58,689 bases of DNA from Acidobacteriota bacterium (GCA_028875575.1 JAPPDF010000013.1:1-58689); one strand, 5' to 3'. Positions 1 to 58,689 are shown, counted from the stretch's first letter. The notes: generated by a model from the letters alone, not told the origin. Made by a program: numbers and translations.

Positions 1-16
1 TGAGGGGGAGTCGCAG

Positions 17-56
17 AAGCCGAGCCGCAGGCGAAGGCTGATGCGGAGGGGGGCGA
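17..56. repeat. Dispersed repeat, copy 1 (window edge)
   Basis: About 40 bases here recur at 14095-14135 in the same orientation with two substitutions and one single-base indel. Both copies share the core GCGAAGGCTGATGCGG followed by a G run. No gene covers the copy, which lies just past the ribokinase stop. It is probably non-coding repetitive sequence; the part before position 1 is not visible. Confidence 0.6.
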
Positions 57-90
57 CGCCGGCGTAGCTTTGGGGGCGGGGATGCAGCCC

Positions 91-1017
91 TCAGTCGCGA
101 TGCTCACCCAGGAAGCGATCGACCTGGCTGCGGGAGGGAATGGAGGCTTGTGCCCCCGCCCGGGTCACCGAAAGGGCGGCGGCGGCATTGGCGAAGTCGA
201 TGGCCCGGGGCAGCGAACCTCCCTCTGCCAGGGTGACGGCCAGGGCGCCGTTGAAGGTATCTCCGGCGGCGGTGGTGTCGGAGGGCTTGACCGGATAGGC
301 CGGAAAATGGCGGCTCAGGCGGCGGTTTTCCACCCAGGCGCCCTTGTCTCCCAGCTTGAGAATCACCGTGTCCGGTCCCAGCTCCAGCAGGCGGCGTCCC
401 AGGGCCGGGGCCTCGTCCAGTCGAATCTCTGCGGGCTGCTCTCCCAAAAGCAGCAGCGCCTCGGTCTCGTTGGGAGTCAGGTAGTCCAGGTTGCGCAGCA
501 GGGTCGGCGGCAGGGCGGCTGCCGGGGCGGGATCCAGAATGGTCGTCCCCTCGCCCCGGCAGGCCAACTCGGCAGCGGCCTCCACCGTCTTCAGAGGCGA
601 CTCCAGTTGCAGCAGGACGATTCCCTGTCTGAAGTCATGGAAGGCTGGTTCCAGGTCGGCGGCTTCCAGCCTGTCGTTGGCGCCGGCGGCAATGGTAATC
701 TGGTTCTGTCCCTTCCGCTCCACCAGAATGAGGGCAACCCCGGTGGCCACTCCGGAAGTGGGATGTACCTGGCCGGCGTCGACCCCGGCGGAGGAGAGAC
801 CCTCGGTCAGGGTGCGGCCGAACCCGTCTTGTCCCACCCGGCCCGCCATGCGGACTCGGCCGCCCAGCCTGGCGGCCGCCACGGCCTGGTTGGCCCCCTT
901 GCCGCCGGGGATCGTGCTGAAGTCGCTTCCCTTAATGGTTTCTCCGGGGAGGGGAAGCTTTTCGGTTTGAACCACGAAGTCCATGTTCAGACTTCCGATC
1001 ACCAGGATGGGCTTCAT
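91..1017 (-). CDS. rbsK: Ribokinase (PfkB-family carbohydrate kinase)
   Basis: A 308-residue protein of normal ribokinase length. It should phosphorylate ribose (or a related sugar) at O5 with ATP in the cytosol. The N-terminal family signature is visible as IPGGKGANQAVAAARLGG (about 36-53), with NMDFV near residue 11 for sugar binding. The C-terminal signature DTTAAGDTFNGAL carries the catalytic base Asp253 and the anion-hole glycines. It lies 12 bases after the amidase stop and is probably the last gene of a minus-strand operon (metallophosphoesterase, amidase, ribokinase). The ribosome-binding site is weak, which fits translation downstream in an operon. Ribokinase fits better than fructokinase because of the GGKGANQA motif, but the true sugar could be a nucleoside-derived pentose. 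Confidence 0.93.
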   Translation of the reverse strand: MKPILVIGSLNMDFVVQTEKLPLPGETIKGSDFSTIPGGKGANQAVAAARLGGRVRMAGRVGQDGFGRTLTEGLSSAGVDAGQVHPTSGVATGVALILVERKGQNQITIAAGANDRLEAADLEPAFHDFRQGIVLLQLESPLKTVEAAAELACRGEGTTILDPAPAAALPPTLLRNLDYLTPNETEALLLLGEQPAEIRLDEAPALGRRLLELGPDTVILKLGDKGAWVENRRLSRHFPAYPVKPSDTTAAGDTFNGALAVTLAEGGSLPRAIDFANAAAALSVTRAGAQASIPSRSQVDRFLGEHRD

Positions 1018-1029
1018 GGGGTTGTCTCG

Positions 1030-2439
1030 TCAGAGTGGAGGCCGGCGGGTCTTCAGGGAAGCGGTCGATTCCAAGGCGGCCGCGGCTCTCAGCAGGGTCC
1101 CTTCCTCGAAATGACGGGCCACCAGTTGAACCCCGATCGGCAGGCCGTCGGGGCTCAGTCCATAGGGTACCGAGATTGCGGGTGAGCCGGTCATCCCGAA
1201 GGCAGGGGTCATCCCGGCCGCGTGGACGGCCGGGACCGTCTGGCCGTCCACATCCAGGCAGATGGCGTCGTGAGGATGGGCCGTGACCGGAGCCGTGGGC
1301 AGCAGCAACAGGTCATGGGTGGAAAATTGCTGCATCAGGTCCATCCGAAGCTGTTCGCAACCGGCCAGGGCCGCCACGTATTCGGCAATTGCGGGCGGGG
1401 GTGTATCCAGCAGTCGTTGGACCGAGGGAGCCAATCGGTCCTTCCTTCCGGCCACGACCGGCTCGAAGTAGTGAGCCGCCTCGGCCACCAGCAGTTTCAT
1501 CACCATTTCGATGGGCTTGGACCGCTTCCAGCTCTCCAGGGCCACGGGCTGCACCCGGCACCCCAGTTCCTCCAGCTTGGCGGCGGCCCTGGCGATGGCC
1601 TCTTGAATGGTCCTGGCCACGGGCGCGAAGGGGCCCTCGGGAAAGAACCCGATCTTCAGCGGCGGCAGCGGCGCATCCCAAGCCGCCCGGTCGGGCGGCG
1701 GAACCGGAACTGTGTAGGGGTCTCGGCCATCGGGTCCCACCAGCACCGACAGCGCCAGGGCGGCATCCCGGACGGTGCGGGTCAGCGGTCCCACGTGCAG
1801 ATGACGGGCCATCACCCCCGGAAACTGGCCGGTGATGGGAATGCGGCCCTGCGTGGGCTTGAAGCCCACGACGCCGCAGTAGTGGGAGGGAAGCCGGTTG
1901 GAGCCTCCCAGGTCGGTGCCGATGCCGAGCGGCGACAATCCGGCGGCAAGGGCGGCAGCCTCTCCGCCGCTGGAGCCTCCGGCTGTCCTTTCCGCGTTCC
2001 ACGGATTCACGGTCCGGCCGAACACTTCGTTGGAGGTCTCGGACCACAGAGCGAATTCGGGAAGGTTGGTCTTGCCGAGCAGGATGGCTCCGGCACTCTT
2101 GAGGCGGGTAACCGCCGTGGCGTCCCGGGAGGGGATGCGGTTCTCGAACAGTCTGGATCCCCGCGTCGTCCGGACTCCGGCAGTGTCGAAACAGTCCTTG
2201 GCAGTGAAGGGGACTCCGTGCAGGGGACCCCAGGACTCCCCCCGCATCAAGGCGGCCTCCGCCTGGCGGGCGCGCTCCCGGCTTCCGTCCGCCAGGGTGA
2301 CGACGGCTTTTATCGAGGGGTTGATGGATTGGATCCGTTGCAGGTGGACCTCCAGGATCTCAACCGGCGATAGCGCCTTGGTGCGGATCCACTCCGCCTG
2401 TTGCGTCAGGCTGGCGTAACCGATGTCCGCCGGAGTCAT
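1030..2439 (-). CDS. Amidase (amidase signature family)
   Basis: A 469-residue amidase signature enzyme, which hydrolyses amides to acid and ammonia. The Ser-cisSer-Lys triad can be placed: Lys81 in FTAKDCFDT, the glycine/serine motif GGSSGGEAA with Ser156/157, and the nucleophile Ser180 in GTDLGGSNRLPS. Length is normal and no signal peptide is visible, so it is probably cytosolic. The start codon overlaps the stop of the upstream metallophosphoesterase gene by four bases (ATGA), suggesting translational coupling. It could be a GatA-like protein by sequence type, but no gatB or gatC lies nearby, so a stand-alone catabolic amidase of unknown substrate is more likely. Confidence 0.9.
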   Translation of the reverse strand: MTPADIGYASLTQQAEWIRTKALSPVEILEVHLQRIQSINPSIKAVVTLADGSRERARQAEAALMRGESWGPLHGVPFTAKDCFDTAGVRTTRGSRLFENRIPSRDATAVTRLKSAGAILLGKTNLPEFALWSETSNEVFGRTVNPWNAERTAGGSSGGEAAALAAGLSPLGIGTDLGGSNRLPSHYCGVVGFKPTQGRIPITGQFPGVMARHLHVGPLTRTVRDAALALSVLVGPDGRDPYTVPVPPPDRAAWDAPLPPLKIGFFPEGPFAPVARTIQEAIARAAAKLEELGCRVQPVALESWKRSKPIEMVMKLLVAEAAHYFEPVVAGRKDRLAPSVQRLLDTPPPAIAEYVAALAGCEQLRMDLMQQFSTHDLLLLPTAPVTAHPHDAICLDVDGQTVPAVHAAGMTPAFGMTGSPAISVPYGLSPDGLPIGVQLVARHFEEGTLLRAAAALESTASLKTRRPPL

Positions 2440-3404
2440 GGCTCCTCCCGATCGGTCGACAGCAGCACCGGATCGAAGACGAAGACGTTGGGGTTGGCTT
2501 CCTGAACCGTGGCCCGCACCCAGTGGACATCGGGAACCCCGAAGGATTCCACCCGGGTGAGGTGGACGATTCGTTGCCGGGTCTCGGAGTTCCGCAGGGG
2601 TTTGTCGATCCTGAAGTAGTGGGTGTCCCCATGCACCAGAACCACCGGCTTGGAAATGGCCAGCATTTCAGCCTCCAGGGAGCCGAGAAAATCCTCGAAG
2701 CCGGAGCGCCCCGAATCTCCCGGGGGCAGCTCGAAGCGGGGGTTTCCATGGATAACCAGCACCAGCGCCCGATAGCGGTCCTGGGCGGCCAGGCTGAAGG
2801 CGGCTTCCATCCAGGCCAGGTTGGCCGCCAGGCGCTGGGCATGCTCCCGGTCTCCCTCCGGCCAGCGACCGAATCCGTCGTTGCTTCCCACCACGTGCAG
2901 GGTGGCGAAGAGGACGCCCGACCGGCTCCAACGGCTGTTCTCCCTGAAGCTGGCAAAGGCGGGCGAGCTGCTTTGACGTTCCAGCTCGAAGGTGGTCTGC
3001 CCCAGGGTCCGTTCCGTGGGATAGAGGACTTTGCGGAGGAAGGCCAACCGCTCCAGGGGATCCGAAGGCGTCTCCGGTTTGTGGCAGTCGGTCCATTCGT
3101 TGTCGCCTGGCACGAAGATGAAGGGATGCCTGAAGCGGTTGAACTGCTCCAGGCGGTGCCGGTAAATGGCGTCCCCGCAGGGATCGTTCTGGCCCTTGAA
3201 GTCGCCCACGTGGATCACAAAGGCCAGGTCCTCCCGGTTCATGGCATCGATGAGGTTTTCAAACTGCGGTTCCTCGACCGGTGCGTAGGGCAGGTCCCCG
3301 ATGATGCCGAAGGACCATTCGGATGGAGGCTGCGGGCTTCGGCAGGCGGAGGCTCCCACCAGGAGCAGGCAGGCGGAGAGAATCAGCAGTATTCGAGATC
3401 CCAT
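2436..3404 (-). CDS. Metallophosphoesterase, predicted lipoprotein
   Basis: A 322-residue protein starting at the ATG at 3404, chosen because it is preceded by AAAGGA and opens with a lipoprotein signal (hydrophobic stretch, then GASAC with Cys21). The open frame continues upstream to 3815, but that part lacks a signal and contains repeat sequence. Calcineurin-like metal-binding motifs occur in order: IGDLPYA, HVGDFKGQ, GDNEW, HGNPRF and VHGDTHYF. It should therefore be a dinuclear-metal phosphatase or phosphodiesterase anchored outside the inner membrane. Substrate is unknown. It overlaps the amidase by four bases and heads the operon amidase-ribokinase. Confidence 0.85.
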   Translation of the reverse strand: MGSRILLILSACLLLVGASACRSPQPPSEWSFGIIGDLPYAPVEEPQFENLIDAMNREDLAFVIHVGDFKGQNDPCGDAIYRHRLEQFNRFRHPFIFVPGDNEWTDCHKPETPSDPLERLAFLRKVLYPTERTLGQTTFELERQSSSPAFASFRENSRWSRSGVLFATLHVVGSNDGFGRWPEGDREHAQRLAANLAWMEAAFSLAAQDRYRALVLVIHGNPRFELPPGDSGRSGFEDFLGSLEAEMLAISKPVVLVHGDTHYFRIDKPLRNSETRQRIVHLTRVESFGVPDVHWVRATVQEANPNVFVFDPVLLSTDREEP

Positions 3405-3942
3405 ATCGAATTCCTTTCTGGGGCGGGAAGCAGCTATGGACGAGTCCTCATTAGTCCCCGGGAACGTCCGGGGACCGATAGTGTACCGTCTCGATTCACG
3501 GGGCTCAACCGGCAACTGGATCAACCGGAATCGGCGCCATGGCTCTGCTTCGGCGGGGTCGATGCGGTTTCCGCCGGCAGGGTGATTGTCTGCCCCATCG
3601 CAAGAAGCTGAGAGGCACGCAACGGGAGAGTATGCGGGCGGGACGCCCGCGCTCCCGGGGGCGCCCTCCGGATGGTGAAGTGGAGGGTATCCGGGAAAAT
3701 CCTGTGCATCCTGTGCATCGATGTGAATAAACCATCTACTCATGCTTGAATTTGAATATGATGGGAGAATGCGTATCACGCTCACCATCCGGCAGCCGGC
3801 TCCAATCGCTATCAAAGCAGTGCAGGGAGCTGGGGGATTGGACTATACTTCCCGAAGATCGGCGGCTGGAACGGCTGGCCTACACGGTGGATGAGGCATT
3901 CATACCAGTGACAAATCTCTTGGAACCGGTGGGAGGAAGAGG
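3405..3942. repeat. Intergenic region with dispersed palindromic repeats
   Basis: No convincing gene lies between the divergent metallophosphoesterase and sialidase-like genes. Two repeat-like pieces are visible. A perfect stem GCGGGCG-GGA-CGCCCGC is at 3634-3650. The sequence ATCCTGTGCATCGATGT at 3708-3724 recurs at 42326-42342 and, inverted, at 42189-42205. The leftward promoter of the metallophosphoesterase operon and the rightward promoter of the next gene must lie here, but I cannot place them confidently. Confidence 0.55.
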
Positions 3943-5331
3943 ATGAATCGACGAGAGCTCATCAAGTCTTTGGCTGCGGTGCCGGTGATGGCCGGAGGCG
4001 CCGCAAGTCCGCGGGCATCCTGGAGCAAGGGGGACGGCTCGGGGACTGTCGCCGTCCAGCAACGCTGCTATACCGACGAGTGGAAACGCACCAAGCCCGA
4101 CCATGTGCTCTATCTGCCTCCTGAACCGCTCGGCGACGACGGGGACAACGAACATCTCATCGTGGTGGAGACGCCCAAGGGAGATCTGCTGGCGACCTGG
4201 AGCCAGGGAGCCTACGAGATGTCTCGCGACTACCGTACCGTGGCTTCACGGAGCCGGGACGGCGGGATGACCTGGACGCCTCCGGTAACCATTGTCGGCC
4301 CCACCGACCACCCGGGATTCACGGCGGCCTTTGCCGTTCCGCTGGTGAGTCGCAGCGGGCGCATCTACCTGCTGTTCAACAAGCACACCGGCGTCACCGA
4401 CATGTCCTACACCGTCACCTCGCTGCAGCGCTGCATCTACTCGGACGACGACGGCCACACCTGGAAGGAAGGGGCCGACCTGGAGGTCCGGCGGCGTCCC
4501 AGGTACGACCACCCCGATCCCAAGATGCAGAAGAACCTGATCTTCTGGCAGCAATCGATTCGGGATTCCAAGGACCGCATGCTGCTCGGATTTACCCGCT
4601 GGAGCAGCTTGAGCCGCTTTCCCATGGCCAACGGCCCCGCCGGGTGGTATCCCGACTCCAGGTCGGAGTTCGTTCGATTCGACAACCTCGACGACGGTCC
4701 CCATCCCAGGGACCTCAAGCTCACCTGGCTTCCGGAGGGGGATTCCGTTTCAGTCCCCTGTCCCTTCGAGCCCCACAAGAGCCGCGGCTACAGTCTGGGC
4801 GAAGAGCCGGCGGTGGTGCTTTTGCCCGACGGGCGGCTGTTTGCCGCCATGCGGACCATCACCGGCAACGTCTGGTATTCCGTGTCGGAAGATCCCGACG
4901 GCCGGGTCTGGAGGAAGTCGGAAGCGCTGCGCATCCGCGACCACGGCCGCTTCATGCACCATCCCAAGAACACGGCCCCGCTTTACCGGCTCCTGGACGG
5001 CCGTTACATCCTCTTCTTCCAGAACCATGACGGGACAGGCTACGGCGCCAAGGGGCCAGGGGACATGGGAGCCAGGCGGGCTCCCATGTTCTATGCCGTC
5101 GGGGAGTTCCAGCCCAAGGCCCATCAGCCCATCTGGTTCAGCCAACCCAAGGTATTTTGCGACGCCGAAAACGTTGCGGTGGGTCCCGGAAACGGGGGGC
5201 TCGAGGGTGGCAGAACCTGGCTGTCCTTTTACGGAGCCATGAGTTACGCCGGAGGCAAGCAGATCCTGTGGTATCCCGACCGCAAACATTTCCTGCTGGG
5301 CAAGGAAATCACGCCGCAGATGCTGGGATAG
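3943..5331 (+). CDS. Exported sialidase-like BNR/Asp-box protein
   Basis: A 462-residue protein with a Tat-like leader (MNRRELIKSL, then a hydrophobic Ala-rich stretch). The ATG follows AGGAAGAGG. Asp-box motifs typical of six-bladed sialidase propellers are visible: SRDGGMTW (104-111) and SDDDGHTW about 60 residues later. The family includes sialidases and other exo-acting glycoside or glycan-binding enzymes; true sialidase activity is not shown because the arginine triad and the nucleophilic Tyr/Glu pair cannot be confirmed by eye. A paralogue of nearly identical length is at 39560-40951, sharing the CYT-WKRT-PD-VLYLP opening. The next gene starts about 150 bases downstream. Confidence 0.8.
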   Translation: MNRRELIKSLAAVPVMAGGAASPRASWSKGDGSGTVAVQQRCYTDEWKRTKPDHVLYLPPEPLGDDGDNEHLIVVETPKGDLLATWSQGAYEMSRDYRTVASRSRDGGMTWTPPVTIVGPTDHPGFTAAFAVPLVSRSGRIYLLFNKHTGVTDMSYTVTSLQRCIYSDDDGHTWKEGADLEVRRRPRYDHPDPKMQKNLIFWQQSIRDSKDRMLLGFTRWSSLSRFPMANGPAGWYPDSRSEFVRFDNLDDGPHPRDLKLTWLPEGDSVSVPCPFEPHKSRGYSLGEEPAVVLLPDGRLFAAMRTITGNVWYSVSEDPDGRVWRKSEALRIRDHGRFMHHPKNTAPLYRLLDGRYILFFQNHDGTGYGAKGPGDMGARRAPMFYAVGEFQPKAHQPIWFSQPKVFCDAENVAVGPGNGGLEGGRTWLSFYGAMSYAGGKQILWYPDRKHFLLGKEITPQMLG

Positions 5332-5479
5332 ACATAGCTGGCCGGCACTCCGGTCGAGCCCTTGAAGCTGACAGGCGCGGGTTTCCCGATTGCGTCGGCG
5401 GACTCTCCGGGCTCTTGACCGGTTGCTGAATCCTTTGGATAATAAGGCTTCAGGAAATAACGATTTTCCGGATTCCACC

Positions 5480-8149
5480 ATGCGTTCATGGCTGTGGCTG
5501 GCGGTCGCTTTGCTGTTGGTTCCCGGGGCGGCTCCGGCTCAATCCATTCCTCAGTTCGAATCGGAAGTCCTGCCGATCCTCTCGCGTTACTGTACCCACT
5601 GCCACGGGTCCCTGGAGCCCATGGGCGGGCTGGACCTGACCAACCCGCTGCTGATCGAGAAGGGCGGGGCCAGCGGAGCCGGGTTGGTGAAGCATTCTCC
5701 CGACGCCAGCCTGATCTACAAGCGCCTGGTGGACGGGTCCATGCCCCCGGCCGGACAGAAGAAACCCTCGGGTGAGGACATCGAAGTCATTCGGCGCTGG
5801 ATCGGAGCCGGAGCGCCCACCCTCAAGTTCTACCAGGCACCGGACCGGGCGGCCGACCGGCGCCGCCAGGCAAAAATCCAGCCGCCGCCCCTTTCCAGTG
5901 CCGACCGGGAATACTGGGCCTTTCGCAAGCTGGCGGCCCCGGGCCCGCCGCGGGTTCACCAGGCCGAGCGGGTGCGCACCCCGGTGGATGCCTTTCTGCT
6001 GGAGAAGCTGGAGGGAAAGGGGATCGGGTTTTCGGCCGATGCCGGCCGCCTCTTCCTGATGCGGCGCCTCTATCTGGACCTGATCGGATTGCCCCCGTCG
6101 CCGGAAGAGGTGAACGCCTTCCTGGCGGATAGTTCCCCGCTGGCCTATGAGCAGTTGGTGGAACGGCTGCTGGCTTCCCCCCATTTCGGGGAGCGCTGGG
6201 GCCGCCATTGGCTGGATGAGGCCGGCTATACCGACACCCTGGGTGGCGATAACGACTTCGTTTCCGGCAAGCAGCCGCTGGGCGTTCCCGGAAAGTGGAA
6301 GTATCGCGACTACGTCATCGATGCCATCAACCGGGACAAGCCCTACGACCGTTTTGTCACCGAGCAGCTGGCTGGAGACGAGCTGGTCGACTGGCGCGCC
6401 GCATCGGAGTTCAGCCCCGCCATGAGCCGCTTGTTGCAGGCCACCGGCTTTCTGAGAGTAGCCGCCGACGACACCAACCAGGACGTGCTCAACACGCCCG
6501 ACATACGTTACGGGGTCCTGCAGCGCACCGTTCAGACCTTCGCCAGCAACGTGATGGGGCTCACCGTGGGCTGCGCCCAGTGCCACGACCACAAGTACGA
6601 CCCCATTTCCCAGTTGGACTACTACCGGTTGACGGCCGTCTTCACGCCTGCCTACAACCCCCAGCAGTGGCTGCAACCCGATGACCGGTCCCTGCCCGAG
6701 GCCTCCCCGCTGGAGAAGGAGTCGATCGATCGGGCCAACCGCCGGTTGGACCTTCGGATCAAGCCTTTCCGCCGCAAGCTCAATGCGCTCTATCATCCCT
6801 ACAAACAGCGCCTGACGGACGAACGGCTGGCCCAGGTTCCCGAGGTGATTCGGGAGGACTTGAGGATCGCGCTGAAGTCCTTCGAAAACGAGTTGCGGCC
6901 CCCGGAGCGCTACCTCAAGGAGAAGTTCGAGCCGGTGGTGGTGCCGTCTGAAGAACAGATCCAGGCGCTCTTGAACCCCGATCAACTGGCGAGGGCCTCA
7001 CATCTCAAGAGCCGGATTGCCGCCCTGGAAAGACTCCGTCGGACCTATGGCACCCTGCAGGCCACGGTGGATACCGGACCGCCGCCGCCGACCTATTTTC
7101 TGATCCGGGGGAACTACCTGACTCCGGGACCGGAGGTGGAGCCCGGGATGCCGGCAGTGCTCACCGAACCCGGTGGGGAGGCCCTGCAGTCGGAAAACGG
7201 TGCGGCCGGCCGGAGCAGTGGCCGGCGGCTGGCGCTGGCTCGGCGTCTGACGGAGTCCGATTCCAGGGCAGCCGCCCTGGTGGCTCGGGTCCGGGTCAAT
7301 CGAGTCTGGCAGCGCCTGTTCGGGGAGGGCATTGTAGCCACTTCGGACAATCTGGGTCGCAACGGATCCCGTCCCACCCATCCGGAGCTTCTGGAATGGC
7401 TGGCCGATGGCTTTGTGAGCGGCGGTTGGCAGGTCAAGCCCCTGGTGCGCCTGCTGGTGACCTCGACCGCTTATCGCCAACAGTCACGCTTGCCCGGCCA
7501 CGAAGACTCTCGAGGCCACAAGCAGCATGCCCGGGTAGCCATGAGTGTCGATCCCGGCAACCGACTGCTGTGGAGGATGCCCTTGCGCCGCCTGGAATCG
7601 GAGGCCATCCGGGACTCCATCATGGCCGTCAGCGGCAAGCTGAGTCGTACCATGGGGGGGCCGGCCATCCGCCTGGACGGCAAAGCCGACGGCATGGTGA
7701 CGGTGTCGATACCCGATCTGGCCCATCCGGGCGACCGCTGGAGGAGAAGTCTCTACCTGGTGGGTCGCAGGAACTACAACCTGACCGTGTTGAGCGTCTT
7801 CGACCAGCCCAAGTTGTCGATGAACTGTATCCGAAGGGATACATCGGCCGCGGTGCTCCAGACCCTGGTCCTGCTGAACGACGCCTTCCTCCTGGAGCAG
7901 GCCCGGTTCTTTGCGGGGCGGGTATCCCGATTGGCCCGGGATCCCGGCAAGAGAATCGAACTGGCTTTTCGGTTGGCTCTGGCCAGAAAACCCAGCCGGA
8001 AAGAGCTTTCCTGGAGCCGGGAACTGCTGGAACGAGAGGCCCGGCGCCGCCTGGCGACTGCGGCCGGCCGCGAGGCCGCCGATCTCGAGGCTCTGGCCAG
8101 CTTGTGCCAGATGATCCTGAACAGCAACGAGTTTCTCCATGTGGGATAA
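5480..8149 (+). CDS. PSCyt1-DUF1549-DUF1553 protein (module 1)
   Basis: An 889-residue exported protein. I chose the ATG at 5480 because a clear Sec signal follows directly (MRSWLWLAVALLLVPGAAPAQ). A Planctomycete-type cytochrome c domain comes first, with heme motif CTHCH (Cys38-His42). DUF1549 follows, containing the conserved CAQCHDHKYDPIS motif (from Cys365), and DUF1553 forms the C-terminus (RVNRVWQRLFG, THPELLEWLA). Only one PSCyt1 domain is present, whereas the two other copies in the window have two. The stop overlaps the DUF1501 start by 11 bases, so the two are an operon. The family is widespread, but its reaction is not established; an exported redox or carbohydrate-degrading role is inference. 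Confidence 0.88.
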   Translation: MRSWLWLAVALLLVPGAAPAQSIPQFESEVLPILSRYCTHCHGSLEPMGGLDLTNPLLIEKGGASGAGLVKHSPDASLIYKRLVDGSMPPAGQKKPSGEDIEVIRRWIGAGAPTLKFYQAPDRAADRRRQAKIQPPPLSSADREYWAFRKLAAPGPPRVHQAERVRTPVDAFLLEKLEGKGIGFSADAGRLFLMRRLYLDLIGLPPSPEEVNAFLADSSPLAYEQLVERLLASPHFGERWGRHWLDEAGYTDTLGGDNDFVSGKQPLGVPGKWKYRDYVIDAINRDKPYDRFVTEQLAGDELVDWRAASEFSPAMSRLLQATGFLRVAADDTNQDVLNTPDIRYGVLQRTVQTFASNVMGLTVGCAQCHDHKYDPISQLDYYRLTAVFTPAYNPQQWLQPDDRSLPEASPLEKESIDRANRRLDLRIKPFRRKLNALYHPYKQRLTDERLAQVPEVIREDLRIALKSFENELRPPERYLKEKFEPVVVPSEEQIQALLNPDQLARASHLKSRIAALERLRRTYGTLQATVDTGPPPPTYFLIRGNYLTPGPEVEPGMPAVLTEPGGEALQSENGAAGRSSGRRLALARRLTESDSRAAALVARVRVNRVWQRLFGEGIVATSDNLGRNGSRPTHPELLEWLADGFVSGGWQVKPLVRLLVTSTAYRQQSRLPGHEDSRGHKQHARVAMSVDPGNRLLWRMPLRRLESEAIRDSIMAVSGKLSRTMGGPAIRLDGKADGMVTVSIPDLAHPGDRWRRSLYLVGRRNYNLTVLSVFDQPKLSMNCIRRDTSAAVLQTLVLLNDAFLLEQARFFAGRVSRLARDPGKRIELAFRLALARKPSRKELSWSRELLEREARRRLATAAGREAADLEALASLCQMILNSNEFLHVG

Positions 8150-9620
8150 GAAAACAGACACTTCTCGTTTGCAGGAAGACACCTGGTCGCGGCGGGAATT
8201 CCTGCACCGGTCCGGGCTGGGATTCGGTGGCATGGCCCTGGCTCATCTGCTGCAGGCTGAACTGGCCGTCGCCAGCTCCTCTTCCTCTAGCAGTCCCAAT
8301 CTTCTACCCAGGCAGCCCCATATCCGGCCGCAGGCCCGCGCCGTGATTCAACTCATGCAGAACGGCGGTCCCAGCCAGATGGATCTGTTCGATCCCAAGC
8401 CGGAGTTGCAGAAGCGGTCCGGGAAGCGGCATGTCGAGAAGGTGGAGACCTTTCAGCCGGGCAGCGAGGCCAACATGCTGCTGGGCAGCCCCTTCGAGTT
8501 TGCTCCGCGCGGGCAGTCCGGGATCGAGCTTTCCAACGCCATTCCCCATACGGCTTCCATGGTGGACGACCTCTGCTTTGTGCGCTCCATGCACACCGAG
8601 CACAACAACCACACCGAAGCCCTGGTCATGCTGCAGACCTGCAAGATCTTTCCCGGCAGGCCCACCCTGGGGGCCTGGATCAGCTATGCCCTCGGAACCG
8701 AAAACCAGAACCTCCCCTCCTACATCGTCTTGCGCGACCCCGAGGGCTACGGCACCAGCGCCGCCCTGTTGTGGGAGAACGGCTGGTTGCCGTCTCTCTA
8801 TCGCGGCACCGAATTCAGTTCCAGGGGCTCCGCCGTCCTGGATCTGCATCCGGCCCGGCCGGTGGCCAGCCAATCGCGAAGGGACCAGCTGGACTTTCTG
8901 GCGAAGCTCAACCAGCAGCATCGAACCGGCTATCCCCACAACTCCGATCTGGAGACGCGCATTCGCAACTACGAGCTGGCTGCGCGGATGCAGTTGGCGG
9001 CCGGTGAGGTCCTGGACCACTCGGGCGAGTCGGCGGCCACCAAGCAGCTCTACGGACTGGATATTCCGGCGATCTCCAGCTATGGGACCCGCCTGCTGAT
9101 GGCCAGGCGCCTGGTGGAGGCCGGAGTGCGCTTCATTCAGGTCTTCCCGCCGGCCAAGCCCTCCACCCAGCCCTGGGACAGCCACAGGAATACGCAAGAA
9201 GAGATCGAATCCATCGCCGCCAGGACGGAGTTGCCGGTCGAAGGCCTGGTGAGAGACCTCCAGAGCCGGGGATTGCTGGACAGCGTCATCGTGATGTGGT
9301 GCGGGGAATTCGGACGGCTGCCGGTATCCCAGAACGGGTTGGGGCGTGACCACAATCGAAACGCCTTTACGCTTTGGCTTGCGGGTGGGGGCTTCAAGGC
9401 CGGATACGCCCACGGGGCCACCGACGAGTTCGGCTATCGGGCCGTGAAGGATCGAGTGAGCGTGCCCGATTTGCAGGCCACCGTGCTGCACCAGCTGGGA
9501 GTGGATCACCGCAAGCTGAGCTATCTCCACCACGGCCGGGACGAGACCCCAACCGACTATCCGGTGACCGGAGCCAAGGTCGTGCGGGAACTGCTCGACC
9601 GGCCATCGGTTCCAGTCTAG
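8139..9620 (+). CDS. DUF1501 protein, Tat-exported (module 1)
   Basis: A 493-residue DUF1501 protein, partner of the preceding PSCyt1 gene. The Tat signal is clear (SRREFLHRSG followed by a hydrophobic region). Family landmarks include QNGGPSQMDLFDPKP, LCFVRSMHTEHNNH, GTENQNLPSY and WCGEFGRLP...GRDHN. DUF1501 resembles the alkaline-phosphatase/sulfatase fold, and the Asp, Glu and His residues in these motifs are plausible metal ligands. This copy is more divergent from the other two DUF1501 proteins than they are from each other. Its stop lies only 10 bases from the convergent stop of the FAD-dependent oxidoreductase gene. Confidence 0.9.
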   Translation: MWDKKTDTSRLQEDTWSRREFLHRSGLGFGGMALAHLLQAELAVASSSSSSSPNLLPRQPHIRPQARAVIQLMQNGGPSQMDLFDPKPELQKRSGKRHVEKVETFQPGSEANMLLGSPFEFAPRGQSGIELSNAIPHTASMVDDLCFVRSMHTEHNNHTEALVMLQTCKIFPGRPTLGAWISYALGTENQNLPSYIVLRDPEGYGTSAALLWENGWLPSLYRGTEFSSRGSAVLDLHPARPVASQSRRDQLDFLAKLNQQHRTGYPHNSDLETRIRNYELAARMQLAAGEVLDHSGESAATKQLYGLDIPAISSYGTRLLMARRLVEAGVRFIQVFPPAKPSTQPWDSHRNTQEEIESIAARTELPVEGLVRDLQSRGLLDSVIVMWCGEFGRLPVSQNGLGRDHNRNAFTLWLAGGGFKAGYAHGATDEFGYRAVKDRVSVPDLQATVLHQLGVDHRKLSYLHHGRDETPTDYPVTGAKVVRELLDRPSVPV

Positions 9621-9630
9621 CCCGGGGCTG

Positions 9631-12171
9631 CTACTCCTTCATCCTGGTGTTCCCGGGATCGAATACGGGCGAAGCGGCCACCGTCACCGGATAGGCTCTG
9701 TTCATGTACAGCACCTGCAGCCCGGTGCCGGGCGTCGCCTGCTCGATCGGCAGATAGGCGAGCAGGAGAAACTTGCCGACGGAAGGTCCCATGCCGGCGG
9801 AGGTAGCCCGCGACTCCCGGTCGCGGGCGTCGACGATGCGGGCGCCGTCTGCAGTGAGGATCGGCTCGTTGCCCCCGGTGGGAAAGCGCTTCAGCCCCGA
9901 CGCGTCGGCGTCCATGGTCAGCGTGCACAGCTTGGCCACGGGTCGCTCCGAACGCGCCTGCAGATAGGCGTTTCTACCAATGAAATCCGCGTCTTTCACG
10001 CGGGCCCTCCCCAGACCGGCCTCGACCGGCGAGTGCTCCGAGTCGAGATCCGCGCCCATGAGCGCGTACCCCTTCTCCAGCCGGCCGGTGCCGCCGTACA
10101 CTCCCATGCCGACCGGCCGGGCGTCGAAGACGCGACCAGCCTCCAGCACCGCATCCCACAGGTGCGCGCCGTGCGGCATGGGGGCATAGATCTCCCAACC
10201 GTTCTCGCCCACGTACGAGATGCGCAGCATCGTCACCGGTACGCCTCCGACGATCGCCTCCTGCAGCGTGCCGTACGGAAAAGCCGCTTGGGAGAGCGGC
10301 GTGTCGGTGATGGTGGAGAGCAGTGCGCCGGCGTCCGGACCCCACACGCCCAGAGTACAAATGGCAGACGACAGGTTCTCGAACTGCACGGAGCCGTCAG
10401 GGGGCAGATGCCGGCGGAACCAGACTTCGTCGCGCGCGCCGTCGAAGGCGCCGGTAACGATGCGGAACCGATCTTGGGCGAGCCGCTGGATGGTGAGATC
10501 GGCTCGGATGCCACCTTCGGGCGTGAGCAGCGGCGTGTAGATGCAGCGGCCCACGGGACGATCGCAGCGGTTCACCGTCAGTCTTTCAAGGTAGGGCGTC
10601 ACACCGGGTCCGGAGGCGTCGAAGATCTGAAACCCGCTCAGATCGACGATGCCCACCTTCTCCCGCAGGTGGAGGTGTTCCGCGTCGATGATGGGCGACC
10701 ACCAGCGACGGTCCCACTCGTGGGGGCGGTCCGGGACCGCGTAGCCCGAAACCAGATCGGCGTTGCTCGCGTACCACTGGGGGCGTTCCCAGCCGCGCGC
10801 CTCGTGGAACTCGGCGCCCAGGGCGGCAGTCCGGTCGTGGAAGGGCGCTCGTTTCATGCCGCGCCCCGACTCCCACTGCTCGCGTGGATGCACGATGCCG
10901 TAGGTCTTGTTGAAGTGCTCGTGGCAGCGCTGGCGAATGTGCTGCGAAGTCCGCTCGTGGGGATAGAATCGGGTGACGTCGGACCCGTGCGGATCGCACA
11001 GGCGCGGGTAGCCATAGGTGATCCACTCCGCCACGAGGCGCGCCGTGCCCGGGCCTTCCTTGACCCAGACGGCCGCGGCCGACCAGAGCTTCTCCACCTC
11101 GGCCGTCTCTCCCAGCACCTGCTGCGCGTCGGGGGTCAGGGACAGCAGGCCGTTGACCGCGTATTGCATCTCGGACCCGGCCAGCAGCGCGCCCATGATC
11201 TCGCGGGCGTGTTCGAGCTGGGGTGCGAAGTCGCCGGAGGTGAACGGCAACTCGGTGGGCGAACGCTCGGCCTCGGCCAGCGACGGAATGTCGTCGGGAG
11301 GCACCAGAATGGGCCGATGGGCGTAGGAGCCGACCTGCATCACCTCCTGACTCTGCCGTTCATACATGAACGTGTCCATGTCGCGCACGATAGGGAAGCC
11401 GATCTCGTTGCCGGTCCGCTGCAGAAGGTCGATCGAGCCGAAGTTGGCCATTTGGTGCACGGCAGGCGTCAGGGGAATGGTGGCGCCGGCCATGGCGGCC
11501 AGTCGCGGGCTCCAGACCCCGCAGGCGATCACCACTTGCTCGACCTCGATGGCCCCGCTCGCGGTAACTACGGCCCGGATGCGCGGGCGGCCGACGGGCG
11601 GGCGGGTCACCTCGAGCCCGGTGACCTCGGTGTTGTCCAATACCGTGAGCACGCCCTTCGCCTGCGCCCGCTCGCGCATGATCGTACCCGCCCGGACCGA
11701 GTCGACCACCGACGCGCTGGGGGTGTAAAAGCCGCCCCGGATCACGTCGCCATTCACGAACGGTGCCTTGGCGACGACCTCCGCCGACGACAGCAGCTCG
11801 GTCCGGATGCCCCAGGCCCGCGCCGAGGTCATGCGCCGGCGCAACTCCTCCATGCGGGCCTCGGTGCGCGCCACCTCGATGCCGCCGCAGGTGGTGTTGA
11901 CGCCGAGCGCCTCGTACTGGCGTTGGCTGTCCAGGGTCAGCAGGGCGATCTCCCGGTTGTGGTCGGTCGGAAAGATGAAGTTCGAGGCGTGGCCGGTCGA
12001 GCCCCCGGGCTTGGGCAGCGGCCCCTTGTCGATGAGCAGCAGGTCGCGCCAACCGAGCTCCGCCAGATGAGCGACCAGGCAGTTGCCGACGATGCCGGCG
12101 CCGATCACGGCGACGCTTGCCCGCTCCGGCGCAGCGCTCCGGACCGTGCTGCTCGTGTTGAACCCCTTCAT
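9631..12171 (-). CDS. FAD-dependent dehydrogenase-GcvT fusion, dimethylglycine/sarcosine dehydrogenase-like
   Basis: An 846-residue two-part enzyme. The start at 12171 is preceded by GGGAGATCGG. The N-terminal DAO-type FAD domain has the Rossmann motif VIGAGIVGN (about 22-30) and GGSTGHAS, whose His61 aligns with the covalent flavin-binding histidine of the DMGDH/sarcosine dehydrogenase family. The C-terminal half is a GcvT-like tetrahydrofolate-binding domain (WERPQWYAS linker, YVGENGWEIY, GTGRLEKGY, FIGRN). It should oxidatively demethylate a methylated amine and pass the one-carbon unit to tetrahydrofolate in the cytosol. The exact substrate is not readable. It diverges from a second GcvT-family gene across about 164 bases that must hold both promoters. 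Confidence 0.88.
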   Translation of the reverse strand: MKGFNTSSTVRSAAPERASVAVIGAGIVGNCLVAHLAELGWRDLLLIDKGPLPKPGGSTGHASNFIFPTDHNREIALLTLDSQRQYEALGVNTTCGGIEVARTEARMEELRRRMTSARAWGIRTELLSSAEVVAKAPFVNGDVIRGGFYTPSASVVDSVRAGTIMRERAQAKGVLTVLDNTEVTGLEVTRPPVGRPRIRAVVTASGAIEVEQVVIACGVWSPRLAAMAGATIPLTPAVHQMANFGSIDLLQRTGNEIGFPIVRDMDTFMYERQSQEVMQVGSYAHRPILVPPDDIPSLAEAERSPTELPFTSGDFAPQLEHAREIMGALLAGSEMQYAVNGLLSLTPDAQQVLGETAEVEKLWSAAAVWVKEGPGTARLVAEWITYGYPRLCDPHGSDVTRFYPHERTSQHIRQRCHEHFNKTYGIVHPREQWESGRGMKRAPFHDRTAALGAEFHEARGWERPQWYASNADLVSGYAVPDRPHEWDRRWWSPIIDAEHLHLREKVGIVDLSGFQIFDASGPGVTPYLERLTVNRCDRPVGRCIYTPLLTPEGGIRADLTIQRLAQDRFRIVTGAFDGARDEVWFRRHLPPDGSVQFENLSSAICTLGVWGPDAGALLSTITDTPLSQAAFPYGTLQEAIVGGVPVTMLRISYVGENGWEIYAPMPHGAHLWDAVLEAGRVFDARPVGMGVYGGTGRLEKGYALMGADLDSEHSPVEAGLGRARVKDADFIGRNAYLQARSERPVAKLCTLTMDADASGLKRFPTGGNEPILTADGARIVDARDRESRATSAGMGPSVGKFLLLAYLPIEQATPGTGLQVLYMNRAYPVTVAASPVFDPGNTRMKE

Positions 12172-12335
12172 TCCGATCTCCCGATTGTGCACGACGATTT
12201 CCGGGCCGCGTGCCGTCCCTAGATAGCGGCCCTGAACGGTTGACCGCAGCCGGAATCGTGCATGATAATGCAGTCCGTCCCGCTCCTGCAAACGTCCGCC
12301 GGAGGCTGGTTCGCAAGGACGCAAGGGGAGGAGTC

Positions 12336-13640
12336 ATGAGCGGTCAGCCGCGCGGTGTCGACCAATCCGACCGCATGGTACCGATCAACCTGCGCCAGAG
12401 TGGCCTCACCCCCACCCAACTGCTCATCTCCACCCGCGTGCGGAAGTCGCCCTACTGGCATCTGTCCCATGCCGCGGGCTGCTGGCGAGCCACCGTTTAC
12501 AACCGCGTGTACCATCCGCGCGGCTACGTCCGGCCCGAGGAAGGCGGCGCCGCGGCCGAGCACGAGGCCCTGACGCAGCACGTCACGCTGTGGAACGTCG
12601 CCGTCGAACGGCAGATCCGGGTCGCCGGCACCGACGCCGAGCGGTTCGTCGACTACGTCATCACCCGCGACGCGACCCTCATCGAGCCGATGAGCGCCCG
12701 CTACGTCATCCTCTGCAACGACAAGGGCGGCATCCTGAACGACCCGGTGCTGCTGCGCCTCTCGCGCCACGAGTTCTGGTTCTCGCTGGCCGACTCCGAC
12801 CTGCTGTACTGGCTGCAGGGCGTCAACGTGGGGCTGCGCATGGACGTGGGGATCGACGAGATCGATGTTTGCCCGGTGCAGATCCAGGGGCCCAAGTCGC
12901 TCGCCCTGATGGTCGATCTGGTCGGCGGCGGAGTCCGGGATATTCCCTACTACGGTCTCCTCGAAGCGGAGATCGGGGGCTGTTCGGTCGTCGTCTCCCA
13001 GTCCGGCTTCTCGGGCGAGAAGGGCTACGAAATCTATCTGCGGGACGCGACCCTGCACGCCGAAAGGCTGTGGAGCGCGGTGCTTGAGGCGGGGGAACCC
13101 CACCAATTGATGGTCATCGCCCCCGGGCATCAGCGCCGCATCCAGGCCGGCATCCTGTCCTGGGGCCAGGACATGGACCATGAGACGGTGCCGTTCCAGT
13201 GCAACCTGGCCTATCAGGTGCCGCGCAAGAAGAGGGGCGACTACATCGGGCGGGCGGCCCTGGAACGGATGCGCGCCGAGATCGAGGCCGGCAGGCCGCC
13301 GTTCAAGATGGTCATGGTGGGCATGAAGCTGGGCGGCAAGCCGATCGACGACTATGCGCCGGACTTCTGGCTGGTCTCGGACGCCGGAGGCGGCGACCCG
13401 ATCGGATACCTGACTTCGCCCTGGCACGCCCCCGAGATCGGCTGCAACATCGCCCTGGGCTACGTGCCGCTCGGCAGGTCGGCGGTCGGGACCGAGCTGC
13501 GGGTCTGGCTGCCCGACGACTACGCCAGTGAGCCGGGACGGCCGGACCCCGCCCGGGTGTGCGAGGTCCCTTTCCGTCCATCCTTCAACCCGAGCGCCCG
13601 GGAGCGAGCCCACGCCCGCGGAGAAGACGCGGCCGACTAG
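12336..13640 (+). CDS. GcvT-family aminomethyltransferase/demethylase
   Basis: A 434-residue stand-alone GcvT-fold protein. The start ATG at 12336 follows a strong GGGGAGGAG. Family landmarks are DVTLWN-like HVTLWNVAVER, the tetrahydrofolate-binding QSGFSGEKGYEIYL and the C-terminal barrel with GDPIGYLTSPWHAP. Relatives transfer methyl groups to tetrahydrofolate, for example glycine cleavage T protein, DmdA (DMSP demethylase) and LigM (aryl O-demethylase). The lack of gcvH or gcvP nearby argues against glycine cleavage. The divergent FAD-GcvT neighbour suggests one methylated-substrate pathway. The specific substrate is unknown; DmdA-like and LigM-like roles are both possible. Confidence 0.82.
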   Translation: MSGQPRGVDQSDRMVPINLRQSGLTPTQLLISTRVRKSPYWHLSHAAGCWRATVYNRVYHPRGYVRPEEGGAAAEHEALTQHVTLWNVAVERQIRVAGTDAERFVDYVITRDATLIEPMSARYVILCNDKGGILNDPVLLRLSRHEFWFSLADSDLLYWLQGVNVGLRMDVGIDEIDVCPVQIQGPKSLALMVDLVGGGVRDIPYYGLLEAEIGGCSVVVSQSGFSGEKGYEIYLRDATLHAERLWSAVLEAGEPHQLMVIAPGHQRRIQAGILSWGQDMDHETVPFQCNLAYQVPRKKRGDYIGRAALERMRAEIEAGRPPFKMVMVGMKLGGKPIDDYAPDFWLVSDAGGGDPIGYLTSPWHAPEIGCNIALGYVPLGRSAVGTELRVWLPDDYASEPGRPDPARVCEVPFRPSFNPSARERAHARGEDAAD

Positions 13641-13713
13641 CGCGCCGGCTCAGAAATAGGGTTGCCGTCTCTCGGAACGCAACGGCGCCGGATTTCAGGA
13701 GCGACGACGGCAG

Positions 13714-13756
13714 CCGAGAGGGCGTTATTAGGGTGGCAGCCGGTGGGCTTGGTTTT
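13714..13756 (-). repeat. 43-bp inverted repeat, left copy (integrase 5'-end fragment)
   Basis: Read on the minus strand, this matches 18978-19020 on the plus strand at 39 of 43 positions. The right copy runs into the 5' end of a tyrosine-integrase relic (PTGGHPSNALSA); the left copy reads PTGCHPNNALSA and then diverges. The two copies bracket the second PSCyt1/DUF1501 pair. Confidence 0.75.
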
Positions 13757-13791
13757 GTGGCGGAGGTGGGTAGAGTTCTTTACAATAATCA

Positions 13792-13850
13792 TTGTTTCAA
13801 ATAAGCACCGCCCCCGCCCTGTCGGGCGGATCATTCGAGAGTGAAACAGG
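13792..13850. repeat. Palindromic dispersed repeat (TGTTTCA...TGAAACA)
   Basis: The outer arms TGTTTCA (from 13793) and TGAAACA (13842-13848) are perfect inverted repeats around a GC-rich hairpin CCGCCC-TGTC-GGGCGG. Bases 13811-13850 match 39440-39479 at 35 of 40 positions. The leading TTGTTTCAAATAAGC (13792-13806) recurs exactly at 42433-42447. This looks like a small structured repeat family rather than a gene. Confidence 0.6.
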
Positions 13851-13859
13851 GACCCCTTA

Positions 13860-14226
13860 CGAGCCTCGGAGACTGGACCCCCACCGGCTCGACTGTGGGC
13901 AAAATCTCCTAAGTGGCAATCTTGCCGATTCCGTCCCCCCCACCGGTTCGACTGCGGGCGGGGCCCTTGTCTCACCGACTCCCCCTCCAGGGGGGAGTGA
14001 TACTTGAGGCCAGCACAAGGCTCCTTGCCCGATTCCTGGGCGGGATGTAAACCATGTATGCGGTTTATTGTGTAAACCATGAATGGATTGCACAAAGCCG
14101 AGCCGGAAGGCGAAGGCTGATGCGGTGGGGGGCGAGGCTCGGCTCCGGACCGTGCGACAGGACGGCTCAAACCGGTTGCAACAGGGGTACTTCAAAAGCC
14201 AAGTTTCACCCCCTGAAGGCTCATCC
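13860..14226. repeat. Repeat mosaic upstream of PSCyt1 module 2
   Basis: No gene is convincing here. It contains two near-identical direct repeats of the type CACCGGYTCGACTGYGGGC (near 13879 and 13941). A block at 13943-13986 recurs at 58645-58689. A GC hairpin ACTCCCCCT-CC-AGGGGGGAGT is at 13978-13998. TGTAAACCATG occurs twice (near 14046 and 14071), and 14095-14135 recurs at 17-56. The hairpin lacks a following T run, so it is not a clear terminator. The region resembles accumulated dispersed repeats at an insertion boundary. Confidence 0.55.
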
Positions 14227-17200
14227 ATGAATCTTTCTTCTCCCCAGCCAACAAGAAACCGACCGACGAAGGCCGCGGGTTTATTTCTGAGCCTGGGTCT
14301 TTTCTTCTGGATCCCTCTGCCCGGGGCTGCTACCGACTCCGACGGCAGCGGCGAACTGCCGGAACAGCAGAAGTCCTTCCGGGAGAAGGTCCTCCCCGTC
14401 TTCCAGGAACACTGCCTGCGCTGTCATGGCGAGCAGCTGATGATCAAGGAGCTGGATCTCAGCAAGCTCTCAACCATCCTGAATGGCAGCGAGTCGGGTC
14501 CGGTGGTGGTGCCCGGCCGGCCGGCGGAGAGCAAGCTCTACCGGTTGATCGAAAGCGGTTCGATGCCTCCCGACCTGGACGGAGGTCTTCCGGAGGCGCA
14601 AAGGGCAACCATCAAGGCCTGGATCGAGAGCGGCCTGGCGAGCGGGTTGGAAGAGTCAGCCGCAAGCCAGGCCCTCAATCAGCACGACGTGATCCCGATT
14701 CTGCTGCGTCACTGCACCACCTGTCACGGGCTGCGCCGCCAGGGCAATGACCTCGATCTGAGGAGCCGGGCGTCCATGGTCCAGGGTGGGAAATCAGGTC
14801 CGGCATTGATTCCGGGAAAACCGGACCAGAGCCTGATGGTGGAGATGATCCGTTCGGGCAAGATGCCTCCCAAGAAACGGCTCTTTGAAGTCGGGGTGAC
14901 CCCCGTTTCGGATTCCGACCTGGAAAAGCTGCGGCAGTGGATCCTGCAGGGCGCTCCGGAAGAGGACATCAAGCCCGATGTTGCCGGCACCGAGCCCGAT
15001 CCTCTGGTGAGCGACCGGGACCGCCAGTTCTGGGCCTTCCAGCCGCCCAGGCAGGTCGCGCCGCCTGTGGTCGAACATGGGAATCGAGCGGTCAATCCCA
15101 TCGACGCCTTCGTATCGAGAAAACTGGAAGACCGGGGATTGTCTCTGTCGGCCGAAGCCGATCGGTTGACACTGATCCGGCGAGCCTCCCTGGACCTGAC
15201 CGGCCTGCCTCCGACGCCCCCCGAGGTCCGGAGGTTCTTGGAAGACCGGGAGCCGCGTGCCTACGAGAGACTCATCGACCGCTTGCTGGAGTCAGGCCGC
15301 TACGGGGAGCGCTGGGGACGTTACTGGCTGGACGTGGCCGGCTACTCCGACCACGAGGGCGGGAAGGTGAATGCCAACGGACCCGGCAGGAAGCATGCAT
15401 GGCGGTATCGGGACTACGTGATCCGGTCCCTGAACGCCGACAAACCCTACGACCGCTTTCTCATGGAGCAGATCGCCGGAGACGAGCTGGTCGATTACGA
15501 AACGACTCCGGTGATTACCCGGGAGATGGTCGACAACCTGATCGCCACCGGTTTCCTGCGCATGGGGCCTGACAGCACCGGCTACGAGCTGAGCTTCGTG
15601 GAGGACCGGTTCGACGTCATTGCCGATGAAATCGAGATCCTGGGGACGGGCATCATGGGCATGACGCTCCAATGCGCCCGCTGCCACAGCCACAAGTTCG
15701 ATCCCATTCCCCAGCGGGACTACTTCCGGCTTGCCGATCTGCTGAAGGGGGCTCTGGACGAGTTCGACTGGTTGGCGGGAACGCCGATCAGCGAGGTGGT
15801 GAAGTTCGAGCAGCGGATTCTGCCCTATGTGCCTCCCATGACCAATCCCTTGCGACTGCTGGAGCAGGAAAAAGAGCGCAAAGCCAGGAACGAGGTCCTG
15901 GAAGAGCAGGTCAAGGAGTTGCAGCAGGCGTTGGAGGAAAGGGGCAGGGACTTGAGGGACCGCGTTCTGGAGGAGCGGTTGGATCAGATTGCGCCCGCCC
16001 TGGCCCAGGATCTGAGGCTATTGCTCAAGACTCCGGAAGAAGATCGGAACAGCGGGCAGAAGTCCCTGGCCCAGGAGTACATGCAACTGTTGACCGTCAC
16101 CGCCAACGAGTTGAAGGAGCGGGACGCCGTCTACCGACGGGAGGCTGGGAAGCTGGAGCGCAAGATCGCCTGGCTGCAACACCGGCAGGAGGCGGAGCCG
16201 CGTATTCGGGCGCTCTGGGACCGGGGAGCCCCCTCTCCCACCTATCTGCTCCGGCGGGGCGATTACTTGAGTCCGGGCCGGCTGGTCGGTCCGGGGGTGC
16301 CCTCGGTGCTGACTGACGGCAGAACTCCGTTCCGGGTGGAGCCTCCATGGCCGGGATCCCAAAAGACCGGAAGGCGCCTGGCCCTGGCCAAGTGGTTGGT
16401 GGACCGGGACCATCCCCTGACGGCGCGGGTCATGGTCAACCGCATCTGGAAGCACCATTTCGGCCGGGGGATCGTCGAGACCCTGGGCAATTTCGGAAAG
16501 TCGGGCGCCCGCCCCACCCATCCGGAGCTGCTGGACTGGCTGGCGGTGGAGTTCATGAATCGTAGCTGGAGCATGAAAGCCATCCACCGATTGATGATGA
16601 CCTCCAGGACCTATCGCCAATCCTCCAGGGTAGGTCCCGAGCAGAAGCGGCTCGACCCCGAAAACCGGTTCCTGTCCCGATGGCCCTTGAAGCGTATGGA
16701 CGGCGAAGCCCTCCGCGACAGCCTGCTTCGGGTCAGTGGCCGCCTGGATGAGACTCCTTACGGCCCCCCGGATCCGGTTTTTGTCAGAGCCGACGGGCTC
16801 TCCACCGCCTACGAGGGGGAAAGAGGCTGGCGGCGGAGCATCTATCTGCGGCAACTGCGCATGAACAGCCCCACCACCCTGGACCTGTTCGACTATCCCA
16901 CCATGAATCCCAATTGCACCGAACGGGCACAGTCCACCGTAGCCCCGCAGGCTCTTCACCTGCTCAACGACGCCACCATCCGCCGGCTGGCGGCCGACCT
17001 GGCGCGGCGGGTGGAGAAGGAAGCGGGGGACAGCCTGCCAGCCCAGGTGGAACTCATGTACTGGATCGTGTTGAGCCGGCCCCCCGCTGCCGAAGAGCAG
17101 AGGTTGAGTCTGCAGTCCTTCCGGAGCGCCTGGAAGGAGCTGGGGAACGGCAACCGGAAGCGGCAACAGGTGTTGGCCAAGCTGGCCCATACGCTCTATA

Positions 17201-17229
17201 ATTCGGCAGCTTTCGTCTATATCGATTGA
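14227..17229 (+). CDS. Tandem PSCyt1-DUF1549-DUF1553 protein (module 2)
   Basis: A 1000-residue exported protein. The ATG at 14227 is preferred because it leads into a basic then hydrophobic signal region ending near PLPGAAT; the frame is open further upstream only through repeat sequence. Two PSCyt1 domains are present, with CLRCH from Cys63 and CTTCH from Cys163. DUF1549 carries CARCHSHKFDPIP (from Cys483), and DUF1553 the C-terminal [10 protein letters not shown] and [10 protein letters not shown] motifs. A Glu/Lys/Arg-rich stretch of coiled-coil type lies between the two DUFs. The stop overlaps the TTG start of the DUF1501 gene. It is closely related to the copy at 28533-31598. Confidence 0.88.
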   Translation: MNLSSPQPTRNRPTKAAGLFLSLGLFFWIPLPGAATDSDGSGELPEQQKSFREKVLPVFQEHCLRCHGEQLMIKELDLSKLSTILNGSESGPVVVPGRPAESKLYRLIESGSMPPDLDGGLPEAQRATIKAWIESGLASGLEESAASQALNQHDVIPILLRHCTTCHGLRRQGNDLDLRSRASMVQGGKSGPALIPGKPDQSLMVEMIRSGKMPPKKRLFEVGVTPVSDSDLEKLRQWILQGAPEEDIKPDVAGTEPDPLVSDRDRQFWAFQPPRQVAPPVVEHGNRAVNPIDAFVSRKLEDRGLSLSAEADRLTLIRRASLDLTGLPPTPPEVRRFLEDREPRAYERLIDRLLESGRYGERWGRYWLDVAGYSDHEGGKVNANGPGRKHAWRYRDYVIRSLNADKPYDRFLMEQIAGDELVDYETTPVITREMVDNLIATGFLRMGPDSTGYELSFVEDRFDVIADEIEILGTGIMGMTLQCARCHSHKFDPIPQRDYFRLADLLKGALDEFDWLAGTPISEVVKFEQRILPYVPPMTNPLRLLEQEKERKARNEVLEEQVKELQQALEERGRDLRDRVLEERLDQIAPALAQDLRLLLKTPEEDRNSGQKSLAQEYMQLLTVTANELKERDAVYRREAGKLERKIAWLQHRQEAEPRIRALWDRGAPSPTYLLRRGDYLSPGRLVGPGVPSVLTDGRTPFRVEPPWPGSQKTGRRLALAKWLVDRDHPLTARVMVNRIWKHHFGRGIVETLGNFGKSGARPTHPELLDWLAVEFMNRSWSMKAIHRLMMTSRTYRQSSRVGPEQKRLDPENRFLSRWPLKRMDGEALRDSLLRVSGRLDETPYGPPDPVFVRADGLSTAYEGERGWRRSIYLRQLRMNSPTTLDLFDYPTMNPNCTERAQSTVAPQALHLLNDATIRRLAADLARRVEKEAGDSLPAQVELMYWIVLSRPPAAEEQRLSLQSFRSAWKELGNGNRKRQQVLAKLAHTLYNSAAFVYID

Positions 17230-18755
17230 ACCGTCCAACCGTGAAACAAGCACCCGACCGATCGCCTCAGTCCATGACCCGCCGACACTTTTTCGGGCGG
17301 GTCTCCGACGGCATCTACGGAGTGGCCCTGACCCACCTGCTGACGGGCGATCTCTTCGGCGTGTCCGGCTTGACGGGCGGGTCCGAGTCTCCGGCTCCCG
17401 GCCGCGGCGGCATCTACGATGTCGCCCCCAGGAAGCCCCACTTCGAGGCCAAGGCCAAGTCGGTCATCCTGCTGTTCATGAACGGCGGCCCCAGCCCCAT
17501 GGACCTGCTGGATCCCAAGCCGATGCTGGACAAGCACCACGGAGAGCCCTATTTCGACCAGGTTGCCGTGGACGTGCCCTCGCCTCAGCAGGCCGGCGGG
17601 TTGCTGCGCAGTCCCTTCAAGTTCGCCCAGCACGGCCAGTCCGGCACCTGGGTCTCCGAGGCCATGCCCCATGTCGCCCGGCGGGTGGACGACATCGCGG
17701 TCATCCGGTCCATGCACACCACCAGTCCGGCCCATCCGGCGGCGCTCTACAAGTTTCAAGGCGGTCGCATGCTGCCGGGCATCCCGACCCTGGGGGCCTG
17801 GGTGGTCTACGGACTGGGAACCGAGAACCGGAACCTGCCGGCCTTCGTGGTGCTGGATGATCCCCAGGGCCTGCCCATCAACGGCATCGCCAACTGGCAG
17901 TCGGGGTTTCTGCCTCCCATCTACCAGGGAACCCGCTTGCGCTCGGTAGGCGATCCCCTGCTGAACCTGCGGCCCGAGGTCGCCGAGCCCACCGCCCTGG
18001 TGAAGATGGGAACCCGTCTCCGCCAACAGCTCGATCGCATCCACAGGAGAGACCGTCCCGGCCTGCCCGAGCTGGATGCCCGTATCGCCAGCTACGAGCT
18101 GGCCGCGCGCCTGCAGTTGGAAGCCACCGATGCCCTGGACCTGTCCCGGGAAAGCCCCAGGACCCTGGAAATGTATGGCGTCGGAAGAAAGCCTGCGGTG
18201 GTGGGGAAGACCCACGTCAACCCGGGTCCCGACAACTACGGCCGCCGCTGCATCATGGCCCGGCGGCTGGTGGAGCGCGGCGTCCGCTACGTCCAGGTAT
18301 GCGTGAACAGTCAGATCTGGGACTCCCATTCCCACCTGGAGGCTGACCTGAGGTCCTGTTGCGACCGAACCGATCAACCGGTGGCAGCTCTATTGGCGGA
18401 CTTGAAGGAGCGGGGATTGCTGGACAGCACCCTGGTGATCTGGGCCGGCGAGTTCGGCCGCCATCCCATCGCCCAGATCATGCCCAAGCAGGGTGTGGCC
18501 GGCCGGGACCACAATCCCCGGGGCTTCAGCCTCTGGATGGCCGGTGGAGGAGTCAAGGGAGGAACGGTCTACGGCGCCACCGATGAATTCGGCTATCGGG
18601 CCGTGGAAAACCCCGTCAGCATCGAGGACCTGCACGCCACCATCCTGCACCTGCTGGGCCTGCACCACGAAGAGCTCTTTTTCGAACGCAGCGGGCTCAG
18701 GGAAAAGATCACCTTCAACTTCGAACCCAGGGTCGTTCGCGAAATCCTGGCGTGA
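17226..18755 (+). CDS. DUF1501 protein, Tat-exported (module 2)
   Basis: A DUF1501 protein of 509 residues if it starts at the TTG at 17226, which overlaps the upstream TGA by two bases; GTG at 17241 or ATG at 17274 are alternatives. The twin-arginine segment MTRRHFFGRVSDGI matches that of its paralogue on the minus strand at 26955-28472. Conserved motifs are MNGGPSPMDLLDPKP, IRSMHTTSPAHP, LGTENRNLPAFVV and WAGEFGRHP...GRDHN. It probably folds and is exported by Tat and works with the PSCyt1 partner. Function is unknown beyond family membership. Confidence 0.87.
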   Translation: MNRPTVKQAPDRSPQSMTRRHFFGRVSDGIYGVALTHLLTGDLFGVSGLTGGSESPAPGRGGIYDVAPRKPHFEAKAKSVILLFMNGGPSPMDLLDPKPMLDKHHGEPYFDQVAVDVPSPQQAGGLLRSPFKFAQHGQSGTWVSEAMPHVARRVDDIAVIRSMHTTSPAHPAALYKFQGGRMLPGIPTLGAWVVYGLGTENRNLPAFVVLDDPQGLPINGIANWQSGFLPPIYQGTRLRSVGDPLLNLRPEVAEPTALVKMGTRLRQQLDRIHRRDRPGLPELDARIASYELAARLQLEATDALDLSRESPRTLEMYGVGRKPAVVGKTHVNPGPDNYGRRCIMARRLVERGVRYVQVCVNSQIWDSHSHLEADLRSCCDRTDQPVAALLADLKERGLLDSTLVIWAGEFGRHPIAQIMPKQGVAGRDHNPRGFSLWMAGGGVKGGTVYGATDEFGYRAVENPVSIEDLHATILHLLGLHHEELFFERSGLREKITFNFEPRVVREILA

Positions 18756-18977
18756 GAGGTTATTCCCTCCAATCAGCTTGCTGTCGCCGCCGCAACGGTC
18801 ACATAACTTCCAGTGATGTTTATCGTCGTCCAGTAGAGGCTATTACTATGGTATTTATGAGTGTCTTATATGAGATCTGCTGTGGCCGGACCGGCTACGA
18901 ACATCCCTTGCAATCCACTGTCAAACCCATGCAATGGGGGTATGGATACTGTAAGCAACCTCTCACCTGACCGACCT
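18756..18977. other. AT-richer spacer before the integrase relic
   Basis: This 220-base stretch has clearly lower GC than its surroundings and no recognisable gene. It carries GTAGAGGCTATTACT (18833-18847), which recurs inverted at 20503-20517. It separates module 2 from the integrase debris and may be part of the inserted DNA. Confidence 0.4.
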
Positions 18978-19512
18978 AAAACCAAGCCCACCGGCGGCCA
19001 CCCCAGCAACGCCCTCTCGGCCACCTTCCTCTGCTCCGCTTCCCCCGGAAGACACGCCGATGGAAACGGATCGTACCTCTTCGTCCAGCCCAGCCGTACC
19101 CGCAGCTCGATTCAGCGCCTCGTCGTCCGTGGCCGTCGCCGGGAGCTCGGTTTCGGCAGCCTCGCCTTGGTCCCCCTGGCCGAGGCCAGAGAGAAGGCGC
19201 TGGTCATCCGCAAGCTCGCTCGTGAGGGTGGAGACCCCCTTGCCGAGAAACGCCGTAGCCAAGGCATCCCTACCTTCGCCGAAGCGGACGAAGGCGAACC
19301 GCCAGCACCGGGTGCCGCTGTGTGGTCGCGCCCTGGAGATTCTCGAGGCGGCGCGGGCGCTCGGTCGCGGTAATCCGCTGGTGTTTCCGGGCGTGGGAGG
19401 AAAGCCGATCGCGGACACGGCGATGTCGGAACTGCTCAGGGAGTTGGGAATCGCGGCGGTGCCGCACGGCTTCCGGTCGAGCTCTCGGGACTGGGCGGCC
19501 GAGCTGCCGGCG
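18978..19512 (+). pseudogene. Tyrosine integrase relic (arm domain plus catalytic fragment)
   Basis: Two frames give one decayed phage-type integrase. In the first, from about 19000, the arm-binding (DUF4102-like) domain reads NALSATFLCSASPGRHADGN and continues through RLVVRGRRRELGFGSLALV and GGDPLAEKRRSQGIPTFAEA to about 19275. The second frame, from about 19300, resumes as HRVPLCGRALEIL and GNPLVFPGVGGKPIADTAMS, and ends in the HGFRSSSRDWAAEL box near 19506. The central core-binding region (roughly 170 residues in intact relatives), the first catalytic arginine and the terminal tyrosine are absent, so it cannot be active. Its 5' end overlaps the 43-bp inverted repeat. Confidence 0.82.
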
Positions 19513-19836
19513 GACCGCTCCGCCCTGGTCGCGATCAGCGCAGACGAGGAACTCGAGACCGTAACCAGATTTTTTGAGGATGAACCCATGCCGTGGACGA
19601 ACTGGCACGCGGGCCTGGAGAGCGACTTCGAGCGCTTCCTGTGCATCGAGACCTATCCGACCTATATGCTGGCCAACGAGAACGGCACCATTTTGGCCCG
19701 AACCGGCAGTCTGGACGCTTCATTCATTTCCCTGATCGAAAATGCGGTGGACCATTTGGGGGGATTCGGAAGCACCAAGGGACTCGATGTCTACTTCAAA
19801 TTTGAGGACTTTCGCAAGACCAGTCCACCAGGTTGA
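19510..19836 (+). pseudogene. Thioredoxin-like (redoxin) C-terminal fragment fused to integrase relic
   Basis: In the same frame as the integrase C-terminal fragment, the protein changes abruptly to a TlpA/redoxin-like end: SALVAISADEELETVTRF, PMPWTNWHAG, ETYPTYMLANENGTILAR, and LDASFISLIENAV. The Y-P-T-Y segment holds the cis-proline region of the thioredoxin fold. The N-terminal half with the CxxC active site is missing. It is therefore a 3' fragment of a redoxin gene that an integrase remnant now precedes. The last 25 residues (GGFGSTKGLDVYFKFEDF) may be native tail or read-through. Confidence 0.7.
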
Positions 19837-19885
19837 GAGAAGGCTGAAGAGAGTTACAATCGTCACACCGGAAGAAATGTTTCCA

Positions 19886-19914
19886 TTGACATCTACTATG
19901 CTTGAGGGCATAAA
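19886..19914 (+). promoter_or_regulatory. Candidate sigma70 promoter
   Basis: A perfect TTGACA (19886-19891), a 17-base spacer and CATAAA (19909-19914) precede the small secreted-protein gene at 20028. The surrounding sequence is AT-richer than average for the window. Transcription would start near 19921. Confidence 0.5.
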
Positions 19915-20027
19915 GATCTTATCCTTACTAAGAGCACAAGAGTCTGACGGAGAGGGCATCCGATGTGGGAACAAGAACGGCGGGTGCCCGAAGACGAAAA
20001 GGGACAACGCCGACGGAGGGTATTGAG

Positions 20028-20507
20028 ATGAAGCTCATTACCTTGCTTGCATGCCTGGTGTTTGGGTTTGGTGCTGCTTTGGATTCCGAGGCGCAAGTTA
20101 CTTCCATCAAGTCCAAGATCAACAAAGTGATCTACGAGAAGCAGCCGGATGGCTCAGAGAGCGTGGTGGCGCGAGCGAAGGGGACCTATATGCGTTTCTC
20201 CTCCGGATCCACGTCCTTTCAGTATCGCCTCGTGTATGGAGATGTGAACAAGGCGGGACTGGACCAGAAGTTGCCGACGCCGCTTCCTGAGGTAATCCCT
20301 GTAAAGAAAGGCTCCCAGGAATTAATAAACATCAAGAAGACATTGACCACGAGTAACCTCAGACATGAGTGGACGTTCTACGACATCCAGTACACCCGGC
20401 CCAATTCCTCGAAGCCACGCTCACTCGTCGCCAAGGAGAGGCTGTTGATCAGGGTGAACTCTCCCCGGACAATGGAGCCTACCGGTCCTACCGGGACAAC
20501 GAAGTAA
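20028..20507 (+). CDS. Small secreted protein of unknown function
   Basis: A 159-residue protein that I do not recognise. The ATG at 20028 follows GGAGGG at 20015-20020 with ideal spacing and starts a good Sec signal (MKLITLLACLVFGFGAALDSEAQ). The mature part is about 137 residues, Lys/Ser/Thr-rich, with many beta-type alternations (TYMRFSSGSTSFQYRLVYGDV) and no cysteines. A candidate promoter lies at 19886-19914. The gene ends 32 bases before the large VWA gene; the stop codon sits inside AGTAATAGCCTCTAC, the inverse of a sequence at 18833. It may be cotranscribed with the VWA gene. Confidence 0.7.
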   Translation: MKLITLLACLVFGFGAALDSEAQVTSIKSKINKVIYEKQPDGSESVVARAKGTYMRFSSGSTSFQYRLVYGDVNKAGLDQKLPTPLPEVIPVKKGSQELINIKKTLTTSNLRHEWTFYDIQYTRPNSSKPRSLVAKERLLIRVNSPRTMEPTGPTGTTK

Positions 20508-20539
20508 TAGCCTCTACGCCAAGTTTTAGGGGTCGGACC

Positions 20540-23500
20540 GTGTCTCTCGGAAGAGATTTCCTCCCTGGTGCAATTCTGGCACTAACCCTGGTTGCCGGTT
20601 GGTTGGCAGCCGCCTTGGCGCTGATCCCGGCGACCGCGGCTACCCAGCCCCAAGAAACCGAAAAAGTCCGCGGCCAGTCCTCGTCCGGATTCACCCTCAA
20701 GGTGCCGGTAGAAGTGGTGGTGGTCAATGCCATTGTCACCGACCGGGACGGGAAGCCCATTACCGATCTGACCGCAGACGACTTCGAAGTCTTCGAAAAC
20801 CGCAAGAAGCAGACCATCCAGTCGTTTTCCCAGGAAATCTACCAGAACCCGCAAAGCTCCCTGACCTGGGGCAGCGCGGTCGGCGCGGAGGAACCGGTGC
20901 CCGAGGCGTCCCCCGAAAAGCCCCGTCTGCTGAGCCTGGTCATCGACGACCTCACCTACCCCCCGACGGGTATGCTTAGACGCACCATCCAGGCCGTTCG
21001 CGGATTCGTGGAAAGGGGGTTGAGAGCACAAAACCACATATCCATCATGACGGCCTCCCGCGGCTACTTCGTCCCCTTCACCCAGGACAGGGAACTGCTG
21101 CTGGCCGAGATCGACAGGATCTACAAGAAGCTGGATTTCACGCCGTCGATGAACCGACCGGGATGCGTCAGCATGACCGATGCTCAAGCCGAGGACATCC
21201 ATGTCGTTTCGCCCACGCCGGGCAGCCGGGCCTTCGACGTGGCCATGGCTGAAGCCGAAGAATGCGGGGTAGGCAGCTCGGAGAATGGACTGGGGGGCGG
21301 TTCAATCGGCCTCGGTTCGCCCCAGCAGGTCGTTGAAAACTATGTGCGCACCGTGGCGTTGCAGCACCTGTCTCTTAAAAAGGGACGCACCCGGCGCTTG
21401 CTGGATGTTCTGCGGGGGCACATCCGTTCTCTTGGACCGGTGGAGGCCCAAAAATCCCTGATTCTGCTTTCCGGAGGCTTCCTGCACCGGGCGCTCCGCT
21501 ATGACCTGGAGCGTCTGGTCGACATGGCGCTCAAGACCGGAACAATCTTCAACACTATCCGGGCCACCGGTCTGGAAACCAGCCCCATGAACGACGTCAG
21601 CAAAGACGTCACCGTCAACAGCATTCTCCGGCTGGAAAAGGCCTTGCTGGTCGCGGAGGACCGCAGGCAAAAAGGGATAGCCCTCGATTACCTGGCCAGG
21701 GCAACGGGAGGCACCTACTTCAAAGACAACAACGACCTGGTGGCGGGTCTGAGAAAGGTGGTGGACCAGCAATTCTCCTACTATATCCTGAGCTACGCCA
21801 CCCCTCCCAAGAAACCCGATGGGCGCTACTACAGGCTTCGAGTGAGAGTCTCACGGCCCGGAGTCCGGGTCACCCACCGCGAGGGCTTCTATGCCCCCAA
21901 GGAGCGATTGTCCCCGGAAGAACAGAAGAAGAAGGAAATGCTGGAAGCCATGCGGGCACCCACCAATCTCAGGGAAATCCCGCTGCAGATGTTCTACCAC
22001 GGCTCGCGCCTGCATGGAGACACCTACCGGTTGGAGCTCGTGACCCGCCTGGGCTTTGAGGATCTCCCCTTTCTTGTAGAGGAGGGCAAGCGGATCAATC
22101 GGATCAACCTGGCTGTGGTTGCCTTCGATGCTCAGGAGAAGTATGTCGGCGGCGACGAAAAAGCCTGGAACTTCAAGCTCAGCGACAGCAGCTATCAGAC
22201 TCTTCTCAAATCAGGCCTGACCTCCAAGGTCGTGCTGGAGGTTCCAGCGGGACGGTACCAGGTCAAGGTTGCGGCGCGGGAGAACCTCAACGCCGGACTG
22301 GGATCGCTCCGTCGAACCGTTGAGGTGCCCCTGCCGTCGGACCAGGACACCATGGGAACCCTGGGAAAGACGGTGCTCCGGGGACTGCATGCATCCAGGC
22401 AACACCGCGATCTGAGTCTGGATTTCAAGGCCAACTTTTTCTACCAGGAGTCCGACCGGGCTCTGGTCCTCATCACGGCCAGGGTCTCCTACGGGTCGGA
22501 GGTCAATACCCCGAAAATCTGGTTGCCGGGGAAAGACCTTCGCCTGATGGGGGTTGCCTATTCTGACGACGGGCAGGCGGAATCGGTATTCAGCCAGACG
22601 CTCCCGCTTGTGTACGGAAAGGCGGATTCGGCCGTGCAGGGATTTCTCAAGCTGAAGCCGGGCAAGTATCGCATCAAGCTGGTGGCCGCGGACCGCCAGG
22701 GCAGATTGGCCACGACCGAACAGGCGCTGTGGATCCCGGCCCTTCCCCGGGATGCGCTCATGATCAGCGGCCTGGTCTTGAGTCAGGACCTGGAGCCCTT
22801 TTCCCCGGCGGCGGCCGGAATGCAAGTGCCGGAAGCCCGCTGGCTGTTTCACCGAGGGTTCCGGGTGAAGCCGGCGGTCAGCAACGAAATTGTTCCTCCC
22901 CAACCTCTGGCCCTTTTCTACAAACTCTACAACGCCTCCAAGCTGGAGGACGGCAATCTCACGGCTCGCGTCCAGGCGGTCAAGGACACCGGCGAGGCCG
23001 TCGACTTTCCGCCGATCGCACTGGACCGCAACCACCTGGAAGAACGGGCGCCCGGCCAGGTTGCCGTGGGCTTCAAGCTGTCCACCCAATCCCTGAGCCC
23101 GGGTAAATACCGAATCGAGATTACGACCGAAGAGTCGGGCAGCGGCCGCACCGCCATCACCGAGACCGATTTCGTGGTGACGCAAGGCTCGGAAACGGCC
23201 ACATCCGGGGAGGCGCCGTCGCCGGTCATTGCCGGTCAGACCCAGGCTGAAGAAACATCCGTTTCGGAAGCGGTGGTTGGCCTCGACCTGAAGAAGATCC
23301 GGGACAGCCTGGAGATCCCCCGGTCCTCGGGCCGCACGACTCCCGCATTGGCCTACCGGTTCCGCGGCGACATCCTGGCCTGCGCCAACGACCGGGGAGA
23401 ACTCGGCTACAACCCCGATCATCCGGGGGAATGCGGCGATCTGCGCGGGAACCGAGTGCAGTCGCACAGGTTGAGGGGGATGAATCTCTTTGGAGCCAAC

Positions 23501-24838
23501 CTGAGCGGCATGGATCTCCGGAAGGCCGACCTTCGGGATGCGGTTCTGCTAAGAGCCGACCTGACCCAAGCCAGGCTCTGGGAGGCCGACTTGCGAGGGG
23601 CCGATCTTCGAGGGGCCAAACTGACGGGTGCCGAACTGATCAAAGCCAGGCTGGACGGCGCGCGACTGCAAGGAGCCGATCTGAGCGATGCCAGCCTGAC
23701 GCAGGCCAGCCTGAAACGCGCCGACTTGCTGGGCGCCGATTTGCGGCGCGCCATCCTGAAAGATGCCGACTTGAACCGGGCCACTCTGCAGGTGGCCGAC
23801 CTGTCGGAAGCGGTCCTGTTCGGCAGCGATCTGAGGCGGGCCGACCTTCGGGGGGCAAGGATGACCCAAGCCGCTCTGGTCGATGGAAAGGCGGCCAACC
23901 GCTCTATTTTAATTTCCTTTAACGGCAACATCAGAATCGGCAAGACACGGTTTGCCGGAGCCCGCTACGACGAGAGCTCCCAATTGCCGTTCGACTCCCA
24001 ACAGGCAGTGACCAGGGAAATGCAGCCCGCCGACACCCCCTCCGCATACCGTCGCCCCGAGTTCATGATGGATGCCGGGTCCGAGGAGTTTACCGTCAGC
24101 GGCTCCGCACCGCCCACGCTTGCCTTGGGTCAGCCGCATGGGGTGCCGACCGACGCCGAATGGCCGGACTTTCTGGATGCCGTTCGCCACAGGATCGACG
24201 GAACCTCCCAAAACCTGCCCAACTTCGTGTGTCGCCGCCGGACAGAACGATTCGAAAGGCTGTTTCGAGGTTGGCAGGAGAAGGACCGGCTCCAGGAAGA
24301 GCTCATGTTCACGAACGGAGAGGAGAGCTATCAGCCGGTGGAGGGGCAAAAGGCATCGGGCAGCCAGGATGGCACTTATTCAGTCGGGGAATTTGCCGCC
24401 GCTCTCCGCAATGTGTTCGCTCCTGAAAGCGGGGCTTCCTTCCGCCTGGAGGGCGCCGAGGAGATCGCGGGGCGTCAAACCGTACGGGTGGCCTATCGGA
24501 TTCCGCGAGAGGCTTCCTCCCTTCAACTGTCCTACCAGGGCAATGCTTTGCGGGTGGCCTACCGCGGATTGTGCTGGATCGATGTCAACTCCTACCAGGT
24601 TGTCAGACTCATCAAGGAGATCGTGGATCTTCCCCAGGACTTTCCCATCAAGACGTCGGAGATGAGCATCGCCTACGACCGGATCCGGATCGGGGAGAGC
24701 CGGCACTGGCTTCCGGTCAGGGCTCAGTTCAACATGTCGGTCGGCGTCCTGCAGAGTGCCCGGGTCCATACTCGAAATATCATCCGGTTCACCGACTACC
24801 GACAATTCGAAACCGACGTGAAGCTGCTGCTCGAGTAG
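20540..24838 (+). CDS. VWFA-related / pentapeptide-repeat fusion protein
   Basis: A 1432-residue exported protein. The GTG at 20540 is preferred: AGGGG lies upstream and a signal segment follows (FLPGAILALTLVAGWLAAALAL). Residues about 55-100 hold the acidobacterial opening VVVNAIVTDRDGKPITDL...DFEVFE, followed by a VWA-like domain to about 420 (LLSLVIDDLTYPPTG, ILLSGGFLHR, YYILSYATP) with a degenerate metal-binding site. A long beta-rich middle region follows. Residues about 975-1117 are an uninterrupted run of nearly thirty A(D/N)LXX-type pentapeptides, predicted to form a right-handed beta helix. The last 300 residues form another domain (LPNFVCRRRTERFER, YRGLCWIDVNSYQVV) seen in acidobacterial exported proteins. 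Role unknown; a surface or periplasmic binding scaffold is inference. Confidence 0.85.
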   Translation: MSLGRDFLPGAILALTLVAGWLAAALALIPATAATQPQETEKVRGQSSSGFTLKVPVEVVVVNAIVTDRDGKPITDLTADDFEVFENRKKQTIQSFSQEIYQNPQSSLTWGSAVGAEEPVPEASPEKPRLLSLVIDDLTYPPTGMLRRTIQAVRGFVERGLRAQNHISIMTASRGYFVPFTQDRELLLAEIDRIYKKLDFTPSMNRPGCVSMTDAQAEDIHVVSPTPGSRAFDVAMAEAEECGVGSSENGLGGGSIGLGSPQQVVENYVRTVALQHLSLKKGRTRRLLDVLRGHIRSLGPVEAQKSLILLSGGFLHRALRYDLERLVDMALKTGTIFNTIRATGLETSPMNDVSKDVTVNSILRLEKALLVAEDRRQKGIALDYLARATGGTYFKDNNDLVAGLRKVVDQQFSYYILSYATPPKKPDGRYYRLRVRVSRPGVRVTHREGFYAPKERLSPEEQKKKEMLEAMRAPTNLREIPLQMFYHGSRLHGDTYRLELVTRLGFEDLPFLVEEGKRINRINLAVVAFDAQEKYVGGDEKAWNFKLSDSSYQTLLKSGLTSKVVLEVPAGRYQVKVAARENLNAGLGSLRRTVEVPLPSDQDTMGTLGKTVLRGLHASRQHRDLSLDFKANFFYQESDRALVLITARVSYGSEVNTPKIWLPGKDLRLMGVAYSDDGQAESVFSQTLPLVYGKADSAVQGFLKLKPGKYRIKLVAADRQGRLATTEQALWIPALPRDALMISGLVLSQDLEPFSPAAAGMQVPEARWLFHRGFRVKPAVSNEIVPPQPLALFYKLYNASKLEDGNLTARVQAVKDTGEAVDFPPIALDRNHLEERAPGQVAVGFKLSTQSLSPGKYRIEITTEESGSGRTAITETDFVVTQGSETATSGEAPSPVIAGQTQAEETSVSEAVVGLDLKKIRDSLEIPRSSGRTTPALAYRFRGDILACANDRGELGYNPDHPGECGDLRGNRVQSHRLRGMNLFGANLSGMDLRKADLRDAVLLRADLTQARLWEADLRGADLRGAKLTGAELIKARLDGARLQGADLSDASLTQASLKRADLLGADLRRAILKDADLNRATLQVADLSEAVLFGSDLRRADLRGARMTQAALVDGKAANRSILISFNGNIRIGKTRFAGARYDESSQLPFDSQQAVTREMQPADTPSAYRRPEFMMDAGSEEFTVSGSAPPTLALGQPHGVPTDAEWPDFLDAVRHRIDGTSQNLPNFVCRRRTERFERLFRGWQEKDRLQEELMFTNGEESYQPVEGQKASGSQDGTYSVGEFAAALRNVFAPESGASFRLEGAEEIAGRQTVRVAYRIPREASSLQLSYQGNALRVAYRGLCWIDVNSYQVVRLIKEIVDLPQDFPIKTSEMSIAYDRIRIGESRHWLPVRAQFNMSVGVLQSARVHTRNIIRFTDYRQFETDVKLLLE

Positions 24839-24927
24839 TCGATAGACTTCTTGGGTTGTCAGGGCGGCGACGGCGGGAATCCCGGTTCAGCAGACTATTT
24901 GGCAGGAATCCCGGCAGGCGATGACCG

Positions 24928-25107
24928 TCACTCTGCATCCAGGGGCACCCAGCGCAGGCAGGAGGGGCTGCGCAGTTCCAGCACCTGTCCCGTGGCGGTA
25001 AGTCTTCCGGTCTGTTGGTCGACGGCAAAGGTGACGACGTTGTTGCTTTGATGGTTCAGCGCAATCAGCCACCTGCCGGTGGGATCCAGGTTGAAGTTGC
25101 GCGCCTC
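24928..25107 (-). pseudogene. Lactonase-family beta-propeller, C-terminal relic
   Basis: About 59 codons on the minus strand match the last blade of the lactonase/YncE-like (6-phosphogluconolactonase-type) propeller: EARNFNLDPTGRWLIALNHQ, NNVVTFAVDQQTGRL, TGQVLEL and PSCLRWVPLD, then a stop. The rest of a roughly 350-residue gene is missing; upstream sequence to 25232 shows no propeller motifs. It is a remnant, not a functional gene. The spaces at 24839-24927 and 25108-25232 hold nothing recognisable. Confidence 0.7.
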
Positions 25108-25232
25108 GCTGCCGTGGTCGGGGCCTTGCCTGGATAGCCTTATTGGAAGCGGGTTGGTACGGATTCCCCACGTCGGCTGCGCCAAAGCGAAGCCGCGCCT
25201 CGCATTTCTCGCCTTTCCCGGCGCCAGAGGGT

Positions 25233-26408
25233 TCACCACTTGCCGGATTCCTCTGCGTATACGTGGTCGGGTAATCTGTAGCTGATGCCTGCCTCGTCGA
25301 AGGCCGAAGCCTCCAGCAGAGAGGTGAATCTGGTGAAATTGTTGTCCTGAACACGTCCTGGCAGGATCTTTTCCAGGATGCGGTGATATCGCTCTTGCAT
25401 TCGGAACCATGCCAGGACTCCAAATGTCGAGCCTGCCGGATACATCAGGCCATCGGCAAGAGCGTTCCCAATGAGCGCGCGCGATATACTGAACACGTAC
25501 TTTGCAAGGTTGCGGCGAGCGGCCGGTTTTTCAACTCCTATGACCAATGGAGCGGAGTTGACCAGTGAATTGGCCATCACGACTGATTCTACCTCGGGAG
25601 GAGGCTCGCACATGAGGCCGATCTCGAACAGCTTCAGGGCATCCTGTTCATCGCGAAACAGAATCGTCTCGGGAATACCCATCAAATACCCTGAGTATCG
25701 CCACACTTGCATAAAGCTTTTTCGCTCCTCGTTGTTGTATTCAGCACCCAGGTTTTTCATATGTTTCAGCAACCTGGCCGAAAAAGCGGTGATTGCAAAG
25801 CCCACGTGTGCCGCGCTGAGCGGCACGCCCCAGGAGCCCGTATCCCAGTCTTCCGAGTTCTTCAGCAGGTATCTGACCTGGGCGTGGATCATCCGCACAC
25901 GGACAGACAGCTTCCAGCCGTCCCCACCCCTTTCCAGGCCGCCCGGCATGAATATCTCGATCATGTGACGGTTGTTCTGTTTCAAACGTCTGACGCCCTG
26001 ATCGCGCACCCGACCGGTGATGAAGAATGACTTGCTGATATTGGTTGAGAATCCTTCAACGAGAGTGCCTCCTACAAATGCCCCCAGGATCAGTCTGGAA
26101 TTCCTGTGAAACATGCGGCAGGCTTGAGTCAAGGCCGACAAGTCCAACCAATCGGGTGGGGATTCCATCCTCTTGAAAAAATCCCTCACCACAGGCGGGG
26201 CCTCCCTTAGAACACTCTCGTCCTGTTTTTCGATGGCTGCCCTGAGAAATTGCATCGTCTTTCCCGGTCCGAGGGGGGCAAGCTGTTCGATCACCGCATC
26301 GGCTTCAGGGTCTCCAATCATCGTGTGAGCGATGTAATTGGATGTTCTCTCCGGATCGACGGGGTGAGCCTTCTTGTATCGCGTCGTGTAACAGGATGGT
26401 ACTTTCAT
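25233..26408 (-). CDS. Oxygenase MpaB-family (DUF2236) protein
   Basis: A 391-residue protein from the ATG at 26408 (a TTG ten codons upstream is possible but has no ribosome-binding site). It resembles the DUF2236/MpaB/rubber-oxygenase catalytic domain, a heme-dependent all-alpha family. Visible landmarks are DWLDLSALTQACRMFHRN, GGTLVEGF, the signature VRMIHAQVRYLL whose histidine would serve the heme pocket, and WGVPLSAAH and YSGYLMGIPE downstream. It lacks a signal peptide. Base composition is visibly lower in GC than neighbouring genes, and it sits beside a pseudogene and a non-coding stretch, which suggests acquisition by transfer. Substrate unknown. Confidence 0.82.
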   Translation of the reverse strand: MKVPSCYTTRYKKAHPVDPERTSNYIAHTMIGDPEADAVIEQLAPLGPGKTMQFLRAAIEKQDESVLREAPPVVRDFFKRMESPPDWLDLSALTQACRMFHRNSRLILGAFVGGTLVEGFSTNISKSFFITGRVRDQGVRRLKQNNRHMIEIFMPGGLERGGDGWKLSVRVRMIHAQVRYLLKNSEDWDTGSWGVPLSAAHVGFAITAFSARLLKHMKNLGAEYNNEERKSFMQVWRYSGYLMGIPETILFRDEQDALKLFEIGLMCEPPPEVESVVMANSLVNSAPLVIGVEKPAARRNLAKYVFSISRALIGNALADGLMYPAGSTFGVLAWFRMQERYHRILEKILPGRVQDNNFTRFTSLLEASAFDEAGISYRLPDHVYAEESGKW

Positions 26409-26438
26409 CGACTGCGGTGACCCCCCATTTGGGTCCAA

Positions 26439-26954
26439 CTTCAGAGTGAGGAATTCAGTGCATTATCCCCGCCGTCGAGGCTGCGGGAAAGTGGGAATCT
26501 CGAAGAGTTTTCCAAAATGTGCGCTGCACTTCAAGTGGAGGCAGTAATGAAATATGTTGAGAGACTTGAACAGCAACAAGCGGTTGTCCAACCAAAACTT
26601 GCCGAAGCCGGAAAGAAACAAGTTGCCACCAGTCTAAGGAAGTCTTTTGCCTGCCTTCAAGATGAATATCACCCCGTCTGCGAAATTGTGGGAGAACCTT
26701 GAACTGCTTGAGGCCCACGAGAGGCTCCCTGCCCGAGTTTGCCAAACGCCTGGATGCCATGCTCACAGACTACTTGAACTCATCAGCAATCTGGCCAACC
26801 ATGTCTGTGAGGAGAAGTCCCGTGGGAACGAATTTCATTCATTCTCTTACAAGAACATAGCCGCCCAGGCGGCGATTCAGGTGGACTCTTCCGTTGCGCA
26901 CGACCTGTCCGAAACGGAGCCGAATTGGTGAGGGACTGAGAGCCGGCCCGCCCT
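26439..26954. other. Unassigned lower-GC region
   Basis: About 515 bases between the MpaB-like gene and PSCyt1 module 3. Several short open frames exist on both strands, for example 26517-26702 and 26647-26931 on the plus strand, but none has a ribosome-binding site plus a recognisable family, and no repeats stood out. It may hold a small unknown gene or gene debris from the same low-GC insertion. Confidence 0.35.
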
Positions 26955-28472
26955 TCAAGCCAAAATTTCCCGAACGATCCGGGGTTCGTGGGTGGAGGTC
27001 AGCTTTTCGGTCAATCCGTTGCGCTCGAAGAAGAGCTCTTCGTGGTGCAGGCCCAGCAGGTGCAGGATGGTGGCGTGCCAGTCGGCCACGCTGACGGGGT
27101 TTTCGACGGCCCGGTAGCCGAAGTCGTCGGTGGTGCCGAAGACCGTTCCTCTCTTGACTCCTCCGCCGGCCATCCAGACCGTGAAGGCGTAGGGATTGTG
27201 ATCCCGGCCGGCGTCCTTGCCGTCGGCATGCTGGGCGATGGGCAGGCGCCCGAACTCACCGTTCCAGATCAGCAGGGTGCTGTCCAGCAGGCCACGCTGC
27301 TTCAGGTCATGGATCAGGGCGGCGACGGGTTGGTCGGTCTTCTTGCAGGCCGCGAGAAGGTCGTTTTCGATGTGGTTGTGCATGTCCCAGATCTGGTTGT
27401 TGATATAGATCTGCACAAAGCGCACTCCACGCTCCACCAGGCGGCGGGCCATGATGCAGCGCCGGGCATAGGAGTCGGGTCCGCCGATGGGGTGTGTCCG
27501 CCCCCGGTACTTGGACTTCACCCCCACGCCGTACATGTCCAGCGTCTTCCGGCTTTCCTGGGAGAGGTCCAGCGCATCGGTGGCCGCCAATTGCATGCGG
27601 GCCGCCAGCTCGTAGCTGGCGATGCGGGCATCCAGCCGAGGTTGACCCGGGCGGCCCCGTTTGTGGATATGGTCCAGCCGGCGCAACAGATCCTGGCTGG
27701 CCTTGACGAACGGGCGGGGCTCCTCGACCTCGGAACGCAGATTCAGCAGGGGAGACCCGACGGAACGCACCGGAGTTCCCTGATAGAGCGGAGGCAGAAA
27801 TCCGGCCTGCCAGCCCTGCGAGCCGTTCACCGGCACCCCCATGGGGTCTTGCAGCACCACGTAGGCGGGAAGGTTCTGACTTTCGCTTCCCAGTCCGTAG
27901 GTTACCCAGGAGCCCAGGCTGGGGTGGCCCGGGAACATCTGACCCGAGTTCGCCATGAAGCAGGCGCCTCCATGATCGGGCGTGGTGGTGACCATGGAGC
28001 GAATAAAGGCCAGCTCGTCCACCTGGCCGGCCAGATGCGGCAGGAGTTCCGACAGCCAGATGCCCGACTGCCCGTGGCGGGCGAACTTGAAGGGACTGCG
28101 CATCAAGGCCCCGGCGTCTTCGAGGTCCTGCACGTCGGCGGCGGCCATCTTGTCCAGGTAGGGCTGTCCGTGATGCTTGTCCAGCAGGGGCTTGGGGTCG
28201 AACAGGTCCATCTGGCTGGGGCCGCCGTTCATGAAGAAGTGAATCACGGCCTTGGCCCTGGGCTCGAAATGGGGGCGGCGGGGCTTGAGGTCGAACACCC
28301 GAGGGGCGGGGGGCGTGTTCCGGCCGTCGGACGGGGAGGCGTCTGCGAAAAGCTCCCGGTTGAACAGATGGGCCAGGGCCGCACCTGCGATACCGTCGGT
28401 CATGTTGGAGAAGAAACCGCGGCGGGAGAGCAGGTGTCCCATGGGCGATTTCCTGCGGGAATGAGGATCCAT
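26955..28472 (-). CDS. DUF1501 protein, Tat-exported (module 3)
   Basis: A 505-residue DUF1501 protein starting at the ATG at 28472. The twin-arginine segment is LSRRGFFSNMTDGIAG. It shares long stretches with the copy at 17226: MNGGPSQMDLFDPKPLLDKH, YVVLQDPMGVPVNG, IASYELAARMQLAATDAL and WNGEFGRLP...GRDHNP. It follows its PSCyt1 partner by 60 bases in the same operon. Modules 2 and 3 point at each other, so they form an inverted pair of paralogous blocks around 18.8-26.9 kb. Function is unknown beyond the family. Confidence 0.9.
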   Translation of the reverse strand: MDPHSRRKSPMGHLLSRRGFFSNMTDGIAGAALAHLFNRELFADASPSDGRNTPPAPRVFDLKPRRPHFEPRAKAVIHFFMNGGPSQMDLFDPKPLLDKHHGQPYLDKMAAADVQDLEDAGALMRSPFKFARHGQSGIWLSELLPHLAGQVDELAFIRSMVTTTPDHGGACFMANSGQMFPGHPSLGSWVTYGLGSESQNLPAYVVLQDPMGVPVNGSQGWQAGFLPPLYQGTPVRSVGSPLLNLRSEVEEPRPFVKASQDLLRRLDHIHKRGRPGQPRLDARIASYELAARMQLAATDALDLSQESRKTLDMYGVGVKSKYRGRTHPIGGPDSYARRCIMARRLVERGVRFVQIYINNQIWDMHNHIENDLLAACKKTDQPVAALIHDLKQRGLLDSTLLIWNGEFGRLPIAQHADGKDAGRDHNPYAFTVWMAGGGVKRGTVFGTTDDFGYRAVENPVSVADWHATILHLLGLHHEELFFERNGLTEKLTSTHEPRIVREILA

Positions 28473-28532
28473 AGGGTCTACCGTGTTGGGGGACGGCGCT
28501 GCCGGAGGCCGCAGCTCCGAGGCTCGGCCGGT

Positions 28533-31500
28533 TCAATCGATATAAAGAAACCCAGCCGAGTTTAAAAGAGTGTGACAGAACTTGGCAAGCGCCTGCTCGG
28601 CAACTTCCTTTCCCCCGTTGTACTCCACGCTTTTTTTGAGCTTTTCCAACGCTGGCCGGCTCACGGATTGCTCCTCGGGTGTCGGCGGCCGGTTGAGCAC
28701 GATCCAGTAGGCCTGTTCGATCCGCCGGGCCGGGTCGCTGCCGGCCTCTCTTTGCACCCTCTCGGCCAGGGAGTCGGCCAGCTTTCGCACGGTCGGGTCG
28801 TTCAGCAGGTGCAGAGCCTGGGGGACCACCGTGGACTCGACGCGCTCCAGGCAGTTGGGCGTCATCTCGGGAAAGTCGAAGGTGTCCAGGATGGTGGGGT
28901 TGCTGGTGCCCATGCGGTGGCTGGTCTGCTGGGCGATATAGATGCTCCGCCGCCATCCCCCGGGGGTCGGTACCGCGGTGGCCAGGCCGTCCTTCCGCTG
29001 CAGGACCAGGTCGGGCAGTCCTCCCGGCGTCTGGTCCAACCGGTTCGAGATCAGGAAAAGGGTGTCCCTCAGGACCTCGGCGTCCATGCGGCGCAAGGGC
29101 ATCCGGGAGAGCCGGAGATTCTCGGGATCCAGTTGTTCGTGCAGCGGCGTCACTCTCGAGCTCTGCCGGTAGGTGGCCGAGGTCATGATCAGACGATGCA
29201 TGGCCTTGAGGCTCCAGTCCTGCCGGATGAACTCCAGAGCCAGCCAATCCAGCAGTTCGGGATGGGTAGGCCGGGCGCCGGTTCGCCCGAAATTTCCCAG
29301 CGTGCTGACAATTCCGCGACCGAAGTGGTGCTTCCAGATGCGGTTGACCATCACCCGGGCCGTAAGGGGATGGTCGGGGGCCACCAGCCAGCGGGCCAGA
29401 GCCAGGCGGCGGCCGGTCTTTTGAGCTCCTTCCCAGGGGGGAGTGATTTTCAGCGGAGAATGTCCCCGGGTCAGAACTGCCGGCACTCCCGGTTCCACCC
29501 AACGGCCGGGACTCATGGGATCACCCCGCCTCAGGATGTAGGTGGGCGAAGGGCTGCCGCGATCCCAAAGAGCCCGAATCAGGGGTTCGGGTCTGAGCTT
29601 GGCCCTGAGCAGCTTGACCTTCCCGGCGGTTTCTTCCGATGCCTTGCGGTAGTCCGGATCGATGTCTTCCAGGTCACTGAAGCGAATCTTCAGACCCTGT
29701 TCATACTTGCCGGCCAACTCCTTTTGGGCCGGGGTTCGATCCTCCGGTGGGGTATCCAGCATTTCGCGCAGGTCCGGTCGAAGCTCCTCGGGCAGCTCGG
29801 CCAGCCTCAGGTTGATGAGTCTCTCCTCCACCGGCTTGGCCTTCTGCTTGAGCGCGGCTTGCAGGGATTCGATTTCGCCGTTGATCTTGCCGTTGTGGGA
29901 TTCGCGCCGGGTACTCTCTTCATGGAGCCGGAAGGGATTGGCCATCGGGGTGAAGAAGGGCAACACCCGTGTCTCATTGGCCAGCATGGGACGGTTGGGA
30001 TCGTCGGTAATGGCCGGGGGCAGCCAGTCGTGCTCGTCGAAGGCCCCTTTGAAGAGAGCGGCCAGCCGGTAGTAGTCCCGCTGCGGGATGGGATCGAACT
30101 TGTGGTTGTGGCAACGGGCGCAGCCCATGGTCAGGCCCATCAGGCTGGAGCTGAAGATCTGGATCTGCTCGCTGATGACCTGGATGCGGTGGGACACGAA
30201 GTTGGTCAAGCGGTTGCCGGTCACGTCGTTGACCATTCTCAGGAAACCGGTGGCGATCAGGTTGTCCATGGCTTCCCGAGTGAGGACGGGCTGCCCGGAC
30301 AGGTCGGCAAGCTCGTCGCCGGCCAGTTGTTCCAGCAGGAAGCGATCGTAGGGCTTGCCGGCATTGAGCGAGCCAATGACGTAGTCACGGTAGCGCCAGG
30401 CGTGGCGGCGGTCGGAATAACCCACCAGGTCCAGCCAGTGCCGACCCCAGCGCTCGCCGTAGCGGGGTGAGTCCAGCAACCGCTCGATGAGAGCTTCGTA
30501 GGCGGCGGGGTCGGAGTCGGCCAGGAACCGCCGGACCTCTTCGGGTTCCGGCGGCAGCCCCGTCAGGTCGAAGCTGGCGCGCCGGATCAGGGTCAGGCGG
30601 TCGGCCTCGGGAGAGAGGCGGAGCCCTTTTTCCCGGAGCCTGGCGGCAATGAAAGCGTCTACCGGATTGCGCAGCCGGGACGGCTCGGTCGAGCCGGGCA
30701 GGGGCGGCACGGTCGCTCTCGGCGGCTGGAAGGACCAGAAGCGACGGTCCTCCTCGCTTACCAGTGGATCGGATCCGTTCTCTTCATCCCGATCCGTCCC
30801 GTTCACTTCCGGGGCGCCCAGGGAGATCCAGCCGACAAGCTGCTCCAGCCCCCGGGCACTCATGGGCCGCAGGCTGGCTTCTACCTCCCGTTCGCTGGGA
30901 GGCATTTCCCGGGCCCGGATCCGTTGAACGATCAGGCTCTCTTCCGGTTTGCCGGGCACGATGGCCGGACCCGACTTGCCACCCTTCAGCATGGCGGCCT
31001 TGGTGCGAAGGTCTAGGCCTGCTTCCTGTATGCGCTGGCCGTGACAGGCGGTGCAGTGCAGCAGCATCAGGGGGATGACGTCCCGCTGGCTGACCGTTGG
31101 AAGCTGGGCTTGGGAGGCATGCGGATGCTCCGTCGAACCGGCAACAGGCAGCGAGGCAATCCAGGCCTGGAGGGTGGCCAGCTCCGATGGCGAGGGTTCT
31201 GTCTGTTTGTCCGGCGGCATCAGCCCCTCGTGGACCCTCCGGTAGAGCGGACTCTCCTGGGGCCGGCCGGGAACCAGCACGCTGCCCGAGGCGCTGCCCT
31301 GGAAAAGGGCGGCTTCCGTGCTCAGGTCCAGTCCGGCCAGCCGGGCTTCGGAGTTGTGGCAGCGCAGGCAGTGGGCCCGAAGGATGGGAAGCAGGTCGGA
31401 TTGAAACCGGGGAGGGGGGGCAGGGGAAACCTGTTCCGAAGTTGCCGCGGGGGCTGCTTGGACCGGCGTCAAGCCGGCCAGGATCAGGAGCAGGGTGGCC

Positions 31501-31598
31501 AGGCCGGTTGCCGGCCGCACCGCTGAAACGGGAAGAGAGCGACGCTCTGTGTTCCGTTTCCAGCCCATTCTAACGGGGAGTATCTCCATTTCCAGCAC
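28533..31598 (-). CDS. Tandem PSCyt1-DUF1549-DUF1553 protein (module 3)
   Basis: A 1021-residue protein starting at GTG 31598, supported by GGGAGG seven bases upstream. The N-terminus is long and basic before a hydrophobic signal ([19 protein letters not shown]). Two PSCyt1 domains carry CLRCH (from Cys77) and CTACH (from Cys182); a third motif [13 protein letters not shown] lies in DUF1549. DUF1553 contains [15 protein letters not shown] and [13 protein letters not shown], nearly identical to module 2. It is predicted to be a periplasmic or surface multiheme-type protein acting with the DUF1501 partner just downstream. The biochemical reaction is not established for the family. Confidence 0.9.
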
Positions 31599-31693
31599 GA
31601 CCTGACCTCCCGCTTCCGGGACTCAACCGGGTCGCTCCTGCTCGGGGCGGAAAAAGCGGGCAGTTGTTTGCAGATCCCACCGCAGGCGGAAGG

Positions 31694-32443
31694 TTACTGC
31701 AGGGGGCGGATGCGCACGTTGCGGTAGGCCACCGGTCCATGGTCGCCCTGGAGCATCAAGGGGCCCTTGGGGGCCTCCGGGATGGGCATGTGGGCGCTGT
31801 TGGGGCCTTCCATCTCGACGTTTTCGTGGACAACGTGCCCGTTGTACCTGACTTCCAGGAACCTGGCGTTCTCGATCTTCTTCCCGTTGGCATCGAAGCG
31901 GGGCGCGCGGAATTTGATGTCGAAGGCCTGCCACTCCCCGGGGGGCTTGCAGGCGTTCATGCGGGGAGGCGTGCCTCCGATCCACTCGTCGTTGATTTTT
32001 CGCGCGTAGAAGCCTCCCGACATGGAGAAGTGGATGTCCGGCCTGCCGTAGTCGTCCTGCACCTGCACTTCATAGAGCCCCATCAGGAAGACTCCCGAGT
32101 TGGACTTGTAGGACACCTTGAACTCGACGTGGACGTCCACGTCGCCGTACTTTTCCAGCGTGACCAGGTTCTGGGTTCTGCCGGTCTTGCCGTTGACGAA
32201 AATCCCCTTGCCGGGCTCGGCCGCAAAGAAGCGGTTTTCCTTCCCAGCCAGGTGAACCGCCTTGGCCGTGTGCCACTCGTGGGGCTTGGAGGGGTCCTGG
32301 GCCTGCCAGCCCTCCAGGCTCTGGCCGTCAACCAGCGTCCTCCAGCCTTGGGAGGAAGCGGAGAGGATGCCCGCGTCCTGTACGGATAGGACGGTGAGAA
32401 TGAGGCCGGAAAGGATGAGACAAGGGATTCGGAAGATGGTCAT
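31694..32443 (-). CDS. Secreted DUF1080 (3-keto-disaccharide hydrolase-type) protein
   Basis: A 249-residue protein from the ATG at 32443, preceded by CGGAG and followed by a Sec signal (MTIFRIPCLILSGLILTVLS). The DUF1080 concanavalin-like beta-sandwich is complete: WRTLVDGQSLEGWQ, DVDVHVEFKVSYKSNSGVFL, YEVQVQDDYG, PGEWQAFDIKFRAPRF and GPVAYRNVRIRPL at the end. Some members are 3-keto-glycoside hydrolases; others are only known as carbohydrate-associated domains. It sits on the same strand as PSCyt1 module 3 and the NHL protein, but gaps of about 95 and 235 bases suggest separate transcription units. Confidence 0.88.
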   Translation of the reverse strand: MTIFRIPCLILSGLILTVLSVQDAGILSASSQGWRTLVDGQSLEGWQAQDPSKPHEWHTAKAVHLAGKENRFFAAEPGKGIFVNGKTGRTQNLVTLEKYGDVDVHVEFKVSYKSNSGVFLMGLYEVQVQDDYGRPDIHFSMSGGFYARKINDEWIGGTPPRMNACKPPGEWQAFDIKFRAPRFDANGKKIENARFLEVRYNGHVVHENVEMEGPNSAHMPIPEAPKGPLMLQGDHGPVAYRNVRIRPLQ

Positions 32444-32678
32444 GGGTGCTCCGTGAGCGAAGAGGGAACAGGTTCGAATTTTTCTGAGGGAATCCATTTT
32501 ACTAGAACTGCACGGCGAGGAACCACAAAATGCTCATCCGACGCGTGGAGCCCCGAATGGCCTTCCGATCCTTCTGCAGGAGGATCTGCCTTCCAATGGA
32601 GATCGGGTTAGCGGATTGCGGCAGGCAGGCACCCTTCGGAGTCTGAGTCCCAGATCCGGAAGCCCCGCGACGGCACGG

Positions 32679-35600
32679 CTATTCCTGGCTGAGCAGGAAA
32701 GCGCCGTCGCCGCTCCGTTCGCCGGGTCTGCCGCCGTCGTTGATCACGCCGTAAGTGACGAAGGGGTTGTTGCCCGCGACCTTCCGTACCTGGACGTAAC
32801 CCTGGCTGATATTACCTAGAATTCCGTTTTCCTGATGCCAACCGCGGGGGCCGATCGTCACGCTCTTCGTTCTCGGTTGGGACTCCCCGCTGCCGTCGTA
32901 AATCGTGATCTCGAAGGTGCCGGGGGTATCGTCGATCTCACCCGTATTCACCAGGGCCAGGTTGCTGCGGTTCTCCGCGTTCTGTTGCAGCCCGTAGATC
33001 CAGGCGCTCTCGACCGTGGTCGAACCATGGGGCACCCCGTTGTAGAAAAGACTGTATTGCCCGCCTCTGTTGTCCGGAGCCCCCGTCCGGGCTCCGATCA
33101 CGATCCCGCCCATATCCCCCTCGGCCACAGTGGCGAACAAGGCTCCGACATGGGATGAACCAGCCGGACCAACTCCGGTAACCCGCCGTCGGCGCAACCA
33201 GTCGACGAAATGGGGAAGGATCAATTGCTCACCGGCTTCAAGCCTCAGGCTGAAATTGGCCGAGTCATCGGCCGTCCGAATGGCATCGGCGACGAAACGG
33301 AAATCCACGGTTTTTTCCACGTTCGAGAAATTGGTGACCGTCAATTCGCTGTTGAAGGCTCCGCTTTCAATGATGACGGGCAGGGTTTGCCCTCTCTTGC
33401 CCACCAGGGAATCCACTCTGACAGGAAAGACGAACGACCCGTCCGAATTGAAATTGTCGTTGATGACGCCGTAGACGTAGAAAGGCGCCCTCCCGCTCAC
33501 CCGTTCGACCGTCACGTAACCATTCTTGAAACCGGCCGCGTTGAGGATGCCGTTGTACTGATAGAACCCTCCCGGGCTCAGGGTCCGGTCCGGCAGTACA
33601 ATTCTTCTCCCAGGCGCTGCCGAGTCTCCGGAGAAGACCGTGACCCGCAGGGTGATTGTCCCGTCGTTCGGGTTTCCGGCATGCTGCACGGCTAGGTTGG
33701 AGCGGTCCTGGCTGTTCTGACGCAATCCGGCGACTACCGAGGAGCCGGTGAGCAACCCGTCTGGACTCAATCCTGTGTAGGACAAGCCGGCGCTTCCTCG
33801 TCCCTCTTCTACCGGGGTGCTGACCCTCAAGGTGACGGAGGCATCCGTAGGGGCGGAGAGACTGGAGAAATCGATCTTCAGGGTGCCATGCGCCGAACCT
33901 CTTACGATGGGCACTCCCAGGGAGGTGAGATAGGCGATGGCATCGGGAATGATCCGTTGCCGACCGGCTCCCAGGAAATCCACTGCATTCCCGGAACCGG
34001 TGCCCGTGGCGGACGTGTAAGTGTAGCGGACGGCCGTGTCCCGGCTTCCCCGGTTGGTGAGGGTCAACTCGGTGGTAAAGAAGGAACCGGCGTGGCCCCT
34101 GGCCCTCAACACAACGGGTACGAACAAGCTGCTTTGGATCTCGGTCGCCACGGTGAAGGAATTGGCGCTCACACCTCTTCCCCCTGGAGTGACCACGCTG
34201 ATCGGACCGCTGGTGGCCCCTGGGGGGACCACGGCTTGGATGCTCGTTGCCGAGAGGACGTCAAACTCGACGACGCTGACTCCATCAAATAGTACAGCGG
34301 TAGCGCCGAGAAAGTGGGTTCCCGTGATCGTGACACGTGTGCCGACCAGCCCCCTGGTGGGGGCGAAGCGGGTCACGGTCGGCGGTAGCAATCTTGGAGT
34401 CGTCGCGCTAGCCTCGTGTGAGAAGGCGGAAGCTACAATCCTGTTGAATGCCTGCACACGGTAAAGATAGGTAGTGGCAGGCTCCAACCCCGAATCCGAA
34501 AACGTGGTGGTGTTGGCGGTCACCGTGCCGATTTCAAGCCAATCCGCCGAGCCTTCCCAGCGGCGCTGCACCCTGAAGCCCGTTTCATTGATGCTGTTGT
34601 CCCGCCAGGTCAGGTTGGTTTCTTGAAAGGATACAGCCCTGGCCGTCAGGTGTGTCGGGATTGCAGGCGGTTGCGCCAGGGCTCGAATGCGATGGTTGCG
34701 GGAATCGGCGATGTAGAGGTTGCCTGCGCTGTCCAAAGCCACACCCATGGGAACGTTTAGCCGTGCCTCAATTGCCGCTCCTCCGTCCCCACTGAATCCG
34801 CCCGGTACGTGCCTGCCATAGCTTCCGCTTCCCGCTATGGTGGTAATGATCCCCGATGCATCGACTCTGCGAATGCGGTGGTTGAAACGATCGGAAAAGT
34901 AGACGTTGCCAGCGGCATCCGTCGCTACGCCGCCGGGTCCATTCAGCATTGCCTCGACCGCGGGGCCTCCGTCCCCGTTAAATCCTGTCTTCCCGTTCCC
35001 GGCAACCGTGGTCATGATTCCGGAATCATCGACCCTGCGAATGCGGTAGTTGCCTCCGCCCGGGTTTGAACCGTTGGGGTCCGCGGCAGTCTCGGAGAAG
35101 TAGACATTGCCCGTTGCGTCTGCTGCCACGAAGTAGGGTCCGTTTAGCTGCGCATCGACTGCCCAGTAGGCACGATTACCGACTTCGACCCCAAAGTCCT
35201 TCCCGGCGATGGTGGTGATGATCCCCGAGGCATCGACCTTGCGAATGCGGTTGTTTTCGTGGTCGGCGATGTAGAGGTTTCCGGCGGGGTCCACGGCCAC
35301 GCCGGACGGATCGGCTAGCTGGGCCTGCACCGCCGGACCTCCATCCCCGCTAAATCCTTCGGATCCCGTCCCCGCGACAGTGGTAATAGTCCCGGCAGGA
35401 TCGACCCTGCGAATTCGATGGTTGGAGGAATCGGCGATGTAGAGGTTTCCGGCTGAATCCACTGCCACTCCCCGGGGACCGTACAACTGCGCCTCCACTG
35501 CCGGACCATCGTCCCCGCCGTATCCACCGGCCCCTCCGGCGCCGTCCCCGGGCCCGGTTCCCGCAACGATGGTCGGAATGACTCCCGAAGGATCGATCCT

Positions 35601-35834
35601 GAGAACGCGGTGGTCCCGGAAATCGGCGTAGTAGATATTGCCGGTGGCGTCCACCGCCACGCCATAGGGCCGGACTAGACCCTCCAAATTCCCTCCTCCT
35701 GCGACCGTGTCGATGATGTAGTCGGCCTCGCCTGTCTGTGTTTTCAGTTGGGCCCGGTAGGACGGCCACACCGCCACAACCAGCAGCATGCCGCTCAGGC
35801 AGAGCTTGAAAAACAAGGAGATGGACTGTTTCAT
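32679..35834 (-). CDS. Secreted NHL-repeat/FN3/IPT protein with duplicated C-terminal domain
   Basis: A 1051-residue protein with a Sec signal (SISLFFKLCLSGMLLVVAVW). Residues about 40-390 are NHL repeats forming a beta-propeller, repeating PYGVAVDATGNIYYAD and NHRIRRVD-type units. A fibronectin type III domain follows (about 393-480), then an IPT/TIG domain (FAPTRGLVGTRVTITGTHF). The rest is two copies of a roughly 230-residue beta-rich unit, each containing a GLQQN/GLRQNxxxRSNLA motif and ending with an FYVYGVINDNFNSDGSF or FVTYGVINDGG-type block. Such architecture is common in acidobacterial exported proteins and suggests a surface binding role. No catalytic motif was seen. Confidence 0.85.
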   Translation of the reverse strand: MKQSISLFFKLCLSGMLLVVAVWPSYRAQLKTQTGEADYIIDTVAGGGNLEGLVRPYGVAVDATGNIYYADFRDHRVLRIDPSGVIPTIVAGTGPGDGAGGAGGYGGDDGPAVEAQLYGPRGVAVDSAGNLYIADSSNHRIRRVDPAGTITTVAGTGSEGFSGDGGPAVQAQLADPSGVAVDPAGNLYIADHENNRIRKVDASGIITTIAGKDFGVEVGNRAYWAVDAQLNGPYFVAADATGNVYFSETAADPNGSNPGGGNYRIRRVDDSGIMTTVAGNGKTGFNGDGGPAVEAMLNGPGGVATDAAGNVYFSDRFNHRIRRVDASGIITTIAGSGSYGRHVPGGFSGDGGAAIEARLNVPMGVALDSAGNLYIADSRNHRIRALAQPPAIPTHLTARAVSFQETNLTWRDNSINETGFRVQRRWEGSADWLEIGTVTANTTTFSDSGLEPATTYLYRVQAFNRIVASAFSHEASATTPRLLPPTVTRFAPTRGLVGTRVTITGTHFLGATAVLFDGVSVVEFDVLSATSIQAVVPPGATSGPISVVTPGGRGVSANSFTVATEIQSSLFVPVVLRARGHAGSFFTTELTLTNRGSRDTAVRYTYTSATGTGSGNAVDFLGAGRQRIIPDAIAYLTSLGVPIVRGSAHGTLKIDFSSLSAPTDASVTLRVSTPVEEGRGSAGLSYTGLSPDGLLTGSSVVAGLRQNSQDRSNLAVQHAGNPNDGTITLRVTVFSGDSAAPGRRIVLPDRTLSPGGFYQYNGILNAAGFKNGYVTVERVSGRAPFYVYGVINDNFNSDGSFVFPVRVDSLVGKRGQTLPVIIESGAFNSELTVTNFSNVEKTVDFRFVADAIRTADDSANFSLRLEAGEQLILPHFVDWLRRRRVTGVGPAGSSHVGALFATVAEGDMGGIVIGARTGAPDNRGGQYSLFYNGVPHGSTTVESAWIYGLQQNAENRSNLALVNTGEIDDTPGTFEITIYDGSGESQPRTKSVTIGPRGWHQENGILGNISQGYVQVRKVAGNNPFVTYGVINDGGRPGERSGDGAFLLSQE

Positions 35835-35916
35835 CGGTTGATGCCTTTCGCTCGAAGAAGGCGGCGTAGAGGGTTCGATTGCGCCTTGCCGAAGCGGGAC
35901 GGTGGGGAGGTGGCAA

Positions 35917-35943
35917 CCTATAGCATCGCGCCTGGTTTGACAA
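35917..35943 (-). promoter_or_regulatory. Weak candidate promoter for the NHL protein gene
   Basis: On the minus strand, TTGTCA (35938-35943) and TATAGG (35917-35922) are separated by 15 bases, shorter than the ideal 17. It points toward the NHL protein start at 35834, about 80 bases away. Confidence 0.3.
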
Positions 35944-36201
35944 GGGCGGTAAGGACCGATCAGACCCGCCGTTCCATTGAAGAGACGATTGGCCTCCCGT
36001 TAGGGATGCCTTGGATTGGGCGCTCGCCACTTTCGTGATCGAGTGGGCCAGCAGTTTCCTGAAGGGAATTCGCTCAATGCAACCGTCGTCTTTCCACCTC
36101 TTTTCCTCGACGGGTTTCTTGAATCTCGACCGCCTCCCGAGGGCTGTGACGTGATTGCCAATCCGTCGATAAATCGGGCGGAACACCCCTCCGGCGAAGG
36201 A

Positions 36202-36230
36202 TTGACATTCCCGGAGAGGAAACATAGGAT
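36202..36230 (+). promoter_or_regulatory. Candidate sigma70 promoter for the GH42-like gene
   Basis: A perfect TTGACA (36202-36207), a 17-base spacer and TAGGAT (36225-36230) lie about 50 bases before the GTG start at 36279. This is one of the best matches to the consensus in the window. Confidence 0.55.
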
Positions 36231-36278
36231 GAGTGCCCTCGCAAGGCGCCTGTTCTTCAAATCGCCAGGAGATTCCCA

Positions 36279-38504
36279 GTGAACCGCCGAGAGTTTTTGG
36301 AGGTCTCCGGAGCCGTGACTGCCTCCGGCGGGCTGGCCTGGGCCTCGCCGCCAACCGCCGCCCCCGTGCCATCGGACAACTCCTATAGCTACCATGTGGG
36401 CGTGGAGTACTACCGCGCCCCCATGCCGCCCATGGAGATGTGGGACGAAGACTTTGCCGCCATCAAGAAGGCCGGTTTCGACTCGGTGCGAACCTTTACC
36501 TCCTGGAACTGGATGGCTCCGGAGCCGGGCAAGATCGAGTTCGGCGACTTCGACCGCATGTTCGAGCTGGCTGCCAAGCACGGACTGAAGGTCATCTTCG
36601 ACTTTACGCTGTCGACCCACATGGCCTGTCCCGACTGGATGATGCGCAAGCACCCGGACATGCGGGTGGTCTACCACACCGGGGAAGTGGCCGAGCCCTT
36701 TGCCAACTCCGCCGGCGTGCAGGGAGGCAATCGACACTGTTTCGACCATCCCATGTGGAAAGTCTACTCGGAAGAGGTGCTGCGGGCGGTGGTCAACCGC
36801 TACAAGGATTCCCCGGCCATGGGCATGTGGGTGGTCTGGGACGGTCCCGGACTTCAGGGGATGGGCAGCGACGTGAACCGACCCGGATGGAGTTGCTACT
36901 GCGTCCACACGCGAGCCAAGTACCAGCAGTGGCTGAAACGGCGCTTCACCCTGGAACAGTTGAGCGAGCGCCTGGGGATGCGGTACCGGACCTGGGAGGA
37001 CGTGGCGGCTCCGCAGTCCAAGAACCTGCTCATGGCCATGCTGCTGTTCCGGCAGTTCCTCTATGAAAACGTGGCCCAGATCCTGAAATGGCAGGTGGAG
37101 ATCGTGCGCAGCCTGGATCCCAAGCACGAGCTTCACAGCCACGGTTTCCGCTACAACAACCCGCTGGACGAGAGATGCGCCCAGGAGTGCGACAGTTGGG
37201 GCTTTGCGTCCCACAGCACCAACCTGTTTGCCAGCGAGGACCCCTATCAGTACAGCAATATCGCCTATGCCAGCCAGTGGTCTCGGGCGGTGGGAAAGAA
37301 CCACCAGTGGTGGTACACCGAGATCTATTCGGGGTTCTACCACGGCGGGATGACCTATCGGAAGCAGACACTTCCCGAGGACCTGGCCATGTGTCTGTGG
37401 ATGGGCCTGATCTACGGCGCCAAGGGAGCCATCTTCTGGCAGTACCGCCCCGAATATGGAACCCACGAGGCGCCGGGTCTCAATCTTGTCACCATGAGCG
37501 GCAAGCCCCTGCCGCAGCTCAAGGCGATCGAAAAGGCTATCGGGTCCATTCGATCCATCGAGTCCCACCTGCCGCTGAAGATCCCGCGGGCCGAGGTGGC
37601 CATAGCCTACGACAGCGACAACGCCATCATCATGGAGATGGAGAACGCCAAGGGGCAGCAGTTGCGCTTCATCCGCGGCATTCACCGCAGCCTGTGGGAG
37701 AACAACATTCCGGTTGACCTGGTGACCACCCGGATGGACTGGTCCGGCTACAAGCTGGTGTTTCTGCCCAGCCTGATGTTGCTGACGGAGTCGACGATCG
37801 ACAAGATCCGTCGGGTTAGGCGGGACCACCCCGAGATTCACCTGTTTGCCGACGGGATTCTGGGCACCAATGCGCCCACCGGAAGGTTCAGCTACAATCC
37901 TCCCGAAGGGCTGGCAGAGTTGCTGGGGGTCCAGGTGCTGGACTACTCCCGCATCGACGCCCTGGACCTGCATGAGGGGCGGGATCGGATCCACACCGAT
38001 TTCGGAGAATTCACCGTCAAGCAGGCTTGCAATTATGCCAGCCTGGAACCTCAGGGCAGCACCCGTGCCGTCGCCCGCTTCGGCAAGGAAGTGGTGGGGG
38101 TGCAGACCGCCGACGGGGGCTTCACCTGGCTGACGGTTCCCATCGGAGCCGCCTTCGGGGGGCTTCCCGAAGCCGTTCTCACAGACCTGCCTGCCGGGCA
38201 TGCCTTGGACGGCGTTGCCCCTATGGCCTTGCTGGAACCCTTTCTGGAGGCTGCCGGGGTGCGCCGGCCCCTGTCGACCCGGGGGAGCAAGGTGATTGCC
38301 CTGACCCGAGAGTCGCCGGCCGGCGGCAGCCTGGTGTTCGTCCTCAACCTGGAAAACTCGGCGGCCCAGGTGGGTGTGGCTCTGGCCGAGAGGCCGGGCC
38401 GGGCCGAGGACCTGATTCAAAAGAGCCAACTGAGCGTGACCGACGGCACTTTCTCGCTTCAGATCCCGCCGCGCAGCTTGAAGGTGGTGCATTGCCGGGC
38501 TTGA
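36279..38504 (+). CDS. Tat-exported GH42-like glycoside hydrolase
   Basis: A 741-residue protein starting with GTG at 36279, preceded by AGGAG at 36268-36272. The Tat leader is NRREFLEVSGAV. A GH42-type TIM barrel spans about 38-420 (GVEYYRAPMP, FDSVRTFTSWNW, CYCVHTRAKYQQWLKRRF) and a trimerisation-like domain follows (HRSLWENNIPVDLV, YKLVFLPSLMLL). The likely nucleophile is Glu348 in YTEIYSGF. The acid/base position, normally in an NE motif of GH42, reads VVWDGPG with Asp188, so activity may differ from beta-galactosidase. A sigma70-like promoter lies at 36202. The small unknown gene and cupin follow and may be cotranscribed. Confidence 0.8.
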   Translation: MNRREFLEVSGAVTASGGLAWASPPTAAPVPSDNSYSYHVGVEYYRAPMPPMEMWDEDFAAIKKAGFDSVRTFTSWNWMAPEPGKIEFGDFDRMFELAAKHGLKVIFDFTLSTHMACPDWMMRKHPDMRVVYHTGEVAEPFANSAGVQGGNRHCFDHPMWKVYSEEVLRAVVNRYKDSPAMGMWVVWDGPGLQGMGSDVNRPGWSCYCVHTRAKYQQWLKRRFTLEQLSERLGMRYRTWEDVAAPQSKNLLMAMLLFRQFLYENVAQILKWQVEIVRSLDPKHELHSHGFRYNNPLDERCAQECDSWGFASHSTNLFASEDPYQYSNIAYASQWSRAVGKNHQWWYTEIYSGFYHGGMTYRKQTLPEDLAMCLWMGLIYGAKGAIFWQYRPEYGTHEAPGLNLVTMSGKPLPQLKAIEKAIGSIRSIESHLPLKIPRAEVAIAYDSDNAIIMEMENAKGQQLRFIRGIHRSLWENNIPVDLVTTRMDWSGYKLVFLPSLMLLTESTIDKIRRVRRDHPEIHLFADGILGTNAPTGRFSYNPPEGLAELLGVQVLDYSRIDALDLHEGRDRIHTDFGEFTVKQACNYASLEPQGSTRAVARFGKEVVGVQTADGGFTWLTVPIGAAFGGLPEAVLTDLPAGHALDGVAPMALLEPFLEAAGVRRPLSTRGSKVIALTRESPAGGSLVFVLNLENSAAQVGVALAERPGRAEDLIQKSQLSVTDGTFSLQIPPRSLKVVHCRA

Positions 38505-38580
38505 GGCTGCCGGTGGTCCTGTCTCGAGCGACCGGGTGGCCCGATCGCTCTTGGAAGTCATCCATCAGGAGGAATCATCC

Positions 38581-39066
38581 ATGTTCAAGGTAGAGTTCGG
38601 AGTCGTGCATCGCGGGTGCCTGGTGAACCAATTGTCCCGGGCGGTTCCCGGCGTGAGATTCATTTGCCCGGGCGGATTCATTCTGGGGCCCACCTCGGCG
38701 GAAGAGATCCTGGTTCTGGACAACCCCAGCGAGCAGGAGCTTCAGGCCGTGCTGGACCACCTGGAGCAGGATTCGGGCATCGCTGAGTGCAGCCTGCTGG
38801 AACGGTCGGGAGACAAGGCCTTCGTTCGCATCCTGACCTCGGCCAGTCCGGGAGAGGGATATTGCTCGGAGGTGGTGGCCGATAACCATGGTTTCCGCAT
38901 CGGCATGGAAATCCAGCAGGGGGGCCTCGAGAAGTGGAAGGTCGGTTGCTTCGAGCGCTCCAACGCAGAGCAGTTGCTGAAGGATCTGGCAAAGCTGGGC
39001 GAGATCAAGTCCCAATCCATCAGTGAAGTGAGCTGGCAGGAACTGCTCGGGCAGGGTCCGGCATGA
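38581..39066 (+). CDS. Small protein of unknown function
   Basis: A 161-residue cytosolic-looking protein that I cannot assign. The ATG at 38581 follows AGGAGGAATCATCC; the frame extends upstream but without a site. The pattern (VEFGVVHRGCLVNQLSRAVP, alternating strands, then AEQLLKDLAKLGEIKSQSIS) faintly resembles the sensor half of bacterioopsin-activator-type regulators, but no helix-turn-helix follows. The stop overlaps the cupin start by four bases (ATGA), so the two are translationally coupled and probably act together. Confidence is for the gene, not for a function. Confidence 0.72.
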   Translation: MFKVEFGVVHRGCLVNQLSRAVPGVRFICPGGFILGPTSAEEILVLDNPSEQELQAVLDHLEQDSGIAECSLLERSGDKAFVRILTSASPGEGYCSEVVADNHGFRIGMEIQQGGLEKWKVGCFERSNAEQLLKDLAKLGEIKSQSISEVSWQELLGQGPA

Positions 39067-39413
39067 GAATCGTCTACTCCAGGGAAGAACCCATCGATCG
39101 CAGCGACCCCGGTCTGGAGGCCATGAGGCTGGTCAACAGCGGGAAAGGCGCAAGGCACATGACCGCCGGCGTCGCCACCTTCTCTCCGGGCTCGGCGGTT
39201 TTCCTGCATACCCACCCCTGCGAGGAGACAGTCATCATCCTGGAGGGTCGGGCAACCGCCGAGATCGACGGCAAGACCTTTGCGCTCGGCAAGTATGACG
39301 CCACCATTGTGCCGCCGCTGGTGCCCCACTGTTTTCGCAACGAGAGCCGGGAGCCCATGGTGATCGCCTATTTCTATCCCGACGTGGACGTGGCCCGGGA
39401 CCGGGTGGAATAG
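39063..39413 (+). CDS. Cupin-domain protein
   Basis: A 116-residue single-domain cupin. Cupin motif 1 reads HTHPCEETVIILEGRATAEI, with His-His-Glu ligands for a metal; motif 2 is PPLVPHCFRNES with the fourth histidine. Such small cupins can be isomerases, dioxygenases or sugar-binding proteins; nothing in the sequence decides. The start overlaps the preceding gene's stop by four bases, and the gene lies downstream of the GH42-like gene, which suggests a carbohydrate-related task by context only. Confidence 0.85.
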   Translation: MRIVYSREEPIDRSDPGLEAMRLVNSGKGARHMTAGVATFSPGSAVFLHTHPCEETVIILEGRATAEIDGKTFALGKYDATIVPPLVPHCFRNESREPMVIAYFYPDVDVARDRVE

Positions 39414-39559
39414 TTGTCAGTGGATAGTGATTAGCCCAGCCCCCGCCTTGGCGGGCGGTTCTTACGAGAGTGAAACAGGTTTGTTTCAGTTGCTGAACGT
39501 GTCGATTAAATAGCTATCCACTAACCACTAATCACTGACCACTAAACCGAAGGTTTCCC
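39414..39559. repeat. Inverted-repeat sequence containing a dispersed palindrome
   Basis: Imperfect inverted arms GTCAGTGGATAGTGATTAG (39416-39434) and TATCCACTAACC...CTAATCACTGACC (to about 39540) enclose a second copy of the structured repeat at 13811-13850, here at 39440-39479. TGAAACA-GGTT-TGTTTCA at 39471-39488 is itself a perfect stem. It looks like a short non-coding mobile-type repeat between two genes. Confidence 0.55.
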
Positions 39560-40951
39560 ATGAATCGAAGACAGCTGCTGCAGAGTCTTACCGTTGCCTC
39601 GGGGTTGACGGCTACCGTGGCGGCCTGTCGGGACCCGTCGGGAGGACCGGCGGGATCCGCGGCGCCTGCCGGGTCCGGTTCCGGCGAACCGGTCTGTTAC
39701 ACCTCCGACTGGAAGCGGACCCAGCCTGACCTGGTGCTCTACCTGCCCGAGGAGCCCCCCTACGCCTCCGAGGCCAGCGACCACGTGCTGGTCGAGGTCA
39801 CTCCCGGAGGAGACCTGCTGGCCATCTGGACCCTGGCCACCAAGGAAGGGGCTCACGACTACTCGGTAGTGTACGCGCGCAGCAAGGACAACGGGGTAAC
39901 CTGGACCCGGCCCCAGCCCATCGCCGCCCCGGAGAAACTGGGGACCTACTGCAACTTCGGCTGGCCGGTGGTCAGCAAGTCGGGCCGCATCTACGTCTTC
40001 TACAACTTCGCCCCGGGTATCGGCGAGGGGTTCATCAATGCCATCATGCGCTGCAAGTTTTCCGACGATGACGGCTACACCTGGCAGGACGCCGGGATCG
40101 ACATGCCCTACAAGAGGAACCGGAAGTACGATCATCCCGGTCCGGATGTGCTCAGCCGCTGCATCGTCTGGCAGAAGCCCATCCGGGATGCCAAGGACCG
40201 TCCGGTGGTGCCCTTGACCCGGTCGACGGCGGCCTACGTCAAACCGTTTTCCAAGGACAAGAACCTGGGGGAATGCCGTTGTGAATTCATCCGCTACGAG
40301 AACATCGACGAGGGGCCCCATCCGAGGGATCTCAAGCTGACCTATCTTCCCGAAGACGAAGATTTGATCTGGGTTCCCTGCACCTTCGAGCCTGAAAAAT
40401 CCGAGGGATACACCTTCTGTCAGGAGCCCGGGACCGTTCTCCTGCCGGACGGACGCCTGTTCGCGGCCATGCGAACCGCCAACGGGCAGGTGTGGTACAC
40501 GGTGTCGGACGATGCCGAGGCCCGGACCTGGCGGAAGGCCGAGATGTTGAGGTACCGCGACGGCGGAAAACCGGTCGAGAATCCGGTCTCGCCCACCCCC
40601 ATGTTCCGGCTTTCCGACGGACGCTTTCTGCTCTTCATGCAGAACCACGACGGCACGGGTTACGGAGGCAAGGGACCCTTGGACCTCAATGCCCGTCGCC
40701 CCCAGTTTTTCGTGGTCGGCGAATATCGTCCCAAGGCCCATCAGCCTGTCTGGTTCAGCCAGCCCAAGATGATCTTCGATACTCACGCCACCGGTGTCTT
40801 CCCCAAGTACTGGAAGTGGTTGTCCATGTACGCCAGCTTCACCGAGCATCGGGGGAAGCGCATCCTCTGGTACGCCGATCGAAAGTTATTCGTGCTGGGG
40901 CGCACCATCACCGACGAGATGCTCGCCGACATGACCGTCCCCAGGGCGTAG
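39560..40951 (+). CDS. Tat-exported sialidase-like lipoprotein
   Basis: A 463-residue paralogue of the protein at 3943. The leader MNRRQLLQSL ends in VAAC (Cys23), so it is probably a Tat lipoprotein, unlike the other copy, which has no cysteine there. Asp-box motifs are SKDNGVTW and SDDDGYTW. The opening CYTSDWKRTQPDLVLYLP and the segments EGPHPRDLKLTYLPE and QNHDGTGYGGKGP are shared with the paralogue. Sialidase activity is a family inference. The gene lies between a repeat element and the exported DapA-like gene. Confidence 0.8.
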   Translation: MNRRQLLQSLTVASGLTATVAACRDPSGGPAGSAAPAGSGSGEPVCYTSDWKRTQPDLVLYLPEEPPYASEASDHVLVEVTPGGDLLAIWTLATKEGAHDYSVVYARSKDNGVTWTRPQPIAAPEKLGTYCNFGWPVVSKSGRIYVFYNFAPGIGEGFINAIMRCKFSDDDGYTWQDAGIDMPYKRNRKYDHPGPDVLSRCIVWQKPIRDAKDRPVVPLTRSTAAYVKPFSKDKNLGECRCEFIRYENIDEGPHPRDLKLTYLPEDEDLIWVPCTFEPEKSEGYTFCQEPGTVLLPDGRLFAAMRTANGQVWYTVSDDAEARTWRKAEMLRYRDGGKPVENPVSPTPMFRLSDGRFLLFMQNHDGTGYGGKGPLDLNARRPQFFVVGEYRPKAHQPVWFSQPKMIFDTHATGVFPKYWKWLSMYASFTEHRGKRILWYADRKLFVLGRTITDEMLADMTVPRA

Positions 40952-41036
40952 CCCGGTCATGCCTCGGACCGACAGGCATCCAAACGAGTTATTCCCATAG
41001 GACCACAATCAAAAAGCTACAATCCAAAGTCTACAA

Positions 41037-41054
41037 TGCAGGACTCATCCTGCA
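41037..41054. other. Hairpin upstream of the DapA-like gene
   Basis: TGCAGGA-CTCA-TCCTGCA forms a perfect seven-base-pair stem with a four-base loop, 29 bases before the start at 41083. No T run follows. It could be a weak terminator for the sialidase-like gene or a leader hairpin. Confidence 0.4.
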
Positions 41055-41082
41055 ACGTTGACGCATCTCAAGGAGTCATTCG

Positions 41083-42102
41083 ATGGCATCCATACGATTT
41101 CCCAACACAAGAGTAAGCCGGCGCGGTTTCTTGGCCGGGTCGGTGGCGGCGACCGTTCTGGCGCTTCAAGGTCGGAGCCGGGTAGCCGCCGCCCCGGTTC
41201 TCCGGGGGGCCGAATCCGAGACTGCCGCCGAGCGGATCTACCGCAAGCTCCGGGGCCCGGTGGTGCCCATCAACATCCCCCTGGCCAAGGACTACTCGGT
41301 GGACTACGGCAATCTGAGGGACTACGTGGACTTCCTCTGCGAGAACCAGGCGCCGGTCATCTTCTTCACTCACGGCAGCAGTGAGTTCAGGAGCATGAGT
41401 GAGCCTGAGATCGAGAAGCTGTGCCGGACCGCGGCCGAGCAGGCTCGCGGCCGGGCTCTGGTGATCGGGGGGACCGGGAAGTGGTGGACCGGCAAGAGCA
41501 TCGACTTCATCCGGCGCCTGGAGGACTCGGGAGTGGACGGTGTCAACCTGCACCTGTTTACCACCAAGCCGGAGGAGGTCTACGCCGCATTTGCCGAGGT
41601 TGCCGGCCGCACGCGGCTGCCCCTCCTGGGGTACGACGAGAATTATCCCGCAGACCTGGTGGCACGCCTGTCCACCATCCCCGGGGTGTGCGGACTGAAG
41701 AGCCACGATGCGCTCTACCGCTATCACGATTTCATCCGGGCGGTTGAGGGCAAGAAGTTCGTGATCGTTGGCGGGGGCCAGATGCGCAATTTCCTCTATG
41801 GTTACCTGATCGGTTCCCAGGGCTACCTCTGTGCCTATGCTCCCTTTGCCCCGGCAATCGCCTTCCGTTTCTATCGCGCCCTGGAACGCAACGACCTGGA
41901 TGAAGCCCGCCGGGTCATGTTCGAATACGAAGACCCGCTCATGAAAGTTGCCGGGGGCCTGGGCTGGGGCCAATCCATCAAGAGCATTCTGCAGATCAAG
42001 GGACTCTTCCACACCAATCTGTGGCGGCCGCCCGCTCCCTCCCACGGACCCGAGCCGAAAAAACAACTTCGGCAGTTCCTGGCCGACAAGGGCCTCCTGT
42101 AG
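41083..42102 (+). CDS. Tat-exported DapA-family lyase/aldolase
   Basis: A 339-residue DapA (DHDPS/NAL) family protein with a Tat leader (VSRRGFLAGSVAATVLAL), unusual for a family that normally works in the cytosol. The start follows AAGGAG. The Schiff-base lysine is Lys206 (GVCGLKSHD), and Tyr184 (LLGYDEN) matches the catalytic tyrosine. The Thr-Thr pair of dihydrodipicolinate synthase (GTTGE) is replaced by HGSSE, so it is not an authentic DapA. A pyruvate-type lyase or dehydratase acting on sugar acids is more likely. A second exported member is at 52681-53703. A short hairpin precedes the gene. Confidence 0.85.
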   Translation: MASIRFPNTRVSRRGFLAGSVAATVLALQGRSRVAAAPVLRGAESETAAERIYRKLRGPVVPINIPLAKDYSVDYGNLRDYVDFLCENQAPVIFFTHGSSEFRSMSEPEIEKLCRTAAEQARGRALVIGGTGKWWTGKSIDFIRRLEDSGVDGVNLHLFTTKPEEVYAAFAEVAGRTRLPLLGYDENYPADLVARLSTIPGVCGLKSHDALYRYHDFIRAVEGKKFVIVGGGQMRNFLYGYLIGSQGYLCAYAPFAPAIAFRFYRALERNDLDEARRVMFEYEDPLMKVAGGLGWGQSIKSILQIKGLFHTNLWRPPAPSHGPEPKKQLRQFLADKGLL

Positions 42103-42187
42103 CGCCGGCGAGCGATGCCTGCAGCAATTAGTGCCTGCACAAGATTTGTCCCATGACGCCGGGCCGGGAATCGATTTTTTCGTAATT

Positions 42188-42343
42188 AACATCGATGCAC
42201 AGGATTCACAGGACGAGAGCTTACTGCACCAAAAGCCGGCTCGCGTGATGATCCGGTCCGGGATTGCGGATGCCCAGGATTACAGGACACCGGACTCCCA
42301 AGACCATATCCTGTGTATCCTGTCTATCCTGTGCATCGATGTT
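42188..42343. repeat. Inverted repeat pair AACATCGATGCACAGGAT
   Basis: AACATCGATGCACAGGAT (42188-42205) and its perfect reverse complement (42326-42343) bound about 156 bases. Part of the same sequence occurs at 3708-3724. Short CCTGT-containing direct repeats lie inside. This is a dispersed non-coding repeat with potential to form a long stem. Confidence 0.6.
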
Positions 42344-42550
42344 GATAATCTTAGTGGCAGTGCGCGCCGTTGAAGCAGATCCGTCTCGCTTAGTGGCCCT
42401 TCGTCGTCCTTCGTGGATCACTCATTTTTCTTTTGTTTCAAATAAGCGATTGGTGTCCGTTCGTGGTTCGGTGTTCAATTGCGCCCGGCTATCTTTCGAG
42501 TTTATGATTGAGGCTCGGGCAGCCCAGCCTGCCAATTTTCGAAAACACCG
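42344..42550. other. Non-coding spacer with repeat fragment
   Basis: Between the inverted repeat and the alpha/beta hydrolase gene. TTGTTTCAAATAAGC at 42433-42447 matches 13792-13806 exactly, and TTCGTGG occurs twice nearby. I see no gene and no clear promoter. Confidence 0.4.
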
Positions 42551-43606
42551 GTGCCAGTCGTGACACTGCCGACCGATCGCCGTGCCTTTCTGAAATCCTC
42601 GGCCCTGATTGCAGGAGCTTCAGCAGTGACTTCCAGTTCGATGGCCATGTCCCTGGAACCCCCTGACGAGCCTTCCGACGCGGCCGAGCTGAGAGCCAGG
42701 CTGCTGGAGTGCCTGGGTGGAGACTGGCCCGAGCCCTGCGAGCTGGAGCCCAGGGTCATGCGGGAAGAGCAGCGCAAGGGTTACCGTTTGCTGTGGGTCG
42801 ATTACGCCGTGGAACCCGGCGATCGGGTGCCGGCCATCCTGCTGATCCCGGACGGTGTCACGCCCGCGACCCCGGCGGCCGGGGTGGCCCTCTGGCACCA
42901 GCATGCGGGAAAGTGGCATCTGGGCAAGACCGAGCCCGCCGGTCTGGCCGGCGATCGAATGCACCATACCGGAGTGGCCCTGGTCCGACTGGGATACGTG
43001 GTGCTTTGTCCCGACGCTCTTTGCTTTGAACAGCGCCGGGACCCGGAGGGCAGGTTGAAGGGCGGCGACTACGAGCGGTACGAGTTTCTGCGTCAGGTCG
43101 TCCAGGGACGCTGCATGGCCTGGAAAAATATTCTGGATATGCAGCGGGCCGTCGACTATCTGAGCGCTCGTCCGGAGGTGGACCCCGGGCGTCTGGGATG
43201 TTACGGCCACTCAATGGGGTCGACACACACCTGGTTGGTGGGTCCCTGGGAGCCGCGCTTGAAATGCCTGGTGGGCAACTGTTGCCTGCCCACCTACCGG
43301 GCGATTCACCGCCACAAGCTGCTCCACTGTTTTCCCAACTTCATCCCGGGTTTTCACCAATATGGGGATACGCCCGACATCGCCGGCCTGATTGCGCCCA
43401 GGGCGCTGCATCTGAACTTTGGCGAGAAGGATGCCAGTTCGCCCATCGGGGAGGTTCGCCGGGGGATGGAGAGCATCGGCCGGGCCTACGCCCGGGCCGG
43501 GGCCGCCGGCCGCTTCACCTGGTTCATCGAGCCCGGAGCCGGCCACGTCTTGTCGGAGAAGATGTGGCGCAAGGCCCGTGAGACGTTTGGGAAATACCTG
43601 GCCTGA
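42551..43606 (+). CDS. Tat-exported alpha/beta hydrolase (esterase-type)
   Basis: A protein of about 351 residues starting at GTG 42551 (GTG 42560 is equally possible; neither has a good ribosome-binding site). The leader is DRRAFLKSSALIAGASAV, a Tat-like signal. The triad is clear: Ser221 in GCYGHSMG, Asp294 in FGEKDASSP and His332 in PGAGHVLS. The sequence type is that of dienelactone-hydrolase/acetyl-xylan-esterase-like enzymes exported by Planctomycetota and Acidobacteriota. Substrate is probably a carbohydrate ester but that is inference. The aminotransferase gene follows after 54 bases. Confidence 0.85.
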   Translation: MPVVTLPTDRRAFLKSSALIAGASAVTSSSMAMSLEPPDEPSDAAELRARLLECLGGDWPEPCELEPRVMREEQRKGYRLLWVDYAVEPGDRVPAILLIPDGVTPATPAAGVALWHQHAGKWHLGKTEPAGLAGDRMHHTGVALVRLGYVVLCPDALCFEQRRDPEGRLKGGDYERYEFLRQVVQGRCMAWKNILDMQRAVDYLSARPEVDPGRLGCYGHSMGSTHTWLVGPWEPRLKCLVGNCCLPTYRAIHRHKLLHCFPNFIPGFHQYGDTPDIAGLIAPRALHLNFGEKDASSPIGEVRRGMESIGRAYARAGAAGRFTWFIEPGAGHVLSEKMWRKARETFGKYLA

Positions 43607-43660
43607 CAGCCGGGCCGGCGCCGACAAGACAGTGGCAAGGGAGAGAAGGAGGACGGCTGA

Positions 43661-44851
43661 ATGGGTCTGCAGCAGCGCATCGGAGAGAAGGAACGGCAGT
43701 ACGTTCTGGAGGTCCTGCAGGGCCAGTTCCGAAAGTCGGACAGCGCGGCCAGCACGCGCCTGGAGCAGGTTTTTGCCGATACCATCGGCGTGCGTTTCGC
43801 CATCGGCTTCGTCAACGGCACCGCCACCATGCACAGCGCGCTGGCGGCCATGGGGGTGGGACCCGGAGACGAGGTTATCGTCCCTCCGTTGACCATGGCC
43901 TCCACCTCCATGGCGGTGGTGCACTGCCAGGCTTCCGCGGTCTTCGCCGACGTGGATTCCGATACCTGGAACATCGATCCCCGGTCGGTGGAAGCCTGCA
44001 TCGGCCCCAGGACCAAGGCCATACTGCCGGTGGCGCTCTACGGGCTTCCGCCGGATATGCCGGCGCTCATGCGGATCGCCGAGCGTCACGGGCTGCAGGT
44101 ATTGGAAGACGATGCCCAGTGTTTCCTGGGATCCATCCATGGAACGCTGGTGGGCGGCATCGCCCACGCCAGCAGCTTCAGCTTTCAAAGCACCAAGCAC
44201 ATGACCTGCGGCGAGGGGGGTATGGTCACCACCGACGACGAGAGGCTGGCGGAGCGGATTCGCCAGTTCAGCAACCTTGGGTACGGCACCGTGGGCGCCA
44301 AGCCGGGCGCCGGGGTGATCTCCAAGGAGGTGATCCAGAACCCCGCTTACCTGCGGCATCAGCAGGTGGGCTGGAACTACCGCATGTCGGAGTTGTGCGC
44401 GGCCGTGGCCCTGGCCCAGGTGGAGCGCCTGGAGGAACTGGTGGATCGTCGAGTCCGGGTCGCCGAGCTCTACCGGCAGGCCATGGATGGTTGCGAGTGG
44501 CTGACGCCTCAGAAGGTCCCTTCCGGGTACAGGCACGCCTACTGGACCTACGTGCTGCGTCTGGACAACGGCGGCGCCTTCAGCTGGGAAGCCTTTCGCG
44601 AAAAGTATCTGGAGCTGGGCGGAGACCCCATGTACGGGTGCTGGCAGGTGACCTACCTGGAGCCGGCCTTCCTGGGGCGGAAGTTCTCCTCCGACCAGCG
44701 TCAGGACTACCGTCGATCCCTCTGTCCGGTGGCTGAAAGCGTGCAGCCGCGGCTGTTTCAGTTCAAGACCAACTACTTCGATGAGGAGCGGGCCCGGCGC
44801 CAGGCCGAGGCCTTGCACGGCGCCATTCGATTTTTTGACGGCACGGCTTGA
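43661..44851 (+). CDS. DegT/DnrJ/EryC1/StrS-family aminotransferase
   Basis: A 396-residue PLP enzyme of the sugar aminotransferase family. The PLP lysine is Lys179 in FSFQSTKHMTCGEGGMVTT, and the cofactor-contacting EDDAQ motif is at 149-153. GTATMHSALAAMGVGPGDEV and PPLTMASTSMAVV complete the fold I core. Start is the ATG at 43661. Family members make amino sugars from keto sugars, or act as dehydratases in antibiotic and polysaccharide pathways. No nucleotide-sugar genes are adjacent, so the substrate cannot be inferred from context. It lacks a signal peptide and should be cytosolic. Confidence 0.9.
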   Translation: MGLQQRIGEKERQYVLEVLQGQFRKSDSAASTRLEQVFADTIGVRFAIGFVNGTATMHSALAAMGVGPGDEVIVPPLTMASTSMAVVHCQASAVFADVDSDTWNIDPRSVEACIGPRTKAILPVALYGLPPDMPALMRIAERHGLQVLEDDAQCFLGSIHGTLVGGIAHASSFSFQSTKHMTCGEGGMVTTDDERLAERIRQFSNLGYGTVGAKPGAGVISKEVIQNPAYLRHQQVGWNYRMSELCAAVALAQVERLEELVDRRVRVAELYRQAMDGCEWLTPQKVPSGYRHAYWTYVLRLDNGGAFSWEAFREKYLELGGDPMYGCWQVTYLEPAFLGRKFSSDQRQDYRRSLCPVAESVQPRLFQFKTNYFDEERARRQAEALHGAIRFFDGTA

Positions 44852-45033
44852 CAGCGGTTGTGGTCTCGGTTCAGACCTGAAGGCAGGAGCCGGGGGCGAC
44901 CGGTTCGCCGGTTGACGGTGGCGACTGGTGAACGGAAATTCGCTGGCGAAAAAACGGCCGGGTTTTCCGGAAACCCGCGCCCGGGATGTTGCGTCTTAAG
45001 AAAGGGTTCGGATCGCTGAGGCAGGGTTCTTTC

Positions 45034-46812
45034 ATGTGGTTGCGGTGGTTCATAAGCGGGTGTTTGGCGGGTTGTTTGACGGTCGGGTGGTTGTCGGCGG
45101 AAACTGTTTTTCAGCGGTACCAGCCACAACCCCTGGAAATCCGCAACCATCCGCTGGAAGTCGAGAACAACTCCGACCGTCCCTACCGCTTTGTGCTTTC
45201 CGTCCTGGGAGCGAATGGGACGGAGTTCATCCCTCTGCTGGCGGTCGTTCTGGATCCCCAGGACACCACACGCCGCCAGTGGATTGCGGTCTGGAACCTG
45301 AGCAGCAGCTCTCCAGGGTTCGTCCAGCGAGTGAAGGCGGCGCTGCCGTTCCCCTGGTGGTCGCCTCGGGGCACCGCGGGTGCAACCGCCGGGCCGATTC
45401 GAAGCCTGCCCAAGCCGGTCTTGACGGCTCGCGGCCGCAAGTCCGGCGCCAAGGGCCGTTTCGCCTGGGCCGCCGCCAGGACAGTGTCGGACTTCGCCAG
45501 TTTCTTCAGTCCCGGCCGTTTTGCGTTGGAGACCTACCGGGATTACCGCAACGATCTGGACGAACGACAATTCCATCAACTCTACGCTCTCCTGCTGCTC
45601 TACGAAGAGGCGGCGGCCCTGCAGCCCTCCGACCGAAACCTGGGGTTGCCGGCCATCATGGACTTGAAATATACGGCCCTGATCAACCGCGAGGCTCTGG
45701 GCATCGTGGTCAGTGGTCGTTCCGAATACTGGGTGGTGGACAACTTCGAGACCCGCATGCGGGAAAAGATGGGCAAAGCAGCCGCCTATCTGCACAGCCG
45801 GGCCACTCTTCAGGGCTTGCGTTTCCAGGAAGTTCACTATGGACTGGACGGTCGTTGGCCGCTCTATCGGACCGCGGTCCTGTCGATCTGCAAGGCGGAT
45901 CTGGCTGAACGACCTCGGCCCTGGCCCAAGAACAATCCTTTCGACCTGGGCTACGACCCCTTCGAGCATCCACGAGTCCGGGCGAGCATGGACAAAAATC
46001 CCGAAGAAGAGATCCCGCTGGCCTACTACGTGCTCATCAGCGATTTCAGGTTGCGTCCGGTGATCGTGCTGAACTTCTTCAAACCCGGCAATCCCGGCCG
46101 CAGGCAGGACACGGCCGTGCTGCGCAATACGGCCGAGAATCTGCTATCGGTCTACGGTTTGCCGCTTCACCTGCAAGCACTGCGCTACATCGGTCGCTGG
46201 AGCCTCGACAGGAAGGATGTGACCTTTTTCAGCACCCGGTCGACCTCCTCGGGAATCGAGTCCGCCAAGCTCTTTGCTCGAATGGGATGGCATTTCGACA
46301 AGGACACCAATGGACTGCTGCTCAGGATGCTGGATCGGCGCACCTCCAATCCTCTGGCCGATTCCTTCGCTCGTCAGGTCGAGAACGCCAGGGCCCGGCA
46401 CCAGGCGATCACCCGAAACGCATCCGGTCGGCTGGGTCTCTTCATACGAAGGGTCTACGAGGACGGAATTCGGCAGAGGCTTGACCTGGGCCGGCGGTCG
46501 ATCTCCACCGAGGACATCGCCCGCTTCCGGCAACAGCGGGTGCTGGACCGGGCACTGGAGGTGATCCGCGGGTTCAATCGGCAACCCCACCTGAACGGGA
46601 TAACCTGGCCCCGCCTGTTCCAGGCCTGGGACCGGCTATCCGCCGCCGATCCGCAGCGCAGCCGACCCGAGTCGCGCCGCTTCCTGCAGAATCTCAAACG
46701 GCTTTACCCACGCTCTGTGCCGGAGGGATACCGGAACCAGGTGGCGGGCTGGATTTTCCCCTCAGGACCCGCCTCCCAGTCCTCGGCCTTCCCTGCCAAA
46801 TCAACTCCTTGA
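45034..46812 (+). CDS. Exported protein of unknown function
   Basis: A 592-residue protein that I do not recognise. The ATG at 45034 is chosen because a Sec signal follows directly (MWLRWFISGCLAGCLTVGWLSAE) with AGGG upstream; an ATG at 44986 would add 16 residues before it. The mature part begins with a short beta-type region (PLEIRNHPLEVENNSDRPYRFVLSV) that might be a domain of Ig type, followed by a mainly helical, Arg-rich region with aromatic motifs (NPFDLGYDPFEHPRV, YYVLISDFRLRPVIVLNFF). No catalytic motif was identified. The stop codon overlaps the TTG start of the next gene, so both are translationally coupled and probably act together. Confidence 0.75.
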   Translation: MWLRWFISGCLAGCLTVGWLSAETVFQRYQPQPLEIRNHPLEVENNSDRPYRFVLSVLGANGTEFIPLLAVVLDPQDTTRRQWIAVWNLSSSSPGFVQRVKAALPFPWWSPRGTAGATAGPIRSLPKPVLTARGRKSGAKGRFAWAAARTVSDFASFFSPGRFALETYRDYRNDLDERQFHQLYALLLLYEEAAALQPSDRNLGLPAIMDLKYTALINREALGIVVSGRSEYWVVDNFETRMREKMGKAAAYLHSRATLQGLRFQEVHYGLDGRWPLYRTAVLSICKADLAERPRPWPKNNPFDLGYDPFEHPRVRASMDKNPEEEIPLAYYVLISDFRLRPVIVLNFFKPGNPGRRQDTAVLRNTAENLLSVYGLPLHLQALRYIGRWSLDRKDVTFFSTRSTSSGIESAKLFARMGWHFDKDTNGLLLRMLDRRTSNPLADSFARQVENARARHQAITRNASGRLGLFIRRVYEDGIRQRLDLGRRSISTEDIARFRQQRVLDRALEVIRGFNRQPHLNGITWPRLFQAWDRLSAADPQRSRPESRRFLQNLKRLYPRSVPEGYRNQVAGWIFPSGPASQSSAFPAKSTP

Positions 46813-49397
46813 TTAACCATTCGATTTCAAAATCAGGAACTCCGAGGACATTTGCCCCGCAAAGGATTGCCGGTCTGCTGGCCGCCATTGTTCTGGGCAT
46901 CTGCTTCGTTTCCGAACAAGTCGCGGCCAAGCCTGCCTCCCGGGCGCAGCGGGCCAGGATCATTCTGCTCAAGGTCGACGGGCTGCCGGGTCTCCTGATC
47001 GAGGCGGCTCTGGCCCCGCAATCGGACGCCGTCCTGCGACTGCCCTTTCCGGAGCGCTTCCGCGAAGACTACCGGGCCACTCAGAAGCTGGTGGGCAGGG
47101 AAGAGCTGCTACCCAACATAAGGGAGTATTTTGTCCGTCAGGGAGTGCGTGCCGAAACCATCTTCACCGGGACACTGCCGCTCTCGGCTCCGGTTTGGGC
47201 TCAAATCGATTCGGGCCAGCCCAGCATCGTCAAGAGGAACTATTACTTCAACCGCGCCAGCGGGGCCTCCAAGGTTTTCCTGAACGGCCTGCTCGATTCG
47301 GCGGGCAAGCTGATCAGAGGCAGTGGACGGACCCACGCTCTCTGGGAACTGGATCTGCTGAGGATCCCGATTCTACCGGACGCGTTTCCACCCGAGAGGG
47401 TCTGGAGTTCCCTACAGACCTTGAGCCGCAAGCGGTCGGCCATACAACTGGGGGCCATGGGCAAATTCCTGGTCCGGGCTGGCCGGCGGGAGTTCAGTCC
47501 GGGAGCGGTACTGCACCAGCATCTATCCCATCTGGTGGCCTATCCCGACCATGTCGAGCGCCTGGACCAGAGTCTGGCCCTGACCCTGGCCAAGTGGCTC
47601 AAGTGGCGGGCCGAGGGAGACCCCTCCGAGACTCTCGACTTCATCACCGCGCTGTTCGTGACGCTCGACCACCGTTTTCATCTGGACAGCTCCTACCGGT
47701 CGGTGCTGCACCTGCTGGTCAAGCTGGATGACTGGTTTGGCGAGATCATGGGGGCGGTGGAGCAGACGGCTCGCCGGAACCGGACCCTGGTCGCCATGGT
47801 CTCCGACCACGGGATGAACCTCTACCCGGTCCATATCAACTACGGGTTTCCCATCAACCCCTGGCTGCGCCGGCCGGAGTTCGGTGGACACACCGTGTTG
47901 TCGCCGGAGGTGGAGGATTCCGATCATGCCTTGACGCGACCGATTCCGGGGGTGGACTTCGCCAGGGTGTACGAAAGCCCCACCTCTCCCTACGGCGAGA
48001 CGGTGCCCTTCGGAGCCAAGGGTTACTTCACGGCCTTTGCCGCCAATATGGGGAATCCGAGATTCGACCTGTTTCTGCGCCATTCCGATCTGAACCGACT
48101 GCACCTGCTCCTGCTGGATTCTCTGCGCCTGCAGAATGACGTGGAAAAGCTGGATCGGGTGTTTGAGATCTTCCAGCCTGTCTTCCGAAGGGTTCGTCCC
48201 TGGCTCGAAGCGGATGCCTACTCTCTGCAACAAGCCGCGGAGGTGTTCGAGGCGTGGTCGGAGCGCCATCTGGCAGCCGGAATGCCGTCGGCCAGGGATG
48301 CGGGCGCACGACTGGCTTCGGAGTCGAGACTCTATCGAAACCAGGCCGCCATCCTGCGGCGATTGTTGGCGCTGCCGTCGGAAGAGGAGGAGTGGCGCCG
48401 TTTCATCCGGTCGGGTTTCGAAATCGACGGGTTGGTCCCCAAAGGGTATTTCGGCCCCCCAAACAGCCTGGAGCAACTCGCCAACTACACCGTGGGCTGG
48501 GCCAAGCCGGCCTCCGAGCGCTGGTCACAGTCGGGTGAAGCGCCCTTTCTCACCCTGAGCTACCCCGATCTGATAACCGGCTATCGGGCGCTCAATCCGG
48601 ATGCCTTTGGGAACCGCTACCCCTTCAACTTCTTTGTAGCCCCGATCCCGCCGGAGGTCCTGACCGGCTGGAAGGGCCAGCCGCTCCGGCAGGCGCTGTG
48701 GCTGATGGCCTCGGAAAATCGCGGTCAGGCGGCCCTTCTGGAAGCGACCGATGGAACCCTCTGGTATGGACCCCTGAAGAATCGCGGAGAGTTGGCAAGG
48801 CTCGATGGGGCAGGGGCCGCGGGATCGAGGGATCCTCTTGGATACCCCGACCGGTTGTGGGCGCGCTGGCTCGATCCTCGCCGGTGGGTCTCGGAGACGG
48901 CCAGGCTGGAAACGAGCCTGGCTCCGGTCATTCTGGCCGACCTGTTCCGGCCCAACTTTGAGGACTACTTGAGCGGCAAGAGTCGTGCCGGCGTCTTGTT
49001 GACTCTGGATGGGGTCGGACGGAGAGAGGACTTGAAAAGAGCACTCCGGTTCCGCTTCCGACAGGCTACCCCCGACTTCCGCGTCTGGATGCGGCACGGT
49101 TGGAACGTAAACACCATGGGCCAGCAGCCGGCCGGGAGCCACGGTGGGTTCCTGCCGTTGGAGACGCAGACCACCTTCATGGTCTGGGGAGGAGACGAGC
49201 TGGGCCTCAAGCGGGGCCGGAGACTTCGCGGAGCCTTCCTCACCCTGGACATCGCTCCCACACTCATGGATGCCATCGGAAGGCTCGACCGCGGCAGCCA
49301 GCGGATCGTTCCCGATCCGGACCACCCCTCGGGTCCTGAGTTTCCTCCCTTTCCCGGTCGGATCATTCCCATTCGACAGCGGGCCGAGGCTCGGTGA
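46809..49397 (+). CDS. Alkaline-phosphatase-superfamily phosphodiesterase/sulfatase-like protein
   Basis: An 862-residue protein. The only start early enough to include the signal is TTG at 46809, overlapping the upstream TGA by two bases. Signal: IAGLLAAIVLGICFVSEQVAA. Metal-binding motifs of the alkaline phosphatase fold are visible: ILLKVDGLPG (Asp57), TLPLSAPVWAQI where the nucleophile would lie, VSDHGMNLY and, far downstream, GSHGGFLP followed by LTLDIAPTLMDAIG. This is the pattern of type I phosphodiesterases/nucleotide pyrophosphatases and sulfatases. The middle 400 residues include a large insertion unlike the short family members. The stop codon lies inside a repeat (49393-49407) of the adjacent element. 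Confidence 0.82.
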   Translation: MINHSISKSGTPRTFAPQRIAGLLAAIVLGICFVSEQVAAKPASRAQRARIILLKVDGLPGLLIEAALAPQSDAVLRLPFPERFREDYRATQKLVGREELLPNIREYFVRQGVRAETIFTGTLPLSAPVWAQIDSGQPSIVKRNYYFNRASGASKVFLNGLLDSAGKLIRGSGRTHALWELDLLRIPILPDAFPPERVWSSLQTLSRKRSAIQLGAMGKFLVRAGRREFSPGAVLHQHLSHLVAYPDHVERLDQSLALTLAKWLKWRAEGDPSETLDFITALFVTLDHRFHLDSSYRSVLHLLVKLDDWFGEIMGAVEQTARRNRTLVAMVSDHGMNLYPVHINYGFPINPWLRRPEFGGHTVLSPEVEDSDHALTRPIPGVDFARVYESPTSPYGETVPFGAKGYFTAFAANMGNPRFDLFLRHSDLNRLHLLLLDSLRLQNDVEKLDRVFEIFQPVFRRVRPWLEADAYSLQQAAEVFEAWSERHLAAGMPSARDAGARLASESRLYRNQAAILRRLLALPSEEEEWRRFIRSGFEIDGLVPKGYFGPPNSLEQLANYTVGWAKPASERWSQSGEAPFLTLSYPDLITGYRALNPDAFGNRYPFNFFVAPIPPEVLTGWKGQPLRQALWLMASENRGQAALLEATDGTLWYGPLKNRGELARLDGAGAAGSRDPLGYPDRLWARWLDPRRWVSETARLETSLAPVILADLFRPNFEDYLSGKSRAGVLLTLDGVGRREDLKRALRFRFRQATPDFRVWMRHGWNVNTMGQQPAGSHGGFLPLETQTTFMVWGGDELGLKRGRRLRGAFLTLDIAPTLMDAIGRLDRGSQRIVPDPDHPSGPEFPPFPGRIIPIRQRAEAR

Positions 49398-49428
49398 GAA
49401 ATGCGGGCGAGACCCCGCACTTCTCACC
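49393..49428. terminator. Hairpin formed by solo terminal repeat and element end
   Basis: GGTGAGAAATGCGGG (49393-49407), a six-base loop, and CCCGCACTTCTCACC (49414-49428) form a 15-base stem with one mismatch directly at the stop codon of the phosphodiesterase-like gene. No T run follows, so it is either a weak terminator or a byproduct of the repeat element. Confidence 0.45.
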
Positions 49429-49654
49429 GGGTCGCTGCCAACACTATGAAAGGCCTTTTGTATTCAGTACCTTATCGGACTGATTGTGACGGCTTGTGGA
49501 AATGGACGGCGCTGGGCGTGCCCTGGCTTGCCCTTTTCCCCTCAGCGCGCACATGCTCGCTCGACCGTAGAAACCGCTACGCTCTTCGCTCACGAGCACG
49601 TGCTGAGGGGAAAATTGCGGCGCCATGATCACGCCCCCCGGTGAGAAATGCGGG
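49414..49654 (-). mobile_element. MITE-like inverted-repeat element, copy 1
   Basis: This 241-bp element ends in CCCGCACTTCTCACC and GGTGAGAAATGCGGG and is related along its whole length to 54945-55187 in opposite orientation. The middle contains nested palindromes: CCTCAGC/GCTGAGG arms and a CGTAG...CTACG stem around a core kept in both copies. No transposase is encoded. Its right end abuts the stop codon (TAA, 49655-49657) of the minus-strand endonuclease/exonuclease/phosphatase gene. Confidence 0.7.
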
Positions 49655-50563
49655 TTACCCGTCGGGTACCAACTGCACCCAGAGGGCGCGGTGATCGGAG
49701 AACCCGATCCTTTGCACGCGTCGGGCCCGAGCATTTAAATTCCTCAGAAAAATCCAGTCCAGTTTGAGTGGAGCCCAGGCATGGGTGCGCCCGGTTCCGG
49801 TGAAGGGTGTGGAGTATCCGGAAGCCTCCAACCTGGCCAAGACCGGGCGGACCTGGCGATGGAGGAAGGGCAGGGGAAGCAGGTTTTCGATCCAGAGAAA
49901 GTTTTGCGTGTTGAAGTCTCCGGCGATCAGAGAGGCTTGGGGGAGTCTTGAGGCGGCCTCGAGCACCGGCTGAAGCTGCCGGTAGCGCTGACTCAGGTTG
50001 ATGCGGGTGTCCAGATGGAGGTTGACGAGGCCGACGGCGCCCAGGGGTGTGGCCGCGGTGGCTGTCAAGGCGATGCGGCAGCGGTTGTTGACCTTCAGGA
50101 TGAACCGGGGCAGACGGACGACCTTGGGGTTCCGCAGGGGATAACGGCTGAGAATCGCCAGCCCTTGAGCGCCGTTCCTGCCGACTCGCTGAGCCGGGGC
50201 GAAGACATAGTCGTAGCCCAGGTGCTTGGCCAGTCGGGGGATCAAGAGGGAGTCCCGATCGGGATAGTGCTCCACTTCCTGGAAAAAGAACAGATCGGAC
50301 TGGAGGAGCCGGACCCGTTCCAGGTGCCGCAGAATTGTCCGGAAGGAAGTCTCGGTAGCCAGGTTCAGGCTGGTGGCCGTCAAGCTGGGGGCCGGGGAGG
50401 GGACCGGGTGGTGAAAACTGCCGAATCGCGGAGCGACCTCCAGGCACACCGGCTGGGTTCCGCCGTCGCTGGGAATGGCGAGCACCGGAAGGGTCAATGC
50501 GATCCACAGCAAGCCCTTGGTAGTGGCTCGGACAAAGTTGGTGAAATCTATGACTTGAAGCAA
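49655..50563 (-). CDS. Exported endonuclease/exonuclease/phosphatase-family protein
   Basis: A 302-residue protein starting at TTG 50563 (no better start precedes the signal segment GLLWIALTLPVLAIP). EEP-family motifs occur in order: DLFFFQEVEHYPD with the metal-binding Glu, GLAILSRYPL, LVNLHLDTR, IAGDFNTQN with the catalytic Asp-Asn, LDWIFLRN and the final GFSDHRALWV with Asp-His. It should cleave phosphodiesters or phosphoesters outside the cytoplasm; DNA, lipid or inositol phosphate substrates are all possible. It is the last gene of a minus-strand cluster, 25 bases after creatininase. Its stop codon abuts the repeat element at 49654. Confidence 0.88.
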   Translation of the reverse strand: MLQVIDFTNFVRATTKGLLWIALTLPVLAIPSDGGTQPVCLEVAPRFGSFHHPVPSPAPSLTATSLNLATETSFRTILRHLERVRLLQSDLFFFQEVEHYPDRDSLLIPRLAKHLGYDYVFAPAQRVGRNGAQGLAILSRYPLRNPKVVRLPRFILKVNNRCRIALTATAATPLGAVGLVNLHLDTRINLSQRYRQLQPVLEAASRLPQASLIAGDFNTQNFLWIENLLPLPFLHRQVRPVLARLEASGYSTPFTGTGRTHAWAPLKLDWIFLRNLNARARRVQRIGFSDHRALWVQLVPDG

Positions 50564-50588
50564 AACGGAAGCGCCGGGTGATGGGTTG

Positions 50589-51605
50589 CTACGGCCAGGG
50601 GCGTCCGGCCTCGGTGGCCCGGATCATCCGCTGCAGCCTGTCGACAATGAAGCGGGTACCCATGGCAATCAGTCTTTCCCCCTTTTCCGGGGTTGCCAGC
50701 AGCGCCTGCTCCTGGCGGGCGCGGTCTCTGGGGTTTTCCGGGTTGGTGGTCCGCTGGGCTTCGAAGGGCTCCATATACTCCCAGACCTTGGGCGGCATGT
50801 CCGATTCGTAGTTCAGACCTGCCTGGTCGTATTCCTCCAGGGTGACGAAACGGACCCGGTCCGGATAGGCGGCCATGAGGATCGAGGTTTCGTTTTCGGA
50901 GGCGTGGCTGTGCGCGGTTTGGCGGGCCAGCGTGTCCAGCTTTCCGTCCAGCTTCTGCCGGTAGGAGGTCAGGAAGGTGGCCAGCTCCTCGTCCGTGTAA
51001 CCTTCCCCGTAGGAGACGGCGTCCAGGGTGACTCCCAGTTTCCGGCGCCACTCGGGGACCGCCCCTTTCAGCAGGCCATGGTTCCCGCCGTGGCCATTGA
51101 CCACCAGGATGGTGCCGAACCCGTGAGCGGTGAGGCTCTCGATCACGTCGAAGACGTAAGCCAGAAAGGTTTCCTTACGCAAGGTAAGGGTTCCCTTGCG
51201 GGCCATGTGATAAGGAGCGTAGCCGACCGGGCAGGGAGTGGAAACTGTCACCTGGGGGTAGAGCCGGAGGGCGGCCTGTTGCGCGAAAAGGGTGGCGGTG
51301 GCGGCATCGGTGATCAGCGCCAGGTGTTCGTTGTGCTGCTCGGTGGAGCCGGTGGGCACGATGGCGGCCTTGAGGTTTCCGCTCCGGAGGTCTTCCCGAA
51401 CTTCCTTGCGGGTTCGTTCCCACAGCAGAACCTTCTGGGGATGGACAAAGCCCGTGGAAGCTGCCATGGAGGAGGAGATCAGGGGAGCGGAGCGGGAATC
51501 GGGGGCCGCGGCCGACGAAGAGGTGGGGGTCCCCAGGATGGACCCGGCGGCCCCGGCGGTGCCCAGGGATTGCAGGAACCTTCGACGAGAGAACCCGGCT
51601 TGCAT
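50589..51605 (-). CDS. Tat-exported creatininase-family amidohydrolase
   Basis: A 338-residue creatininase-fold protein, longer than cytosolic members because of a Tat leader (FSRRRFLQSLGTAGAAGSIL). The start is preceded by AAAGGAGAATG. Metal-site motifs are VPTGSTEQHNEHLALITD (Glu89, His91, Asp100), VVNGHGGNHG (His172) and SHASENETSIL. Family members hydrolyse cyclic or linear amides, such as creatinine or mycofactocin and F420 pathway intermediates. The context (an exported amidohydrolase and a DapA-like lyase upstream) suggests scavenging of an external compound. It is probably cotranscribed with the genes on either side. Confidence 0.9.
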   Translation of the reverse strand: MQAGFSRRRFLQSLGTAGAAGSILGTPTSSSAAAPDSRSAPLISSSMAASTGFVHPQKVLLWERTRKEVREDLRSGNLKAAIVPTGSTEQHNEHLALITDAATATLFAQQAALRLYPQVTVSTPCPVGYAPYHMARKGTLTLRKETFLAYVFDVIESLTAHGFGTILVVNGHGGNHGLLKGAVPEWRRKLGVTLDAVSYGEGYTDEELATFLTSYRQKLDGKLDTLARQTAHSHASENETSILMAAYPDRVRFVTLEEYDQAGLNYESDMPPKVWEYMEPFEAQRTTNPENPRDRARQEQALLATPEKGERLIAMGTRFIVDRLQRMIRATEAGRPWP

Positions 51606-51678
51606 CGGACATTCTCCTTTCTGCGTGAAAGCCGCGGGAGCAGGCGCCGTCAGGCACCGGTTCGAGGATAATCGAGGG

Positions 51679-52668
51679 CTAGCTGCGCTTGAAAAAGAAA
51701 TCGTCGGCGGTCTTGATCAGGATCTGCTCCTTGTCCGCCGGGCTGAGAAAGTCGGCATGGTCCCGAATGAGGGCCACGGCCGGCTCGATCCCGTGCGGAG
51801 GGTCGGGCAAGGGATGCCTGGCGGGTCGGTCGGGGGGGAAGGGCGCATCGCTCTCCCACATGCATCGCTCCGGACCGAAGGCCGCCACCACCCGCTTGAT
51901 CAAGGGCAGCAGGCTGGTGTAGGGAGGAACTCTGCCTCTACTGTAGAAGGCCCCCACTTTCAACATGACCCGCTTGTGGTCGGCCATGCGCAACAGGGCG
52001 GTGATTTCATCCTCAGGGGATCCCTCGTAAACTCCGGCAAAGTGGTCCAGGATGATGGGAGTTTCCGGGTAGCGGCCGCACATGCGGTCGACTTCGGGTA
52101 GATCCCGGGGGCCCATCAGGAAGCTCAGGGCCAGGTTGTGATCGGCCCCCGCCTTGAACATCTTGTCGAATCCGGGGTGGTCCATCCACTGCGGGCCCCC
52201 GCCCAAGGGAGGACGGGTGCTGCCGCCGCGCACGCGAAAGGCGTAGACTCCCTGCTTGGAAAGGGACACCATGGTCCGGTCCGGACTGGCCAGGGAAACG
52301 TCGGTGACTGCCGGAATGATGCCGGTTCCCACGAAGTGTTCGGGGTCGTTGGCAATGACATCCAGGATGTAGGAGTGGTCCAGGCCATACCAGGTCATCT
52401 GGATCAGGTTGATTTTGCCCACGCCGGACCGATGAGCCTCCTCAAGGAGCCTCTCGGCCGAAAAGCTCGGCACCCAGAGGTCTTCCGGCGTGAAGCCGTC
52501 AGCCAGCGGAAAGCGCTTGTGGTCGGAAGTCCAGATGTGAACGTGGGCATCAACGATGCGGTGGTCGTCCGACTTCGGCTTGGTGGGTTCCTTGCTGCTG
52601 CAAGCCGCCGCCATCAGTCCCGCCCCTCCGGCGGCCAGCAGCCAATCGCGCCGGCTCATGCTGTCCAT
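51679..52668 (-). CDS. Exported amidohydrolase (metal-dependent hydrolase), Tat lipoprotein
   Basis: A 329-residue amidohydrolase-2-type protein starting at 52668 behind AGGAGG. The leader MSRRDWLLAAGGAGLMAAAC has both twin arginines and a lipobox (Cys23). The metal-binding HxH is in IVDAHVHIWTSD. LILDHFAGVYE-like IILDHFAGV supplies a further histidine, and MWESDAPFPPDRPA the terminal aspartate. Relatives hydrolyse lactones or decarboxylate aromatic acids. It follows the DapA-like gene by 12 bases and is followed by creatininase, so the three form one operon. Confidence 0.87.
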   Translation of the reverse strand: MDSMSRRDWLLAAGGAGLMAAACSSKEPTKPKSDDHRIVDAHVHIWTSDHKRFPLADGFTPEDLWVPSFSAERLLEEAHRSGVGKINLIQMTWYGLDHSYILDVIANDPEHFVGTGIIPAVTDVSLASPDRTMVSLSKQGVYAFRVRGGSTRPPLGGGPQWMDHPGFDKMFKAGADHNLALSFLMGPRDLPEVDRMCGRYPETPIILDHFAGVYEGSPEDEITALLRMADHKRVMLKVGAFYSRGRVPPYTSLLPLIKRVVAAFGPERCMWESDAPFPPDRPARHPLPDPPHGIEPAVALIRDHADFLSPADKEQILIKTADDFFFKRS

Positions 52669-52680
52669 GAATGACCTCCT

Positions 52681-53703
52681 TCAACCTTCCCGTCTCACCT
52701 CGGAATGGGAGCGGGCAATTTCGGCGATGACGGCCTTGTCCTTCTCGGCCACCTGGGTCCCGGGCGGCCTGACCGGCCCGCCGGCCCGGCCCAGCGATTC
52801 CAGGGCCACCTTGATGGCGCTGATGCCATACCCGGGCTGAACGCCGCGAAGTTTGACCACCGGCTCGATCTTGTCCTTGAGAACCCGGTTCATCCGTTCC
52901 TTCTCTCCGGCCACGCCGTGCTTCCAGAAGGCGTGGCTGGCCTGGGGAACGAAGGTGGCCACCGCGGTGGTGTAGGCCCGGCCGCCCAGCGGCAGCGTCT
53001 TGGCGGCGTGGCCCTCGCCTTCGGCCACCCACAGGAAGTCTTCCGGCACCAGGTCGCCCAGGGCCAGACCTACCCGGGTGTCGCCACTGGGGTCCTTGAA
53101 ACCGATGATGTTCTCGATCCGGGACAATCTCTTCAACAGACCAGGCCAGTATTCCTCGGCCCGGGGATAGATGAGCACTCCGATGTCGACCGCCTTGGCT
53201 ACGTCCAGGCAGCAGCGGTAGGTTCCCTCCTCCAGGCCCCAGCGGGAGCCCGGTGGAAAGACCAGCACGGCGTCGGCACCCGACTGTTCGGCGTTGCGGG
53301 CCATGCTCACAGCGTTGCGGTAACCGCCGCCCACCCCGGCCACCACCGGCATCTTGCCGTCGGCCCCGGCCACAGCCGCCGTGACCAGCGCACGATGTTC
53401 TTCGATGTCCAAGCTGTAGAGCTCGCCCAGGCCTCCGGCAACCACGATGGTCATGTTCTGGTAGAAACCGCGGGCGTGGTCGGCCACGTTGCGGCGGAGC
53501 CCCTCCGAATCCAGCTCGAAGTCGGGGTGAAAGGTAGTGACCATGAAGTTATGCACGCCCTGCAGGGATTGAATCAGTTCCTTGCGGTTTCGAGCCATTC
53601 GCGGCCGCGGCGCCGCCTGGCAGGCAGCCATGGGCCCCAGGGCCAGGGTTCCGGCGGCCAGCGCCAGGTCCTGAACAAATCCTCTTCTGCTCCGTTTTCT
53701 CAT
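52681..53703 (-). CDS. Tat-exported DapA-family lipoprotein
   Basis: A 340-residue DapA-family protein with leader RSRRGFVQDLALAAGTLALG and a lipobox-like MAAC (Cys28), so it is predicted to be a Tat-exported lipoprotein. The Schiff-base lysine is Lys203 (IIGFKDPSG) and the tyrosine is Tyr179 (VLIYPRA). The Thr-Thr pair is replaced (GGLGE), so lysine biosynthesis is excluded. A sugar-acid or hydroxy-keto-acid lyase is the best guess. It is the first gene of the minus-strand operon with amidohydrolase and creatininase. It diverges from the amidohydrolase at 53859, so the 155-base space between them should hold both promoters. Confidence 0.85.
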   Translation of the reverse strand: MRKRSRRGFVQDLALAAGTLALGPMAACQAAPRPRMARNRKELIQSLQGVHNFMVTTFHPDFELDSEGLRRNVADHARGFYQNMTIVVAGGLGELYSLDIEEHRALVTAAVAGADGKMPVVAGVGGGYRNAVSMARNAEQSGADAVLVFPPGSRWGLEEGTYRCCLDVAKAVDIGVLIYPRAEEYWPGLLKRLSRIENIIGFKDPSGDTRVGLALGDLVPEDFLWVAEGEGHAAKTLPLGGRAYTTAVATFVPQASHAFWKHGVAGEKERMNRVLKDKIEPVVKLRGVQPGYGISAIKVALESLGRAGGPVRPPGTQVAEKDKAVIAEIARSHSEVRREG

Positions 53704-53858
53704 AGGACGTATCCGGTTACTTGAAACCTATTTGGGCGCCATCATACTTGGTTGACCGGCGGCCAGCAACCCCCATCTGGACGCCCTCGACACCATTGAC
53801 AAGGCGCTTTGGCTCTGGATAGTCTCTCACGGAAGCAAGACCGATTGGGGAGGGAAGA

Positions 53859-54944
53859 GTGGTTCGGGTTTCCGGGGAAGAGGCGCAGCAACACTTCTGG
53901 TCGGGGCGCCCGGTCATTGACTGCGACCTGCACAACGAAGTTCCTTCGCTGGAGGCGCTGAAGCCCTATCTGGCCGACCACTGGTGCGCCTATATCGAGG
54001 AGTCGGCCTTCCGGGGGCCGGATGCGGATGACTATCCCAAGGGAGCCCCGACCTCCATTCGGCCGGGGCTGGAATGGGAGGGAGAGGAGGAGCGGCAGCT
54101 TGCACTCATGCGGAAGCAGGTGCTCGACCCGCTACAGGTCGAATTTGGCGTGCTCGACTGCGCCTATCGGGTTCAGGGGGTGCACGACCCGGAACTGGCT
54201 GCCGCCCTGGCCTCGGCCATCAACCGGTGGCAGGCCGAGCACTGGTTGGACCGGGACCCCAGGCTGCGAGCCTCCCTTGTGGCTCCCACCCAGAACCCCG
54301 TGCTGGCGGCAAGGGAAATCGACCGCTGGGGCGCGGACCCCCGTTTCGTCCAGGCGGTCATGCCGGTCCGGTCGCTGATCCCTTACGGGAACCGGATTTA
54401 CGACCCCATCTATGAGGCGGCCACCCGCCACGATCTGGTGGTGGGAATTCAGTTCGGTGGAGCCCCCGGTCATCCCCCCACCCCCAGCGGCTGGCTCTCC
54501 ACTTATCTGGAGGAGTACGCGGCCATGGCACAGGTCTTTCAGTCCCAGGTGACCAGCCTGATCGTGGAAGGCGTGTTCGATCGCTTTCCCCACCTGAGAG
54601 TGGCTCTGATCGAGGCTGGCTGTTCCTGGATGCCATCGCTGATGTGGCGGCTCGACAAGGAGTGGCGGGGCCTGCGCCGAGACATCCCCTGGGTCAAGCG
54701 TCCCCCTTCCGAATACATCCGCCGGCACATCCGGCTCACCCTGCAGCCCATGGATGCTCCCCCGTCTCCCGGGCAGCTCCTGGAGGTCATCGGCCAACTG
54801 GATTCCGACGAGATGCTGATGTTCGCCACCGACCATCCCCACTGGCACTTCGATCGCCTGGAAGAGTCCTTTCCGGCGGGCTTGTCCGATTCCCTGGCCC
54901 GCCGTGTGCTGGCCGAGAACGCCCGCTCCTTTTATCGGCTCTAG
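53859..54944 (+). CDS. Amidohydrolase family protein (paralogue A)
   Basis: A 361-residue amidohydrolase-2 protein, start GTG 53859 behind GGGGAGGGA. The usual HxH is replaced by DCDLHNEVPS; the terminal aspartate is in MFATDHPHWHFD. HRF-type motif FPHLRVALIEAGCSWMPSLMWRLD supports a decarboxylase/hydrolase fold. No signal peptide. The paralogue at 55336 shares all these motifs. The stop TAG directly touches the inverted-repeat element, which separates it from the second copy. The downstream Rieske protein suggests an electron-linked degradation pathway, but the substrate is unknown. Confidence 0.88.
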   Translation: MVRVSGEEAQQHFWSGRPVIDCDLHNEVPSLEALKPYLADHWCAYIEESAFRGPDADDYPKGAPTSIRPGLEWEGEEERQLALMRKQVLDPLQVEFGVLDCAYRVQGVHDPELAAALASAINRWQAEHWLDRDPRLRASLVAPTQNPVLAAREIDRWGADPRFVQAVMPVRSLIPYGNRIYDPIYEAATRHDLVVGIQFGGAPGHPPTPSGWLSTYLEEYAAMAQVFQSQVTSLIVEGVFDRFPHLRVALIEAGCSWMPSLMWRLDKEWRGLRRDIPWVKRPPSEYIRRHIRLTLQPMDAPPSPGQLLEVIGQLDSDEMLMFATDHPHWHFDRLEESFPAGLSDSLARRVLAENARSFYRL

Positions 54945-55187
54945 CCCGCATTTCTCACCAGGGGGCATGATCATGGCGCAGGAATTTTCCCGTCAGCGCG
55001 TGCTCGCGACCGAAGAGCGTAGCGGTTTCTACGGTCGAGGGAGCCTGTGCGCGCTGAAGGGAAAAGGACAAGCCAGGGCATGCCCAGCGCCGTCTGTTAT
55101 GCGCAAGCCCTTGACATGGTGCCGATCAAGGTGCTGAAGATAATCTACTTCTTGTAATGCCTCCAGCGGCCTGGTGAGAAATGCGGG
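54945..55187 (+). mobile_element. MITE-like inverted-repeat element, copy 2
   Basis: This 243-bp element is bounded by CCCGCATTTCTCACC and its perfect reverse complement GGTGAGAAATGCGGG, both flanked by CTAG, which can be read as a target duplication or as four more bases of inverted repeat. It is about 85% identical by eye to copy 1 over the 150-bp core and weaker beyond. Its first base follows the stop codon of the amidohydrolase. No transposase is encoded. Confidence 0.72.
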
Positions 55188-55335
55188 CTAGGACTTCCGG
55201 CCAGCCCCCGTGTTAAGATGAGAACGCCCGGGGACAACACCGGGCGGGGCCTGGACAAGTCAGGATGGCGTTCGGTCGGAAAGCCCCGGTATCATTGGGC
55301 GAGGCTTGCAGTCCGATTCGAGGAAACTCACGGCC

Positions 55336-56436
55336 ATGGCAACAGCGGTAACTTCAAGGCAGGCCCTGGCGGGCGGCAAAAAGTCGCGGCTGGAAGTCAT
55401 CGACTGCGACATCCACAACATCATCCCTTCCAATGAAACCCTCTACAAGTACCTTCCGGAGCGGTGGCGCCGACACCATCGAAGGTTCGGACTTCGCGGC
55501 CATCTGGGGGGATACTACCCGCGGGCGTTGATGAATGCCGCCCGCCACGATGCCTGGCCGCCATCGGGACTGCCGGCGGGCTCGGATCTGGATTTCATGC
55601 GGAAACAGTTGCTGGACGCCTACGATATCCGGTACGGCATCCTCAACTGCCTTTACGGGGCCGGCGGGCAGCTCAACCTGGAGTACGGAGCCGCGCTGGC
55701 CCGGGCCATCAACGACTGGCAGATCGCCGATTGGCTGGAACCGGAACCCAGGCTGCGCGCTTCCATTATCGTTCCCTACGAGGATGGGGACCTGGCGGCG
55801 GACGAGATCGATCGGGTGGGAGATCATCCCGGGTTTGTTCAGGTTCTCTTGCTGGTTCGGACCAACGAGCCCCTGGGCCGGCCCAAGTATCGAAAGATCT
55901 ATCAGGCCGCACTGCGCCACCAATTGCCGGTGGGCATTCATTTCGGCGGCGCCGGAGCAGGACCCATTACAGGCGCCGGCTGGCCCTCCCACTACATTGA
56001 AGACCATGGGGGCATGCCCCAGGCCTTTCAGTCCCAGGTCATCAGTCTCGTTTGCGAAGGCGTGTTCGAGCGGTTCCCCTCGTTGAAGGTGGCCCTGATT
56101 GAAGGGGGCTTCGCCTGGATGGCTCCGCTGATGTGGCGGTTGGACCACTGTTGGCGCAAGCTCTCCGAGGAGGTCGCTACGCTCCGACATCCTCCTTCCA
56201 CCTATGTTCGAAGGCATTTCTGGTTCACCACCCAGCCCATGGAAGAGCCTCCCCAGCCGCGCTACTTCCGGCAGTTGCTGAAGCAGATCGACGTCGATGA
56301 CCGGATGATGTTTGCCACCGATTATCCGCACTGGGACTTCGATTCCCCGGAGAGCGCTCTGCCGGCCGGTCTCTCCCGCGAGTTGAGGAAGAAAATCATG
56401 TCGGTAAATGCGCGCAGGCTCTATGGGCTGGACTAA
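55336..56436 (+). CDS. Amidohydrolase family protein (paralogue B)
   Basis: A 366-residue paralogue of the previous amidohydrolase. The ATG at 55336 is preferred, with GAGGAA upstream. Motifs: IDCDIHNIIPS, GIHFGGAGAG, FPSLKVALIEGGFAWMAPLM and MFATDYPHWDFDSPE. The two copies share roughly half their residues by eye and are arranged in tandem, separated only by the inverted-repeat element and about 150 bases of spacer. No signal peptide. It is followed after 74 bases by a Rieske protein and then a symporter, which may form one operon for uptake and breakdown of a small organic compound. Confidence 0.88.
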   Translation: MATAVTSRQALAGGKKSRLEVIDCDIHNIIPSNETLYKYLPERWRRHHRRFGLRGHLGGYYPRALMNAARHDAWPPSGLPAGSDLDFMRKQLLDAYDIRYGILNCLYGAGGQLNLEYGAALARAINDWQIADWLEPEPRLRASIIVPYEDGDLAADEIDRVGDHPGFVQVLLLVRTNEPLGRPKYRKIYQAALRHQLPVGIHFGGAGAGPITGAGWPSHYIEDHGGMPQAFQSQVISLVCEGVFERFPSLKVALIEGGFAWMAPLMWRLDHCWRKLSEEVATLRHPPSTYVRRHFWFTTQPMEEPPQPRYFRQLLKQIDVDDRMMFATDYPHWDFDSPESALPAGLSRELRKKIMSVNARRLYGLD

Positions 56437-56510
56437 CCTCCCTCCCCGACCCGCCGGCCGCAGCCGGTGCCGGAGCTCCCGGGGCACCCCCCTGAAACCG
56501 GAAGAGCCCA

Positions 56511-56957
56511 ATGGCTGAACACGTGGTGGCCACCCTCGGCGAGATACCGCCCGGCGGCCGCAAAATTGCCGAGGTCGAAGGCCGATCCATCGGCGTCTTC
56601 AACCTGGATGGTGAGTTCTTCGCCCTCTTGAATCGGTGTCCCCACCAGGGAGGCCCGCTTTGCCTGGGCCAGCAGTCCGGCTTGCTGCAGGCCCGCGTCC
56701 CGGGGGAGTATCGCTATACCCGTATCGGCGAGATCGTTCGCTGTCCCTGGCACGGTTGGGAGTTCGATCTCAAGACGGGGCGCTCCTGGTTCGATCCGGT
56801 CAGGACCCGGGTTCGCAGCTACCGCGTGCGGGTGGAGACCCGGGAAGGCGAAGGCGGCGGGTGTGGGGAGGAAGCCGGACACCGGCTGGGACCCTACCGG
56901 GCGGAAACCTTTCCGGTATCGGTTCGGCAGCAATACGTGGTGGTCGAGATCCCCTGA
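56511..56957 (+). CDS. Rieske [2Fe-2S] ferredoxin-like protein
   Basis: A 148-residue Rieske domain protein. Cluster ligands are in CPHQGGPLC (first Cys and His) and CPWHGWEFDL (second Cys and His). The spacing between the two boxes is larger than usual because of an insertion near ARVPGEYRYTRIGE. It has no oxygenase catalytic domain, so it is a ferredoxin that passes electrons or a small accessory subunit. Its neighbours are two amidohydrolases and a symporter, suggesting a role in the same degradation pathway. Start ATG 56511 is clear. Confidence 0.9.
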   Translation: MAEHVVATLGEIPPGGRKIAEVEGRSIGVFNLDGEFFALLNRCPHQGGPLCLGQQSGLLQARVPGEYRYTRIGEIVRCPWHGWEFDLKTGRSWFDPVRTRVRSYRVRVETREGEGGGCGEEAGHRLGPYRAETFPVSVRQQYVVVEIP

Positions 56958-57050
56958 GCGGAAGGGTTCGCCGCGGGGACGGGACTACCCTTTCGGGTCT
57001 CACACGGATAACCGGAGCTATCAGCTCAAACGGACGGGAGGTGGATCTTC

Positions 57051-58589
57051 ATGTGGCGAGGACCGGACCTGGCGGTGATCGGGCTCAATCTGGCGGTGAT
57101 GGTCTGGATCGGCGTCTATTGCGCCCGCAAGAGCAAGTCCTCGGACGCCTATTTCCTGGCCGGGCGCAACATGGCCGGCTGGGTGGTGGGGATGTCGATG
57201 ATGGCCACCATCGTCAGCTCCATGACCTTTCTAGCCACGCCGGGGTTTACCTATTCCGAAAACTGGCGCTACATGCCGGCCAACTTCACCTACCTGCTGG
57301 CCGCCATTCCCGGGCTCTTGCTGTTCATGCCGCTCTTCAGGCGGGGCGGGTTCCGGTCCGCCTACGAATACCTGGAGAAGCGTTTCGGCACTTGGGCGCG
57401 GCTTTACGCCGGCGGAGCCTTCATCCTGTTCCAGATGTTTCGGCTGGGGGTGATCCTTTACGCGGTCTGCCTGCCCATCAAGGCCATGACCGGGTTTTCG
57501 CTGCCCTGGGTGATCGTGATCTTCGGGGTTCTGGTGGCCACCTATACCATTGCCGGAGGTCTGGAGGCAGTCATCTGGACCGACCTGATCCAGGGGTTTG
57601 CCTTGATCCTGGGCGGACTCATCTGCCTGCCCATCATCTTCGGGATGGTGCCGGGCGGCTTCGGACAGGTGATGGGAGTGGCGCTGGCCGACGGCAAGCT
57701 CTCGGTGGGCAGCACTGCCCTGACCTTCTCCGAAAAGACCGTGTGGGTGACGGCGCTGATGCACCTGTTCCACTTCACCCAGTACATGTGCGTCAATCAG
57801 ATGACCATTCAGCGCTACCAGGCCATCAAGACCACGGGCGAGGCCCGCAAGGGGATTGTCCTGAGCGCGGTCGCCACCGTGGCCGTCTGGGTATTCTTCA
57901 GCTTCATCGGGACGGCGCTCTATGTTCTCTACAAGTACAATCCGGCTCCGGAAGTGGGCACGCTGCTTCCGGAGGAGGTCTATCCCTTCTTCATCCTCAG
58001 CCACGTCCCCGCCGGAGTGGCCGGCTTCGTGATCTCGGGACTGCTGGCGGCGGCCATGTCGACCCTCGATTCCAGCATCAACGCCTCGGCGGCCACGGTC
58101 ACCACCGACTTCTATCGGCGCCTGTTGGCCCCCGACCGATTGGAGCGCCACTACGTCACCTTCGGAAGGTGGGTCTCGGGATTTTTCGGTGTGGTCATGA
58201 TCGCCATCGCCCTGATCATCCACTTCACCCGCACCGAGACATTGCAGGACCTTCAAGCCACCTTGATCTCCATCATGAGCGGGGGACTGCTGGGGCTGTT
58301 CCTGCTGGGCCAACTGACTCGACGGGTGGATGGTCGCTCGGCCTTCCAGGCCACCATGGTTACCCTGGCGGGGGTCTGCCTGTGGCTGTTCATCGACAGC
58401 CGGTTTGGCGCCGAACTGTTTCCCTCCCTTGCCGCCCTGCTTCCCGACAAGTTCTGGATCATCGTGCTGGGCAACACCTTCCTGTTCGTGCTGGGGGTCC
58501 TGCTGAGCTACGGATCCCGGCGCAATCCGGACCGGGACCTGACCGATCTGACCGTCTGGACCGAAAAGACCGAAGAGGCGCAAGCCTGA
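57051..58589 (+). CDS. Sodium:solute symporter (SSS family)
   Basis: A 512-residue membrane protein with about 13 hydrophobic segments. It starts at ATG 57051 behind GGGAGG. SSS-family landmarks include SSDAYFLAGRNMAGWVVGMS near the N-terminus, SSMTFLATPGFTY and ATYTIAGGLEAVIWTDLIQG. It takes up a small solute by sodium or proton coupling. The position after two amidohydrolases and a Rieske protein suggests the solute is their substrate. SSS substrates (sugars, amino acids, urea, organic acids) cannot be read from sequence. Confidence 0.93.
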   Translation: MWRGPDLAVIGLNLAVMVWIGVYCARKSKSSDAYFLAGRNMAGWVVGMSMMATIVSSMTFLATPGFTYSENWRYMPANFTYLLAAIPGLLLFMPLFRRGGFRSAYEYLEKRFGTWARLYAGGAFILFQMFRLGVILYAVCLPIKAMTGFSLPWVIVIFGVLVATYTIAGGLEAVIWTDLIQGFALILGGLICLPIIFGMVPGGFGQVMGVALADGKLSVGSTALTFSEKTVWVTALMHLFHFTQYMCVNQMTIQRYQAIKTTGEARKGIVLSAVATVAVWVFFSFIGTALYVLYKYNPAPEVGTLLPEEVYPFFILSHVPAGVAGFVISGLLAAAMSTLDSSINASAATVTTDFYRRLLAPDRLERHYVTFGRWVSGFFGVVMIAIALIIHFTRTETLQDLQATLISIMSGGLLGLFLLGQLTRRVDGRSAFQATMVTLAGVCLWLFIDSRFGAELFPSLAALLPDKFWIIVLGNTFLFVLGVLLSYGSRRNPDRDLTDLTVWTEKTEEAQA

Positions 58590-58644
58590 AGGGTGCGGAT
58601 CGGCTGGCGAGGCTTCGCTTTCGGGGCGCCGCGTTTGCCCCCCT

Positions 58645-58689
58645 CCGGTTCGCCTGCGGGCTGGCGCCCTTGTCTCACCGACTCCCCCT
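58645..58689. repeat. Dispersed repeat, window-edge copy
   Basis: The last 45 bases match 13943-13986 closely, both running CCGGTTCG through CCCTTGTCTCACCGACTCCC. At 13.9 kb the repeat continues into a GC-rich palindrome; here the window ends first. Confidence 0.6.

What the first reader, a model, noticed from the sequence alone, without database searches (positions are those of the whole stretch)
20540..24838. VWFA-like, pentapeptide-repeat and acidobacterial C-terminal domain in one 1432-residue protein
Nearly thirty uninterrupted pentapeptides (about residues 975-1117) are inserted between a long VWA-type exported region and a separate C-terminal domain beginning near LPNFVC. Each part occurs in known proteins, but I do not know this order as a described architecture. 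The beta-helix could be a rigid rod holding two binding domains apart.
Basis: partly seen in the sequence, partly recalled or inferred. Interest (0 to 1): 0.7.

Follow-up and report, generated by a model that had tools for sequence, protein, structure and literature searches.

The report
Exported VWA–pentapeptide–C-terminal-domain protein
The gene is real and encodes a large exported, probably disulfide-bonded protein in which a stack of pentapeptide repeats joins a von Willebrand-type part to a widespread but unnamed acidobacterial domain; this order was found only in one small family of relatives (the named ones sponge-associated), although the two end domains have also been joined in the opposite order in another family.

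Summary
Window 20540-24838 (+) encodes one 1432-aa protein: signal peptide, acidobacterial VWFA domain (TIGR03436, E 5e-53), three Ig-like sandwiches, a capped pentapeptide beta-helix (28 pentads, 24 without a flaw), and a C-terminal domain (CTD). It is not an assembly join: a 76-77% identical full-length paralogue lies elsewhere in the genome, between alaS and leuS, and the same architecture occurs in other assemblies, including a single-contig chromosome. Six cysteines, one pair each in VWA, cap and CTD, are kept down to 46% identity, so an extracytoplasmic, disulfide-bonded protein is likely. The architecture was found in the genus and one sister genus only; the named relatives come from sponge-associated lineages. 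The CTD has no Pfam, NCBIfam or PDB relative, yet occurs in 86 of 396 Acidobacteriota genomes, alone or with ankyrin, TPR or pentapeptide repeats. In another family CTD and VWFA are fused in the reverse order through a Pro/Ala linker, with a second CTD gene alongside. The functional pair is therefore probably VWFA+CTD, and the beta-helix (about 34 A) a short rigid linker. Biochemical role unknown; ligand binding by the VWA is doubtful because its MIDAS motif is degenerate.

The parts
20540..20638 (+). signal peptide, residues 1-33 (GTG start; AxA-type site ATA|ATQ)
   Evidence: only hydrophobic segment of the protein; start aligned with the ATG of orthologues; cleavage site judged by eye
20693..21898 (+). 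VWFA domain (TIGR03436), residues 52-453, with degenerate MIDAS and a Cys-bearing insert (C209, C242)
   Evidence: AlphaFold model, VIA Z 13 to integrin I and pilus-adhesin VWA chains
21905..22339 (+). Ig-like beta sandwich 1, residues 456-600
22340..22744 (+). Ig-like beta sandwich 2, residues 601-735, absent from generic acidobacterial VWFA proteins, present in paralogue C3 (L120)
22745..23209 (+). Ig-like beta sandwich 3, residues 736-890
23342..23455 (+). N-terminal cap of the repeat block, residues 935-972, with Cys948 and Cys965
   Evidence: same motif and the same 17-residue Cys spacing in P0003
23465..23884 (+). 28 pentapeptide repeats, residues 976-1115, about 7 turns of a right-handed beta-helix
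23885..23995 (+). broken last coil or C-cap (IRIGKTRFAGARYDESSQLPF), about residues 1116-1152
   Evidence: alignment; cap reading is inference
24140..24838 (+). C-terminal domain (CTD), residues 1201-1432, LPxF(V/I)C...G(x)CWID motif, Cys1231 and Cys1345
20028..20507 (+). upstream 159-aa protein with N-terminal hydrophobic stretch, no family; conserved at this locus in L068 (84.5%)

Best explanation
It is a Sec-exported protein of the periplasm or cell surface. A VWFA plus three-Ig part and a C-terminal LPxF domain are two functionally paired modules, and a disulfide-capped pentapeptide beta-helix of about seven turns joins them as a short stiff spacer. It most likely arose by fusion of a long acidobacterial VWFA protein (like paralogue C3/L120) with a stand-alone cap-pentapeptide-CTD protein (like P0003); proteins of both kinds are still encoded in this genome. 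SHOWN: domain content, intact frame, conserved Cys pairs, purifying selection, two paralogous lineages, independent VWFA+CTD fusion in the reverse order, degenerate MIDAS. INFERRED: export, disulfides, spacer role, fusion origin. GUESSED: that the protein acts as an envelope or surface scaffold that contacts a partner protein or an envelope or sponge ligand.
For: Domains. Single N-terminal hydrophobic segment. Cys 209/242, 948/965 and 1231/1345 in every complete member including G065 (46% identity); 1345 is lost in two near-identical partial copies. Chassis 35% identical to C3/L120 over 893 aa including Ig2; cap-PPR 39% and CTD 32% identical to P0003. Reverse-order fusion CTD(193-501)-Pro/Ala linker-VWFA(588-996, TIGR03436 5.5e-49) in G102, conserved in many genomes of that genus, with a second CTD gene next to it in all six loci read. 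The protein is only 77-83% identical where neighbouring genes are about 92-96% identical, as expected of an exposed protein. dN/dS about 0.32 overall.
Against: No ligand, partner or localisation is known. CTD model confidence is low (mean pLDDT 47 for that construct), so its fold is open. In 41 other CTD loci a VWFA domain was found only in the fused one, so the pairing is not general. CTD also occurs with TPR and ankyrin repeats. Seven turns are a short spacer. The fusion origin rests on similarity, not on a tree of both halves.
Confidence: 0.5

Rival explanations
1. Host-interaction protein of a sponge symbiont: a surface protein whose VWA/Ig head touches sponge matrix or immune cells, in the manner proposed for eukaryote-like repeat proteins.
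For: Named relatives come from sponge studies or lineages: the jk18x MAG series of Ircinia, GTDB lineage VXMN01 found in a deep-sea sponge. Sponge-associated Acidobacteriota are rich in repeat proteins and ankyrin proteins of sponge symbionts alter phagocytosis (PMC8163846). Fast evolution. Pilus adhesins and integrin I domains are the best structural matches.
Against: Both modules are widespread in non-sponge Acidobacteriota. The MIDAS is degenerate. No secretion or anchoring signal beyond a signal peptide. Pentapeptide repeats are not among the repeat classes reported there.
Confidence: 0.25
2. Periplasmic envelope-maintenance protein: the CTD is a LolA-like lipid- or lipoprotein-handling domain and the VWFA/Ig part docks to an envelope complex.
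For: CTD has a helix plus long antiparallel strands in the model. Best of five profile comparisons was PF17131 LolA_like, p 0.004 but probability only 9%. L135 couples a sub-threshold LolA_like region (E 0.057) with a CTD.
Against: No significant family match for any of 31 CTD members. The profile test also failed to join LolA with LolA_like, so it is insensitive.
Confidence: 0.2
3. The pentapeptide block works as in Qnr/MfpA, as a DNA mimic acting on gyrase.
For: Fold matches to Qnr and MfpA structures.
Against: All Qnr/MfpA NCBIfam scores are far below cut-off. The block is net positive (20 D+E, 24 R+K), and the protein carries a signal peptide and conserved Cys pairs.
Confidence: 0.02
4. 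Chimeric ORF from a misassembly or frameshift.
For: None found in the window; the copy in L068 is disrupted.
Against: Full-length paralogue and independent assemblies including a complete chromosome.
Confidence: 0.01

Closest known systems
TIGR03436 acidobact_VWFA (NCBIfam subfamily domain)
   Same: N-terminal half matches over the full model, well above cut-off
   Different: MIDAS residues degenerate, extra Ig2 domain, and a pentapeptide plus CTD tail that neither the model nor generic members have
Pentapeptide repeat proteins (PF00805; NP275/NP276, HetL, Rfr23, lumenal Rfr32-type)
   Same: Right-handed quadrilateral beta-helix; Z 24 to 2j8k
   Different: Embedded in a 1432-aa exported protein, with its own Cys-bearing cap
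CTD-VWFA fusion proteins of genus g12, family f9 (L136, L140-L145)
   Same: Same two end domains in one protein
   Different: Reverse order, Pro/Ala linker instead of pentapeptides, no Cys in the LPNF motif
Paralogue C3/L120 (1231-aa ORF)
   Same: VWFA plus three Ig-like domains, 35% identity over 893 aa
   Different: Weak TPR-like tail instead of cap-pentapeptide-CTD
P0003 (G000:C80)
   Same: Signal peptide, same Cys cap, pentapeptides, same CTD
   Different: No VWFA or Ig part; longer repeat block
Pilus adhesins PitA/SpaC and integrin I domains
   Same: VWA flanked by Ig-like modules; Z about 13
   Different: Fold resemblance only; canonical MIDAS and pilus anchoring not present or not shown

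Membership tests
TIGR03436 acidobact_VWFA | curated HMM cut-off (81.25 bits) | tested here: met
   180.8 bits, residues 52-453
Metal-binding VWA domains (classical MIDAS) | DxSxS motif and Asp of the third loop | tested here: not met
   IDDLTYP and LLSGGF, against DTSTS/DTSPS/DTSNS and SDGD/SDGG/TDGV in the three short VWFA paralogues of the genome. TIGR03436 itself does not require it.
Pentapeptide repeat family PF00805 | tandem A(D/N)LXX and beta-helix fold | tested here: met
   E 2.7e-36, 24 perfect pentads, model and structural matches
Qnr/MfpA gyrase-protecting pentapeptide proteins | equivalog cut-off and acidic DNA-mimic surface | tested here: not met
   48 bits against 240 for Qnr; net charge +4
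LolA / LolA_like lipoprotein carriers (for the CTD) | sequence profile and half-barrel fold | tested here: inconclusive
   no Pfam hit in 31 members; weak profile match; low-confidence model
VWA pilus adhesins | VWA plus Ig-like domains, MIDAS, sorting/anchor signal | tested here: not met
   fold part resembles, but MIDAS degenerate and no C-terminal hydrophobic anchor
Extracytoplasmic disulfide-bonded proteins | signal peptide and conserved paired cysteines | tested here: met
   actual bonds not testable here

The most novel reading that the evidence does not exclude
The LPxF CTD is an undescribed, phylum-wide exported domain of Acidobacteriota that works together with the VWFA family (large in this phylum), as one surface recognition or envelope system. 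The two have been fused at least twice in opposite orders, and sponge-symbiont relatives built a pentapeptide beta-helix in between as a rigid linker.
Probability: 0.3. Interest if true: 0.6.

Novelty: new variant of a known kind. Interest (0 to 1): 0.45.

Why it matters
VWFA proteins are numerous in Acidobacteriota (15 above cut-off in this genome), and no paper on them was found in the library searched. The two opposite-order fusions single out the unnamed CTD as their likely partner and give a concrete target. The protein also shows a beta-helix used as an internal linker in an exported bacterial protein of a lineage reported from sponges.

Tried and rejected
Assembly or frameshift artefact: rejected. 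Widely annotated architecture: not found. In 299 class genomes full-length proteins were seen only in the genus and in G065 of the same family; seven other long pentapeptide ORFs of the phylum that I read carry no VWFA by inspection. Solved-structure sequence search for the CTD: nothing. Pfam on 31 CTD members: only scattered single hits. LolA profile comparison: insensitive. VWFA genes beside stand-alone CTD genes: only the fused L136 in 41 loci. Papers: none on Versatilivorator, TIGR03436 or VWA-pentapeptide proteins.

Full report
OBSERVATION. The reading frame 20540-24838 (+) is intact and gives 1432 aa. The frame is open back to 20369, but a 159-aa upstream gene ends at 20507 and GTG-20540 aligns with the ATG of the orthologues, so 20540 is the start. 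NCBIfam TIGR03436 matches residues 52-453; Pfam pentapeptide models match about 970-1120. In register there are 24 flawless pentads (996-1115) and four looser ones before them; shuffles give at most 4-5. After the repeats come a linker and the C-terminal domain.

NOT AN ARTEFACT. The same genome holds a second full-length copy (contig C36), 76-77% identical overall by alignment and 80% in the CTD, on the minus strand between alaS and leuS. In 299 genomes of the class, all six other members of the genus and one genome of a sister genus (G065, 46% identical full length) hold a match; several of these are cut at contig ends and one (G053/L068) is disrupted. One intact copy lies on a single-contig chromosome (OX638355.1). 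Named relatives are MAGs of Ca. Versatilivorator (Terriglobia), of the jk18x series from Ircinia sponges (PMC9531527) and of the VXMN01 records; GTDB lineage VXMN01 is reported from a deep-sea sponge (PMC12795557). That the window's own genome is from a sponge is inference.

ANATOMY. AlphaFold of residues 33-904 (mean pLDDT 65) gives a VWA fold and three Ig-like sandwiches; the best second-look matches are integrin alpha chains with I domains and the pilus adhesins PitA and SpaC for the VWA (Z about 13), and complement and GH2 Ig-like domains for the sandwiches. The pentapeptide block is predicted as the usual quadrilateral beta-helix (Z 24 to NP275-NP276). Seven turns of 4.8 A (textbook value) make about 34 A. 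The CTD model is of low confidence. Generic acidobacterial VWFA proteins lack the second sandwich; the C3 paralogue L120 has it.

CYSTEINES. The protein has exactly six cysteines, two in an insert of the VWA (209, 242), two in the N-cap of the repeat block (948, 965) and two in the CTD (1231, 1345). All are kept in G065 at 46% identity; only 1345 is missing, in two near-identical copies. P0003 has the cap pair with the same 17-residue spacing. With the single N-terminal hydrophobic segment this points to an exported, disulfide-bonded protein. The bonds themselves are inferred.

VWA SITE. Short VWFA paralogues of the same genome have DTSTS-type MIDAS motifs and SDGD in the third loop; the window protein has IDDLTYP and SGGF, as do long VWFA proteins in related form. 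Metal-dependent binding is therefore doubtful.

EVOLUTION. The tree separates two paralogous lineages, the window locus and the alaS-leuS locus, with the OX638355 copy outside both. The window locus is syntenic with Ca. Versatilivorator (L068), where flanking proteins are 93-96% identical and this protein about 81%; at the other locus neighbours are 92-94% and this protein 83%. dN/dS is 0.32 overall and under 0.6 in each module for the two copies. So the protein is constrained but evolves faster than its neighbours.

MODULES ELSEWHERE. The chassis VWFA+Ig is shared with L120, which ends in a weak TPR-like tail. The cap-pentapeptide-CTD part exists alone as P0003. The CTD is also fused to ankyrin repeats (L018) and TPRs (L133, L134), and occurs alone. 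It was found in 86 of 396 phylum genomes at E<=1e-8, with no Pfam, NCBIfam or PDB counterpart. In genus g12 of another family a CTD is fused N-terminally to a VWFA domain through a Pro/Ala-rich linker (L136: CTD 193-501, VWFA 588-996); the family is conserved and multi-copy in that genus, and all six loci read have another CTD gene next to it. Opposite-order fusion is the classical sign of functional pairing; here the pentapeptide helix stands where the other family has a flexible linker.

MECHANISM. Most likely the protein is an envelope or surface scaffold whose two paired end modules are held apart by the beta-helix. Which partner or ligand it meets is not known. A host-facing role and a LolA-like lipid-handling CTD are live rivals.

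VERDICT. Real, undescribed in the sources searched, lineage-restricted architecture made of known parts plus one undescribed phylum-wide domain. New variant of a known kind; interest moderate, mainly for the VWFA-CTD pairing.

Noticed in passing
L136 613-4023 (-), L140-L145: CTD-VWFA fusion proteins in reverse order, each beside a second CTD gene.
   Followed up: partly
L018 676-2184 (+) (G000:C101): Ankyrin repeats fused to the same CTD, in the window's genome.
   Followed up: no
L120 929-4621 (+) (G000:C3): 1231-aa ORF: VWFA plus three Ig-like domains with a weak TPR-like tail.
   Followed up: partly
window 21150-21270; L120; L122: Insert in long VWFA proteins with motif C(x)3(T/S)DxQ...C; a possible second site replacing the MIDAS.
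   Followed up: no
L061 versus L062, VWA segment: Synonymous divergence 0.017 in the VWA part against 0.09-0.45 in the rest of the gene: recent recombination.
   Followed up: no
L068 7285-11159: The copy in Ca. Versatilivorator vitaminiformans is split between two frames and lacks about 125 residues: decay or MAG error.
   Followed up: no
L064/L065 and L066/L067 contig starts: Both paralogues of SB0661 and of RHO1 break at the same residue (567; 635), as if the assembler met near-identical sequence there.
   Followed up: no
window 14083-18755 and 26955-31598: Two planctomycete-type PSD1/PSCyt plus DUF1501 gene pairs in opposite orientation flank the gene.
   Followed up: no
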